A stretch of DNA of 47,003 nucleotides from an uncultured Eubacteriales bacterium. Lineage in GTDB: Bacteria > Bacillota > Clostridia > Christensenellales > Aristaeellaceae. The DNA is taken from NCBI GenBank assembly GCA_902796025.1, contig CADBNW010000043.1, positions 1-47,003 of the forward strand, in the 5' to 3' direction. Position numbers and translations under genes: made by a program. How positions within the stretch are numbered: position 1 is the stretch's first letter; the number at the start of each line of letters is the position of its first letter. Shown in pieces: positions 1-47,003 of the stretch. The notes below the pieces were generated by a model that searched no databases, was not told the origin of the DNA, and worked only from the letters and a program-made list of their open reading frames with translations.

Positions 1-1
1 G

Positions 2-3000
2 AAGACCGGCGAAGTAGAATCTGAGAAAGTTGCAGTAAAGGCGCATATCGGCGAGCTTACGGAAGAGGAAAAGGGCGAGCTGACCCTTATCAAGTCTGTT
101 GCAAACGAGCCGGCAAACGGCGCGTTCTTTACCGAGGGCGAAGAAATACAGTTTACCGTGACAGTACAAAACAGCGGCAACGCGCCTTTGTACAAGGTCG
201 AGGTCATAGAGTATCCCTCCGGTTGGACGGGCTGGGAAACGGATTATTACACGCTGGGCACATTTGAAAAGCTTGGACCCGGCGAAAAAGCCAGCTACAG
301 TGTAACATACACCGTAAAGGACGTTGACTGCTACGCCAGCTCCTATACCAACCAGGTGCAGGCCATCGGCTGGTCGCAGCCGGAGGCAGAGGGCGACTAC
401 GACGCCCACGCCTATGCAGAGGCCACCGCGGAAGCGGGATATGACGACGAAGACATTGGCGATATGGAGATGTGGATCGAGAAAACCGAGACTTCCACGC
501 CCGCAAACGGCAGCTACTATGTAGAAGGCGAAGAGATCACCTACAAGATCAGCGTCTGGAACTGCCAGGGCTATCCGCTGTATAACGTGGAAATCTGGGA
601 TACCTCCCCAACCGACGCAGACGTGCTTCTGGGCAAGTTTGCCGAATACGGCCCCCATCAGGTAAATGACTATGTTTATACATACAAAGTAACCGCAGAG
701 GACTGCGCAGATGGCGTTCACGTAAACGGCGCGTACGTTCTGTGGCAGTCCAGCCTCGAGCCGGATGAAGAGAGCGAAGAAAACGAGCCCAACTACTTCC
801 CCACAGAAGATGTGGAATCCCCCTGCGGCAAGGCTGATGGCGTCGTGATCACCAAGAAGGTCATCAGCACGCCCAAAAACGGCCTGTACTACACCGAGGG
901 CGAGGAGATCCAATACGAGATCCGGCTGAACAATTACACCGGTTCTCCCCTGCACCAGTTCCAGCTGCACGATACGATCATTTCGGACGACAAGCTCAAT
1001 CCCCCCTCCGGCTTTGGCGATATGACCAGCTTCGTATCGGCCACCTACTCCTATAAGGTGACCGCCGAAGACGTGCTCGCCGGCAGCGTCATCAATACCG
1101 CCTTTGCCGAGTGGTTCGACGACGACAGTGAACCGCACAGCAAGTATTCCGAAACCCTCATCACCCCGACGGGCGATGGCGGAGACGAAGAAGGCGTTGT
1201 ACTCCATAAGCGCGTCGTCAGCACGCCCGCAAACGGTTTGTACTACGTGGAGGGCGAAACCGTCATCTACGAAATCAAACTGGAAAACAACGGAGACAAG
1301 ACAGTTTACTACGTTGAAATCATCGATCCCATCAAGGGTGACGGCGAGGACGCGACTTTGGATTCTGTCTCCAAAATAGAACCCGGCGAGAGCAAATCGT
1401 ATCTTATACATTACAAGGTTACGGCGCAGGATGTACAGGACAGCGTGATACTCAACCAGGCACGGGCGGAATTCACCTACGATATGGAGGAGCCCACGAC
1501 AGTCTACTCCGAAATCGTCGTCGTTGGTACAGGCGGCGAGATCCAGGAAGTCATTCCAAGCGTTTACCTGGTCAAGAGCGAGGCCAGCGCGCCTGCAAAC
1601 GGCAGCTATTATGTCGAGGGTGAGCCGGTGACCTACAGCGTCTATATCTGGAACGACAACGAGTTTGACATTTACAACGCCAGCATCTACGACGACCTCT
1701 ACGACGAGGACTGGAACCAGTCCATCGGGTATTATCCCCTGATCAAAGCCGGAGAAACTACCTCTCCCGTCAGCTTCAGCTATACCGTTACCGATAAGGA
1801 CGTGGCAAACGGCGGCATTTTGAACCAGGCAGCGGTGGAGTTCTTCGTGGAGATCGGAGACGAGGACTATACCTCCTGGTCCAACGAGGTGTATGTGCCA
1901 ACTGGCGCGGATGAAGCGCCCGCGATCAATCTGAGCGTCACAAAGAGCGTGCTCAATCCCCCGGCCAACGGCATCGCCTACGTGGAAAACGAGGTGATCA
2001 GTTACCTCATCACCTTTGTGAATTCCTCGGACTATGAGATCAGCATAAACAGCATGCCGGATACCACCTTCAACCACCTTTCCACCAGCACGCAGGACCT
2101 TGGCGCCCAGACCGTAAGCGCGCACGAAAGCCTGCCGCTGACCATCAGCCACACGGTGAGCGCCCAGGATGTCGCAGCCGGGTACGTGACGAACCTCATC
2201 GAGGTCAACGCCATGTGCTACGAGATGGGCGACGGCTATCAGGCTTTCTATCTCAGCGATCAGGTTACAGTGGAAACGATGCAGGGCCGCATCGAAAAAA
2301 CGCGTGAATACCCCTTTGCTAGCAAGGTCGTGACCAGCACGCCCAAGAACGGCTCCTACTACGTGGAGGGAGAAAAGATCGAATACGATCTGATCCTCGT
2401 AAATCCCACCGGGCGCACGTTCAATAACGTAAATGCCTACGACATTTTGTCCGACGCGCCGGGCTACTATCTGACCTCCGCCCCGGCGCTTGGAACAGAG
2501 GTTTTGAAATTCCACGTGAGCTACACCGTTGGAAAGCTTGACGCAGTGCTCGAAAGCGTGTACAACATCGGCTGGTTCACGATGGACGATCCGGACTACG
2601 GTGACAGCTTCACCATCTACACAAATGAAGTGACGGTGCCCACCAAAAAGACCGGCAGCACCGGCGGCACAGGCCGCACGGTATGCGAATACCGCCTGGT
2701 CGGCTCTGGAAGCGGCGTGCACAGCTTCAGCTGCGCCTACTGCGCCGAGCACGCGGGCGTGCAGGCGGCTGCCAGCAAGCTTGTAAACTCCGCCACGAAC
2801 GATCTGCAATTGATCAAGGCCTACGAAGTAGCGCTGGGCCTTTGGCAGCAGGCGCTGGACCGCGAGTACGCGCGCCTTGCGCAGGAGGCGGAGGGCGAGC
2901 TTAAGACTGCGCTGCAAAACGATCAAACCGTGTTCAATACCTACCTTGCCGCTCTGCGCGAAAGCCTTACGGCTCAGGGCGTAAACGAGGCGGAGATCGA

Positions 3001-3496
3001 CGAGCGCCTGATCGACGCCCTGCGCGACCGCGTATGCGAGCTTTGCTACACTGCGGGCACCGCGCCCGAGGCGCGAAAGGATCTGCAGGGCGCAGACGCA
3101 AAGCAAATGGAGCGCATCTCCGCGCCCGACTGCACATACGCCTTCGACGCCTCCAAGGCCCCGTTCTTTGCAAAGACGCTCAGCGTATGCGACCGGCACG
3201 CGGTGCTGGTGGGCGTTGTGGAAAGGACCCTGAACGCCGCAAACGACGAAACCCGCGCCCTGGCCTGGGAGAAGGCAAAGGCCCTTTGGCAGACCGAAAT
3301 GAACGGCAAGTTCGACGCGCTGATCAAGGAAGCAGAGCCTCAGGCAAAGCACGTTCTGATCGTGGAGCGCGCAGCTTTCCTGGCTCAGGTATCCGCCCGC
3401 GCCGCGCTGTACGACGCGTACTATCCGGACGGCTCTCCCGCCGCTGAGATCGCGCTGCGCATGGTGATGGAAAAGGCCATGAGCCTTTGCAAATAG
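2..3496 (+). CDS. Large DUF11-like repeat surface protein, 5' truncated
   Basis: The reading frame is open from base 2, so the N-terminus lies outside the window. Seven Ig-like units follow, each opening with a (T/A)PANGxYYVEGE motif (about nt 110, 500, 872, 1226, 1592, 1962 and 2342; period about 370 nt). They resemble the DUF11 / B_ant conserved repeat seen in bacterial surface proteins. From about nt 2678 a different, helical C-terminal domain begins. It has two units, each opening with CxxHA (CAEH near 2740, CDRH near 3188), carrying an LW-x(3)-(L/M)-(D/N)-x(2)-(Y/F) helix, and ending in Cys. The helix pattern recalls LprI/DUF1311, which is an inference. There is no LPXTG or C-terminal membrane anchor. 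A paralogue follows 68 bp downstream. The likely role is an extracellular stalk or adhesin; the ligand is unknown. Confidence 0.8.
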   Translation, partial: KTGEVESEKVAVKAHIGELTEEEKGELTLIKSVANEPANGAFFTEGEEIQFTVTVQNSGNAPLYKVEVIEYPSGWTGWETDYYTLGTFEKLGPGEKASYSVTYTVKDVDCYASSYTNQVQAIGWSQPEAEGDYDAHAYAEATAEAGYDDEDIGDMEMWIEKTETSTPANGSYYVEGEEITYKISVWNCQGYPLYNVEIWDTSPTDADVLLGKFAEYGPHQVNDYVYTYKVTAEDCADGVHVNGAYVLWQSSLEPDEESEENEPNYFPTEDVESPCGKADGVVITKKVISTPKNGLYYTEGEEIQYEIRLNNYTGSPLHQFQLHDTIISDDKLNPPSGFGDMTSFVSATYSYKVTAEDVLAGSVINTAFAEWFDDDSEPHSKYSETLITPTGDGGDEEGVVLHKRVVSTPANGLYYVEGETVIYEIKLENNGDKTVYYVEIIDPIKGDGEDATLDSVSKIEPGESKSYLIHYKVTAQDVQDSVILNQARAEFTYDMEEPTTVYSEIVVVGTGGEIQEVIPSVYLVKSEASAPANGSYYVEGEPVTYSVYIWNDNEFDIYNASIYDDLYDEDWNQSIGYYPLIKAGETTSPVSFSYTVTDKDVANGGILNQAAVEFFVEIGDEDYTSWSNEVYVPTGADEAPAINLSVTKSVLNPPANGIAYVENEVISYLITFVNSSDYEISINSMPDTTFNHLSTSTQDLGAQTVSAHESLPLTISHTVSAQDVAAGYVTNLIEVNAMCYEMGDGYQAFYLSDQVTVETMQGRIEKTREYPFASKVVTSTPKNGSYYVEGEKIEYDLILVNPTGRTFNNVNAYDILSDAPGYYLTSAPALGTEVLKFHVSYTVGKLDAVLESVYNIGWFTMDDPDYGDSFTIYTNEVTVPTKKTGSTGGTGRTVCEYRLVGSGSGVHSFSCAYCAEHAGVQAAASKLVNSATNDLQLIKAYEVALGLWQQALDREYARLAQEAEGELKTALQNDQTVFNTYLAALRESLTAQGVNEAEIDERLIDALRDRVCELCYTAGTAPEARKDLQGADAKQMERISAPDCTYAFDASKAPFFAKTLSVCDRHAVLVGVVERTLNAANDETRALAWEKAKALWQTEMNGKFDALIKEAEPQAKHVLIVERAAFLAQVSARAALYDAYYPDGSPAAEIALRMVMEKAMSLCK

Positions 3497-3505
3497 TTTT
3501 CCTGC

Positions 3506-3534
3506 TCTGCCGCTGCCCGTCGGGCAGCGGCAGA
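3506..3534 (+). other. Perfect intercistronic hairpin between the two surface-protein genes
   Basis: Bases 3506-3519 are exactly complementary to 3521-3534, giving a GC-rich stem of about 12 bp with a tight loop. No T-run follows (the next bases are agacta). It therefore looks more like an mRNA-stabilising or attenuating hairpin than a full intrinsic terminator. The downstream SD (aaggagga, 3553-3560) lies just after it. Confidence 0.55.
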
Positions 3535-3564
3535 AGACTATCTTGACATAACAAGGAGGAATCC

Positions 3565-6500
3565 ATGAAGCGCATATTCAGTATGCTTCTGGCGCTCGTA
3601 TTGCTTGCGACGGCCTTTGTCGGCATGAACGATGCCGCCCTGGCCAACAGCGCGACCGGTACGGACGGCCACACTCACAACTGGAAGGACATCGGCCGCA
3701 CGATGCAGCCCACCTGCACCGAGTACGGCTACCGCACCGAGATGTGCACGATCTGCCAGCAGGACAGGCAGGTGCCGATCAGTCCCCTCGGGCATTACTT
3801 TCCTAATCCCTGGGTGACCATCACCGCCCCCACCTGCACCGAGGTCGGACACGAAATGAATACCTGCGTGCGCGTAAACCGCGGCAAGCCCTGCGGCTAC
3901 GAGTGGTGGCGGGAGATCCCGGCGCTGGGCCACGACTGGGGCGAGTGGCACGTGATTAAGGTCCCCACTGCTGAAGAGGACGGCATCGAGGAGCGCGCGT
4001 GCCAGCGCTGCGGCATTACGGAGCAAAGGCCGCTGCATCTGGAGGACTACCATGGCAGCGCGGCGCTTTCGCTGGCCGTGGGCTTTGACAAGGATAAAGT
4101 CTATAAAGCCAACGAGACTGTAACCTTCACCTGCACGGTCACCAACATCGGCGGCGTACCGCTGCAGATCGAGAGGGTGATACTGGAGTTTTTGGGCGAT
4201 GACGAAGAGATTCACGTCGGAGAAGTGTTCAAGCAGCTTGACCCCGGAAAGTCAACTGTCGTTACGGTAGAATACGCCACGACGCAGGAGGATGAGGACA
4301 AGGGCTTTGCAAGCGCCGAGCTGGTGGCGCGCGGCTGGGAACTTGATCAAGTGGATTCGGAAGAATTCGTCGTCAGCAACAAGGTTCCCGTCGTCATCAA
4401 CCTCGACGACTTCATGGACTACGAACTTATCGTAGAGAAAAAAGTAACGTCCAAGCCCGCGAACGGGTCCTACTTCACGGAAGGCGAACTGATACGCTAT
4501 AAGGTCGAAGTGACAAACCGCTTCGATGCGCCTCTGTACAATATCAAGGTAGAGGATTTTCCGGACGGAATTACCGCCAAAGGTTTTACGCTTGGCACGA
4601 TCGAGGAGCTGCCGCCTTATACCGCGAAATCCTTTGAAACAGTCTACACCGTAACAGGCGACGACTGCGCAAGAGGCTACCACCTGAACCTTGCTTACGC
4701 TCAGGGTGACGATACTAACGGCACCACCACTGAAGTAAACAGCCCCTGCGGCTTTGAGGGGCTGAAGGTTGAAAAGGCAGAAATCAGTGTTCCCGCAAAC
4801 GGCGCCTTCTACACCGAGGGAGAGACCATCGTTTACCGCATCACCGTAAGCAATATCGGCAAAACAGAGCTTCACGACGTATGGGTGTTCGATGTGCCCG
4901 AGGATTGGGAAATCGGTGAGGCGCTGGACAGCGGGATCACGCTTGCACCCGGCGAGCAACGCCAATACGATTACAGCTATACCGTCACCGATTGGGATTG
5001 CGAGAGGGGCTCGATGCTCAATTACGCCAGCGCATCCTGGCAGGATCCGGACAATCCCTCTGCGGAGAAGCACACTGTAAGCAACACTGTTGAATCCCCC
5101 TGCAGCAAGATCAGCGAGCTTCTGATCACCAAGACTGTGACCTCCACGCCCTCAAACGGGGAATACTACGTCGACGGCGAAACCATCACCTACCTGATCG
5201 AAGTATGGAACCTTACAGATCATCCGCTGTACGATCTGGAGGTCTACGATAACCGCAACGACAATGAATTTGCCAGGACGCTGCTTGGAACCGTCCCCGT
5301 ATTTGACGCGCACGCATATGTGAAGTATAACTACGACCATACAGTAGATGTGGACGACATCATGAACAGCCCCTATCCCAACAGCGCCACGGCCTTTTGG
5401 AACTCCACCGACCTTGCGGGCAGCGCAGTCCTCGCAAAGCCCAAGAACGAAGAAAAGAGCAACGTGGTGGAGTGCGATTGCGGCGAGCCCCAACCCGGCG
5501 TGCGCCTGAGCAAGTACGTGAAATCCACTCCTGCAAACGGCATGTATTACGTAGAGGGTGAGACTGTACGCTACTATGTGGTCATTCAAAACAATACCGA
5601 CGGACACGTGTATGTCAGCAACTTCGCGGACACGCTCTCTCCCATCGGCGACTTCTTCGGGGATCCCTATTCCTGGGGAGATCTGTATCCGGGTCAAATC
5701 AGCGATGCGGAGTACTCCTACGTCATCACTGATCTGGACGTACTGCTGGGCAGCAAGGAGAACACGGCCAGCGTCACATGGGCGGACGAACAGGGCAATG
5801 CCGACACCACCTGGTCCAATACCGTCATCGTGCCCACCGGAAAGGAAAAAACGCTGGACGAAGTCACCCTCGAAAAACGCGTGCTCTCCGTTCCCGAAAA
5901 CGGCGCAGCCTACGTGGTGGGCGAGCAGATCACGTACGAGGTGACCATCACCAACAATTACCACACCATTGTTCAGGATGTGGAGATCACAGATCCCCTG
6001 AAGGGCGCAAACGAGGACAGCGTGATCGGGCACATCGAAACGCTGCACATGCACGAAAGCTACTCCTATATTTACGTCTACACCGTAACCCAGGAGGACG
6101 CCGAGGTGGGCTACGTGCTCAATCAGGCCACCGCCATATGGAACGACGGAAGGACCCGGGAGCAGCACTCCAGCTTTTCCAACATCGTTACAGTCCCCGT
6201 CTTCCAGATCGTACCGCCCCAGCGGGTGCACACGTACCTTGCCAAGTATGAGGACAGCACGCCCGCAAACGGCCTGTACTATGTCGAGGGCGAAACCGTC
6301 CGTTACGGCGTGTACCTCGTAAACGACGGCGACGCGGACGTGTTCGACGCGATCATCCACGACGACCTGTACGACCCCAGCTGGAACTGGGGCAGCCATC
6401 TTGGCACACCCGGCACCGTAAAGGCGGGCGAAAGCTCCCCCACCTTCTACTTTGATCACGTCGTGACCGCGGAGGAAGCCCTCCTTGGTCACATCACCAA

Positions 6501-8193
6501 TCAGGCCGCCGCGCAGTACCATTTGCAGGGACAGGCCGCCGACGAAGGCGAGATCATCACCTCCAACGTCGTGATCGTCTTGACCGGCATCCCCGAGCCC
6601 GAGGACGAACCGGTGGAATTTGAGCTGCACAAGACCGTGGTCTCCACCTCTGCAAACGAGGGCTACTACGTAAAGGGCGAAACCGTAGCGTACCTGATCA
6701 CCCTCGTGAACAACTCGGATCTTCCCCTCTTTATCGACCAGACCTGGGATCAGATCTGGAACGCAGGGCTGATCTGGCAGGGCGATCTCGGCACCGGCAC
6801 GGTGAATCCGCACGATTCCATCTCCTTTGGCTATACCCACCAGGTGACGCAGGATGACGTGGATTACGGCCTGTTGACCAATGTGGTCGTGATGGACTTC
6901 TTTACCCAGAAGGCGGACGATCACATCGAATTCTTCACTGCCATGGACAGTGTGGAAGTCATTTGCAAGGAAGGCCCCCAGCCTCCCGAGGAACCGGATT
7001 ATCCCGTGGTGATAAAGTACGAAACCAGCCATCCGGCCAACTGGAGCTATTACACCAAGGACGAAGTCGTGGAATACGACGTATGGGTGTACAACTTCAC
7101 GGGCCGCAATTTCTCAAACATCCGGGGCTACGACATCCTGCTTGACACCCCCGGCTTCTACTTTGGCTCCATGCCCACGCTGGACGCGACGCCTGCGAAG
7201 TTCCACATCTCTTATACCGTGACGGATGCGGACGTGATCCTTGAAAGCATTTACAACATCGCCTGGGTCACCCTGTACGACGACACGTACCAAAACGAGT
7301 TTACGATCTACTCAAACGAAGTCGTGGTGCCAACCAAGGGCACCGTTTACCCGCCCGAAAAGCATAAGACGGTGTGCGATTATCAGCTGCTTGCAAGCGG
7401 CGAAGGCGCAGACGAGTATATGAACGTCTACTGCGCAGAGCACGCCGGCGTGCAGGCAGCGGCAGAAAAGCTGCTTAAGCAGGCTGCGACGCCCGAAGCT
7501 AAAAGCAACGCGCTGGAGATCGCCGTGGGGCTTTGGCAAAGCTCGCTGGACAGGCAGTATCTGCGCCTGTTTGGGCCCGCTGACGAGGCGCTGAAAACGG
7601 CCCTTGCCAACGACCAGACGGTATTTAACGCCTACCTCGCCGCGTACCGGGAGCGCCTCCTTGCCCAGGGTCTGGACGCGGATAGCGTAAACGAACTGCT
7701 TTGCGACGCACTGTGCGACAGGGTGTGCGAGCTTTGCTACACCGCAGGCACCGCGCCCGAAACCCGCAAGGACGTCCAGCACGAGGGCGTCAAGGCCATC
7801 GAGCGCCAAGGCGCAAACGAATGCCGCTGCGCGCTGGACAGGACAAACGCCGCTTACTTTACCAAGAGCGTAAATGTATGCAACCGGCACGCGCCCCTGC
7901 TTAAGGCCATCACCCGCCTGTTTACCGCAGCTGGTGAAGACGAAACGCTTAAGGCCATCGCCTGGGACAAGGCGCAGGCCTACTGGATGGCGGAATTGAA
8001 CGGCGAATATGAGCAAATGATTCAGCAGGCCGATCCTGAGGCCAGGCATTGCCTGACCGTAGAGCGCGCTTCCTGCATCGCCGCAATCGCTGCACACGTA
8101 AGCCTGTACGAGGCCTATTACCCGCAAGGTGCCCCCATCGGCGAGCTTCGCGCCCGCATGGTGCAGCAAAAGGCTCTTAGCCTTTGCAGATAG
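3565..8193 (+). CDS. Giant secreted DUF11-like repeat protein, 1542 aa
   Basis: The start is set by the SD aaggagga 4 bases upstream and by a signal peptide (residues 1-26, cleavage after ALA). Residues about 30-165 contain three Cys-bearing modules with PTCTE, C-x-x-C and LGHDWGEW-type motifs, common in secreted proteins of gut Clostridia. One divergent and eight clear DUF11-like units follow; the eight begin with PANGxYYVEGE variants near nt 4459, 4793, 5150, 5530, 5890, 6262, 6650 and 7033. The last motif is degenerate (PANWSYYTKDE). From about nt 7360 the protein ends in the same duplicated CxxHA helical domain as its upstream neighbour (CAEH near 7432, CNRH near 7879). No sorting signal is visible. 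The pair are tandem paralogues, probably cell-surface or extracellular filaments; the binding partner is unknown. Confidence 0.82.
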   Translation: MKRIFSMLLALVLLATAFVGMNDAALANSATGTDGHTHNWKDIGRTMQPTCTEYGYRTEMCTICQQDRQVPISPLGHYFPNPWVTITAPTCTEVGHEMNTCVRVNRGKPCGYEWWREIPALGHDWGEWHVIKVPTAEEDGIEERACQRCGITEQRPLHLEDYHGSAALSLAVGFDKDKVYKANETVTFTCTVTNIGGVPLQIERVILEFLGDDEEIHVGEVFKQLDPGKSTVVTVEYATTQEDEDKGFASAELVARGWELDQVDSEEFVVSNKVPVVINLDDFMDYELIVEKKVTSKPANGSYFTEGELIRYKVEVTNRFDAPLYNIKVEDFPDGITAKGFTLGTIEELPPYTAKSFETVYTVTGDDCARGYHLNLAYAQGDDTNGTTTEVNSPCGFEGLKVEKAEISVPANGAFYTEGETIVYRITVSNIGKTELHDVWVFDVPEDWEIGEALDSGITLAPGEQRQYDYSYTVTDWDCERGSMLNYASASWQDPDNPSAEKHTVSNTVESPCSKISELLITKTVTSTPSNGEYYVDGETITYLIEVWNLTDHPLYDLEVYDNRNDNEFARTLLGTVPVFDAHAYVKYNYDHTVDVDDIMNSPYPNSATAFWNSTDLAGSAVLAKPKNEEKSNVVECDCGEPQPGVRLSKYVKSTPANGMYYVEGETVRYYVVIQNNTDGHVYVSNFADTLSPIGDFFGDPYSWGDLYPGQISDAEYSYVITDLDVLLGSKENTASVTWADEQGNADTTWSNTVIVPTGKEKTLDEVTLEKRVLSVPENGAAYVVGEQITYEVTITNNYHTIVQDVEITDPLKGANEDSVIGHIETLHMHESYSYIYVYTVTQEDAEVGYVLNQATAIWNDGRTREQHSSFSNIVTVPVFQIVPPQRVHTYLAKYEDSTPANGLYYVEGETVRYGVYLVNDGDADVFDAIIHDDLYDPSWNWGSHLGTPGTVKAGESSPTFYFDHVVTAEEALLGHITNQAAAQYHLQGQAADEGEIITSNVVIVLTGIPEPEDEPVEFELHKTVVSTSANEGYYVKGETVAYLITLVNNSDLPLFIDQTWDQIWNAGLIWQGDLGTGTVNPHDSISFGYTHQVTQDDVDYGLLTNVVVMDFFTQKADDHIEFFTAMDSVEVICKEGPQPPEEPDYPVVIKYETSHPANWSYYTKDEVVEYDVWVYNFTGRNFSNIRGYDILLDTPGFYFGSMPTLDATPAKFHISYTVTDADVILESIYNIAWVTLYDDTYQNEFTIYSNEVVVPTKGTVYPPEKHKTVCDYQLLASGEGADEYMNVYCAEHAGVQAAAEKLLKQAATPEAKSNALEIAVGLWQSSLDRQYLRLFGPADEALKTALANDQTVFNAYLAAYRERLLAQGLDADSVNELLCDALCDRVCELCYTAGTAPETRKDVQHEGVKAIERQGANECRCALDRTNAAYFTKSVNVCNRHAPLLKAITRLFTAAGEDETLKAIAWDKAQAYWMAELNGEYEQMIQQADPEARHCLTVERASCIAAIAAHVSLYEAYYPQGAPIGELRARMVQQKALSLCR

Positions 8194-8210
8194 CAGAACA
8201 AAATCACCCG

Positions 8211-8238
8211 TCCCCCGGTTTCTGCCGGGGGATTTTTT
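8211..8238 (+). terminator. Intrinsic terminator of the surface-protein genes
   Basis: Bases 8211-8218 pair with 8225-8232 (8 bp, mostly G-C, 6-base loop) and are followed by six T residues. It sits 18 bp after the stop codon. Confidence 0.9.
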
Positions 8239-8279
8239 GTTATCTTCTTTAAAACTCTTGCGCAAAATTCAAAAAGCGA

Positions 8280-8308
8280 TTGTTTTTACCGTGGCGCTGA
8301 GATATAAT
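8280..8308 (+). promoter_or_regulatory. Sigma-A promoter for the branching enzyme gene
   Basis: A -35 box TTGTTT (8280-8285), a 17-base spacer and a perfect -10 TATAAT (8303-8308) lie 31 bp before the start codon. The SD ggagga is at 8326-8331. Confidence 0.75.
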
Positions 8309-8339
8309 ACTTTAAAATTTTAGCCGGAGGATCCAGCGG

Positions 8340-10349
8340 ATGAAGAAGCACGCGCCTTTCAAAATGATTCGCCTCGACCCCATGCTCAAGCCCTACGAAG
8401 GCGACATCGATCTGCGCATGGAGCGCCTTGCCAAAACCGAGGAAGCGATTTTGGGCAAGTACGCCGACCTGTCTTCGTTTGCAAACGGCTATCTGTATTT
8501 TGGCTTTCACAGGACGCAGGAAGGCTGGGTATACCGCGAATGGGCGCCTGGCGCGGATGAAATGCACCTGATCGGCGATTTCAATTTCTGGAACCGCAGC
8601 GCCAACCCCATGACGCGCATCGATCCCTCCGGCGTATGGGAGATCAGGCTTTCCGGCGCGAACGCCTTAAGGCACGGCCAGCGCGTAAAGGTGTGCGTGA
8701 CTCGCGGCGGGCAGAGCTTTGACCGCATCCCCCTGTACATAACGCGCGTTGTGCAGGACGAGCGCGATTATTCCTTCTCCGGCCAGATCTGGGCCCCGGA
8801 CGTCCCCTTCAAGTGGACAGACGGCGGCTTTAAAAAGCGCGCCATCGCGCCGCTTGTGATCTACGAAGCCCACATCGGCATGGCGCAGGAAGCGGAGCGC
8901 GTGGGCAGCTACGACGAATTTACCGACAACATCCTGCCCCGCATCAAAAAGGCGGGCTACAACGCGGTGCAGCTGATGGCCATCATGGAGCATCCCTACT
9001 ACGCTTCCTTCGGCTATCAGGTGACCAACTTCTTTGCACCCTCCTCCCGCTACGGCGAGCCGGAGGCGCTGAAGCGCCTGATCAACACCGCGCACGAAAT
9101 GGACATGTTCGTGCTTTTGGACATCGTACACTCCCACGCAAGCGGCAACGCGCTTGAGGGCATCTCGATGTTCGACGGCACGCGCGAGCAGTTCATGCAC
9201 GCGGGCGAGCGCGGCCAGCACTCCGCCTGGGGCACCTGTGTATTCAATTACGGCAAGCATGAGGTGATCCACTTCCTTCTGTCCAATGTAAAATACTGGA
9301 TGGAGGAATTCCACTTCGACGGCTTCCGCTTTGATGGCGTTACCAGCATGCTGTATCTGGATCACGGACTTGGCGAAAGCTTTGACAATTACAAAAAATA
9401 TTTTAGCCCCAACACCGACATCGACGCCATCGTCTATCTGCAGCTTGCAAACGAACTGATCCACACGGTAAACGCCAAAGCCGTCACCATTGCCGAGGAC
9501 ATGAGCGGGATGCCGGGCATGTGCCTTCCCCTTCGCTACGGTGGCATCGGCTTCGACTATCGCCTCGCAATGGGCGTGCCCGATTTTTGGATCAAGACCG
9601 TAAAGGAAGACCGCTGGGATCTGTTCGATATGTGGTATCAGCTGACCACCCGCCGCCCGCAGGAAAAGGTGATCGGCTACTGCGAGAGCCACGACCAGGC
9701 GCTGGTGGGCGACAAAACGCTGATCTTCCGTCTGGCGGACGCCGAAATGTACACCAACATGAACGACTCCTGCCACACCCCGACGATCGACCGCGCCATG
9801 TCCACGATCAAGCTCATTCGCTTTATCACGCTGGTACTGGCCTGCGACGGATACCTGAACTTTATGGGCAACGAGTTCGGCCATCCCGAGTGGATCGACT
9901 TTCCCCGCGAGGGCAACGGCTACAGCTACAAATACGCCCGCAGGCAGTGGAGCCTTGCGGACAACGGGCTTTTGAAGTATCAAAGGCTGCTGGCCTTCGA
10001 CCACGACATGCAACTGTTTGCGCGAAAGTACAAGGTGCTCAGCAAGCACGAAAGCCGCTGCCTTTGGATCGATCAGGAGCAGCTGCTGATGGCCTTTGAA
10101 AAGGGCGGGCTGATCTATCTGTTCTCCTTTAACCGCTATCTGGAGCCGCACGAGATCACGGTTCCCGTGGAAAAACCAGGCATGCGATACCGCCTGATCT
10201 TTACCAGCGCCCGGGAGATCTACGGCGATCACGAAAGCTACGCGCTGGGCAGCGAAGCCGTGAGCACCACGCAGCCGGACGGCAGCGCGGGCTTTGGCTA
10301 TTACCTGCATCCGCTGAGCTGCTGCGTATTAGAGCCGGTCGGCGAATAA
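8340..10349 (+). CDS. glgB: 1,4-alpha-glucan branching enzyme, eukaryote-like GH13
   Basis: This enzyme makes alpha-1,6 branches in glycogen-like glucans. An N-terminal CBM48-like region (about 50-150; YREWAPGA, LIGDFNFW) precedes a GH13 barrel. Catalytic residues can be placed: nucleophile D332 in GFRFDG, acid/base E386 in TIAEDMSG, and transition-state D452 in ESHDQ. DGFRFDGVTSMLYLDHGLG-type and GNEFGHPEWIDFPREGNG motifs match the eukaryotic/Bacteroides-type branching enzymes better than the classical E. coli GlgB; this judgement is from memory of those motifs. The 669-aa length fits. The gene is monocistronic with its own promoter and SD. No glgC, glgA or glgP lies beside it, so it is an orphan glycogen gene. 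Confidence 0.92.
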   Translation: MKKHAPFKMIRLDPMLKPYEGDIDLRMERLAKTEEAILGKYADLSSFANGYLYFGFHRTQEGWVYREWAPGADEMHLIGDFNFWNRSANPMTRIDPSGVWEIRLSGANALRHGQRVKVCVTRGGQSFDRIPLYITRVVQDERDYSFSGQIWAPDVPFKWTDGGFKKRAIAPLVIYEAHIGMAQEAERVGSYDEFTDNILPRIKKAGYNAVQLMAIMEHPYYASFGYQVTNFFAPSSRYGEPEALKRLINTAHEMDMFVLLDIVHSHASGNALEGISMFDGTREQFMHAGERGQHSAWGTCVFNYGKHEVIHFLLSNVKYWMEEFHFDGFRFDGVTSMLYLDHGLGESFDNYKKYFSPNTDIDAIVYLQLANELIHTVNAKAVTIAEDMSGMPGMCLPLRYGGIGFDYRLAMGVPDFWIKTVKEDRWDLFDMWYQLTTRRPQEKVIGYCESHDQALVGDKTLIFRLADAEMYTNMNDSCHTPTIDRAMSTIKLIRFITLVLACDGYLNFMGNEFGHPEWIDFPREGNGYSYKYARRQWSLADNGLLKYQRLLAFDHDMQLFARKYKVLSKHESRCLWIDQEQLLMAFEKGGLIYLFSFNRYLEPHEITVPVEKPGMRYRLIFTSAREIYGDHESYALGSEAVSTTQPDGSAGFGYYLHPLSCCVLEPVGE

Positions 10350-10397
10350 GCCGTCCTCCCAAGGAAAACAGTTCCCCGTTCCAGTCTGCCAAAGACA

Positions 10398-10434
10398 CAA
10401 AACTGCCCCGCAGCGTGCATCGAAGCTGCGGGGC
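10398..10434 (-). terminator. Terminator of the HepT/MntA cassette
   Basis: On the minus strand a 10-bp GC stem (10405-10414 with 10425-10434, loop 10415-10424) is followed by agttttgtg. The hairpin is nearly identical to the one at 11165-11192. Confidence 0.7.
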
Positions 10435-10437
10435 GGC
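10406..10437 (+). repeat. Direct repeat copy 1, terminator-bearing
   Basis: This 32-bp segment matches 11165-11196 with a single mismatch (g at 10415 versus t at 11174), in the same orientation. The two copies bracket the HepT/MntA cassette. Confidence 0.85.
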
Positions 10438-10465
10438 GCTATCTTAAATAAGCTTTGACACAGGG

Positions 10466-10789
10466 TCAGAGCTTTTTCAGTAGATCCGGGAAATCGTTTT
10501 GGATGGTATCCCACACGATGCCAAGTCTTATGCCATCGTAGTCGTGTACGATTCTGTTTCGCATACCGCGCATTTGCCGCCACATGATCTGAGGATGCTC
10601 CCTGTCAAGCCCAAGCTCTATAATCCTTGCCGCCAGCTCGCCGACCTGCAAGACGTTGAAGATACAGGCCTCCTGCAGCTGTCTGTTGGCCATAAAATCG
10701 TCCAAGGTGACAGAATCACAATACTCCATGGTGTGGCGGATATGCCGGACGATTCGCTGCGTGAGCTGTTCGTATTTAGTGTCGCTCAT
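10466..10789 (-). CDS. hepT: HepT-like (DUF86) toxin of a MNT/HEPN module
   Basis: This 107-aa helical HEPN-family protein carries the diagnostic RX4HXY motif as RNRIVHDY near residues 79-86, where Arg, His and Tyr are the expected catalytic or AMPylated residues. Known HepT proteins act as RNases and are silenced when the partner MntA adenylylates the motif tyrosine. Its start codon lies inside the 3' end of the antitoxin gene (14-bp overlap), so translation is probably coupled. Length and motif are intact, so the toxin should be functional. Confidence 0.88.
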   Translation of the reverse strand: MSDTKYEQLTQRIVRHIRHTMEYCDSVTLDDFMANRQLQEACIFNVLQVGELAARIIELGLDREHPQIMWRQMRGMRNRIVHDYDGIRLGIVWDTIQNDFPDLLKKL

Positions 10790-11078
10790 AGATCACGATC
10801 CCCGTTTTCTGTATTTCTGCATCCACAGGCGAGCCGGGGATCAGATCAAAGGTGTCGATCATATCCACGTCGCATTTCAGGCTTTCGCAAACCTCATCCA
10901 GCAGTCCGAAAAAGCGAAGTCCCCTAAGGCCGCTGTCTACCAGCAAATCCACATCGCTGTGTTCATTTGCTTCTCCCCTGCTGTAGGAGCCAAACAGCGT
11001 CGCCTTGCGCACGTTGTTGCGCTGAAAAATGGGGCTGAGCGTCTGCCGCAGCATATCGATGGTATATACTCCGTTCAT
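10776..11078 (-). CDS. mntA: MntA-like minimal nucleotidyltransferase antitoxin
   Basis: This 100-aa minimal nucleotidyltransferase has the GSX10DXD signature (GSYSRGE to HSDVD) and a later metal-binding Asp in CDVDMID. In characterised pairs it adenylylates HepT. I chose the ATG at 11076-11078 because AAAGGAGG lies 7 bases upstream; a start 13 codons earlier lacks a good SD. The gene overlaps hepT by 14 bp and has its own promoter, so antitoxin and toxin form a self-contained cassette. Confidence 0.88.
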   Translation of the reverse strand: MNGVYTIDMLRQTLSPIFQRNNVRKATLFGSYSRGEANEHSDVDLLVDSGLRGLRFFGLLDEVCESLKCDVDMIDTFDLIPGSPVDAEIQKTGIVIYERH

Positions 11079-11108
11079 CAGCGGGCCTCCTTTTGCTAAG
11101 CTGAAACT

Positions 11109-11137
11109 ATTATACAATGGTTTCTTAGAAAAGTCAA
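11109..11137 (-). promoter_or_regulatory. Strong promoter for mntA-hepT
   Basis: On the minus strand, TTGACT (11132-11137), a 17-base spacer and TATAAT (11109-11114) match the sigma-A consensus at 11 of 12 positions. The -10 is about 30 bp upstream of the chosen mntA start. Confidence 0.85.
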
Positions 11138-11154
11138 ATTTTCAGCGTAAAGAA

Positions 11155-11192
11155 GCAAAAAACACCCCGCAGCTTGCATCGAAGCTGCGGGG
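11155..11192 (-). terminator. Terminator of the ecf-truA-ybaK-phosphoribosyltransferase run
   Basis: On the minus strand an 11-bp stem (11182-11192 with 11165-11175, loop 11176-11181) is followed by tgttttttgc. It lies about 50 bp after the phosphoribosyltransferase stop codon. Confidence 0.88.
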
Positions 11193-11196
11193 CGGC
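11165..11196 (+). repeat. Direct repeat copy 2, terminator-bearing
   Basis: Second copy of the 32-bp segment at 10406-10437 (31 of 32 identical), on the other side of the toxin-antitoxin cassette. Confidence 0.85.
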
Positions 11197-11241
11197 TGTG
11201 TTAAGGCTGCTTGCACAGGCGTTTTGGCCTGCGCGCAGCGC

Positions 11242-11805
11242 TTATTTGATCGGCGTTCCGTCCGGGGTGAACAGGGGAAGCTTTTCCAGGTAGATGATGT
11301 CGCTGCGATCCTTGGCTTCGCCCTCGGCCAGGATGGACATTTTGCCAACGATGTTTCCGCCGCCCATGGTGACCAGCTTTTCAAGGGCCTTCAGGGATTC
11401 GCCGGTGGAGATCACGTCATCCACGATCAGCACGTTTTTGCCCTTCATGTACTCCGCGTCGTCGCCGTCCAGATACAGGTGCTGGCGATGGTCGGTGGTG
11501 ATGGAATCCACCTCGACGCCGAAGACGTTGCGCATGTAGAGCTTGGTCGCCTTTCTGGCCAGCAGATAGCGGTTCACGCCCTCCTGGCGCGCCATCTCGT
11601 GCGCCAGCGGGATGCCCTTGGATTCCGCCGTGATGATCACGTCGTGCGCAGGCGCTTTTTTCAACAGCTCTCTTGCGCAGGAGACGGTGAGCTCCACGTC
11701 GCCGAAGATCACGAAGCCCGCGATGGAAAGCTTGTCATTCAGGGGGCAGATGGGCAGATCGCGCTTCAGTCCCGCGACTTCGATATTGTAGTACAGATCC
11801 TTCAC
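11242..11805 (-). CDS. Adenine/xanthine-type phosphoribosyltransferase
   Basis: This type I phosphoribosyltransferase should make a nucleotide from a free base and PRPP in purine salvage. The PRPP-binding loop VLIVDDVISTGES is clear in the C-terminal half, with the usual TAESKGI segment upstream. Such clostridial proteins are often labelled adenine phosphoribosyltransferase, but the base specificity cannot be read here. I chose the GTG at 11803-11805 (protein begins MKDLYYNIEV) because GGAG is then 9 bases upstream; the TTG two codons earlier would be only 3 bases from it. It lies 46 bp after ybaK and is the last gene before a strong terminator. Confidence 0.8.
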   Translation of the reverse strand: MKDLYYNIEVAGLKRDLPICPLNDKLSIAGFVIFGDVELTVSCARELLKKAPAHDVIITAESKGIPLAHEMARQEGVNRYLLARKATKLYMRNVFGVEVDSITTDHRQHLYLDGDDAEYMKGKNVLIVDDVISTGESLKALEKLVTMGGGNIVGKMSILAEGEAKDRSDIIYLEKLPLFTPDGTPIK

Positions 11806-11851
11806 TTGCAATCACTCCGTTTCATATTGTAACCGCGCGTGCGGTTTGGTT

Positions 11852-12325
11852 TCAGTATTTGATGAGGTCGCGCGCCGTGGCGCCGGTCATGCGGATGAGG
11901 TCCTCTGGATCAAGCAGCACCTGCACTCCCCTTTGCCCCGCGCTGACGGATATGAAATCGAACATCAGCGCGGTTTCGTCGATGTAGGTCGGAAAGCGCT
12001 TTTTCATGCCGATAGGCGAGCAGCCGCCCCTTAAGTAGCCCGTAAGCGGCTGCAATTCCTTTACATGGATCAGCTCCACCCGCTTGTTGCCGCTGACTGC
12101 AGCGCACTTTTTAAGATCCAGCTCCTCCGCCACGGGAATCACGAACACGCAGTGCGGCGTTTTGTCGCCTGCGGCCACCAGTGTCTTAAAGACCTTTTCC
12201 GGCGGCAGCCCCAGCGCCTCAGCCGCGTGCTGGCCGCTCAGGTCGCTTTCATCGTATTCGTACTCTTTGGAGGAAAAGCGGATGCCCTGCTTTTCCAGGA
12301 TGCGCATCACGTTGGTGGTAAGCAT
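11852..12325 (-). CDS. ybaK: YbaK/EbsC-type aminoacyl-tRNA deacylase
   Basis: This 157-aa protein matches the YbaK/EbsC family, which hydrolyses Cys-tRNA(Pro) and related mischarged tRNAs. The conserved lysine lies in PEKVFKTLVA (about 42-51), and the later YLRGGCSPIGMKK segment is typical of the family. The start follows GGAGGAG closely and overlaps the end of truA by 19 bp, so the two are probably translationally coupled. Confidence 0.9.
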   Translation of the reverse strand: MLTTNVMRILEKQGIRFSSKEYEYDESDLSGQHAAEALGLPPEKVFKTLVAAGDKTPHCVFVIPVAEELDLKKCAAVSGNKRVELIHVKELQPLTGYLRGGCSPIGMKKRFPTYIDETALMFDFISVSAGQRGVQVLLDPEDLIRMTGATARDLIKY

Positions 12326-13071
12326 AGCTCCTCCGGATAATCCACGCGCAAAAGCGTAAGCCCCTGGGGCGGCGCGGTCGCGCCAAGCTCCAGCCGGGAG
12401 CCCGTTTCAAGCGCTCTTTCGATCGCGCCGGGCGCGCGCTTTCCGCTGCCGACCTGGGCCAGGGTACCCGCAAGGATGCGCACCATGTTGTACAGAAAGC
12501 CGTTCCCGTGCACTCGAAGCTCGATAAACGGCCCCGCCTCACTTAGCGATATCGCGTCCACCGTGCGGCGGGTATCCTTTACCACGGAGCCGCTTGCGGC
12601 AAAGGGCGCAAAGTCGTGGGTGCCAAGCATCGTCATGGCTTCCCGCCGCATTTTTTCAAGATCCAGCGGGTAGATCACGTGCCAGCTCAAGTTTCTGTAC
12701 AGCGCGCTTGCGTGCGGATGGGCGTAATACCAGTAGCGGTACTCCTTGCCGATGGCGCTAAATCGGGCGTGAAAGCTTATGCTCACTTCCTGGGAGTGGC
12801 GAACGCGGATGTCGTCCGGCAGCAGGGTGTTGAGCGCAAAGCTCAGCTTCTCTGCGGGGATAGCGGTGTCGCTGTCAAAGTGCGCCGTCTGTCCAAGGGC
12901 GTGAACGCCCGCATCCGTGCGGCTTGCGCCCGTGATCGTAAGCTCGCCTTCGCCCGTCAGCCTTCTTAGCGCTTCCTCGACGCGCTGCTGTACGCTCATC
13001 GCGTTCAACTGCCTTTGCCACCCGGCATAGGCGCAGCCGTCGTATTCCAGCAATAATTTGAAGCGGCGCAT
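12307..13071 (-). CDS. truA: tRNA pseudouridine(38-40) synthase
   Basis: TruA isomerises U38-U40 in the anticodon stem-loop. The catalytic Asp is D53 in GASRTDAGVHALGQ. The N-terminal LLLEYDGCAYAGWQRQ and C-terminal GNGFLYNMVRILAGTL motifs are complete, and 254 aa is normal. The gene starts 1 base after the ecfT stop with no strong SD of its own, which suggests coupling to ecfT. An ecfA1-ecfA2-ecfT-truA order is common in Firmicutes. Confidence 0.95.
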   Translation of the reverse strand: MRRFKLLLEYDGCAYAGWQRQLNAMSVQQRVEEALRRLTGEGELTITGASRTDAGVHALGQTAHFDSDTAIPAEKLSFALNTLLPDDIRVRHSQEVSISFHARFSAIGKEYRYWYYAHPHASALYRNLSWHVIYPLDLEKMRREAMTMLGTHDFAPFAASGSVVKDTRRTVDAISLSEAGPFIELRVHGNGFLYNMVRILAGTLAQVGSGKRAPGAIERALETGSRLELGATAPPQGLTLLRVDYPEELCLPPT

Positions 13072-13072
13072 C

Positions 13073-13876
13073 TTATAAAAAGCGGTTCAGCAGCACGACT
13101 GTCGCAAGCAGAAGCGAAAACACACCCGCCGCGTACAGATCCGCCCTGCGGTAGCACAGCGGCTTCATTTTGGTTCTGCCCTTGCCGCCCCGGTAGCAGC
13201 GCGCCTCCATGGCCATGGCCAGTTCGTCCGCCCGGCGGAAGGCGCTGATGAACAGCGGCACCAGCAGCGGCAAAAGCGCCTTGGCCCTGCGAAGCAGGCT
13301 GCCGCTTTCAAAGTCCGCGCCGCGGGCCTTCTGGGCGCGGGTGATTTTGTTGGTCTCCTCGATCAGCGTTGGGATAAAGCGAAGCGCGATGGACATCATC
13401 ATCGCAAGCTCGTGCGCGGGAAAGCCCACTTTCGAAAGCGGCGAAAACAGCCTTTCGAGCCCGTCCGTAAGGGCGATGGGCGACGTGGTGAGCGTCAAAA
13501 TCTGCGTGCCCGTCACAAGCAGGATCAGCCTTACCGCCATGAATACCGCGTTTCGCAGGCCCTCTTTGGTCACGGTAAAGATCCACCACTTTACCAGCAC
13601 CTGTCCGCTGCTGTTGAAAAACAGGTTGAGGATAAAGGTAAACACCACGATCAGCAATATCGGCTTTACGCCCCTGACCAGGAATTTTATGTGGATGCCG
13701 CTTAGGTACGAGCACATGCCGATGAAAAGCGCGATCGCCGCAAAGCCCCAAAAGCTTTTTACCAGAAACACGCACACGAGATACGCAACCGTCAGCAGTA
13801 TCTTTGTGCGGGGATCCAGGCGGTGCAGCGGCGACGAGCCCGGAAAGTATTGTCCAAGAGTTATATTGTTGAGCAA
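13073..13876 (-). CDS. ecfT: Energy-coupling factor transmembrane protein EcfT
   Basis: This is the membrane scaffold joining the two ECF ATPases to interchangeable vitamin-binding S components. Several hydrophobic segments precede the two coupling-helix signatures, AQKARGAD and AMEARCYRGG. The TTG start at 13874-13876 is supported by GAGG 7 bases upstream, inside the last codons of ecfA2, and by the usual family start (MLxxITLGQYxPG). At 267 aa it is full length. Confidence 0.93.
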   Translation of the reverse strand: MLNNITLGQYFPGSSPLHRLDPRTKILLTVAYLVCVFLVKSFWGFAAIALFIGMCSYLSGIHIKFLVRGVKPILLIVVFTFILNLFFNSSGQVLVKWWIFTVTKEGLRNAVFMAVRLILLVTGTQILTLTTSPIALTDGLERLFSPLSKVGFPAHELAMMMSIALRFIPTLIEETNKITRAQKARGADFESGSLLRRAKALLPLLVPLFISAFRRADELAMAMEARCYRGGKGRTKMKPLCYRRADLYAAGVFSLLLATVVLLNRFL

Positions 13877-13880
13877 GCTC

Positions 13881-14726
13881 TTACCTCGTCAAAAGCTTTT
13901 GCAAAAGCGCCTTGGAAAGCGCCTCTACCGTAAAAATCTCGTCAGGCAGATCAAAGCCCTTTTCGTTCAGCGCGCGGGTCAGCGCCGCAGCCTGCGGAAG
14001 GCGCAGTCCCATCTTTTGAAGCGCGTCTGCGTGGCGGAAGACCTCGCGGATGGGGCCGTCCAGCACTGCGCTTCCCTTTTCCAGCACGATCACGCGGCTG
14101 CAAAGACGCGCCACATCGTCCATGGAATGCGAAACCATGATCACCGTGGTGCCCCCGTCGTGGATGCGCTTTACGATCCCAAGGATCTCGCTTCTGCCCA
14201 CGGGGTCAAGGCCTGCCGCGGGCTCGTCCAGGATCAGCACCTCCGGGTGCATGGCCAGCACGCCCGCGATGGCCACGCGGCGCTTTTGGCCGCCGCTTAG
14301 CTCAAAGGGGCTTTGCTCCCAGACGTCGCTTTTTAAGCCCACAGTCTCAAGCGCCCGCTCGGCGCTGGTTTTTACCTCGTCTGCGCTAAGGCCCAGGTTT
14401 GACGGGCCAAAGCACACGTCCTTAAATACAGTCTCTTCAAACAGCTGATATTCGGGATACTGAAACACCAGCCCCACCCGCCGCCGAAGCGCCGCTTTGT
14501 TTTTGGATTCGTTTATGTCTTCGCCGTCCACGTACACGCTGCCGCTGGTCGGCTTGATCAGCGCGTTCAGATGCTGGATAAAGGTGCTTTTGCCGGAGCC
14601 CGTGTGGCCGATGATGCCCACGAACTCGCCGTCCTCTATCGTAAGCGTGATGTCGTTCAGCGCCTTGGATTCAAAGGGCGTGCCGGGGTTATAGACGTAT
14701 GTCAGGTTTTTGACGCTAAGCGGCAC
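13881..14726 (-). CDS. ecfA2: ECF transporter ATPase EcfA2
   Basis: ABC ATPase of the ECF module. Walker A is GHTGSGKS (residues 40-47), followed by a Q-loop (VFQYPEYQLF), signature LSGGQKRR, Walker B VLILDEPAAGLDP and switch His in VSHSMD. The GTG start has GGAGG 7 bases upstream and overlaps the end of ecfA1 by 25 bp. The C-terminal tail is typical of EcfA proteins. Confidence 0.94.
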   Translation of the reverse strand: MPLSVKNLTYVYNPGTPFESKALNDITLTIEDGEFVGIIGHTGSGKSTFIQHLNALIKPTSGSVYVDGEDINESKNKAALRRRVGLVFQYPEYQLFEETVFKDVCFGPSNLGLSADEVKTSAERALETVGLKSDVWEQSPFELSGGQKRRVAIAGVLAMHPEVLILDEPAAGLDPVGRSEILGIVKRIHDGGTTVIMVSHSMDDVARLCSRVIVLEKGSAVLDGPIREVFRHADALQKMGLRLPQAAALTRALNEKGFDLPDEIFTVEALSKALLQKLLTR

Positions 14727-15541
14727 AGCTCTGCCTCCATTTCTTCGGTCGTAAGGATGTCTTCGGGGATGTCGAGCCCGCCCGCCTTCAGCATATGGGC
14801 AAGCAGGGTCATATCTGGTACGTCAAGGCCAAGGCTTCGCACCTCGTCGGTTTTTGCAAAGACCTCGCGCGGCGTGCCGGACAGGGCGATCTGCCCTTCG
14901 CTCATCACCGCGAGCCTTTGGCAGCGCGCGGCTTCCTCCATAAAGTGCGTGATCCACACGACGGTGGCGCCGCCCTTGTTCAGCTCCAGTGCAAGCTTAA
15001 AGATGTCCTCGCGTCCGGAGGGATCGAGCATGCTGGTGGATTCGTCAAAAACGATGATGTCCGGGCGCATCGCAAGCACGCCCGCGATCGCGACGCGCTG
15101 CTTTTGGCCGCCGCTCAGCATATGCGGGGCGGTCTGGGCAAAGTCGCTCATGCCCACGGTCTTAAGCGCGCTCTCCACGCGGCGCTGGATCTCCTCGGAG
15201 GGGATACCAAGGTTTTCGCAGCCAAAGGCGACATCCTCCTCCACGATGGTCGCGACCATCTGGTTGTCCGGATCCTGAAACACCATGCCGCATTCCCTGC
15301 GCGCCCAGTAGCGCGCCTCCTCGGTATCAAGCAGCTTTCCAAGCACCCATACGCTGCCGCCTGCGGGCTCAAACAGCCCGTTCATCAGCTTGCCCAGGGT
15401 GGATTTTCCGCTGCCGTTGCGCCCGAGGATGGCAAGCATTTCGCCTTTGCGCACGTCGAGGCTCACGCCCGCGACGGCTTCCGTCCGGGCGTTTTCGTAT
15501 TTAAAATGCACGTCGCGCAGGCTGACGCTGTATTCTTCCAT
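14702..15541 (-). CDS. ecfA1: ECF transporter ATPase EcfA1
   Basis: First gene of the ECF operon. Walker A is GRNGSGKS (40-47), with Q-loop FQDPDNQ, signature LSGGQKQR, and a Walker B region IIVFDESTSMLDP in which Ser follows the catalytic Glu where most ABC proteins have Pro; that variant is usual in EcfA1. The ATG at 15539-15541 follows GGAGGAG. A group II module like this serves many S components; both ThiT-like proteins in the window are candidates. Confidence 0.94.
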   Translation of the reverse strand: MEEYSVSLRDVHFKYENARTEAVAGVSLDVRKGEMLAILGRNGSGKSTLGKLMNGLFEPAGGSVWVLGKLLDTEEARYWARRECGMVFQDPDNQMVATIVEEDVAFGCENLGIPSEEIQRRVESALKTVGMSDFAQTAPHMLSGGQKQRVAIAGVLAMRPDIIVFDESTSMLDPSGREDIFKLALELNKGGATVVWITHFMEEAARCQRLAVMSEGQIALSGTPREVFAKTDEVRSLGLDVPDMTLLAHMLKAGGLDIPEDILTTEEMEAELCRLASKT

Positions 15542-15567
15542 AATTCTCCTCCGACACAATCAAAAGA

Positions 15568-15595
15568 ACAATACCACTTTTGTCTGGCGCGTAAA
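15568..15595 (-). promoter_or_regulatory. Possible weak promoter for the ecf operon
   Basis: On the minus strand, TTTACG (15590-15595), a 16-base spacer and TATTGT (15568-15573) match the consensus at 8 of 12 positions. The rest of the 15542-15803 gap holds an imperfect GC hairpin near 15643-15662 and the divergent promoter at 15735; I see no riboswitch. Confidence 0.35.
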
Positions 15596-15734
15596 AGCGC
15601 AAACCTGTAAACATAAGGCAATCTCTATGCGTATGCGGCTGCTCCCCCGCGCTTTAAGCGGGAACACGGAGGCAGACGAGGGCAAAAGCCGCGCCCTTTT
15701 TCCATTCGTTAATATTTTTTCCACGCCCCGGGCG

Positions 15735-15763
15735 TTGACAGTTTTCGGAAGCGGTGCTACACT
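15735..15763 (+). promoter_or_regulatory. Promoter for the nucleotidyltransferase operon
   Basis: A perfect -35 TTGACA (15735-15740), a 17-base spacer and -10 TACACT (15758-15763) stand about 40 bp upstream of the start codon. The SD is gaggtg near 15791. Confidence 0.85.
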
Positions 15764-15803
15764 TTACTGGATCCTACAGATACTATCAACGAGGTGACCA
15801 TTT

Positions 15804-16697
15804 ATGAAAAAGACTCTTGTGATCCTGGCTGCGGGCATCGGCTCGCGCTTTGGCGGCGGCATAAAGCAATTGGAGCCCGTGGGCCCCGGCAACGAGATCA
15901 TCATCGACTATTCCATTCACGACGCCATCAAGGCCGGCTTCAACAAGCTGGTGTTCATCATCCGCCACGACATCGAAAAGGACTTCCGCGAAATGATCGG
16001 CGACCGCATCGAGAAAAAGTGCGCGTCTCTGGGCGTGGAGGTAAAATACGCCTTTCAGGAATTGAACGACATCCCGATCCCGCTGCCCGAGGGGCGCAAA
16101 AAGCCCTGGGGCACCGGCCACGCGGTATTGGCCTGCCGCGAGGTGCTGAGCGAGCCCTTTGCCGTGATCAACGCTGACGATTATTACGGCAAGCACGGCT
16201 TTGAAAAGGCCGCCCGCTTTTTGGAAAGCGGCGAGTACGGTCTCGTGGGCTATGTCCTTAAAAACACCCTTTCCGATAACGGCGGCGTCACGCGCGGCAT
16301 CTGCCACGTAAACGAGCAGGGCGCGCTTACCGGCATCGACGAGACCCACGACATCGTAAAGACCCCAAGCGGCGCGGCTGCGGGCGGACGGGAGCTTAGC
16401 CTTGAGGCGCTGGTCAGCATGAATTTTTGGTGCCTGCCCGCAAGCTTCATGGACGAATTGAAAGAGGGCTTTCCCAAATTCCTTGCCGAAATGCAAAACC
16501 CCGTAAAGGATGAATACCTTCTGCCCACGATCGTGGACGGGCTGATCAAGCGCGGCGTGCGCGTAAGCGTGCTGCCCACGGACGACAAATGGTTTGGCGT
16601 CACCTACAAGGAGGACAAGCAGGCTGTGGTAGAGAGCTTTAAGGCGCTCTACGCCGCCGGCGAATACGACAGGGAGCTGTATGCCGACATTGGCTAA
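15804..16697 (+). CDS. Sugar-phosphate nucleotidyltransferase family protein
   Basis: The N-terminal LAAGIGSRFGGGIKQ (residues 8-22) is the NTP-binding signature of NDP-sugar pyrophosphorylases. A GTGHAVL segment and the NADDYYG metal-binding site (about 119-125) complete the fold. The family joins sugar-1-phosphates to nucleotides; the substrate here is not evident, and at 297 aa it lacks any acyltransferase domain. It leads a plus-strand operon, and its last 17 bases overlap the next gene, a cell-wall-binding protein. A role in envelope precursor supply would be an inference. Confidence 0.85.
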   Translation: MKKTLVILAAGIGSRFGGGIKQLEPVGPGNEIIIDYSIHDAIKAGFNKLVFIIRHDIEKDFREMIGDRIEKKCASLGVEVKYAFQELNDIPIPLPEGRKKPWGTGHAVLACREVLSEPFAVINADDYYGKHGFEKAARFLESGEYGLVGYVLKNTLSDNGGVTRGICHVNEQGALTGIDETHDIVKTPSGAAAGGRELSLEALVSMNFWCLPASFMDELKEGFPKFLAEMQNPVKDEYLLPTIVDGLIKRGVRVSVLPTDDKWFGVTYKEDKQAVVESFKALYAAGEYDRELYADIG

Positions 16698-18345
16698 ACG
16701 TTTTTTTGCCCTAACGCTTGCGGCGCTGATGCTGCTGTTGCCCGCCCTTAGCGAAAGCAGCGACGGCGCCGCAAAGCGCCTTGAGGAATTGGGCTTTCTG
16801 CCCACGGGCGCGGGCCCGGAGGCATTTACTGACGCGCTGATCAATTTTCAGCGCGCCAATAGTCTGCCCCTGACCGCTGCGGAAGACCCCACTACCCTTG
16901 AAAGGCTCTTTTCAGCGGAGGCCGTAAGCAAAGCGCAGTATCTGACGTCCCTGCAGGACGCGCAGAGCGTGGACGTTGTTTTGCGTCTTGGCGACAAGGG
17001 CAAAAACGTAAAGCGCCTTCAGGAGTATCTAAGCAGCCTTGGCTACTACGACGGAGAGCAAAGCGGCAGCTACGACCTTGGCACGGCCTGCGCGCTTGCG
17101 CTGTTCCAGCTGGCAAACGGCTTTGCGCCAGACGGGATCTGCACCGCGCCCGTCGCCGCCCGCGTCGTCTCCCCGCAGGCGCTGGACGCAAGGAGCCTTG
17201 CTGTAAAAAACGAGCTTTCCCTTGGCGACGAGGGCGCTTCCGTGCGGCGCATGCAAAAGCTGCTTAAGCGGCTTGGCTATTTCGAGGGCGAGTGCAGCGG
17301 GAGCTTCGGGCCCGGCACACAGGCCGCCGTGATCGATTTTGAACAGCGAAACGGCCTTGCTCCCACCGGCGTATGGAGCGTGAGGTACGGGGTGATGGCG
17401 GAAAACGGCCTAACCCTCACAAAGGCAGAATGCCTCGACAGCGAACGCGGCGCATCGCTTTCGCCGGGCGACGAAGGGTATCTTGTTAAGGAATTGAACG
17501 TTTCGCTCTATGAGCTTGGTTACCTGAAAAGCGAGCCTGGAAACGATTACGGCTACGATACCGTGCGCGCGCTTGAGCTTTTTCAGGAGGCAAACGGCCT
17601 TGAGATCACAGGTCTTGCCGACAGCGTCACCCGCTCGCGCCTAGCAAGCGGCATGTGCGTGGACAGGCTGAGCTTTTACAACCGCTCCCTGAGCTGCCCC
17701 CTGAAGGAGGGCGACAGCGGCTATGCGGTATACCTTCTGACCCTTCGCTTAAGCGACCTTGGCTACCCCACCGAGCCCGTCCGCAATTACGACAGCCGCG
17801 TAAAGGAGCTGGTGCAAATGTACCAGACCGCGGACAAGCTGAGCCAAACAGGCGAAGCAGACGAGCTTACCCGCGCACGCATAAACGGCGAAGGCGCGCT
17901 GCGCTACGGGCGTGCGCTGGAGCTTTTGGAGCAGCATTATGCCCTGACTGAACCCGAACGCCGCAGGCAAACGCTGCTTGAGACTGCTCTTAGCGCCTAC
18001 TCCCTGCCCTACGAGGCCGGCATGATCGGCCCCAACTCCTTCGGCATCGGCGGCTTCACCTACTACTGCTACGGCGCGGCGGGGATCGAGCTTGCGCCGA
18101 CTGCCGCCCTGCAGCTGGAGGCGGCTTCCGCAAAGGAGAGCTTTTCCCAGCGGCCGGAGAGCATCCGCTCCGGTTCACAGCTGTTTTTCAGGATAAACGA
18201 CCAGCTGTACACCGGCATCTCCCCGGACAGCATCAACGTGATCTACGCTTCCCCGGAATCCGGGCGCGTGATCATGCGCGCGCTTAGCGACATAACGAGC
18301 GCCGCCGCATTTGCCGGCACCGTGCTGTATGCAGGACTGTACTGA
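16681..18345 (+). CDS. Secreted peptidoglycan-binding protein with degenerate NlpC/P60-like domain
   Basis: A signal peptide (residues 1-25) is followed by a partial and then four PG_binding_1-type repeats (about 31-80, 97-165, 178-242, 258-322, 340-402), each with LGDxGxxVxxLQ, LGY and LFQxxNGL elements. The C-terminal 130 residues follow the NlpC/P60 pattern, but the catalytic motif usually written FDCSGF reads SFGIGGF, placing I456 where Cys is expected. The usual HVGIY strand reads YTGIS, with Y510 in place of His. The protein therefore probably binds peptidoglycan without cleaving it. The gene overlaps its neighbours by 17 bp on each side, which suggests strict co-translation. Confidence 0.82.
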   Translation: MPTLAKRFFALTLAALMLLLPALSESSDGAAKRLEELGFLPTGAGPEAFTDALINFQRANSLPLTAAEDPTTLERLFSAEAVSKAQYLTSLQDAQSVDVVLRLGDKGKNVKRLQEYLSSLGYYDGEQSGSYDLGTACALALFQLANGFAPDGICTAPVAARVVSPQALDARSLAVKNELSLGDEGASVRRMQKLLKRLGYFEGECSGSFGPGTQAAVIDFEQRNGLAPTGVWSVRYGVMAENGLTLTKAECLDSERGASLSPGDEGYLVKELNVSLYELGYLKSEPGNDYGYDTVRALELFQEANGLEITGLADSVTRSRLASGMCVDRLSFYNRSLSCPLKEGDSGYAVYLLTLRLSDLGYPTEPVRNYDSRVKELVQMYQTADKLSQTGEADELTRARINGEGALRYGRALELLEQHYALTEPERRRQTLLETALSAYSLPYEAGMIGPNSFGIGGFTYYCYGAAGIELAPTAALQLEAASAKESFSQRPESIRSGSQLFFRINDQLYTGISPDSINVIYASPESGRVIMRALSDITSAAAFAGTVLYAGLY

Positions 18346-19072
18346 ATTGCGCCCCGGCGAGCGCATCGACGATCTGCAGCGCGGGAGCCTTCGCATCATA
18401 CAAAACGAGCGCCTGTTCCGCTTTGGGACAGACGCCGTTTTGCTGAGCGACTTTGCGCTCATAAAGTCCCGCGCCCGCGTTATGGATCTTGGCACCGGCA
18501 CGGGCGTGATCGCGCTGCTTGTGGCCGCCCGGCATCCGGACGCGCGCATTGAGGCCGTAGAGCTGCAGCCGTATTTTGCCGAGCTTGCGCAAAGGAACGT
18601 AGATTTGAACGCCCTTGACGATCGCATCTTCGTCCACGAAATGGACATGCGCCTTGCCGCGCAAAAGCTTGGCTACGGCCGGATGGATCAGGTGATCTGC
18701 AATCCCCCGTACTTTGAGCAAGGCAGCAGCCTTCTGCCCGAAAGCGAAAACAAGCTGCTTTCCCGCATGGACGCCTCGATCGGCATCGACGAAATAGCAA
18801 GGATCGCGTTTGCTCTTTTAAAAAGCGGCGGGCGCTTCAGCGTCGTGTTTCCGGCGCAGCGGCTTTGCGATCTGCTTTTTGCCATGCAAAACGCCCGCCT
18901 TGCGCCAAAGCGCATCCGCACCGTGCACGCGACCCTTCAGCACGCGCCAAAGCTCGTGCTCGTGGACGCAGTAAAGCAGGGCGGCAGCCAATTGCACTGG
19001 CTTCCCCCGCTGATCCTGAAAAACCCGGACGGCACCAATACCCCGGAGTGGGAGCGCATCTACGGGGAATAA
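18329..19072 (+). CDS. TrmN6-like SAM-dependent N6-adenine methyltransferase
   Basis: A class I methyltransferase. The SAM-binding motif is DLGTGTG (residues 53-59) and the N6-adenine catalytic motif is NPPY (125-128), with the LFRFGTDAVLLSDF lead-in typical of tRNA1(Val) A37 N6-methyltransferases (YfiC/TrmN6). I chose the ATG at 18329, which overlaps the upstream stop by 17 bp; no clear SD precedes it, so it may depend on coupling. The 247-aa length fits the family. Confidence 0.85.
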   Translation: MQDCTELRPGERIDDLQRGSLRIIQNERLFRFGTDAVLLSDFALIKSRARVMDLGTGTGVIALLVAARHPDARIEAVELQPYFAELAQRNVDLNALDDRIFVHEMDMRLAAQKLGYGRMDQVICNPPYFEQGSSLLPESENKLLSRMDASIGIDEIARIAFALLKSGGRFSVVFPAQRLCDLLFAMQNARLAPKRIRTVHATLQHAPKLVLVDAVKQGGSQLHWLPPLILKNPDGTNTPEWERIYGE

Positions 19073-19100
19073 CGAATATGCGCGCCATATGATCATTAAA

Positions 19101-19137
19101 GGGCTGCTGCACTTTTGCAACAGCCCCTTTTTCTATT
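19101..19137 (+). terminator. Terminator of the nucleotidyltransferase operon
   Basis: GGGCTG...CAGCCC hairpin (19101-19126) with one internal mismatch, followed by a T-rich run (ccctttttct). It lies between convergent genes and may act weakly on secA from the other strand. Confidence 0.85.
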
Positions 19138-19146
19138 TACTGCTTA

Positions 19147-21852
19147 CTATGCGTTTTTTCCGTGGCACTCTTTATATTTCTTTCCGCTTCCGCAGGGGCA
19201 GGGATCGTTTCGCCCCACCTTCTTGATCACGCGGATCGGCGTTTTGACCTGGGGCTCTGCGGTATTCACGGTGATGTGCTTTGCCGCCTCTTTGCGCTCC
19301 GGCGGGCGGTTTATGATGGCCTTGTACATGCGCTGCAGGGTGTCCTCCTGGATCAGGCGAACCATCTCCTCAAACATGTCGTAGCCCTCGTGCTGGTATT
19401 CAACGATGGGCTGGCGCTGGCCGTAGGCCCGAAGCCCGATGCCCTCGCGCAGCATATCCATAGCGTCGATATGATCCATCCAGCGGCGGTCGACGTTTGT
19501 CAAAAGCACCGTGCGCTCGATTTCGCGGATGTCGAAGCCCGCCTCGGCGATGGCCTTTTCGCGCCGCTCGTACATCTCGGCGCTCTTTTGCTTGAGCGCC
19601 TGGCTGAAGGCCTCCTTGGAGTGGGGCGACAGGTGATCGAAGGCGTCCTGCACGTCGCCCTTTTCAAGGCAGATGCGCTCCAGGTATTCACCAAGGCCCT
19701 TGATGTCCCAATCCTCCGGCGGCACGTCGTAGGACACGTGGCGCTCGATCGCCTCGTCGATGATGGTGTCCCGCATGTCCACGATGCGCTGCTTCATGTC
19801 GCCGCCCTCCAGCACCTCGCGGCGCTGGCCGTAGATGATCTCGCGCTGGGTGTTCATCACATCGTCGTACTGCAGCACGTTTTTGCGAACGTCGAAGTTT
19901 CGGCTTTCCACCCGCTTTTGCGTATCCTCTATCGCGCGGGACAGGATGCCGTGCTCCAGGGTGATGCTCTCCCCTTTGCCAAGGCGCTCCATCATGGGGC
20001 GGATGCGGTCGGAGCCGAACAGGCGAAGCAGATCGTCCTCCAGCGAAATATAGAAGCGGCTGGAGCCGGGGTCGCCCTGACGGCCAGCGCGGCCGCGCAG
20101 CTGATTGTCGATCCTTCGGCTCTCGTGCCGCTCGGTGCCGATGATGAACAGGCCTCCGAGCTTCACGACCTCCTCGTGCTCCCGGTCGGTCTCCACGCGG
20201 TGCTTCTGGTACAGCTCCTTGTACTGGGCGCGCACGTCCAGCACCTCCTGGCTCACGTCCTCGGCGTGGCCCACGGCCTCCTCGATCACCTCGTCCGTAT
20301 AGCCCATCAGGCGCAATTCGTGCTTGGACATGAATTCCGGGTTGCCGCCAAGCAAGATGTCCGTTCCGCGTCCGGCCATGTTGGTGGAAATGGTGACCGC
20401 GCCGCGCTTACCGGCCTGCGCTACGATCTCGGCCTCTCGCTCATGGTGCTTGGCGTTCAGAACCACGTGCTTTACGCCCCTTCGGTCCAGCAGCTGGCTC
20501 ACGTATTCGCTCTTTTCGACCGACACCGTACCCACCAGCACGGGCTGGCCGCTTTCGTTCAGCTCCTTTACCTTGTCCGCCACAGCCTCGAACTTAGCTT
20601 TTTCCTGGGTAAAGAGCAGGTCGTTATAGTCCTTGCGGATCATCGGGCGGTTGGTGGGAATGGTGACGACGTCCAGCTTGTAGATGCCCTGGAATTCCTC
20701 CTCCTCGGTCTTGGCGGTACCCGTCATGCCGGAGATCTTTTTGTACATGCGGAAGTAGTTTTGGAAGGTGATGGTGGCAAGGGTCTTGCTCTCCCGCTCT
20801 ACCTTCACGTGCTCCTTGGCTTCGATCGCCTGATGCAGGCCGTCGGAATAGCGCCGACCGGTCATAAGGCGACCGGTAAATTCGTCCACGATGACGACCT
20901 GATTGTCCTTGACGACGTAATCCACGTCCCGCTTCATCAAGGCGTTTGCGCGCAGCGCCGCAAGGATATGGTGATACAACTCGTTGTTCTGGATGTCTGA
21001 AAGGTTTTCTACGTTAAAGGCTCTTTCCGCTTTGCGCACGCCCTCTTCGGTAAGGGCGATGGTCTTGTCCTTTTCATTTTTGGTGTAGTCCTTGTCCTCG
21101 CCCTCTTTAAGACCGCTCACGAAGCGATCCGCCATGTTGTAAAGCTCTGTGGACTTTTCACCCTGGCCGGAAATGATCAGGGGCGTTCTGGCCTCGTCGA
21201 TCAAAATGGAGTCCACTTCGTCAACGATGGCAAAGTTCAGGGCTCGCTGCACCATGTCCTGCTTTCGCACGACCATGTTGTCTCTTAGATAATCAAAACC
21301 CAGCTCGTTGTTGGTCGCGTAGGTGATGTCCGCTTCGTACGCTTCCCGCCGCTTTTCAGCGCTTAGGTCGTGCACGATCAGGCCTACCTTCATGCCCATA
21401 AAGCGGTAGATCTTTCCCATCCACTCGCTGTGATAGCGGGCCAGGTAATCGTTTACCGTGACCACGTGCACGCCCTCGCCGGGCAGGGCGTTAAGATAGG
21501 CGGCAAGGGCGGCAGTCAGCGTTTTGCCTTCGCCGGTCTTCATCTCCGCGATGCGGCCCTGATGCAGTACGATCGCGCCCACCAGCTGCACGGGAAACGC
21601 ATTTTGCCCGATCGCCCTTCGCGCGCCCTCGCGCACGGCGGCCAGCGCCTCCACCATGATATCGTCAAGCGTCGCCCCCGCCGAAAGCTTTTGGCGAAAC
21701 TCCGCGGTCTTGCCCCGAAGCGCGGCGTCGTCCAGCGCGCGCATGGCGCTTTCCTGCTGTAAAACCAGCTCCGCCGTTTTCATCAGCTTTTTGACCTCGG
21801 CTTCGTTTGAGCCGCCAAGCTTTGAGCGAATAAAACTGAACAGTCTTTCCAT
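19147..21852 (-). CDS. secA: Preprotein translocase ATPase SecA
   Basis: SecA drives Sec-dependent export. Walker A is MKTGEGKT (104-111); the [33 protein letters not shown] and [13 protein letters not shown] motifs are all present. The C-terminus carries the zinc/SecB-type motif [13 protein letters not shown] (884-896). At 901 aa it is complete. The best SD (AGGAG) is 12 bases from the ATG, somewhat far. The gene has its own promoter and stands alone. Confidence 0.98.
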
Positions 21853-21925
21853 TTGTTTTGCGTTCTCCTGATAGCGTGTTTATTTCGTCCGGCGCGCAAA
21901 ACGCGCCTCATATTCTCCCATATAC

Positions 21926-21954
21926 ATTATAGCAAAAAAATCTCCCGCGCGCAA
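21926..21954 (-). promoter_or_regulatory. Promoter for secA
   Basis: On the minus strand, TTGCGC (21949-21954), a 17-base spacer and a perfect TATAAT (21926-21931), about 75 bp upstream of the secA ATG. The leader contains a gcgcgttttgcgcgc hairpin. Confidence 0.75.
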
Positions 21955-21994
21955 TAGTCCTGCATCGCGGAAGATCTCATAACGCTTTGGCGTT

Positions 21995-22687
21995 TTATTT
22001 TTGGCCGTAATAGGCATTTGGGCCGTGCTTTCGGCTAAAGTGCTTGTTCTGCACGTGGAAGGGCAGCGCGGCGGTATCGGGGTTCAGCGAGAAGGTATAC
22101 ATCGCCATGCGCGCAACCTCCTCCAGCACCACAGCGTTATAGACGCTTGCAGCCGCGTCCTTTCCCCAGGTAAAGGGACCGTGCCCGCGCACCAGCACCG
22201 CCGGGGTGTGCACGGGGTTTCTGCTTTGGAAGGCCTCCACGATCACGGTCGCGGTCTCGCCCTCGTAATCCTGCGCGACCTCCGCCTCCGTCAGAAAGCG
22301 CGTGACGGGAACGCTGCCGGCGATGTAGTCCGCGTGCGTCGTGCCAAGGCAGGGGATCTCCCGTCCCGCCTGCGCAAAGGACGTGGCGCAGGTGGAGTGC
22401 GTGTGCGTGACCCCGCCGATCTCCCGAAAGGCTCTGTATAGGCCAAAGTGCGTCGGCGTGTCGCTTGAGGGGTTCAGGGTCCCATCTACCCTCTTGCCGT
22501 TTTCAAGGGAAACGATCACGATGTCCTCGGGCTTCAGCGCCTCGTAAGCGACGCCGCTTGGCTTTATGCCAAAGACGCCCTTGTCCCTGTCCACCTGCGA
22601 CACGTTTCCCCAGGTGTAGAGCACCAGATTTCTGCGATACAGCTCCATGTTCGCGGCGTACACCGCCTGGCGAAGATCTTCGTACAT
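21995..22687 (-). CDS. araD: L-ribulose-5-phosphate 4-epimerase (copy 1)
   Basis: A class II aldolase-fold epimerase interconverting L-ribulose-5-phosphate and D-xylulose-5-phosphate. Zinc ligands H95, H97 (THTHST) and H169 (VRGHGPF) sit where E. coli AraD has them, and the NPSSDTPTH phosphate-binding stretch is intact. It is full length (230 aa) with AGAGGTGA before the ATG. It lies 21 bp after the thiT-like gene and is probably the last gene of that operon. A second copy sits at 41637-42332. No araA or araB is visible in the window. Confidence 0.93.
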   Translation of the reverse strand: MYEDLRQAVYAANMELYRRNLVLYTWGNVSQVDRDKGVFGIKPSGVAYEALKPEDIVIVSLENGKRVDGTLNPSSDTPTHFGLYRAFREIGGVTHTHSTCATSFAQAGREIPCLGTTHADYIAGSVPVTRFLTEAEVAQDYEGETATVIVEAFQSRNPVHTPAVLVRGHGPFTWGKDAAASVYNAVVLEEVARMAMYTFSLNPDTAALPFHVQNKHFSRKHGPNAYYGQK

Positions 22688-22708
22688 GTTATCACCTCTG
22701 CGATTTAA

Positions 22709-23290
22709 TCAGATGGCGGATGCGTCGATGAGCAGGCCCTGCCTGTCCATAAGGCGCGTCCATTCGTTCAAAAGCAGCGCCGCTATGATGGTCAATACGG
22801 CCTCCGGCAGCATGCCCGTCGCTTCCTGCCCAAGCGCCCAGCCAAAGGCCTTTGCCGAAAACACGCCTATCGTATCCACGGCCTTTATGAGCAGCGCAGG
22901 ATAGGCAAGGAGGCAGCGCGTCCCAAACGCAATACCCATGGACAGGGCAAAATCGCGGGCGCTTGCGTGGCGTCTTGCTGTGCGCACAGAGGAAAAGCCG
23001 ATCGCCGTACAGGAAAAGATATAGCCAAGCGCGGCTGCGCCAAGCGCGGGCCAAAAGCCAAGGGGCGCAAGCGCGCTTCTTTCAGCAAAGAGCCTTATCA
23101 GCCCGTAGCACAGCGAGCACAGAAGTCCCGCGTGGGTGCCCTGCCTTCTGCTGATGACGATGAGCGGCAAAAGGGAGAAAAGGGTCACTTCTCCCCCGTT
23201 TGGCCAAAGCCTTACGCGCACGAAGCTGAGCGCTGTCGCTGTAAGCAACGCCAGCGTACATTCCAGCGCGGTCGATTTGCCAGCCTTCAT
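22709..23290 (-). CDS. thiT: ThiT-like ECF S component (thiamine uptake)
   Basis: A small membrane protein (193 aa, about six hydrophobic segments) resembling ThiT, the substrate-binding subunit of the ECF thiamine transporter. The WPNGGEVTLFSLLPLIVI segment and following RRQGTHAGLL match the family's substrate loop and helix 2 pattern. No TPP riboswitch precedes it; it begins 9 bp after the AAA ATPase gene and should be cotranscribed with it. The EcfAAT module at 13-15.5 kb could supply its energy. Family assignment is moderately sure, and the ligand could differ from thiamine. Confidence 0.7.
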   Translation of the reverse strand: MKAGKSTALECTLALLTATALSFVRVRLWPNGGEVTLFSLLPLIVISRRQGTHAGLLCSLCYGLIRLFAERSALAPLGFWPALGAAALGYIFSCTAIGFSSVRTARRHASARDFALSMGIAFGTRCLLAYPALLIKAVDTIGVFSAKAFGWALGQEATGMLPEAVLTIIAALLLNEWTRLMDRQGLLIDASAI

Positions 23291-23299
23291 GAAGAAGCT

Positions 23300-24679
23300 T
23301 TATTCTCCTTCCTGTCCGGCGGCGGGATCTGTTTCGTCCGCGTCTTCTTCGCCATCAGCCTTATCCGGCTGCTCGATTTCGGGCTGCGCGGAATTTTTGA
23401 GTTCGCTGAGCATTTCCCGAAGCGCTTCCACGTCGGACTGGGGCGTTTCGCGCGCCTGCTTTACCACAGCGGCCTCGGAAGCCTTTGTCACGTCGTCTGC
23501 GGTAAGCTGCATCAGCTTTTCCTTGCTGATGTCCGTTTCCGTCACGATGCGGTTTGCCTGCGCGATCAGCACCTGCTCAAAGAGGTTGCGAACGCCTCTG
23601 GCGTTGCCGAAGGTTATGGGATCGACGTTTTGCTTTACGATAAACTGCTCCACCTCGTCCCGCGCGTCCTCGTCCAGCACATAGCCGCCCTGCTTGCAGC
23701 GCAGATCGAAGATGGCCATCATCTCCTGCAGGGTGTAGTCGTCAAAGTGCAGGTAGCGGTTGAAGCGGGATTCCAGGCCCGGGTTCGACTTGATGAATTC
23801 GTCCATCAGCCCGTCGTAGCCCGCCACGATCACGATCAAGTCGTCCCTGTGATCCTCCATGGCCTTGAGCAGCGTATCCACGGCCTCCTGCCCAAAGTCG
23901 TTTGCCTCTTTGTGATAGGTAAGCGCGTAGGCCTCGTCGATAAACAACACGCCCCCCAGCGCCTTTTCGATCACCTCCGTGGTTTTGCCCGCGGTCTGGC
24001 CGACGTACCCCGCCACGAGGCCAGAGCGATCCACCTCGATCAGCTGGCCCTTGCTTAAAATGCCAAGGCATTTGTAGATGCGCGCCATCACCCTTGCGAT
24101 CATGGTTTTGCCCGTGCCGGGATTGCCGGAAAACACCATGTGTAGCGACATATCCACCGTGGGAAGGCCGTGATCCTTGCGCATTTTGTGCACGCGCACC
24201 AGGTTCACAAGGTTTTCGACCTCGGTCTTTATGGCGTCAAGGCCGATATAGGAATGCAGTTCCTTCAAAATGTCCTCGAGGCTCTCGGGCGGCTCTTCCT
24301 GCTTTTCGGGGGCTTGGGCGGGCTGCTCCGCTTGTTTCTGCGTTTTGGGCGCGGCGCTTCCCTTTTTGGGCGCTTCCTTGGCTGCCGGCTCTGCGGACGG
24401 GACCTCGTCCCAGAGGGAATCGCTAAGCGCCTTGGCCTCGTTGCTGGCAAGGATCCGAAGCGTCTCCAGTTGCTGCTCCAGCGCTTCGTCTGTAAGTCCG
24501 CCTGTTTTTGCTGCGGGCTTTGCAGCGGGCTTTGGGGCGGCGTCCGGCTTAGGCTGTTCGCTCGTCTCCCCGGGATGCAGCGCCCCCCAGATGTCATCGT
24601 AGACCCTGCGCATGTTGCGCGAGGTGATCTCTCTTAGCTTATCCATGGACTGCTGAAGCAGGTCGTCCTTTTTATCCAT
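23300..24679 (-). CDS. CbxX/CfqX (SpoVK-like) AAA ATPase
   Basis: Residues 1-135 are charged, rich in Pro, Ala, Lys and Glu and probably flexible. The AAA core follows: Walker A GNPGTGKT (185-192), pore-loop GYVGQ (224-228), Walker B LFIDEA (245-250) and a downstream sensor/arginine-finger region (LESRFNRYLHF). The C-terminal 70 residues are again acidic and low in complexity. The family includes RuBisCO activase-like CbbX and sporulation SpoVK; the substrate here is unknown. It heads an operon with thiT and araD behind a near-consensus promoter, an unexpected partnership. Confidence 0.87.
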   Translation of the reverse strand: MDKKDDLLQQSMDKLREITSRNMRRVYDDIWGALHPGETSEQPKPDAAPKPAAKPAAKTGGLTDEALEQQLETLRILASNEAKALSDSLWDEVPSAEPAAKEAPKKGSAAPKTQKQAEQPAQAPEKQEEPPESLEDILKELHSYIGLDAIKTEVENLVNLVRVHKMRKDHGLPTVDMSLHMVFSGNPGTGKTMIARVMARIYKCLGILSKGQLIEVDRSGLVAGYVGQTAGKTTEVIEKALGGVLFIDEAYALTYHKEANDFGQEAVDTLLKAMEDHRDDLIVIVAGYDGLMDEFIKSNPGLESRFNRYLHFDDYTLQEMMAIFDLRCKQGGYVLDEDARDEVEQFIVKQNVDPITFGNARGVRNLFEQVLIAQANRIVTETDISKEKLMQLTADDVTKASEAAVVKQARETPQSDVEALREMLSELKNSAQPEIEQPDKADGEEDADETDPAAGQEGE

Positions 24680-24709
24680 CGCTTTGTCTCCTCAAAAGGT
24701 ATTATGTTC

Positions 24710-24738
24710 ATTATAGTCTAAACAAAACGTTTTTTCAA
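24710..24738 (-). promoter_or_regulatory. Promoter for the AAA ATPase-thiT-araD operon
   Basis: On the minus strand, TTGAAA (24733-24738), a 17-base spacer and a perfect TATAAT (24710-24715), about 30 bp upstream of the ATG with GAGGAG between. Confidence 0.85.
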
Positions 24739-24829
24739 CTGTTATTTGCCGTCAACGCAAATTCACAACCAATTTGCAACAATTAACGCGCTTCTCCTGT
24801 GCGTAGGAAACGTATTTTCGATCCGGATG

Positions 24830-24858
24830 TTTCATTTATAACAATGATGCTGTATACT
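24830..24858 (+). promoter_or_regulatory. Probable promoter for the ROK-SIS/suf operon
   Basis: A good -10 TATACT (24853-24858) lies 24 bp before the ATG; the matching -35 (TTTCAT, 24830-24835, 17-base spacer) is weak. The SD ggagg follows near 24874. Confidence 0.5.
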
Positions 24859-24881
24859 ATAAGAAAAAAATCGGAGGCAGC

Positions 24882-26483
24882 ATGAAGCCCTTTGTTGGTC
24901 TTGACATTGGCGGCACAAAGTGCGCCGTGACCCTTTGCCGGGTGGACGGCGGGCTTGACTTTATCAAAAAGCTCCGCTTCGATTCCGACGCCGCGCTGGG
25001 GCCCGGTCACATGCTGAAGGCCCTTTACGAAGCAGTGGATGCGCTGCTTACGCTTCCGGAGACTTCTTCTGGTATCGAGGCCATCGGCGTCAGCTGCGGC
25101 GGCCCGCTGGACAGCAAAAGCGGCGTGGTGCTGTGCCCGCCAAATCTGCCCGGCTGGGTAAACGTTCCGCTGGTACAGATGCTGAAGGAGCGCTACGGCG
25201 TTCCCGCCTTCCTCATGAACGACGCAAACGCCTGCGCCCTTGCGGAGTGGAAGCTCGGCGCCGGGCGCGGCCTTACAGATATGATCTTTCTCACCATGGG
25301 CACGGGCATGGGCGGCGGCGTCATCGCGGGAGGACAGCTTTTGACCGGCGCCAGCGACATGGCCGGTGAGATCGGCCATTTGCGCCTGAGCGAAAGCGGT
25401 CCCGTGGGCTTTGGAAAGGCCGGCTCCTTTGAGGGCTTCACCTCCGGCGGCGGCATCCGCCTGCAGATCCTGGAGCGCACGCGCACCCTTTGCAAAAAGG
25501 GCACGCCGCCTGCCTGGACCCGGGACGGCGTGCAGGAAAAGGACCTAAGCGCCCGCCTTTTGGCTGAATATGCGAAAAAGGGTGATCCCGACGCCCTTAC
25601 CCTGTGGCAGGAGATCGGCAAAATGCTTGGCAAGGGCCTTGCGCTTTTGACCGACGCCTTCAACCCTCAGGCCATCGTCATCGGCAGCATCTTTGCCCGA
25701 AGCGGCGATCTATTCAAGGACGCCATGTGGGAAACGCTAAAGGAAGAGGCTATCCCCTTCAGCGTCCAAGACCTTCGCGTGCTGCCGGCAGAGCTTAGCG
25801 AGCAACTGGGCGACGCGGCTGCCATCATGAGCGCCCTGTACCCCATGGGCATCGACCCCATGGCCAGCCAGAGCGAAAACGACGGGCGCGTGCTGTATCA
25901 CTTTGAAAGGCTGTTTGAGCGCTATCCCGCGCTAATTCTGCTTCGCGAAAGCGTGATGGACGCCTACCTTATGCTCCGGGATACCTATGAGCGCGGCCAC
26001 AAGCTGCTATTGTGCGGAAACGGCGGCTCCTGCGCGGACTGCGAGCACATCGCGGGCGAATTGATGAAGGGCTTTTATTTAAAGCGCCCCGTCGCCCAAA
26101 GCGGCATTTTGTCCAAACTCCAGGGCGGGCTTCCGGCCATCGCCCTGACCGGGCACAGCGCCCTGTCCACGGCCTTTGCAAACGACGTGGACCCGCTTTT
26201 GACCTACGCGCAGCAAACGCTGGCGCTTGGGCAAAAGGGCGATTGCGTGATTTGCATCTCCACCTCCGGAAACGCAAAAAACGTTTTGAACGCGGCCCTT
26301 GCCGCAAAGGAGCTTGGTCTTAAGACCCTTGCGCTGACCGGCGGTAGCGGCGGCGAGCTTGCCAAGGTCTGCGATAAAGCCATCATCGCCCCCGGCCACA
26401 CGCCTGCCGACGTGCAGGAATGTCACCTTCCCCTCTATCACACACTCTGCGCCATGCTCGAGGCGCATTTCTATAAGGAGTAA
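24882..26483 (+). CDS. ROK kinase-GmhA-like SIS isomerase fusion
   Basis: Residues 1-320 form a ROK-family sugar kinase: DIGGTK (8-13), LMNDANA with the catalytic Asp D114, and TMGTGMGGG (138-146). The family's zinc motif CXCGXXGCXE, expected after GEIGH (162-166), reads VGFGKAGSFE and has no Cys, so the structural zinc is probably lost. Residues about 333-533 form a SIS domain close to GmhA (sedoheptulose-7-phosphate isomerase): CGNGGSCADCEHIAGEL (378-394), ISTSGNAKN (459-467), and QECHLPLYH (512-520) with the candidate catalytic His. One polypeptide thus joins a sugar kinase to a phosphosugar isomerase; the sugar is unknown. It ends 3 bp before sufC, whose SD lies in its last codons. Confidence 0.88.
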   Translation: MKPFVGLDIGGTKCAVTLCRVDGGLDFIKKLRFDSDAALGPGHMLKALYEAVDALLTLPETSSGIEAIGVSCGGPLDSKSGVVLCPPNLPGWVNVPLVQMLKERYGVPAFLMNDANACALAEWKLGAGRGLTDMIFLTMGTGMGGGVIAGGQLLTGASDMAGEIGHLRLSESGPVGFGKAGSFEGFTSGGGIRLQILERTRTLCKKGTPPAWTRDGVQEKDLSARLLAEYAKKGDPDALTLWQEIGKMLGKGLALLTDAFNPQAIVIGSIFARSGDLFKDAMWETLKEEAIPFSVQDLRVLPAELSEQLGDAAAIMSALYPMGIDPMASQSENDGRVLYHFERLFERYPALILLRESVMDAYLMLRDTYERGHKLLLCGNGGSCADCEHIAGELMKGFYLKRPVAQSGILSKLQGGLPAIALTGHSALSTAFANDVDPLLTYAQQTLALGQKGDCVICISTSGNAKNVLNAALAAKELGLKTLALTGGSGGELAKVCDKAIIAPGHTPADVQECHLPLYHTLCAMLEAHFYKE

Positions 26484-26486
26484 GCA

Positions 26487-27215
26487 ATGCTTGAGCTAAA
26501 ACACATCTCCTGGACCACGGAGGACGGCAATCGCATTTTGGACGACGTCAATCTCACCGTGCCGGATAAAAAGCTGATCGCCATCACCGGCCCAAACGGT
26601 GGCGGCAAAACCACCCTGGCCAAGATCATGGCTGGCATCATCACCCCCGACAGCGGCAGCGTGCTGATGGACGGGCAGGACATCACGCAGCTTGACGTCA
26701 CCCAGCGCGCAAAGCTCGGCATCGCCTTTGCATTCCAGCAGCCCGTGCGCTTTAAGGGTCTGACCGTCAGGCAGCTGATCGGCATCGCGGGCGGCAAGCT
26801 TGCGGAAAACAACCTTTGCGACTATATGTCCGCCGTAGGCCTGTGCGCCAGGGATTACCTCGACCGCGAGGTCAACAGCACCCTCTCCGGCGGCGAAATG
26901 AAGCGCATCGAGATCGCTACCGTGCTTGCGCGCAAGGCAAAGCTCTCCGTTTTTGACGAGCCGGAGGCCGGCATCGACATCTGGTCCTTTGCGGGGCTCA
27001 TCAAAACCTTCGACAGCCTTCGTCAAAGTCCCGAGGGAACGCTGGTGATCGTGAGCCATCAGGAAAGGCTGCTTCGCATCGCGGACGAGATCATCGTTTT
27101 GGCCGGCGGCAAGGTGACCGCGCGCGGCAGCGGCGACGATATGCTGCATCAGCTCATCACCAACGGCGACGCGGGCACCGTATGCGTAAGGAAGGAGGCC
27201 ATGATCGATGGATGA
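26487..27215 (+). CDS. sufC: SufC-like Fe-S assembly ATPase
   Basis: An ABC-fold soluble ATPase of the SUF pathway. Walker A is GPNGGGKT (35-42), Q-loop FAFQQPVRFKG, signature LSGGEMKR, Walker B LSVFDEPEAGIDI and switch His in VSHQER. The FQQP and SGGE motifs are SufC features. It is paired with a single SufB-like partner (8-bp overlap). No sufD, sufS or sufU adjoins, so this fits the SUF-like minimal (SmsCB-type) arrangement known from Clostridia and archaea. Confidence 0.9.
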   Translation: MLELKHISWTTEDGNRILDDVNLTVPDKKLIAITGPNGGGKTTLAKIMAGIITPDSGSVLMDGQDITQLDVTQRAKLGIAFAFQQPVRFKGLTVRQLIGIAGGKLAENNLCDYMSAVGLCARDYLDREVNSTLSGGEMKRIEIATVLARKAKLSVFDEPEAGIDIWSFAGLIKTFDSLRQSPEGTLVIVSHQERLLRIADEIIVLAGGKVTARGSGDDMLHQLITNGDAGTVCVRKEAMIDG

Positions 27216-28125
27216 GGTAACAAAGAGCCTGCTTGAGCAGGTATCCGACTGGGACGGAAAATTCAAGGGCGCGTACAACCTGCGCGTGGACGGCACCTGC
27301 GCCGGACGGCAGTCCTCGGACAACATCGCCATTTTGAACAAGCAGGACGCCCCGGGTCTTGAGATCCGCATCCGCCCCGGCACGAAGGGCGAAAGCGTCT
27401 CCATCCCCGCCTGCGTCACCCACGGCGGCGTGGACGATCTGGTCTACAACGATTTTTATATCGGCGAAGGGGCAGACGTGACGATCGTAGCCGGCTGCGG
27501 CATCCACACCACCACCGGCGAGCCCGCGCGGCACAACGGCATCCACCGCTTCTTTTTAGCGCCCGGCGCGCGCGTAAAATACGTGGAAAAGCACGTAGGC
27601 ACCGGCAAGGGGCTTGGGATCAGGACCATCGACCCCGTGACCGAGGCGTTTTTGGAAAAGGACGCCGTGCTTGAAATGGACACCTCCCAGATCGGCGGCG
27701 TGGATCGCACAAAGCGCGAAACCAAAGCCACCCTGGGCGAGGGCGCGCGCCTTGTCATCCGAGAGCGCCTGCTTACCGAAAAGGAGCAGACCGCGACCAC
27801 CCTCTTTACCGTGACCATGCAGGGCGCGGGCAGCGCGGCGGACGTCGTGTCGAGGTCCGTCGCAAGGGACGATTCCCGCCAGGAGTACGCCTCCACCATC
27901 ATCGGCGAAGCGGCCTGCACCGGCCACACCGAGTGCGACGCCATTATAAGCGGCAAGGCGCAGGTGGATGCAAGCCCCCGCCTGTTTGCAAGAAACGAGG
28001 ACGCGCAGCTGATCCACGAGGCCGCTATTGGCAAGATCGCAGGCGAGCAGATCCTGAAGCTTCGCACCCTGGGGCTTACCGAGCAGGAGGCCGAGGAAAA
28101 GATCATCGAGGGCTTCCTGTCCTGA
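27208..28125 (+). CDS. sufB: SufB/SufD-like Fe-S scaffold subunit
   Basis: A 305-aa protein with the right-handed beta-helix pattern of the SufBD core, including GRQSSDN, HTECDAIISGKA and the conserved C-terminal LIHEAAIGKIAGEQILKL. It would build [Fe-S] clusters with SufC. It is much shorter than classical SufB (about 470 aa), as expected for the minimal system. AAGGAGG 9 bases upstream supports the ATG at 27208. A 12-bp hairpin follows. Confidence 0.88.
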   Translation: MDEVTKSLLEQVSDWDGKFKGAYNLRVDGTCAGRQSSDNIAILNKQDAPGLEIRIRPGTKGESVSIPACVTHGGVDDLVYNDFYIGEGADVTIVAGCGIHTTTGEPARHNGIHRFFLAPGARVKYVEKHVGTGKGLGIRTIDPVTEAFLEKDAVLEMDTSQIGGVDRTKRETKATLGEGARLVIRERLLTEKEQTATTLFTVTMQGAGSAADVVSRSVARDDSRQEYASTIIGEAACTGHTECDAIISGKAQVDASPRLFARNEDAQLIHEAAIGKIAGEQILKLRTLGLTEQEAEEKIIEGFLS

Positions 28126-28134
28126 CAAATGCTT

Positions 28135-28170
28135 TGGCGCAGCGGCGCGTGATGCCGCTGCGCCATCTTT
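28135..28170 (+). terminator. Hairpin terminator after sufB
   Basis: A 12-bp perfect GC-rich stem (28135-28146 with 28154-28165, loop 28147-28153) is followed by tcttt. The T-run is short, so some readthrough into the lipase gene is plausible. Confidence 0.65.
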
Positions 28171-28182
28171 AACTTATAGCTT

Positions 28183-28971
28183 ATGAAAACACGTTTCCCC
28201 ATCGTGCTCGTGCACGGGCTTGGCATGCGCGACAGCTTCTTTATGAAGTCCTGGGGCAGGATCGACCGCATCCTGCTTGAGCAGGGCTACGCCGTTTTCA
28301 AAAGCCAGGTCGACGCCTTTGGCACGGTGGAAAACAACGCCGCGCAGCTGAAGGAAGAGCTTCTTGCGATTCTGCAAAAAACGGGAGCTGAAAAGGTAAA
28401 CCTGATCGCCCACTCCAAGGGCGGGCTGGACGCAAAGCACATGATCTGCCATCTGGATATGGCTGATCGCGTCGCTTCCCTTACCACGCTTTGCACGCCG
28501 CACCGGGGTTCCCCCATCGCCTCGTTCGTCCTGCGCTTTCCAAAGCTTGCGGTAAAGTGCGCGGCGTTTTGGATCGACCTGTTCTATCGCATCCTCGGCG
28601 ACCGCCATCCTGACAGCTTCACCGCCTGCGAGCAGCTGCGCCGCTGCGAGAGCCTCGCCGAAGAAGCAATGGATCTGCCGGAGGGCATTTTGTGCCAGAG
28701 CTTTTCGTCCTCCATTCAAAAAGGCCGCGGGAAGCGCGATTTTGTGATGACCATCCCCCACATCTTTTCCCGCCTCATCGAAAAAGACCGCATCACCGAC
28801 GGACTGGTACCGCGCGATTCCGCAATCTTCGGCCACTACCGGGGCGACTGTCTTGACGACTCCGCATCCCACACCGAGATCGTGGACTTTATGGTGCGGC
28901 ACAAAAAGCGCGAAAAGATCTACGCCTTTTATACCGAACTCTGCCGCGAGCTCGTGCGCGCGGGCCTGTAG
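28183..28971 (+). CDS. Alpha/beta-hydrolase, lipase-like
   Basis: An esterase/lipase fold. The oxyanion VHGLG is at residues 10-14 and the nucleophile elbow is AHSKGG with S78 (usually GHSxGG). A TPHRGSP motif (105-111) is typical of bacterial lipases of this group, and the ITDGLVP and SHTEIVDF segments supply the likely acid and His. No signal peptide is seen, so it is probably cytoplasmic. No SD precedes the ATG, only 17 bp after the hairpin, so initiation here is unusual. Substrate unknown. Confidence 0.8.
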   Translation: MKTRFPIVLVHGLGMRDSFFMKSWGRIDRILLEQGYAVFKSQVDAFGTVENNAAQLKEELLAILQKTGAEKVNLIAHSKGGLDAKHMICHLDMADRVASLTTLCTPHRGSPIASFVLRFPKLAVKCAAFWIDLFYRILGDRHPDSFTACEQLRRCESLAEEAMDLPEGILCQSFSSSIQKGRGKRDFVMTIPHIFSRLIEKDRITDGLVPRDSAIFGHYRGDCLDDSASHTEIVDFMVRHKKREKIYAFYTELCRELVRAGL

Positions 28972-29077
28972 GCGGGTTTGCTGATATAAAAGATTTCTGT
29001 AGCCAGTGGAAGCGCCTCTTGCCGCTCCGCTTCATCAGCGCTTCCTGAATGCTTGCGTTGTCTGTTTCAAATAATAC

Positions 29078-29114
29078 AAGCCATGCGCAGTCTGTCTTCC
29101 TCTGCGCATGGCTT
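29078..29114. terminator. Hairpin between convergent lipase and sugar ABC genes
   Basis: A perfect 13-bp stem (29078-29090 with 29102-29114) with an 11-base loop. Both exits are A/T-rich but lack a pure T-run, so it could terminate either strand weakly. The rest of the 28972-29149 gap shows no gene. Confidence 0.5.
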
Positions 29115-29149
29115 ATAACAATTCATAAGGAAAAGCGCCGGTTCCAAGC

Positions 29150-30103
29150 TCAATAGAACGTGGCCTGCCCCAAGAGCTTCGCGCCGCGGTTTGCAATGAT
29201 GACGAGAACGATGTTCACGACAGACTTAAACAGGCCTACCGCAGTAGAATAGCTGAAGTCGGTATTGAGCAGGCCGATTTTGTATATATAGGTCTCGAAG
29301 ACCTCTGAAGAACGGATGTTGAGCGGATTTTGGAACATATAGATCTGCTCAAAACCGTTGTTCATGATATTGCCGCATTGCAGGATGAGCTGTATCGAGA
29401 TAACGCTGGCGATGCCGGTAAGGGAAATATGCCAGACCTTCTGAAAGCGATTGGCGCCGTCTACGGTCGCGGCTTCGTACAGCTCGGGGTTGATCGCAGA
29501 AAGGGAAGCGAGATAGATGATCGTGCCCCATCCGGCTTCCTTCCAGATCGTGGTGCCCACGATGAGGCCGCGGAACATTGCTGCGGAGCTCAAAAACGGC
29601 ACCGTGCGCCCGGTCAGGCGCTTGATCACGATGTTCACAAGGCCGTCCGTCTCCGAAAGGAAGGTAAGCGTGATGCCGCCGATGGCGACCCACGAAATGA
29701 AGTGAGGAAGGTACATGACGGTCTGTCCCACCCGCTTAAAGACCGTGGAACGGATCTCGTTCACCATCAGGGCAAGAATGATCGGAACGGGCATGTTGAT
29801 GCTTAGTCTTAGAAGACTCAGCAGCACAGAGTTTCGCAGGGTGTCAAAGAAATCAGAGGTTGCAAAGACCTTATTGAAGTACTGAAACCCGACCCATTTG
29901 CTGGCCATGATGCCCTTTGTGTAGGAAAAATCCTTAAAGGAAATGATGACGCCGTACATGGGCGTGTAACAGAATATCGCAAGATATACCAGACCCGGAA
30001 TGCACATCAAATACAGATAGCGTTTTTTGATGATATACACTATCAGATTCAGGAAGCGCTCGCGCGCTGTTTTGGGCTGCTTCACAAGCATCATTCTGGG
30101 CAT
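29150..30103 (-). CDS. LplB-type sugar ABC transporter permease
   Basis: A CUT1-family permease with six predicted membrane helices. The EAA coupling loop reads YEAATVDGANRFQKVWHISL and contacts the ATPase. The N-terminal KKRYLYLMCIPGLVYLAIFCY pattern is typical of LplB (oligosaccharide or polysaccharide-derived sugars). GGAGG lies 9 bases upstream of the ATG. It is the third gene of the operon after the permease pseudogene and the binding protein. No ATPase is encoded here; the MsmX-type ATPase at 39344-40465 is a candidate partner. Confidence 0.9.
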   Translation of the reverse strand: MPRMMLVKQPKTARERFLNLIVYIIKKRYLYLMCIPGLVYLAIFCYTPMYGVIISFKDFSYTKGIMASKWVGFQYFNKVFATSDFFDTLRNSVLLSLLRLSINMPVPIILALMVNEIRSTVFKRVGQTVMYLPHFISWVAIGGITLTFLSETDGLVNIVIKRLTGRTVPFLSSAAMFRGLIVGTTIWKEAGWGTIIYLASLSAINPELYEAATVDGANRFQKVWHISLTGIASVISIQLILQCGNIMNNGFEQIYMFQNPLNIRSSEVFETYIYKIGLLNTDFSYSTAVGLFKSVVNIVLVIIANRGAKLLGQATFY

Positions 30104-30129
30104 GATACACTGCCTCCGCCTTTTGGGAA

Positions 30130-30162
30130 TTGCCTCCCCCGCATTTTAAGCGAGGGAGGCAA
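30130..30162 (-). other. Intercistronic hairpin between binding protein and permease genes
   Basis: A 9-bp stem (30130-30138 with 30154-30162), extendable inward by three pairs, without a T-run. Hairpins in this position commonly protect the binding-protein mRNA and lower downstream expression; that role is inferred. Confidence 0.5.
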
Positions 30163-30202
30163 GCGGCTTTAGTGCCGGGGTTTGGGAAAGAACGGGGAAG
30201 AC

Positions 30203-31792
30203 TTATTCCTTGGGTCCGCGCACAGCCGTTACGATATCCTCAACCTCTTCCCAGGCCGGGCAGTACACATTGTACAGCCAGTCAGTGAACTCCTCGCGGG
30301 TGATGCCGCCCACGATGTACTGGACCATCATCTCATCATTGAGCTTCGTGGTAAGCTCTGCGTTCCTGGTCTTAAGGTCCGCGTAGCCGGGGTAGGTGTC
30401 GATGTTGTCGTAGACGATGTAGCCGTGATTCAGCTCGTTATAGCGCCTGTTGTACTCGGCCTTCTCTTCGGGGGTGTTGCCGCCGAAGGTGAGCTTGCCG
30501 TAGTTGGCCCAGCTCTGCTGCACGCACAGGTAGGACAGGGAGTTGATCAGGCGGTCCTCATGGCCGGGCTCTTCCTTCTCAGCCTGCGTGAAGGGTACCT
30601 TGGTGCGCAGGGCGGGATTCCAGCTCTTGTAGTTGATGCCCTCGATGCCGTTGGTCAGAAGGTGTACGCCTTCCTCGGTGCAGCCGAAGTTGAGGAAGCG
30701 GCACGCGGCGTCAACAGCCTCTTCAGAGGCGTTCTTGCTGATGCAGAACACGCCCCAGCAGGACATGGTGATGTAGTGGAAGTAGTTCTCCGCATCCTCG
30801 GCGGTGGTGCCGTTGGGCTGGAGCGGATAGCCGGCGACGACTTCGCCATCAGGATTGTTCTGATAGAACGCTTCAGCGGCGTTGGACCTGTAGGGCATGG
30901 TGTGGTCAAGGCTGGTGGTCTTGAACATGCAGCCCACGGTGCCGGCTCTGAAGGCTTCCTGATCCGCGTAAATATCGCTCTGCAGATAGAACTCGGGATA
31001 AATACCGCCCTCAGCGTAGAGGTCATGGTAGAAGTCCATCAGGTCCATGAAGCCTTCCTGGGCAGGGATGACCTTGTAGGCCACGGTTTCGGGTTCGATG
31101 CCGAAGCCTTCACGGATGTTCTTGTCGATCAATCCGCCGCCCTTATCGCCCAGCTGGGTGATGAACAGGCCCCAGGTGTCGTCGACGCCGTTGCCGTCGG
31201 GATCCTGGGTGGAAACGGCTACGCAGTACTCATACAGATCTTCGGGCGTTACGGGGATATCCATTCCCAGCTTCTCCAGCCAGTCGCCGCGGTACGGGAT
31301 GGCATCGGGGGTGAGCTGCTGCATGCGGGGCAGGCCGTACAGGCCGTTGTCCAGGGAGGGAACGCGGCCATAGGCCAGGTCGTTGGCGTTTAGCCAGGTG
31401 AAGGCGTTGGGGATCTTGTCGGCCAGCTCTTCAAGGTTCCAGATCAGGCCTTCCTGCGCCCACTTCTGGAAGTTGACGTTGGAGGAGTTGTCCCACAGGT
31501 AGAACATATCCGGGATGTCGCCGGCCGCGATCTGGGAGGCGATCAGGGAGTTGTACTGCGCAGCATCGAGGACAGAGATGTCCAGCTTCACGCCGATGCG
31601 CTTTTCCAATTCCTTCAGAATGGGGTTGTTCTCCAGCTGAATGCCGGGGAGACGGTCTGTCACGGTAATGGTGGTCACTTCGCCTTCCCAGACAGACTCC
31701 GTTTCGGTGGCAGGATCATAGACCGCCAACGCCGAGCTGCCAAGGGCCAGCACGAGCAGTAGCGCCATGAGGGTTGCAAGAGTCCTTTTCAT
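30203..31792 (-). CDS. Extracellular sugar-binding protein (LplA-like)
   Basis: A 529-aa solute-binding protein of the LplA/YtcQ type, with signal peptide MKRTLATLMALLLVLALGSS and probable cleavage after SALA. Unlike most Gram-positive binding proteins it has no lipobox Cys, so membrane attachment by lipid is not expected. AAGGAGGA precedes the ATG. The mature protein follows the DxLPGIQLxNNPILKxLEKRIGV pattern of this family. Transcribed between the two permease genes. Confidence 0.9.
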   Translation of the reverse strand: MKRTLATLMALLLVLALGSSALAVYDPATETESVWEGEVTTITVTDRLPGIQLENNPILKELEKRIGVKLDISVLDAAQYNSLIASQIAAGDIPDMFYLWDNSSNVNFQKWAQEGLIWNLEELADKIPNAFTWLNANDLAYGRVPSLDNGLYGLPRMQQLTPDAIPYRGDWLEKLGMDIPVTPEDLYEYCVAVSTQDPDGNGVDDTWGLFITQLGDKGGGLIDKNIREGFGIEPETVAYKVIPAQEGFMDLMDFYHDLYAEGGIYPEFYLQSDIYADQEAFRAGTVGCMFKTTSLDHTMPYRSNAAEAFYQNNPDGEVVAGYPLQPNGTTAEDAENYFHYITMSCWGVFCISKNASEEAVDAACRFLNFGCTEEGVHLLTNGIEGINYKSWNPALRTKVPFTQAEKEEPGHEDRLINSLSYLCVQQSWANYGKLTFGGNTPEEKAEYNRRYNELNHGYIVYDNIDTYPGYADLKTRNAELTTKLNDEMMVQYIVGGITREEFTDWLYNVYCPAWEEVEDIVTAVRGPKE

Positions 31793-31828
31793 TTGGCTTT
31801 CCTCCTTGTTGTTTTATAGCAGGGGACG

Positions 31829-32746
31829 TCACTCTTTAACGCCGCCCAAAACCAAGCCTGTCATAAAGTATTTCTGCAAAAACGGGTATACGCACATGAT
31901 CGGCAGTGTGGCGATCATGATAATGGCCATCTTTGCGGTAAAGTTGTTTACCTGCTGGCTGACATCCGTGATGCCCTGGTTTACCTCGTCCACCATGTCG
32001 GTTGCGATAAACTCGCGCAAAACGCGCTGCAGGGGGTATTTGTCCGGTTTATAGATATAGAGGATGCTGTTGAAATAGCTGTTCCAATAACCTACGATGG
32101 TGAAAAGGCCAAGCGTTGCAAGGATGGGCATGCACAGCGGAAGCACGATGCGCAATAGGACCTGAACGTCGTTTGCGCCGTCGATCAGCGCCGCCTCTTC
32201 GATGGAGCCGGGCAGGCCATTCATGTAGTTTTTCATCAGGATCAGGTTATAGCATCCGCAAAGGCCCGGAAGGATCAGGCTCCACAGATTGTTTTTGAGG
32301 CCCAATGTGCGACAAACAAGGATGTAATTTGGGATCATGCCGCCGGAAAAATACATGGTGATGACCCAAAGCGTCAAAATGACATTTCGCCCCTTAAGAT
32401 CCTTCTTCGTAAGCGGGTAAGCGGTAAGCACCATAAGGCCCATGGTCAGCGGCGTTCCTATAAAAACGAGGAACGCGGTGTTTTTATAGCCAGACCAAAT
32501 CAGGCCGTACTTTAGCACCAGCCGGTAGCTCGTCCAGGAGATCTCGGCAGGCTAGGGCAGCTCTGGCTGCTTTAAGTAGACGCTGTAGGGCTCAATGGAA
32601 TATACGAGCACATACCAAAACGGCAGAAAGCACAGCAAGGAAAACAGACCGACAACAGCATAACAAAGAATAGCCATAGCACGGTCGTCGGCACGAAGCT
32701 TGATTTTGTTGTGAAACGATTTGGCTGAATGACCTGCGCTATACAT
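31829..32746 (-). pseudogene. LplC-type sugar permease interrupted by an in-frame TAG
   Basis: Codons 1-64 (M-Y-S-A-G to Q-P-E-L-P) and the 240 codons after the TAG at 32552-32554 lie in the same frame and together form a normal LplC permease of about 305 codons. The second part holds the EAA loop EEAALIDGANDVQVLLRIVLP and most helices. The start has GGAGGTGA 9 bases upstream. A single base change would restore the frame. TAG is a normal stop elsewhere here (for example 3494-3496 and 8191-8193), so recoding is unlikely. It may be a recent nonsense mutation, a sequencing error, or a readthrough site. Confidence 0.85.
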
Positions 32747-32815
32747 CCGGACTGCTCACCTCCCCCAGAGGCCGTGCGATGCATGTGCATAATCTTTACG
32801 TACAAGTGTGAAATA

Positions 32816-32844
32816 ATTATATAATATTACCCATTAACTGTCAA
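32816..32844 (-). promoter_or_regulatory. Perfect consensus promoter of the sugar ABC operon
   Basis: On the minus strand, TTGACA (32839-32844), a 17-base spacer and TATAAT (32816-32821), matching 12 of 12 positions, with an A/T-rich surrounding. A promoter this strong usually needs a repressor; I could not identify a convincing operator. The remainder of 32747-33045 shows no gene. Confidence 0.92.
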
Positions 32845-32994
32845 TAGTGTTAAAGAAAAAAGCTGCAATTGTGTCAAATGGGCATATGCAGCATTTTAGG
32901 TTTAACAAACGAGCAGAAAACAGGCAACGCGCTTTCAAAAGCGGCGAAAGCTGCGGGCGAAGAGATTTGTCCTTTTCATGCTCTTCCCCATGAT

Positions 32995-33033
32995 ACAAAA
33001 AAGCATTCAGCCGAGCATGCCAGCTGAATGCTT
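32995..33033 (-). terminator. Terminator of the DUF2232-rplI-dnaB operon
   Basis: On the minus strand an 11-bp stem (33023-33033 with 33001-33011) runs directly into ttttttg. It lies 12 bp past the dnaB stop codon. Confidence 0.9.
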
Positions 33034-33045
33034 GAAACAGATCCT

Positions 33046-34392
33046 TTAATCCACGCCCGTTTCTTTTCCGGTCATGGTGGGATCGATGAAGCGGGTGAAT
33101 TCGCCGCGCCAGCCAAGATTGGCCGTGCCCAGCGCGCCGTTTCTTTGCTTTGCGATGATGACCTCCGCCATGCCCTTGTTTTCGGGCTTGGGGTCGTAAT
33201 ATTCCTCTCTGTGAATGAACATCACCACGTCCGCGTCCTGCTCGATAGCGCCGGAGTCTCGGATGTCGCTCAGGATCGGCCTGTGGTTAGAGCGCCCGGC
33301 CGGCGCGCGCGACAATTGGCTAAGCGCCAGAATCGGCACGCCCAGTTCGTTTGCCAGCGCCTTTAACTGGCGGGAGATGCCGGCCACCTCCTCCTGACGG
33401 GAGCCGAACTTGCCGGAGCCGGTCATCAGCTGCAAATAGTCTATCATGATGACGTCCAGCCCGTGCTCCATTTGCAGCCTTCGGGCCTTGGAGCGCATTT
33501 CCGGCACCGTGATGCCGGCGGTCGCGTCGATGTAGATCTGCGCATTGGCGATGGCGGTCATGGCGTTTGCGAGCTTCAGCCACTCGTCGTCGTCAATAAA
33601 GCCCTTGCGCACCTTCGACATGTCCACTCTGGCCTCCGTGCACAGCATGCGAAGCGCCAGCTGCTCGGCAGGCATTTCCAGCGAGAAGACCGCTGCCTTC
33701 TTTTCCGCCCGCAGGGCCGCGTTTTCGATGATGTTCATACCAAAGCTGGTTTTGCCCATGGAAGGACGCGCGGCGATCAATATCAGTTCGCCCGCGTGAA
33801 AGCCCGTGGTAAGATCGTCCAAAGGCTTGTAGCCGGAGGGCACGCCCTTGATGTGCCCGTGGTTTTTGACCAGCTCCTCGATCAGTTGGAAGGTGCGGAT
33901 CAAAAGCGGCTGGATGGCCTCGAGCTCCGCGCCGCCCTTTCGCATGGTGATGTCGTAGATCAGCTTTTCGCTTTGGGCAAGGATGTCCTCTGTCTCCTGC
34001 TCACCGGCGTAGCAGCTTTTTTCGATGGTCTCAGCAGCGTGGATGAGCTTTCTGAGGGTGGACTTTTCCTCTACGATCTTGATGTACGCGCCGACGTTTG
34101 CCGTGGCTGGCACGGCGCGCGCCAGCTCCACCAGAAAGCTCAGACCCCCAAGCGTTTCCAGCTTTTGCCTGCGCGTCAGCTCGTCGCTTACCGTGACCAC
34201 GTCCACCGGGCGGGACTGCGCCGCGACGTAGATCATTGCGGAAAAGACCTCGCGCAGGGCCGGGTCGTAAAAATCGTCTTCCTTCAGCGATTCCTGGGCA
34301 AGCATCGCCGCCTGGGGGCTGATCAGCATTGCCCCCAGTACACTTCGTTCCGCCTCATCCTGATGGGGCAGCACCTGGTATCCCTGTTCCAT
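33046..34392 (-). CDS. dnaB: Replicative DNA helicase DnaB
   Basis: The hexameric replication-fork helicase. The N-terminal domain starts PHQDEAERSVLGAML, and the RecA-like domain has Walker A ARPSMGKTSFG (about 206-216), Walker B VIMIDYLQLM and the SQLSRAPAGRSNHRPILSDI DnaB-specific region. 448 aa is normal. It begins 3 bp after rplI, a conserved Firmicute order. Confidence 0.97.
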   Translation of the reverse strand: MEQGYQVLPHQDEAERSVLGAMLISPQAAMLAQESLKEDDFYDPALREVFSAMIYVAAQSRPVDVVTVSDELTRRQKLETLGGLSFLVELARAVPATANVGAYIKIVEEKSTLRKLIHAAETIEKSCYAGEQETEDILAQSEKLIYDITMRKGGAELEAIQPLLIRTFQLIEELVKNHGHIKGVPSGYKPLDDLTTGFHAGELILIAARPSMGKTSFGMNIIENAALRAEKKAAVFSLEMPAEQLALRMLCTEARVDMSKVRKGFIDDDEWLKLANAMTAIANAQIYIDATAGITVPEMRSKARRLQMEHGLDVIMIDYLQLMTGSGKFGSRQEEVAGISRQLKALANELGVPILALSQLSRAPAGRSNHRPILSDIRDSGAIEQDADVVMFIHREEYYDPKPENKGMAEVIIAKQRNGALGTANLGWRGEFTRFIDPTMTGKETGVD

Positions 34393-34395
34393 GCG

Positions 34396-34848
34396 TTACT
34401 TGGTTACCACCGTGGTGTTGACCAGCATCCTAACAGAGATGCCCGCCCACAGCCGTATGGTCACGAAGGACTGCCCGGCCTGGCGGATGGGCTCCTCCTG
34501 CTCGATTTTGCGCTTGTCGATGTCCACGCCGTGCTGCTGCTTAAGCGCCTCGGCGATCATTTCGTTGGTAACGGAGCCGTAGAGCTTGCCGTTTTCGCCG
34601 CCCCTTGCGGAAAGCTGGATCACCTTGCCCTTCAGCTCTCTGCTTTTCAGCTCCGCCTCCTGGCGCTTGACCTCTTCCCTGTGCGCCGCGGCTTCCTTTG
34701 CGTGCTTTACGGAATTGAGCGTTTCAGCGTCCGCCTCCTTGGCAAGCTTTCTGGGCAGCAGATAGTTTCTGGCGTAGCCCTCGCTTACCTCCACGATCTC
34801 ATCCTTCTTGCCCGTACCCTTGAGGTCGGCCAAAAGCAAAACCTTCAT
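34396..34848 (-). CDS. rplI: 50S ribosomal protein L9
   Basis: The N-terminal MKVLLLADLKGTGKKDEIVEVSEGYARNYLLPRKLA pattern is the L9 signature, followed by the long linker helix and C-terminal domain (LYGSVTNEMIAEAL). Length 150 aa. AAGGAGGA precedes the ATG. It is middle gene of the DUF2232-rplI-dnaB operon. Confidence 0.97.
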   Translation of the reverse strand: MKVLLLADLKGTGKKDEIVEVSEGYARNYLLPRKLAKEADAETLNSVKHAKEAAAHREEVKRQEAELKSRELKGKVIQLSARGGENGKLYGSVTNEMIAEALKQQHGVDIDKRKIEQEEPIRQAGQSFVTIRLWAGISVRMLVNTTVVTK

Positions 34849-34871
34849 TGCAGTTTCCTCCTTATGGTTCC

Positions 34872-35945
34872 TTATAGTTCACTGTCTTTGTCTCTGCGCG
34901 TGCGAAGCCACGTCGTGATCAGGCCCTGACTGCCGATCAGCATGCTGAACGCGCCGTAAAAGGGGATCGCCGTTGCCATGAGCAACGTGATCGCAATAAA
35001 AAACACGATCTTTCCGCCCCGTCCCGAGGGCATGCGGCTGAGTCTGTCCGTGATGGACGCAAGATACTGCACTGCACACGCAAGCGAGGCCGCGCCAAGC
35101 ACAGTGTTTAGCACCACGGCCCCCGACATGCCGGTATAGTTTAGCACGATGCCCGCGATCAGCAAAACGATGAGGCCGATGGTGTAGCGGGCGGGCATGC
35201 GCCACTGGGATACGGGCTTGTAGCTTGCCCCGGGCAGGTGCCTCTTCGTGCGCATAAAGGCGCACAGCAGCACGCCCGGAAAGACGTTCAGCACCGACAG
35301 CGTGAGCATGATGGAGGGCAGAGAGATCTTCAGCTGTTCCTTGAACAGCTCGACCACGTTTGTAAGGATCGTTTGTGTATCCGAGCCAAGATCCAGCCCC
35401 AGCACTCCGTACATCTGCTTGAACAGTGCGCTCACCGTCTGTCTTTCCGTTTCACCAAGCTGATCGAAGGAAGCAAGCAGCAGCGCGCCCGCCCTGTCCG
35501 CAAGGTCGCCAGGATACATCAGGCTCAAAAATCCAAGCGCCGCCACCATGCCAAGCAGCATACAGGCAAGGGATACGAACAGCCTGTCGTAAAAGGCGGG
35601 CTTTTGCGACAGCTCAAGCCACAGCATCACCGCAAGGGGCGCCACCACGCAAAGCAGCGCGCATACCGCCGTGACTGCCCCGCCCGCGTAAAAAGCCGCC
35701 GCCTCGTACACCAGCACAAACGCCGCAAGGCCCAGCGCGTCCGAGCTTCCATACACGGTAAGCCCCAGAAACAGCGCAAGCGGCAGGCACAGGGTCGTCA
35801 ATAAGCCAAGCCCCGGCACGATGGCCGACAGTCCCGACGCCAGGCACCCCGCCGCGATGCCGATCAAAAGCCTCAGCCACCAGCTGAGAAATACGGGCCT
35901 GTTCATAATGCGTTCCACGGTTTCCCGTGTTTTTTCGTTTTCCAA
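34872..35945 (-). CDS. DUF2232 (YybS-like) membrane protein
   Basis: A 357-aa protein with about eight hydrophobic segments and the domain pattern of DUF2232/YybS, which commonly precedes rplI and dnaB in Firmicutes. Its function is not established. The frame opens with TTG at 35943-35945 behind a weak AAAGGCGG; a later ATG 13 codons in is the alternative. In Bacillus, gdpP (c-di-AMP phosphodiesterase) usually lies between yybS and rplI; it is absent here, where the gap to rplI is 23 bp. Confidence 0.82.
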   Translation of the reverse strand: MENEKTRETVERIMNRPVFLSWWLRLLIGIAAGCLASGLSAIVPGLGLLTTLCLPLALFLGLTVYGSSDALGLAAFVLVYEAAAFYAGGAVTAVCALLCVVAPLAVMLWLELSQKPAFYDRLFVSLACMLLGMVAALGFLSLMYPGDLADRAGALLLASFDQLGETERQTVSALFKQMYGVLGLDLGSDTQTILTNVVELFKEQLKISLPSIMLTLSVLNVFPGVLLCAFMRTKRHLPGASYKPVSQWRMPARYTIGLIVLLIAGIVLNYTGMSGAVVLNTVLGAASLACAVQYLASITDRLSRMPSGRGGKIVFFIAITLLMATAIPFYGAFSMLIGSQGLITTWLRTRRDKDSEL

Positions 35946-36220
35946 ATCGGGCCGCCTTTCCTATGGGGCTGCTGCGCAGCCCCTCGCTTTAAATGGATCG
36001 AAGATGCATTTAAAGCGCTTGATTATGTTGCCCTATGTGCAAAGTTAGGCAAAACGCCAAGCTGTAAAGAATGAATTTTTGCTTACGCAGGGCAAGCTCT
36101 GCTTTGCAAAAATCCTCCTCGGGGCGGCAAAGCCGCCCCTGCGGATCGAAGTTTGGAGGTGCCGCGGCCCCTCAAAACCGCCCTGGAGCTTTTGCACTTG
36201 AGCAACTGTCCAATTTATAT
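35946..36220 (-). other. Structured 5' leader of the DUF2232-rplI-dnaB operon
   Basis: About 275 nt separate the promoter at 36227 from the start codon. The leader can form at least three strong hairpins: 36121-36139 (8 bp, aaa loop), 35985-36017 (11 bp, 11-base loop) and 35965-35983 (8 bp, 3-base loop) next to the weak SD. No T-run follows them, so translational control or mRNA stability seems more likely than termination. I recognise no known riboswitch. No gene is visible in the 35946-36404 gap. Confidence 0.5.
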
Positions 36221-36226
36221 GGGTTT

Positions 36227-36255
36227 ATTATACCATATCAATTCGGATACGTAAA
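36227..36255 (-). promoter_or_regulatory. Promoter for DUF2232-rplI-dnaB
   Basis: On the minus strand, TTTACG (36250-36255), a 17-base spacer and a perfect TATAAT (36227-36232). Confidence 0.75.
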
Positions 36256-36294
36256 CAAAATTTTTTTGAAACCCAAAAAGCACGGGCAGCTCGC

Positions 36295-36323
36295 TTGACA
36301 AGTCAGCGCCCGCAGTTTACAAT
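36295..36323 (+). promoter_or_regulatory. Promoter for the ABCG-like transporter
   Basis: Perfect TTGACA (36295-36300), a 17-base spacer and TACAAT (36318-36323), 11 of 12 consensus positions. It is divergent from the promoter at 36227-36255. Confidence 0.85.
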
Positions 36324-36404
36324 TTTTAACGTGGCGTTTGGACATTCGCCCCCGCGCCGCCATACCGCCCGGGCGCGTTATTTTTCATCAAAGGAGCGCT
36401 GATC

Positions 36405-37760
36405 GTGGATACGATACTTCAGATCCTGTGCCGTTTCCTGCTGGACGCAAGCTTTGGCTACGAGACCCTGCTTGCCGTTTTGTACGTCGTTGGCCTTTGG
36501 GGCGTAATGACCAAATCCGGCATCAAGGGCTGGTGGGCGCTGATTCCCTTTGCAAGGGACTATCAGCTGTCCCGCTGCGCCGGCCGCGAGCCGGAGGGCC
36601 GCGTTTACTCCGTAGCGGGGGCCGCGCTTACCTTCATAAGCATCATCACCTACCTTATACCCGACAGCACCGACAGCATCAGCAGCATAGAATTGCTCCT
36701 GGTTGTGCTCAGCATCCCCCTTGGGATCACCTGTCTCATCTACGGCATACGCATCTGGAGCGGCATGATCCAGGTCTACGGCCTGCGCAGGCGCTGGATG
36801 TGGCTGTGCCTGGTTTCCTATACAAGATGGATCCCCGCCCTGGTCTGGGGCTTCGTCAAAAAGTATCAGCCTACCTGGCAGGTGGAGGACTTCAGCGCCG
36901 AAATGTCGCGCCTTGCCAGACACGGCTCCGCCGGGGTCATGGAGGACGGCCTGACCGTCAACCTGAAGGAGCGCAGCGCCCGTGAGTTTTTCCAGAAAAA
37001 GGTGCTGCTTCGCGACATCCACATGAGCATCCCCCAGGGACACATGGTGCTGCTGCTTGGCGGCTCCGGCGCGGGCAAAACCACGTTTCTGAACGCCGTG
37101 AACGGCTACGAAAAGGCGGATGCCGAGGTGATGCTGAACGGCAGCAACATGTACAAGCAGTACCGGAAGATGCAGTACGAGGTCGGCTTCGTGCCCCAGT
37201 CGGAGATGATGCGCGGCAAGGACACGGTGCTGTACACCCTTATGGACGCGGCGAGCCTTCGCCTGCCAAAGGACGTGACGCCCAGCCAGCGCAGGGCGCG
37301 CGTGGACGAGGTGATGGACATTTTCGGTCTGCAGCCGGTCAAAAACAATCTGGTGGAGAAGCTCTCCGGCGGACAGAAAAAGCGCCTGTCCATCTCCATG
37401 GAGTTTATCAGCAATCCCTCCCTGTTCATTTTGGACGAACCGGACAGCGGGCTTGACGGCGTGATGGCGCGAGAATTGTTTGTGCAGCTTCGCAAAATCG
37501 CGGATACGGGCAAGATCATCATCGTCATCACCCATACCCCCGACCGCGTGATCGATCTGTTCGACGACGTGATCGTGCTGGCGAAGGACTCCGCCCGCAC
37601 GGGGCGGCTGGCCTACTACGGCAGCATCGAGGAGGCCCGGCGCTTCTTTAAGCGTGACACCATGGAGCAGATCGTAAAATCCGTCAATCGCAAGGAAGAG
37701 GGCGGCGACGGCCTCGCGGACGAATACGTGCTGAAGTTTGCGGAGGTGCAGCATGGATAA
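36405..37760 (+). CDS. ABCG-like ATPase with N-terminal membrane domain
   Basis: The GTG start has AGGAG 8 bases upstream. Residues 1-155 hold about four hydrophobic segments; SGIKGWWALIPFARDYQLS resembles the KxGxxGWxALIPxYN region of DUF5684-type membrane proteins (my inference). Residues about 180-451 are an ABC ATPase: Walker A GGSGAGKT, signature LSGGQKKR, Walker B LFILDEPDSGLDG and switch His in ITHTPDR. The GFVPQ-to-LSGGQ spacing and the tail (YYGSIEEARRFF) resemble ABCG/Pdr-type proteins. The permease gene overlaps it by 8 bp. The substrate is unknown; direction is probably export. Confidence 0.85.
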   Translation: MDTILQILCRFLLDASFGYETLLAVLYVVGLWGVMTKSGIKGWWALIPFARDYQLSRCAGREPEGRVYSVAGAALTFISIITYLIPDSTDSISSIELLLVVLSIPLGITCLIYGIRIWSGMIQVYGLRRRWMWLCLVSYTRWIPALVWGFVKKYQPTWQVEDFSAEMSRLARHGSAGVMEDGLTVNLKERSAREFFQKKVLLRDIHMSIPQGHMVLLLGGSGAGKTTFLNAVNGYEKADAEVMLNGSNMYKQYRKMQYEVGFVPQSEMMRGKDTVLYTLMDAASLRLPKDVTPSQRRARVDEVMDIFGLQPVKNNLVEKLSGGQKKRLSISMEFISNPSLFILDEPDSGLDGVMARELFVQLRKIADTGKIIIVITHTPDRVIDLFDDVIVLAKDSARTGRLAYYGSIEEARRFFKRDTMEQIVKSVNRKEEGGDGLADEYVLKFAEVQHG

Positions 37761-39219
37761 CAGATCTTCCCGATCCAGCGCCACGAACGTGACCATACGC
37801 CATCGCGGGCGCGGCTCGCAGGTGCGCATCTACTTTGGAAAGCTGCTGCGCATGTTCGTGTATCAAAACGACTGGAAGGTGCTGCCCATGGCGGCGCTGA
37901 TCGCCGGTCTTGTGGGTATGGTGGTGCGCAAAAAGATGTTTTTGAACATGGAAGGCACGCTGATGGGCGCCTTTGCCCTGGTGTGCGTGTGCATCTGGAA
38001 CGGGTGCTTTAACTCCATCCAGGTCATCTGCCGAGAGCGCGACGTGATAAAGCGCGAGCACCGAAGCGGCATGCACATTTCCTCCTACGTGTTTTCGCAC
38101 ATGCTGTACCAGGCGATCCTGTGCCTGATGCAGACGTTTGTGACGATCTACGTCACTTTGCTTGTCGGCGTAAAATACCCAAGCGAAGGGCTTATCACCT
38201 CGTTTTTCCTGCTGGACTTTGCGATCTCCATGTTTTTGATCAGCTTTGCCGCGGACATGCTGTCGCTGTGGGTTTCCTCCCTTGCGCACAACACCACCAC
38301 AGCCATGACCATCATGCCCTTCGTGCTGATCTTCCAGCTGGTGTTTTCCGGCGGCATGCTGACCCTGCCTGCCTGGACCGAGACCCTCACCCACTTCACG
38401 ATCTCTAATCCCGGCCTCAAGGTCATCGCGGCGCAGGCAGACACCAATAATAAGCCTTACGCTACCATCTCCAGCATGCTTGGCAAAATGCGAGACAACG
38501 AGATCGGCGGAAGCTTTACCCTTGGAGAAGTGATGGATCTTATGCAGGCTACAGACAATTCCGCCATCGACCAGCTGCGTTCAAAGCAGATCGGCAAGGT
38601 GACGACCCTGGGCGAGGCAAGGAAAATCCTGGAAAGCTCTAAAAGCTTTGACGCCTTCAAGCAGGAGCAGGCTTTAGGGGATATGACTGCCGGCGAAGCG
38701 CTAAAGCTCATCGCCACTTCCAGCGAGCTTGAGGAGCTTCGCGCTGCTCCTCTTGGCGATACGGGACTGACGTTTGGAGCGCTGATCAACGAGCTTCTTT
38801 CAAACGAAGCCTTTCAGCCGGCGCTTGAAACGCAGATCGTCCGCCAGATGACGATCGGCGAGCTGCTTGAAAAGCTTGATGCAGCCGGCATCACCGAAAA
38901 ATACGCGAACATCGAGATCGGCACGGAGCTTACGCTTGGCGAGGTCGTGGATTTGCTTAGCGCAAACCCCGACGTGCAGGAAAAGCGCGGTGAGACCTTT
39001 GAGCTCAAAACCACCGTGGGGCAGCTGATGGACCTTGTGGGCGAAGAAAAGGTGATGCACTTTATCGAGGAAAAGGCCGCCAAGGCCAGCTACCAGCCCG
39101 CCTACGAAAACAGCGAAGACAACATCATCGACTACTGGCTGCGCCTTATGGGCTTTGCCCTGCTGTTTTCGCTGCTTGCGATGGTCACGCTGGAATTTAT
39201 CGACAAGGATAAAAGGTAA
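37753..39219 (+). CDS. ABC-2/ABCG-like permease with seven-fold repeat insertion
   Basis: The ATG at 37753 follows GGAGGTG. Residues about 45-220 contain five hydrophobic segments with an ABCG-like first half, including the RERDVIKREHRSGMHISSYV connecting motif. Residues about 255-430 form seven repeats of about 27 residues, each with a (T)xGEx(3)(L/I) core: FTLGEVMDLM 255, TTLGEARKIL 284, MTAGEALKLI 311, LTFGALINEL 339, MTIGELLEKL 366, LTLGEVVDLL 393, TTVGQLMDLV 420. A last helix (461-480) and KDKR end the protein. By ABCG topology the insertion should be extracellular, between helices 5 and 6. I do not know a named domain for it. Confidence 0.83.
   Translation: MDNRSSRSSATNVTIRHRGRGSQVRIYFGKLLRMFVYQNDWKVLPMAALIAGLVGMVVRKKMFLNMEGTLMGAFALVCVCIWNGCFNSIQVICRERDVIKREHRSGMHISSYVFSHMLYQAILCLMQTFVTIYVTLLVGVKYPSEGLITSFFLLDFAISMFLISFAADMLSLWVSSLAHNTTTAMTIMPFVLIFQLVFSGGMLTLPAWTETLTHFTISNPGLKVIAAQADTNNKPYATISSMLGKMRDNEIGGSFTLGEVMDLMQATDNSAIDQLRSKQIGKVTTLGEARKILESSKSFDAFKQEQALGDMTAGEALKLIATSSELEELRAAPLGDTGLTFGALINELLSNEAFQPALETQIVRQMTIGELLEKLDAAGITEKYANIEIGTELTLGEVVDLLSANPDVQEKRGETFELKTTVGQLMDLVGEEKVMHFIEEKAAKASYQPAYENSEDNIIDYWLRLMGFALLFSLLAMVTLEFIDKDKR
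38515..39042 (+). repeat. Seven tandem protein repeats of about 27 residues within the permease
   Basis: The coding repeat is divergent at the DNA level but clear in protein: a T-(L/A/F/I/V)-G-(E/A/Q) core every 27-29 residues followed by an amphipathic helix. The regular period implies internal duplication of a helical unit and an elongated array. Confidence 0.8.
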
Positions 39220-39236
39220 TTGAATTAAGACTGAAT

Positions 39237-39256
39237 GGGGCTGTGCAAACAGCCCC
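39237..39256 (+). other. GGGGCTG hairpin after the ABCG-like permease
   Basis: An 8-bp stem with gcaa loop (39237-39244 with 39249-39256), not followed by T residues. It resembles the hairpin cores at 19101-19126 and 35965-35983. Confidence 0.5.
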
Positions 39257-39257
39257 T

Positions 39258-39303
39258 ACAAAAAAAGCTCCCGCATCCCCCACTTTGCGGGGATACGGGA
39301 GCT
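39258..39303 (-). terminator. Terminator of the MsmX-type ATPase gene
   Basis: On the minus strand a long stem (39296-39303 with 39266-39273, extended inward by an atcccc/ggggat pairing) is followed by seven or more T residues. Confidence 0.85.
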
Positions 39304-39309
39304 GAAAAT

Positions 39310-39345
39310 TTCCCCGCCGTATTTGCCGGCGGGGAAAGCTTTTTT
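39310..39345 (+). terminator. Terminator of the ABCG-like operon
   Basis: A 10-bp stem (39310-39319 with 39327-39336) followed by agctttttt. It overlaps the 3' end of the convergent ATPase gene. Confidence 0.85.
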
Positions 39346-40465
39346 ACCTGTTGAGCAGGGTGGTCTCGGAATCCTTGTCGAAGAAGTGCAGACGGCTGGT
39401 ATCAAAGGCGACCTTGATGTCGTCGTTGGTGCGGCTGGTGCTTCTGGGATCGACGCGGGCGATGATGTTGCCATCCTTGCCGGTGGTGGACAGGTACAGG
39501 TAGGTCTCAGAGCCCATCAACTCGACAACTTCAACGTGCACGTTGATGGTGGAATCCTTGAACTTCTCGATGGCTTCCTTGCTGTCGGAGATGTTCTCGG
39601 GACGGATGCCCATGATGACTTCCTTGCCGATGCACTCGTCGGAGATCAGCTTCTGCAGCTTCTCTTCGGGTACCTTGACCTTGTTGTCGCCGAACACAGC
39701 GTATACACCGTTGTTCTGCTTCTCAAGACGGACGTCGAAGAAGTTCATCTGAGGAGAGCCGATGAATCCGGCCACGAACAGGTTGGTAGGATAATCGTAC
39801 AGGTTCTGGGGAGAATCGCACTGCTGGATGAAGCCGTCCCTCATAACCACGATGCGAGAGCCCATGGTCATGGCCTCGGTCTGGTCGTGTGTAACGTAGA
39901 TGAAGGTGGTCTGCAGCTTCTGATGCAGCTTGGTGATCTCGGTTCTCATCTGAACACGCAGCTTGGCGTCCAGGTTGGACAGAGGCTCATCCATCAGGAA
40001 GACCTTAGGCTCACGGACGATAGCGCGGCCCAGGGCGACACGCTGACGCTGACCACCGGACAGGGCCTTCGGCTTACGGTTGAGCAGGTGTTCGATATCA
40101 AGGATTTTAGCCGCCTCTTTAACGCGCTTGTCGATCTCGGCCTTGGGGGTTTTACGCAGTTTCAGGCCGAAAGCCATGTTATCATAAACCGTCATATGAG
40201 GATACAGGGCGTAGTTCTGGAAAACCATGGCGATGTCGCGATCCTTGGGAGCGACGTCGTTAACCAGTTTGTCACCGATGTAGAGCTCACCTTCGGAGAT
40301 TTCCTCCAGACCGGCGACCATGCGCAGGGTGGTCGATTTACCGCAGCCGGAAGGGCCGACCAGAACGATAAACTCCTTATCTTCGATGTTCAGCGTAAAA
40401 TCGCTGACGGCCGTAACGCCACCGGTATATACCTTATAGATGTGCTGCAGAGATACGCTTGCCAT
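39344..40465 (-). CDS. MsmX/UgpC-type multi-sugar ABC ATPase
   Basis: ATP-hydrolysing subunit of CUT1 sugar importers. Walker A is GPSGCGKST (about 38-46), with signature LSGGQRQR, Walker [13 protein letters not shown] and switch His in VTHDQTEA, followed by the OB-fold regulatory domain (MGIRPENI). 373 aa is normal. It stands alone with GGAGGG before the ATG, as expected of an ATPase shared by several importers. In this window the LplB/LplC importer and the truncated permease at the right edge both lack an ATPase. Confidence 0.94.
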
Positions 40466-40516
40466 ATGATTCCCTCCTCATATTAATAACGGACGATACG
40501 ATTTCGTCGTGCTTAT

Positions 40517-40545
40517 ATTATATAGTGTCAGGCGCTAAAAATCCA
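40517..40545 (-). promoter_or_regulatory. Probable promoter for the MsmX-type ATPase
   Basis: On the minus strand a perfect -10 TATAAT (40517-40522) with a weaker -35 TGGATT (40540-40545) at 17 bases. Confidence 0.6.
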
Positions 40546-40623
40546 GTAGACAATCCTTACAAAATCGTAACGCGCTCTTTTGGATGTTTCTGTTATCCAC
40601 CCATATAAGCAATTTTTGCCGGG

Positions 40624-41493
40624 CTAATCATCTGACAGCGCGCTGATCCCTACGCCGACCGCGTTGATGCCCACGTGGCATGCGATGCTGCACGACAGGG
40701 GCTGATAATAAACCTTTATGCCGGGGAACATGCCGCGCAGATGATCAGTCCACGCCTCTGCATCAGCCGTGTGTTCAAAGGTGCCAGCCGCGCCTATACG
40801 CATCCGATCCGCGGAAAAATGAGCAAAACGTTTTTCCAGGTCCGTCCTGACCGCCTCGGCCATGCGCGTCTCACTCTTCTTGATGCCGCGCACCTTGGCG
40901 AAGGCGTCAAGCTTGCCGCCCTGTATCGTGAGCACGGGCTTGATGTCGAAGGCGCCAGCCAGCGCCGCGCCGGCGGCGGTGACCCGGCCACTCCGCCTGA
41001 GGTATTCCAGAGAGTCTACCGTGATATAAATGCTGGAATCGGCGGCGCGTTTTTCGAGATCCGCGGCAATTCTTTCGGCCGACAAACCGCTCTGCGCCAT
41101 CCGGCGCGCCTCCAGAACGGATTCATACAGCGTGACCGAAATCCGATGATTGTCGGCCACAACCACCCTGCCGGCATAATCGCGCGCAAGAAGTTTTGCC
41201 ATTTCGCACGAGCCGCTCAGCCCTGAAGACATGGGAATGTATACAAGTTCATCGTAACCATCCTTGAAAATCGCATCCCACATGTCCGACACATCGCCCG
41301 GCGACGGCTGTGACGAGTGTATGTCCCTGTGCGCCCGCATCGCGGCGTACAATTGATCGTGCGTGATATCGATCCCTTCAAAATACGATTTATCATCGAC
41401 GATCACGGGCATGGCCAGGAGGTAGACGCCGCATCTGTCCGCTTCGTTCCTCGTCATGCCGCTGTTTGTGTCGGTCATTATGGCCGTTTTCAT
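40624..41493 (-). CDS. DegV-family fatty-acid-binding protein
   Basis: Matches DegV/FakB. The N-terminal MTDTNSGM and later VYIPMSSGLSGSCEMA carry the Ser/Thr residues that hold the fatty-acid carboxylate, and the SLEYLRRSGRVTAAGAALAG motif is strongly conserved. FakB proteins hand fatty acids to the kinase FakA; no fakA adjoins. 289 aa, with GAGGAG before the ATG and its own promoter. Confidence 0.93.
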   Translation of the reverse strand: MKTAIMTDTNSGMTRNEADRCGVYLLAMPVIVDDKSYFEGIDITHDQLYAAMRAHRDIHSSQPSPGDVSDMWDAIFKDGYDELVYIPMSSGLSGSCEMAKLLARDYAGRVVVADNHRISVTLYESVLEARRMAQSGLSAERIAADLEKRAADSSIYITVDSLEYLRRSGRVTAAGAALAGAFDIKPVLTIQGGKLDAFAKVRGIKKSETRMAEAVRTDLEKRFAHFSADRMRIGAAGTFEHTADAEAWTDHLRGMFPGIKVYYQPLSCSIACHVGINAVGVGISALSDD

Positions 41494-41526
41494 ATATGTG
41501 CTCCTCGGCGAAATAAGTTCTTTTGT

Positions 41527-41556
41527 ATTATATCACGAGCATTGATGCAAGTTCAA
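41527..41556 (-). promoter_or_regulatory. Promoter for the DegV gene
   Basis: On the minus strand, TTGAAC (41551-41556), an 18-base spacer and a perfect TATAAT (41527-41532). Confidence 0.7.
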
Positions 41557-41596
41557 GCGTTGTCTATTATGTTTTAATAGCAATACAGTTATGAGA

Positions 41597-41631
41597 TTAA
41601 AAACGGCGCATCCGCTGGATGCGGAGCGCCG
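41597..41631 (-). terminator. Terminator of the second araD
   Basis: On the minus strand an 11-bp stem with one bulge (41621-41631 with 41604-41615) is followed by ttttt. It lies just past the araD stop codon. Confidence 0.85.
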
Positions 41632-41636
41632 AAGGT

Positions 41637-42332
41637 TCATTTCTGTCCATAATAGGCGTTCGGGCCGTGCTTTCTCAGAAAGTGCTTATCCTGTATCCAG
41701 TGTGGCAGCTCGATCGCTTCGGGATTGATCCGGTAAGTCAGCAGCGCCATTTTTGCCGTTTCTTCCAGTACAGCCGCGTTATATACGGATTTGGCCGCGT
41801 CCTTGCCCCAGGTGAAGGGGCCGTGGCCGCGCACGAGTACGGCGGGCGTGTGCATCGGGTCGCGGCCCTTAAACGCTTCCGCGATGACCTTGCCCGTTTC
41901 GGCCTCATAGGCGCGTTCGGTTTCCTCGGGATCCACATATCGCGTACAGGGTACGCATCCCCTGAAGCCGTCCGCGTGCGTCGTCCCCATGCAGGGAATG
42001 TCTTTGCCGGCCTGCGCCCAGGCCGTGGCGTACGTCGAATGGGTATGCGTTATGCCGCCCAGCGCCGGGAAGGCGCGGTAAAGGTACAAATGTGTGGGCG
42101 TATCGGACGACGGATTCAGCGCGCCTTCCTCGATCGTTTTCCCGTCTTCGAGGTCGATAAGGACGATCTGCTCCCACGTCATGTCGTCGTAGGACACGCC
42201 GCTGGGCTTGATCGCCACGACGCCTTTATCCCTGTCAATGCCGCTGACATTGCCCCAGGTATAGATCACCAGGCCCCGCCTGACCAGTTCAAGATTGGCG
42301 GCGAATACATCCTTTTTGAGCTGTTCAAACAT
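41637..42332 (-). CDS. araD: L-ribulose-5-phosphate 4-epimerase (copy 2)
   Basis: Second AraD paralogue (231 aa). Zinc ligands H96 and H98 (THTHST) and the VRGHGPF His are all present, as is NPSSDTPTH. I chose the ATG at 42330-42332 (MFEQLKKDVF), aligning with copy 1; the 40 residues encoded upstream look untranslated. The SD is a modest GGGGGA. It is close to copy 1 in sequence yet stands in a different setting, single-gene beside DegV. The actual sugar could be a different pentulose phosphate. Confidence 0.92.
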   Translation of the reverse strand: MFEQLKKDVFAANLELVRRGLVIYTWGNVSGIDRDKGVVAIKPSGVSYDDMTWEQIVLIDLEDGKTIEEGALNPSSDTPTHLYLYRAFPALGGITHTHSTYATAWAQAGKDIPCMGTTHADGFRGCVPCTRYVDPEETERAYEAETGKVIAEAFKGRDPMHTPAVLVRGHGPFTWGKDAAKSVYNAAVLEETAKMALLTYRINPEAIELPHWIQDKHFLRKHGPNAYYGQK

Positions 42333-42428
42333 GGTTTTATTCCCCCATCGGTTTATTGTCAGTCCTATTTTATACCACGTCCGAGACATTGTAAAGAAGT
42401 GAACGCGGCGGCATAACAGAAAAACAAT

Positions 42429-42457
42429 TTGACATTGCCCCGGCGCGGGCATAGAAT
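42429..42457 (+). promoter_or_regulatory. Promoter of the riboswitch-controlled thiT
   Basis: Perfect TTGACA (42429-42434), a 17-base spacer and TAGAAT (42452-42457). Transcription would start a few bases before the riboswitch P1 stem. Confidence 0.85.
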
Positions 42458-42465
42458 ATTATCGT

Positions 42466-42551
42466 CCGCTGGGGGCGCCGTTTGGCTGAGATGGACATAT
42501 TTGTCCTGTCCCTTGGAACCTGATGTGGATCATCCCACCGGAGGGAAGCGG
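42466..42551 (+). ncRNA. TPP (THI-box) riboswitch
   Basis: The conserved cores are present: GGCTGAGA (42484-42491), CCTTGGAACCTGAT (42511-42524) and GAGGGAAG (42541-42548), with P1 formed by ccgct (42466-42470) and agcgg (42547-42551). It binds thiamine pyrophosphate and here precedes a terminator and a thiamine transporter gene, so high TPP should stop transcription. Confidence 0.95.
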
Positions 42552-42595
42552 CGCAGGGCTGAAAGCCTTGTGGCTGACGCTCTTTACGCCTGTTT

Positions 42596-42632
42596 CCCGC
42601 CTGTGTCATTCTGACGCAAGCGGGTTCTTTTT
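42596..42632 (+). terminator. Riboswitch expression-platform terminator
   Basis: cccgc-c-tgtgtca pairs with tgacgca-a-gcggg (42596-42624, one G-U pair and one internal mismatch), followed by ttcttttt (42625-42632). It lies between the aptamer and the start codon. Confidence 0.85.
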
Positions 42633-42667
42633 GCGGAAAAACACAAAAGGAAAGGTGGAGTATTCTC

Positions 42668-43804
42668 GTGAAAAGGATCATCGTCGCCGCAGTTTTGATG
42701 CTGTGTCTGCTGACACTGGCCGTCGCGCCCTTCGCCATGGCTGAAGAGGCGGCCACGGCCGTCGAATCCGCCGCCGAGGACGCGGCTGAAACCGTAACCG
42801 AAGCAGCCCAGGACGCGGCCGAAACCGTGACTGAAGCAGCCCAGGACACGGCCGAAACCGTGACTGAAGAGGCGGCCGCCGCTGCCGACGGCGCGGCTGA
42901 AGCCGCCGGTGAAGTTGCCGAAACGGCCGAGGAGGCCGCTGAAGAAGCTGTCGAAGAAGCCGAGGAAGTCAGCGAGGGCTGGTTCAAGCAGGCCTTTGGC
43001 AAAATCTTCGAGGAGCCCTGGTATTCGATCTCGTTCATCCTGCTGCTTCTGGTCGTCGGCTGCTTTGTCTACTTCCAGAAGAGCCACACATGGACTGTGA
43101 TGCGCGCCGTGCTGCTGGCCGCCGTCTTCGCGCTGGGACTGGTGCTGGCCATCATCTCCACGATCCGCGCCCTGGGCGAGAGCGTGGGCGTATTCCCCTA
43201 CATCCTGGCGATCCTCGTGCTTCTCGTCGTCATGGTGGTCGTGCTGATGACCCAGGATAAGAAAGCCTGGAACGCCCGCTCTGTCGCCTACGCCGCCATG
43301 TGCATCGCCACGGCCTATATCCTGTCGCTGATCAAGCTGTTCGAAATGCCCCAGGGCGGTTCGGTCAAGCTGGCGGCCATGCTCCCGCTCGTACTGTACG
43401 CCATGGCCTTCGGCGCGCCCAAGGGTCTGGTCGCGGGCTGCGCGTTCGGCCTGTTCAAGCTGATCAACGATCCGTACATCATTCACCCCGTGCAGCTGCT
43501 GGTGGACTATCCCATGGCCTACGGCGCGGTGGCGCTGTGCTGCCTGGCGGGGCTGATCAAGGTGGACGACCGCTGGAAGCTGCTCATCGCCGTGGTGCTG
43601 GGCTACCTCGGCAAGTACATCATGTCGGTGCTGTCCGGCGTCATCTTCTTCGCCGAGTACGCCGGCGATCAGAATCCGCTGATCTACTCGCTGGTCTACA
43701 ACATCACATACATCATCCCCGAGGCGGCCATCGCGTGCGTCATCACGCTGATCCCCGGCTTTGCGAGGATCCTCAAGGCCATGAAGGCGTCGGCCAAGGC
43801 CTGA
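42668..43804 (+). CDS. thiT: ThiT-like thiamine S component with acidic N-terminal extension
   Basis: The GTG start has AGGTGGAG 7 bases upstream. Residues 1-25 look like a signal peptide (cleavage after AMA). Residues 26-105 are rich in Ala and Glu, with three 11-residue repeats of the DAAETVTEAAQ type. After FEEPWYSISF come three extra hydrophobic segments (about 120-200), and then a ThiT domain (about 205-370) with EMPQGGSVKLAAMLPLVLYA and PYIIHPVQLLVDYPMAYGA, both strong family signatures. Ordinary ThiT is near 190 aa; this one has 378. The riboswitch upstream supports thiamine transport. It should couple to an EcfAAT module such as that at 13-15.5 kb. Confidence 0.87.
   Translation: MKRIIVAAVLMLCLLTLAVAPFAMAEEAATAVESAAEDAAETVTEAAQDAAETVTEAAQDTAETVTEEAAAAADGAAEAAGEVAETAEEAAEEAVEEAEEVSEGWFKQAFGKIFEEPWYSISFILLLLVVGCFVYFQKSHTWTVMRAVLLAAVFALGLVLAIISTIRALGESVGVFPYILAILVLLVVMVVVLMTQDKKAWNARSVAYAAMCIATAYILSLIKLFEMPQGGSVKLAAMLPLVLYAMAFGAPKGLVAGCAFGLFKLINDPYIIHPVQLLVDYPMAYGAVALCCLAGLIKVDDRWKLLIAVVLGYLGKYIMSVLSGVIFFAEYAGDQNPLIYSLVYNITYIIPEAAIACVITLIPGFARILKAMKASAKA
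42779..42877 (+). repeat. Three tandem 33-bp repeats in the thiT extension
   Basis: Copies at 42779-42811, 42812-42844 and 42845-42877 are nearly identical, each encoding D-A/T-A-E-T-V-T-E plus A-A-Q or a variant ending. In-frame tandem units like this can change copy number by slippage. Confidence 0.85.
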
Positions 43805-43820
43805 AAGTCCTGATAAATCG

Positions 43821-43858
43821 GCGCTCCGACCGCATGACGACGGTCGGAGCGCTTGTTT
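43821..43858. terminator. Bidirectional terminator between convergent genes
   Basis: A perfect 12-bp stem (43821-43832 with 43841-43852) with an 8-base loop. The plus exit is ttgttta and the minus exit cgattta, so the plus direction is better. Confidence 0.75.
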
Positions 43859-45008
43859 ATGTCCGTTTGTTTTCGAATTGCTGCTTTATCAGCGCCTTAA
43901 CAAGCCCGATCAGCCCCAGTATCGTTCCCCACCTTATCAGGAAGGCGTAGAAACTGACGGCGGCGTATTCCGGCGTGACATAGCGCACGGGCTGCGCGGC
44001 GGCCTCGAGAAGCTCCCAAAAGCGCGTCCTGATCGAGCCCCAGGATACCAGCTCCTCCGGCACCCATTCCACAAATACGAGCACGGGCCGGGTAAAGAAC
44101 CACATGACCAGCCAGAACAGCCCTGCAAAGGCAGCAATCATTCCCGCGACGGCCAGGAAACGAATGAGCATGTACCACGCAGCCTGACGCGGATAGACGA
44201 TCTTCAGCCTGTCGCGGCATTCGTTATAAAAGCGCACGGTCAGCGCCGTAATCAGCCTGAAGCCGCGATACAGCGCCCACACGGCGACGACCAGGGCAAT
44301 AAGATAAAGCGGCATGCAGGCGCGCATGCGCTCCTTGTACAGCCCGATCAGCGAACCGTTGCCCAGGTAGGCTGTCGCGGACGTGGTCAGAAGTGTCTCA
44401 AAGCCGTTGTCGGTTCCACAGACGGCGCTCAGCACCATCAGCTCCGGTATGAGGCTTTCGTCGCAGCCCAGCGGCAGCCAGGCCGCGTATTCGTCCCGGT
44501 CGCCATACCCCTTTGTGTGCCTGACCGTGCCGGCCAGCGTGTATTCGCTGCCGTTGACGCTCACCTTCTGCCCGATCAGATCGTCCATATCGCCAAACAG
44601 TCTGAAGGCCAGCTTGTCGCTGAGCAGGATATACGGCTCGCGCTGAGAGAGCATATAGGGCGTAAGGATCTCGCCTTTTACCATATCCAGCGCACAGGTC
44701 TGAAACCAGCCCTGTGAAACCATATAAAGTGTGACGCCGTCGCTCAAATTAGTATTGTCCGCAGTCGATACACTTTGCCCCGTCAGATAACCGTGCAGGG
44801 CGATCGGGGCGTCCGTCTCCCCCATTCCGTCACGAATCTCATCGAGTGCGCCATCATAATCGATCTCACCCATCGGGGGCAGAAAGGCGTACTGAATCAG
44901 TCGCGGCGTGCGCGTAAACAGGCTAAAGAGCGCGTAGGCGACCATCAATAGTCCTATGACGGCCAGCGCGCTGAAGGCGCGGCGGCGCGGCGCGGTGTCA
45001 TTCCTCAT
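43857..45008 (-). CDS. MacB-like ABC permease with extracytoplasmic core domain
   Basis: One N-terminal helix (about 13-32) is followed by an extracytoplasmic region (about 35-225) with the MacB periplasmic-core pattern: MVSQGWFQTCALDMVKGE, LLSDKLAFRLFG, LIGQKVSVNG and YTLAGTVRHTKG. Three more helices fill the C-terminal half. This matches FtsX/MacB-type permeases that work with an HlyD/MacA-like adaptor. No ATPase gene adjoins in the window. It overlaps the adaptor gene by 11 bp. Confidence 0.78.
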   Translation of the reverse strand: MRNDTAPRRRAFSALAVIGLLMVAYALFSLFTRTPRLIQYAFLPPMGEIDYDGALDEIRDGMGETDAPIALHGYLTGQSVSTADNTNLSDGVTLYMVSQGWFQTCALDMVKGEILTPYMLSQREPYILLSDKLAFRLFGDMDDLIGQKVSVNGSEYTLAGTVRHTKGYGDRDEYAAWLPLGCDESLIPELMVLSAVCGTDNGFETLLTTSATAYLGNGSLIGLYKERMRACMPLYLIALVVAVWALYRGFRLITALTVRFYNECRDRLKIVYPRQAAWYMLIRFLAVAGMIAAFAGLFWLVMWFFTRPVLVFVEWVPEELVSWGSIRTRFWELLEAAAQPVRYVTPEYAAVSFYAFLIRWGTILGLIGLVKALIKQQFENKRT

Positions 45009-46344
45009 AGGCCATCACCGTGTCGCCTTCGCTCAGCGATCGGTCCTCCATATAGATGATCTGCATGCGCGAAAGGTCGTCGCTGACCGAAACCATCGTG
45101 GACGACTCGTTCAAAACGGTAATCGTCATCTTCTTCACCTTCAGCTGCGTGCCGCCGAAGGTGGAGGACTCGCGCTCGGCATAATAGATGTACCGTTCGT
45201 CGCCGTTGCCCCGCACAGCCGCCGCGTTGATCAGGGACGTGGACTCGCGCGCCTTGATGACCAGGTTGACCTTGACTTCATTCTGCATCATGCTGCTTAG
45301 GCTGCCCAGCGCGTCTATGATGTCGTCATTGATCGCCGCGTCGGCAAACTTCTCACCCGCGCTGCCCAGTGAGAGCGACGTCACGGTCGTTTCGGCCTTG
45401 CCATAATAGCGCGGCGAAGGCACGGACACGACAGTGCCCTCAGATACGGGCTGGGTAAGGCTCGTGATGTCCATGCGAATGACGGGCTTGCCCTTTTCGG
45501 GCGTCATCTTGAGCAGCACCGTATCGGCCGTAGCCGTGCCGCGCTTTTCTACGAGCACCTCGCTGATGTATCCGTCATGCGGCGCGACGATCTCAGCCAC
45601 CGCGCGCGCGGTCATACTGAGCGTGGCCAGCTTATCCTCACACTCGGTCATTTTGTCCTGCTGCTCGCGCTCCTTTTTCAGGTTGTCCCATGTCGTTTCA
45701 TCGATCGCGTAGCGCTGCAGGCTGTCAAGCTCGCTCTCGCGGCGGGTATATTCTTCCTCGGCCACATTCAAAGTCTTATAGGCGTCGGCGAGCGCCTCAC
45801 TGGCGCCCTCGGGAGCCGATGAGGGCATCTGTCTGTCCTCGGGCATCAGGCCCTCCATGGATAAAAGCGTCATGACCTCCACGCGGCTGTCGCGACGCGC
45901 GTCTGAGGCTTTTTCGAGCGCCTCATACGCGTCGGCCCAGGCCTGCTCGTTCTTCGTCAGGCGGATGGCGCCGTTCTTGCGGTGAAGCTCACGCAGCTGC
46001 GCTTCGGCGGATGCGTAATCGTTCTGTATGGACGCGGAGGTCTTGTCGTAGTCCACAATCGTGGCCGTGAAGAGCTTGTCGCCCGCTTTGACCTTCGCGC
46101 CGGGTTTGGCGTACACGCCGGTGATCGTCAGCGTGATATCTTCAGGCAGATCCAGGGAAAACTCCTCTGTATCCGTAAAGACGACCGTGCCGCTCAGCTC
46201 GGTGGTTGATTCGAACTTGCCCTGTTTGGCCGATGTAAACCGCACCCTCGGCGTGGTGATCGTGCGGATGGTCCCGGAAAAGAACATACACAAAGCGACT
46301 ACGACCGCCAGGATGACCATAGCCTTGAGCGCCGCTTTTCTCAT
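44998..46344 (-). CDS. HlyD/MacA-like membrane-fusion adaptor
   Basis: An N-terminal anchor helix (about 7-27) precedes an adaptor layout: a lipoyl/barrel half (VYAKPGAKVKAGDKLFTATI, about 80-100), a long charged helical hairpin (about 105-235), the second lipoyl half (IVAPHDGYISEVLVEKRGTATA, about 258-280) and C-terminal barrel domains. In Gram-positives such proteins serve MacB-type exporters. It begins 11 bp after the sugar-permease stop and overlaps the MacB-like gene. Confidence 0.85.
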   Translation of the reverse strand: MRKAALKAMVILAVVVALCMFFSGTIRTITTPRVRFTSAKQGKFESTTELSGTVVFTDTEEFSLDLPEDITLTITGVYAKPGAKVKAGDKLFTATIVDYDKTSASIQNDYASAEAQLRELHRKNGAIRLTKNEQAWADAYEALEKASDARRDSRVEVMTLLSMEGLMPEDRQMPSSAPEGASEALADAYKTLNVAEEEYTRRESELDSLQRYAIDETTWDNLKKEREQQDKMTECEDKLATLSMTARAVAEIVAPHDGYISEVLVEKRGTATADTVLLKMTPEKGKPVIRMDITSLTQPVSEGTVVSVPSPRYYGKAETTVTSLSLGSAGEKFADAAINDDIIDALGSLSSMMQNEVKVNLVIKARESTSLINAAAVRGNGDERYIYYAERESSTFGGTQLKVKKMTITVLNESSTMVSVSDDLSRMQIIYMEDRSLSEGDTVMAYEE

Positions 46345-46355
46345 CGATGAAACAC

Positions 46356-47003
46356 CTACTTCAGTTCAGATAATTGGATGCCGGAGAGGATATCCTCCTG
46401 GAAGAACAGATACACAAACAGCGCCGGAAGGATATAAAGCGCCGCGCCGGCAAATTCAAAGCCCGTGTTTTCCTTGGCCAGCTGGTTGAACATGGTCGAC
46501 AGGGGCATCAGGTCCTCGCGCATCGTCAGATACGCCAGCGGCTGCTCGACCAGGTTCCAGCAGTCCGCGAAGGACAGTGCCGCCGCCGCGCCAAGGATGG
46601 GCTTGCAGACCGGCAGGACGGTGGACAGATACGTGCGCATCACGCCCGAGCCGTCGATAGCGGCGGCCTCCAGCAGCTCGTTGGGCAGGCCGACCATAAA
46701 CTGCCGTATCAGAAAGATATAAAACGGCGAGAACCACATGGGAATAATCACGGACCATATGGTGTTGAGCAGCCCCATCGTCCTCAGCGTCAGCACGTTT
46801 GGCACCATCGTGACCTGAAACGGCAGAAGCATCAGCATGATGATGACGAAGAAGATCGCGTCGCTTCCCCTGAAGCGGAACTTGCTCAGCGCGAACGCCA
46901 TCGCCGGGATGATGATCGCCTGACCCAGAAGAATCAGCATCGTGTACAGCACGGAATTGCAGAATAGTCTAAGCACCGTGTTGTCGGTGATGAGGATCTG
47001 GTA
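46356..47003 (-). CDS. CUT1 sugar ABC permease (MalG/UgpE type), 5' truncated
   Basis: The frame stays open to base 47003, so the N-terminus lies beyond the window. The visible 216 residues hold about five helices and the EAA loop LEAAAIDGSGVMRTYLSTVLP. The C-terminus ends in FFQEDILSGIQLSELK, similar to MalG/UgpE proteins. It probably belongs to a binding-protein-dependent importer continuing to the right. Two export-type genes follow on the same strand. Confidence 0.9.
   Translation of the reverse strand, partial: YQILITDNTVLRLFCNSVLYTMLILLGQAIIIPAMAFALSKFRFRGSDAIFFVIIMLMLLPFQVTMVPNVLTLRTMGLLNTIWSVIIPMWFSPFYIFLIRQFMVGLPNELLEAAAIDGSGVMRTYLSTVLPVCKPILGAAAALSFADCWNLVEQPLAYLTMREDLMPLSTMFNQLAKENTGFEFAGAALYILPALFVYLFFQEDILSGIQLSELK

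What the first reader, a model, noticed from the sequence alone, without database searches (positions are those of the whole stretch)
37753..39219. ABCG-like permease with an array of seven 27-residue repeats in the expected external loop
Residues 255-430 repeat a T-x-G-E helix unit seven times with a period of 27-29, between membrane segments 5 and 6 where ABCG proteins carry a short external loop. The partner ATPase has its own N-terminal membrane domain. I recognise no named domain for the array, which could form a long external helical rod or substrate trap.
Basis: partly seen in the sequence, partly recalled or inferred. Interest (0 to 1): 0.8.

Follow-up and report, generated by a model that had tools for sequence, protein, structure and literature searches.

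The report
Bacterial exporter with length-variable repeat stalk
A gut-type bacterium makes a two-gene ABC exporter whose outward-facing loop carries seven copies of a 27-residue building block, relatives carry anything from none to seven copies on the same transporter, and the pattern of gains and losses suggests that the copies fold back on themselves as a two-legged stalk above the exit.

Summary
The permease (37753-39219) has seven T-x-G units, T at residues 256, 285, 312, 340, 367, 394 and 421, between membrane segments 5 and 6, the place of ABCG extracellular loop 3. No Pfam, NCBIfam, PHROGs or PDB search covers them convincingly. The unit reads as an N-capped amphipathic helix, a turn, a second short helix and an extended link; a long single rod is not shown. 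The array is a modular insertion: two homologous ATPase-permease pairs elsewhere in the class have none, and relatives carry about two to seven units (parsimony: 32 length-class changes on a tree of 118 cores). In the window's 68-row clade lengths are almost only 7, 5 or 3; units go missing from the centre, and the ends are kept and best conserved. This suggested an antiparallel hairpin (1 with 7, 2 with 6, 3 with 5, tip at 4). Covariation favours that register over eight others (0 of 400 simulations reach it; weaker with a 21-letter alphabet). I read it as a length-tunable hairpin stalk or lid on an ABCG-type exporter. Substrate unknown. New variant of a known kind.

The parts
36405..37760 (+). 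ABC ATPase gene (451 aa): N-terminal membrane domain (four predicted segments, residues 22-151) plus ABCG-type nucleotide-binding domain (residues about 192-417)
   Evidence: TIGR00955 match 192-417 E 1.2e-52, PF00005 E 3e-24; membrane segments, Walker A GGSGAGKT at 219, LSGGQ at 320
36405..36869 (+). N-terminal membrane domain of the ATPase, possible distant relative of DUF5684
   Evidence: PF18936 E 0.0058 for the window, 10 of 14 homologues match at E up to 1, best 0.001, below the curated cut-off
37753..39219 (+). permease gene, 488 aa, start overlaps the end of the ATPase gene by 8 bases
   Evidence: PF01061 residues 39-206 E 2.2e-15
37870..38367 (+). membrane segments 1-5 of the permease (residues 40-205)
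   Evidence: hydropathy; PF01061 and TIGR00955 matches end at 206 and 212
38368..38511 (+). re-entry/proximal part of external loop 3 and base of the array (residues 206-253)
   Evidence: by eye kept in the arrayless homologues L212, L213; ABCG2 layout from passages of PMC12250437
38512..38598 (+). repeat unit 1 (residues 254-282)
38599..38679 (+). repeat unit 2 (283-309)
38680..38763 (+). repeat unit 3 (310-337)
38764..38844 (+). repeat unit 4 (338-364), proposed tip
38845..38925 (+). repeat unit 5 (365-391)
38926..39006 (+). repeat unit 6 (392-418)
39007..39090 (+). repeat unit 7 (419-446)
39145..39201 (+). membrane segment 6 (residues 465-483)
   Evidence: hydropathy
36295..36323 (+). promoter-like site upstream of the pair (11 of 12 consensus bases)
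   Evidence: consensus scan, 3 found against 1.6 expected, so weak
39309..39337 (+). terminator-like hairpin after the pair
   Evidence: consensus scan, 4 found against 4.1 expected, so weak

Best explanation
The pair is an ABCG-type exporter split into an ATPase with an extra membrane domain and a six-segment permease. External loop 3, which in ABCG2 helps form the lid over the exit, has been expanded by insertion of a tandem array of 27-residue helix-turn-helix units. The array leaves the membrane, turns at unit 4 and comes back, so that units 1 and 7, 2 and 6, 3 and 5 lie side by side: a two-legged stalk of three rungs and a tip. The conserved base (units 1 and 7 above all) sits on the exit of the transporter; the variable tip reaches into the cell wall or beyond, where it would guide the exported molecule or dock a partner. 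In the window's clade height changes mostly by one rung (two central units) at a time. Shown: repeat, position, insertion, copy-number variation, central loss, end conservation. Inferred with support: external location, antiparallel pairing. Inferred only: stalk function, substrate, dimer.
For: Array between segments 5 and 6, the position of EL3 in ABCG2 (PMC12250437, passages). Homologous pairs without units: L212 and L213, each with a membrane-domain ATPase upstream; L099; an FHA-ATPase beside an arrayless permease, L010. Length classes in 114 distinct array-bearing cores: 7 units 59, 5 units 26, 4 units 15, 3 units 8, 7 units plus linker 4, 2 units 2, none in the six-unit class; parsimony needs 32 changes over 118 rows. 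In the window's 68-row clade 43, 19, 5 and 1 rows have 7, 5, 3 and 4 units. The window and its nearest relative have 83% identical cores but 7 and 5 units. Of 14 five-unit arrays 7 read 1-2-5-6-7 and 3 read 1-2-3-6-7, 4 are unclear; both three-unit arrays examined keep 1 and 7; mean pairwise identity of units 1 to 7 is 0.48, 0.36, 0.25, 0.24, 0.41, 0.38, 0.46. Pro/Ala/Glu-rich linkers sit near the centre in the 4 longest proteins; in L076 the centre is replaced by another low-complexity repeat. Covariation: register i+j=8 exceeds all of 400 tree-based simulations, z 4.3, and is the only one of nine registers to do so.
Against: No structure model could be made. With a 21-letter alphabet the hairpin register is still the highest of nine but weak (z 1.3; 13 of 150 simulations reach it). 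Of the three predicted pairs 2-6 (2 of 100 simulations as high) and 3-5 (7 of 100) carry the signal; 1-7 does not (43 of 100). Neighbouring units as a set show no excess (64 of 100). Only 57 sequences, 48 effective. Outside the window's clade four-unit arrays are common (13 of 35 rows in one clade), so two-unit steps are not a law. The 118-row tree is a quick one with 24 of 115 inner branches well supported; those alone force 7 changes for the seven-unit class. No shared neighbour gene points to a substrate. A cysteine test for an external place was uninformative: the cytosolic ATPase domain is as poor in Cys.
Confidence: 0.55

Rival explanations
1. The array is a continuous alpha-solenoid (HEAT-like) lying over or away from the exit, used as a binding surface or substrate trap.
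For: The array profile finds designed HEAT-like alphaRep chains in the PDB (best E 8.7e-6), and so does the profile of the whole permease (best 4.8e-5); units look like helix pairs of similar length.
Against: In the five alignments shown each matching stretch is weak on its own (best E 0.24) and, by my reading, sets the unit's N-cap against the wrong part of the HEAT repeat; 27-29 against about 31 residues (recalled); neighbouring-unit covariation shows no excess; loss in central pairs is not expected of a solenoid.
Confidence: 0.2
2. The tip is a variable surface target, shaped by phages, predators or antibodies, and the transporter only carries it.
For: Low identity of central units (0.24-0.25), repeated changes of length, replacement of the centre by unrelated sequence.
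Against: No test of selection was made; the length regularity in the window's clade asks for a structural constraint.
Confidence: 0.12
3. A tolerated insertion without a function of its own.
For: Arrayless homologues exist and lengths vary freely in some clades.
Against: Units 1 and 7 keep a mean identity of 0.46-0.48 and seven units recur in distant clades.
Confidence: 0.1
4. The loop is cytoplasmic.
For: Nothing positive, except that the short loop 59-62, outside in this model, is basic (3 K/R).
Against: Six segments, basic N-terminus (8 K/R), five K/R in loop 82-121, basic C-terminus, array net charge -17; ABCG layout.
Confidence: 0.03

Closest known systems
ABCG (ABC2_membrane, PF01061) exporters such as ABCG2
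   Same: Permease core matches PF01061; the ATPase is closest to the ABCG-like model TIGR00955; the insertion lies where EL3, part of the lid of ABCG2, lies.
   Different: ATPase and permease are separate genes. From the end of segment 5 to segment 6 the window has 259 residues; in ABCG2 re-entry helix plus EL3 span 560-630, EL3 alone 589-630 (passages of PMC12250437). The window's loop has no cysteine, ABCG2's EL3 has three.
FHA-domain ABC exporters of the Rv1747 kind
   Same: FHA-ATPases, fused to (L014, L018) or beside (L010) an arrayless ABC2 permease, occur as homologues in the same family of bacteria (FHA by Pfam). Rv1747 seen only in a search listing with abstract starts.
   Different: The window's ATPase has a membrane domain in place of FHA, and its permease has the array.
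EsaA and the YhgE/Pip group (ABC-2-like membrane proteins with a long external domain)
   Same: Works-like only: long external domain on an ABC-2-type core in Bacillota. Recalled; the listings and passages I saw gave nothing on this that I use.
   Different: No ATPase partner, insertion at another place, no T-x-G-E units (all recalled, not compared here).
Repeats of large surface-type proteins in the same order (L174, L182-L202)
   Same: Consensus KLGDVIDIDEDSSGILKALKDTTIGDL resembles TVGELLDLLGESEVVQALRD; profile score 13.7 against at most 10.5 in 200 column-permuted controls.
   Different: Period 34-36 in L182 and 31-42 in L186 instead of 27; aligned core only 10 columns; one hydrophobic segment in L182, no transporter.

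Membership tests
ABCG-type exporter | ABC2_membrane permease core | tested here: met
   PF01061 57.2 bits against cut-off 26.9
ABCG-type exporter | ABCG-type nucleotide-binding domain | tested here: met
   best NCBIfam match TIGR00955 E 1.2e-52, though below that subfamily's own cut-off (179 of 736 bits)
ABCG-type exporter | one chain with order NBD-TMD | tested here: not met
   two overlapping genes in the window; in 68 of 77 relatives an ATPase frame ends within 400 bases of the permease frame; L092 alone was checked as a fusion, with Walker A, signature and permease motifs in one 924-aa frame
ABCG-type exporter | large loop between segments 5 and 6 outside the cell | tested here: inconclusive
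   position met by hydropathy; outside location inferred from ABCG layout and charge only
ABCG-type exporter | functional homodimer, transport of a known substrate | not testable with these tools
   no experiment
Rv1747-like FHA exporter | FHA domain on the ATPase | tested here: not met
   no FHA among the 17 Pfam matches of the window ATPase
DUF5684 | score above the family cut-off | tested here: inconclusive
   17.6 bits against 27.4; 10 of 14 homologues match weakly; the ATPases of L212 and L099 show no match at E up to 0.1
HEAT-like repeats | units in register with HEAT helices A and B | tested here: inconclusive
   best whole-chain E 8.7e-6, but in the five alignments shown single stretches reach only E 0.24 and look out of register by eye; no reversed control was run
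any Pfam, NCBIfam, PHROGs or PDB family for the array | significant match over several units | tested here: not met
   window array: Pfam 0.17, NCBIfam 0.094, PHROGs 0.018 over 19 residues, PDB none up to E 10; of 25 arrays 1 matched CBS at E 0.0006 and 4 a ubiquitin-like OTU1 model at best 0.0056; the profile's alphaRep hits are given above

The most novel reading that the evidence does not exclude
A new extracytoplasmic repeat superfamily (T-h-G-E ... h-R-D units) serves as a construction kit in Clostridia: in large surface-type proteins it runs as a long array, and in this ABC exporter it was inserted into the lid loop, folded back as a hairpin, and its height is tuned rung by rung to carry export across an envelope of given thickness.
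Probability: 0.2. Interest if true: 0.75.

Novelty: new variant of a known kind. Interest (0 to 1): 0.57.

Why it matters
ABCG2 is thought to release substrate past a small lid loop; here nature has run an insertion and deletion series on that loop, zero to seven units on a recognisable core, often within one family of bacteria. That makes a direct test possible of how far the lid can be extended and what an external stalk adds to an exporter. The length series also gives a case where fold topology (a hairpin) can be argued from indels and covariation and then checked.

Tried and rejected
HEAT membership from the PDB profile hits: not accepted, because the stretches shown are weak and look out of register. 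A reversed-sequence control for it was printed but not run. Recent duplication of units: the longest DNA repeat family has copies at most 77% alike to the reference over 30 bases, so the array looks old, and collapse of repeats in assembly is unlikely to explain shorter arrays (inference). Gene context as a guide to substrate: apart from the pair itself and frames antisense to it, the widest neighbour cluster is in 13 of 81 loci; antisense frames disturbed the gene calls and only 55 of 81 permeases were placed. Array in other proteins of the own genome: the only match up to E 10 is the array itself. In the order 9 of 297 genomes match the array profile, 5 of them the permease family and 4 weak hits elsewhere (E 0.0006 to 0.009); I read all four and pursued only L174. 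Phage or defence link: no PHROG or PADLOC family up to E 0.1 for the permease; the ATPase gives generic ATPase hits only, by my reading. Viral collection: 1 locus of 37 pattern matches, arrayless. Two unit-HMM counts undercount diverged units, so I use lengths and position-specific profiles. One search timed out and was replaced. The five-pair covariation statistic was chosen after seeing and is not counted as a prediction.

Rows left out: A2 holds 70 of the 80 loci plus the window. The motif filter missed L060, L066, L076 and L099 (read), and of the loci fetched gave no protein for L136, L143 and L165 (and the two placeholders). Classes go by length from a core motif, so some 'four-unit' rows (for example L134, L159) hold spacer rather than clear units. 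One search kept the best 80 of 320 relatives, the genome search draws samples, and its counts include fused FHA homologues without array.

Full report
Observation. The frame 37753-39219 is open and encodes a 488-residue permease whose start overlaps the last 8 bases of an ABC ATPase gene (36405-37760). Six hydrophobic segments are found and the array lies between the fifth and sixth.

The unit. Averaged over the first 53 rows of the 71-row alignment and seven units, T is at position 0 in 77%, G at +2 in 82%, Asp, Glu or Gln at +3 in 79%, hydrophobic residues at +1, +4, +5 and +8, polar residues at +9 to +12, a weaker hydrophobic pattern to +17, R at +18 and D at +19 in about a third, a hydrophobic residue at +22, and a short link to the next T. 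T-x-G-E reads as a helix N-capping box (recalled knowledge). So I read a unit as capped helix, turn, second helix and link; no structure was predicted. The window's array is acidic (net -17).

Known families. The core matches PF01061 (residues 39-206) and the ABCG-like model TIGR00955 up to residue 212; the ATPase matches TIGR00955 best. The array itself has no convincing match in Pfam, NCBIfam, PHROGs or, as a single sequence, the PDB. Scanned one by one, 25 arrays gave scattered weak Pfam hits, the best CBS at E 0.0006 in 1 of 25 and a ubiquitin-like OTU1 model at best 0.0056 in 4 of 25. A profile of 25 arrays hits designed HEAT-like alphaRep proteins at E 8.7e-6, but in the five alignments shown no single stretch is better than 0.24 and the register looks wrong by eye; I ran no reversed control, so this stays open rather than excluded. 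In ABCG2 the re-entry helix (560-588) and EL3 (589-630) lie between segments 5 and 6 and help form a lid over the exit (PMC12250437, passages; PMC6883074, passages).

Distribution. A homologue of the permease, with or without array, is found in 10 of 60 relatives, 128 of 300 genomes of the family, 2 of 299 of the phylum including the own genome and 15 of 341 of the class at E 1e-10, own genome included. The 80 kept loci are, by title, mostly uncultured Clostridia of ruminant gut samples; a few MAG labels (Blautia, Lachnospiraceae, Spirochaetales) may be wrong.

Insertion and copy number. Two homologous pairs from another family of the class keep, by eye, the sequence on both sides of the array but have no unit: L212 (56% identical over residues 16-249) and L213, both with an ATPase that starts with a membrane-domain-like stretch. 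A homologous permease beside an FHA-ATPase (L010) has a short loop. Among 114 distinct array-bearing proteins the length classes correspond to about seven (59), five (26), four (15), three (8) and two (2) units and seven with a Pro/Ala/Glu-rich linker (4); the six-unit class is empty. On a quick tree of 118 cores built without the array, parsimony needs 32 changes of class; well-supported branches alone force 7 for the seven-unit class and 6 for the five-unit class. On the careful 71-row tree the figures are 14, with 5 forced for the seven-unit class. The window's protein and its closest relative have 83% identical cores and seven against five units.

The rule. In the window's 68-row clade 43 rows have seven, 19 five, 5 three and 1 four units; in a sister clade of 35 rows 13 are in the four-unit class, so the rule is local. 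Position-specific profiles read 7 of 14 five-unit arrays as 1-2-5-6-7, 3 as 1-2-3-6-7 and leave 4 unclear; both three-unit arrays examined kept 1 and 7. Units 1 and 7 are the most conserved, 3 and 4 the least. Linkers enter near the centre in the four longest proteins, and in L076 the centre is replaced by another low-complexity repeat. A hairpin with its tip at the centre explains odd numbers, central pair loss, conserved ends and tolerance of the centre together. The hairpin with a central tip was noted before any covariation was computed.

Covariation. For 57 seven-unit proteins (48 effective) I computed corrected mutual information with a 7-class alphabet and compared unit pairs with simulations along the inferred tree with site-specific rates and frequencies. 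The predicted pairs 1-7, 2-6, 3-5 exceed all of 100 and all of 400 simulations (z 4.3), and all of 150 at a second threshold; none of eight other registers does (next best z 1.6 to 1.7). With 21 letters the register remains the highest but is weak (z 1.3, 13 of 150). The signal comes from 2-6 and 3-5; 1-7 is not above simulation, and neighbouring units as a set show no excess. I added pairs 1-6 and 2-5 in one statistic after seeing the first matrix, so only the three-pair statistic counts.

Partner and context. The ATPase's N-terminal domain is at best a weak relative of DUF5684 (10 of 14 homologues, below cut-off); no paper in the library holds the word DUF5684. In 68 of 77 relatives with a readable permease an ATPase frame ends within 400 bases of it. 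In the window the pair stands between dnaB-rplI-type genes and a sugar-type ABC ATPase on the other strand (names recalled). I found no shared neighbour that names a substrate.

Wider repeats. Proteins of other families of the order (21 of 248 genomes match L174's protein) carry repeats of mostly 34-36 residues with a similar core; L182, the longest frame of L174, has one hydrophobic segment, 59-77. The unit profile scores L174 above its shuffles with three of four HMM versions, and profile against profile 13.7 against at most 10.5 in 200 permuted controls, over 10 columns only. This is a lead, not a proof of kinship.

Literature. Three searches for repeats or stalks in ABC permease loops (15 of 22 papers listed, 1 of 1, 10 of 61) listed nothing that describes such an array by title or abstract start. 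Verdict: real, external by inference, a modular hairpin-like insertion in an ABCG-type exporter; new variant of a known kind; function inferred, substrate unknown.

Noticed in passing
L182-L202 (proteins matched from L174): Large proteins of other families of the order carry repeats of mostly 34-36 residues (KLGDVIDI...ILKALKDTTIGDL); the one scanned (L174) has no Pfam match below E 0.65.
   Followed up: partly
L076:6001-7470: The centre of the array is replaced by a Leu/Ala/Glu low-complexity repeat and a TEANTMQ-type repeat, while unit 1 and the last units are kept.
   Followed up: partly
L092:2775-5546: ATPase and permease lie in one 924-aa open frame, a natural fusion or a lost stop.
   Followed up: partly
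L019 and L079; L071 and L078: Single MAGs (RUG103, RUG11052, by title) hold two permeases of different array length (7 and 4, 7 and 5 units).
   Followed up: no
L099:2538-4924: An arrayless ATPase-permease pair lies on a contig of the viral collection next to a polyphosphate-kinase-like gene (name recalled); perhaps host DNA.
   Followed up: partly
loci, clusters 2, 5 and 10: A MATE-type transporter (13 of 81 loci), an RsbW-like (8) and a STAS-like protein (4), names recalled, lie in the flanks of some pairs, not in the window's.
   Followed up: no
window 42668-43804 (+): A membrane protein downstream has an Ala/Glu/Val/Thr-rich repeat (AAETVTEAAQD) after its N-terminal hydrophobic segment.
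   Followed up: no
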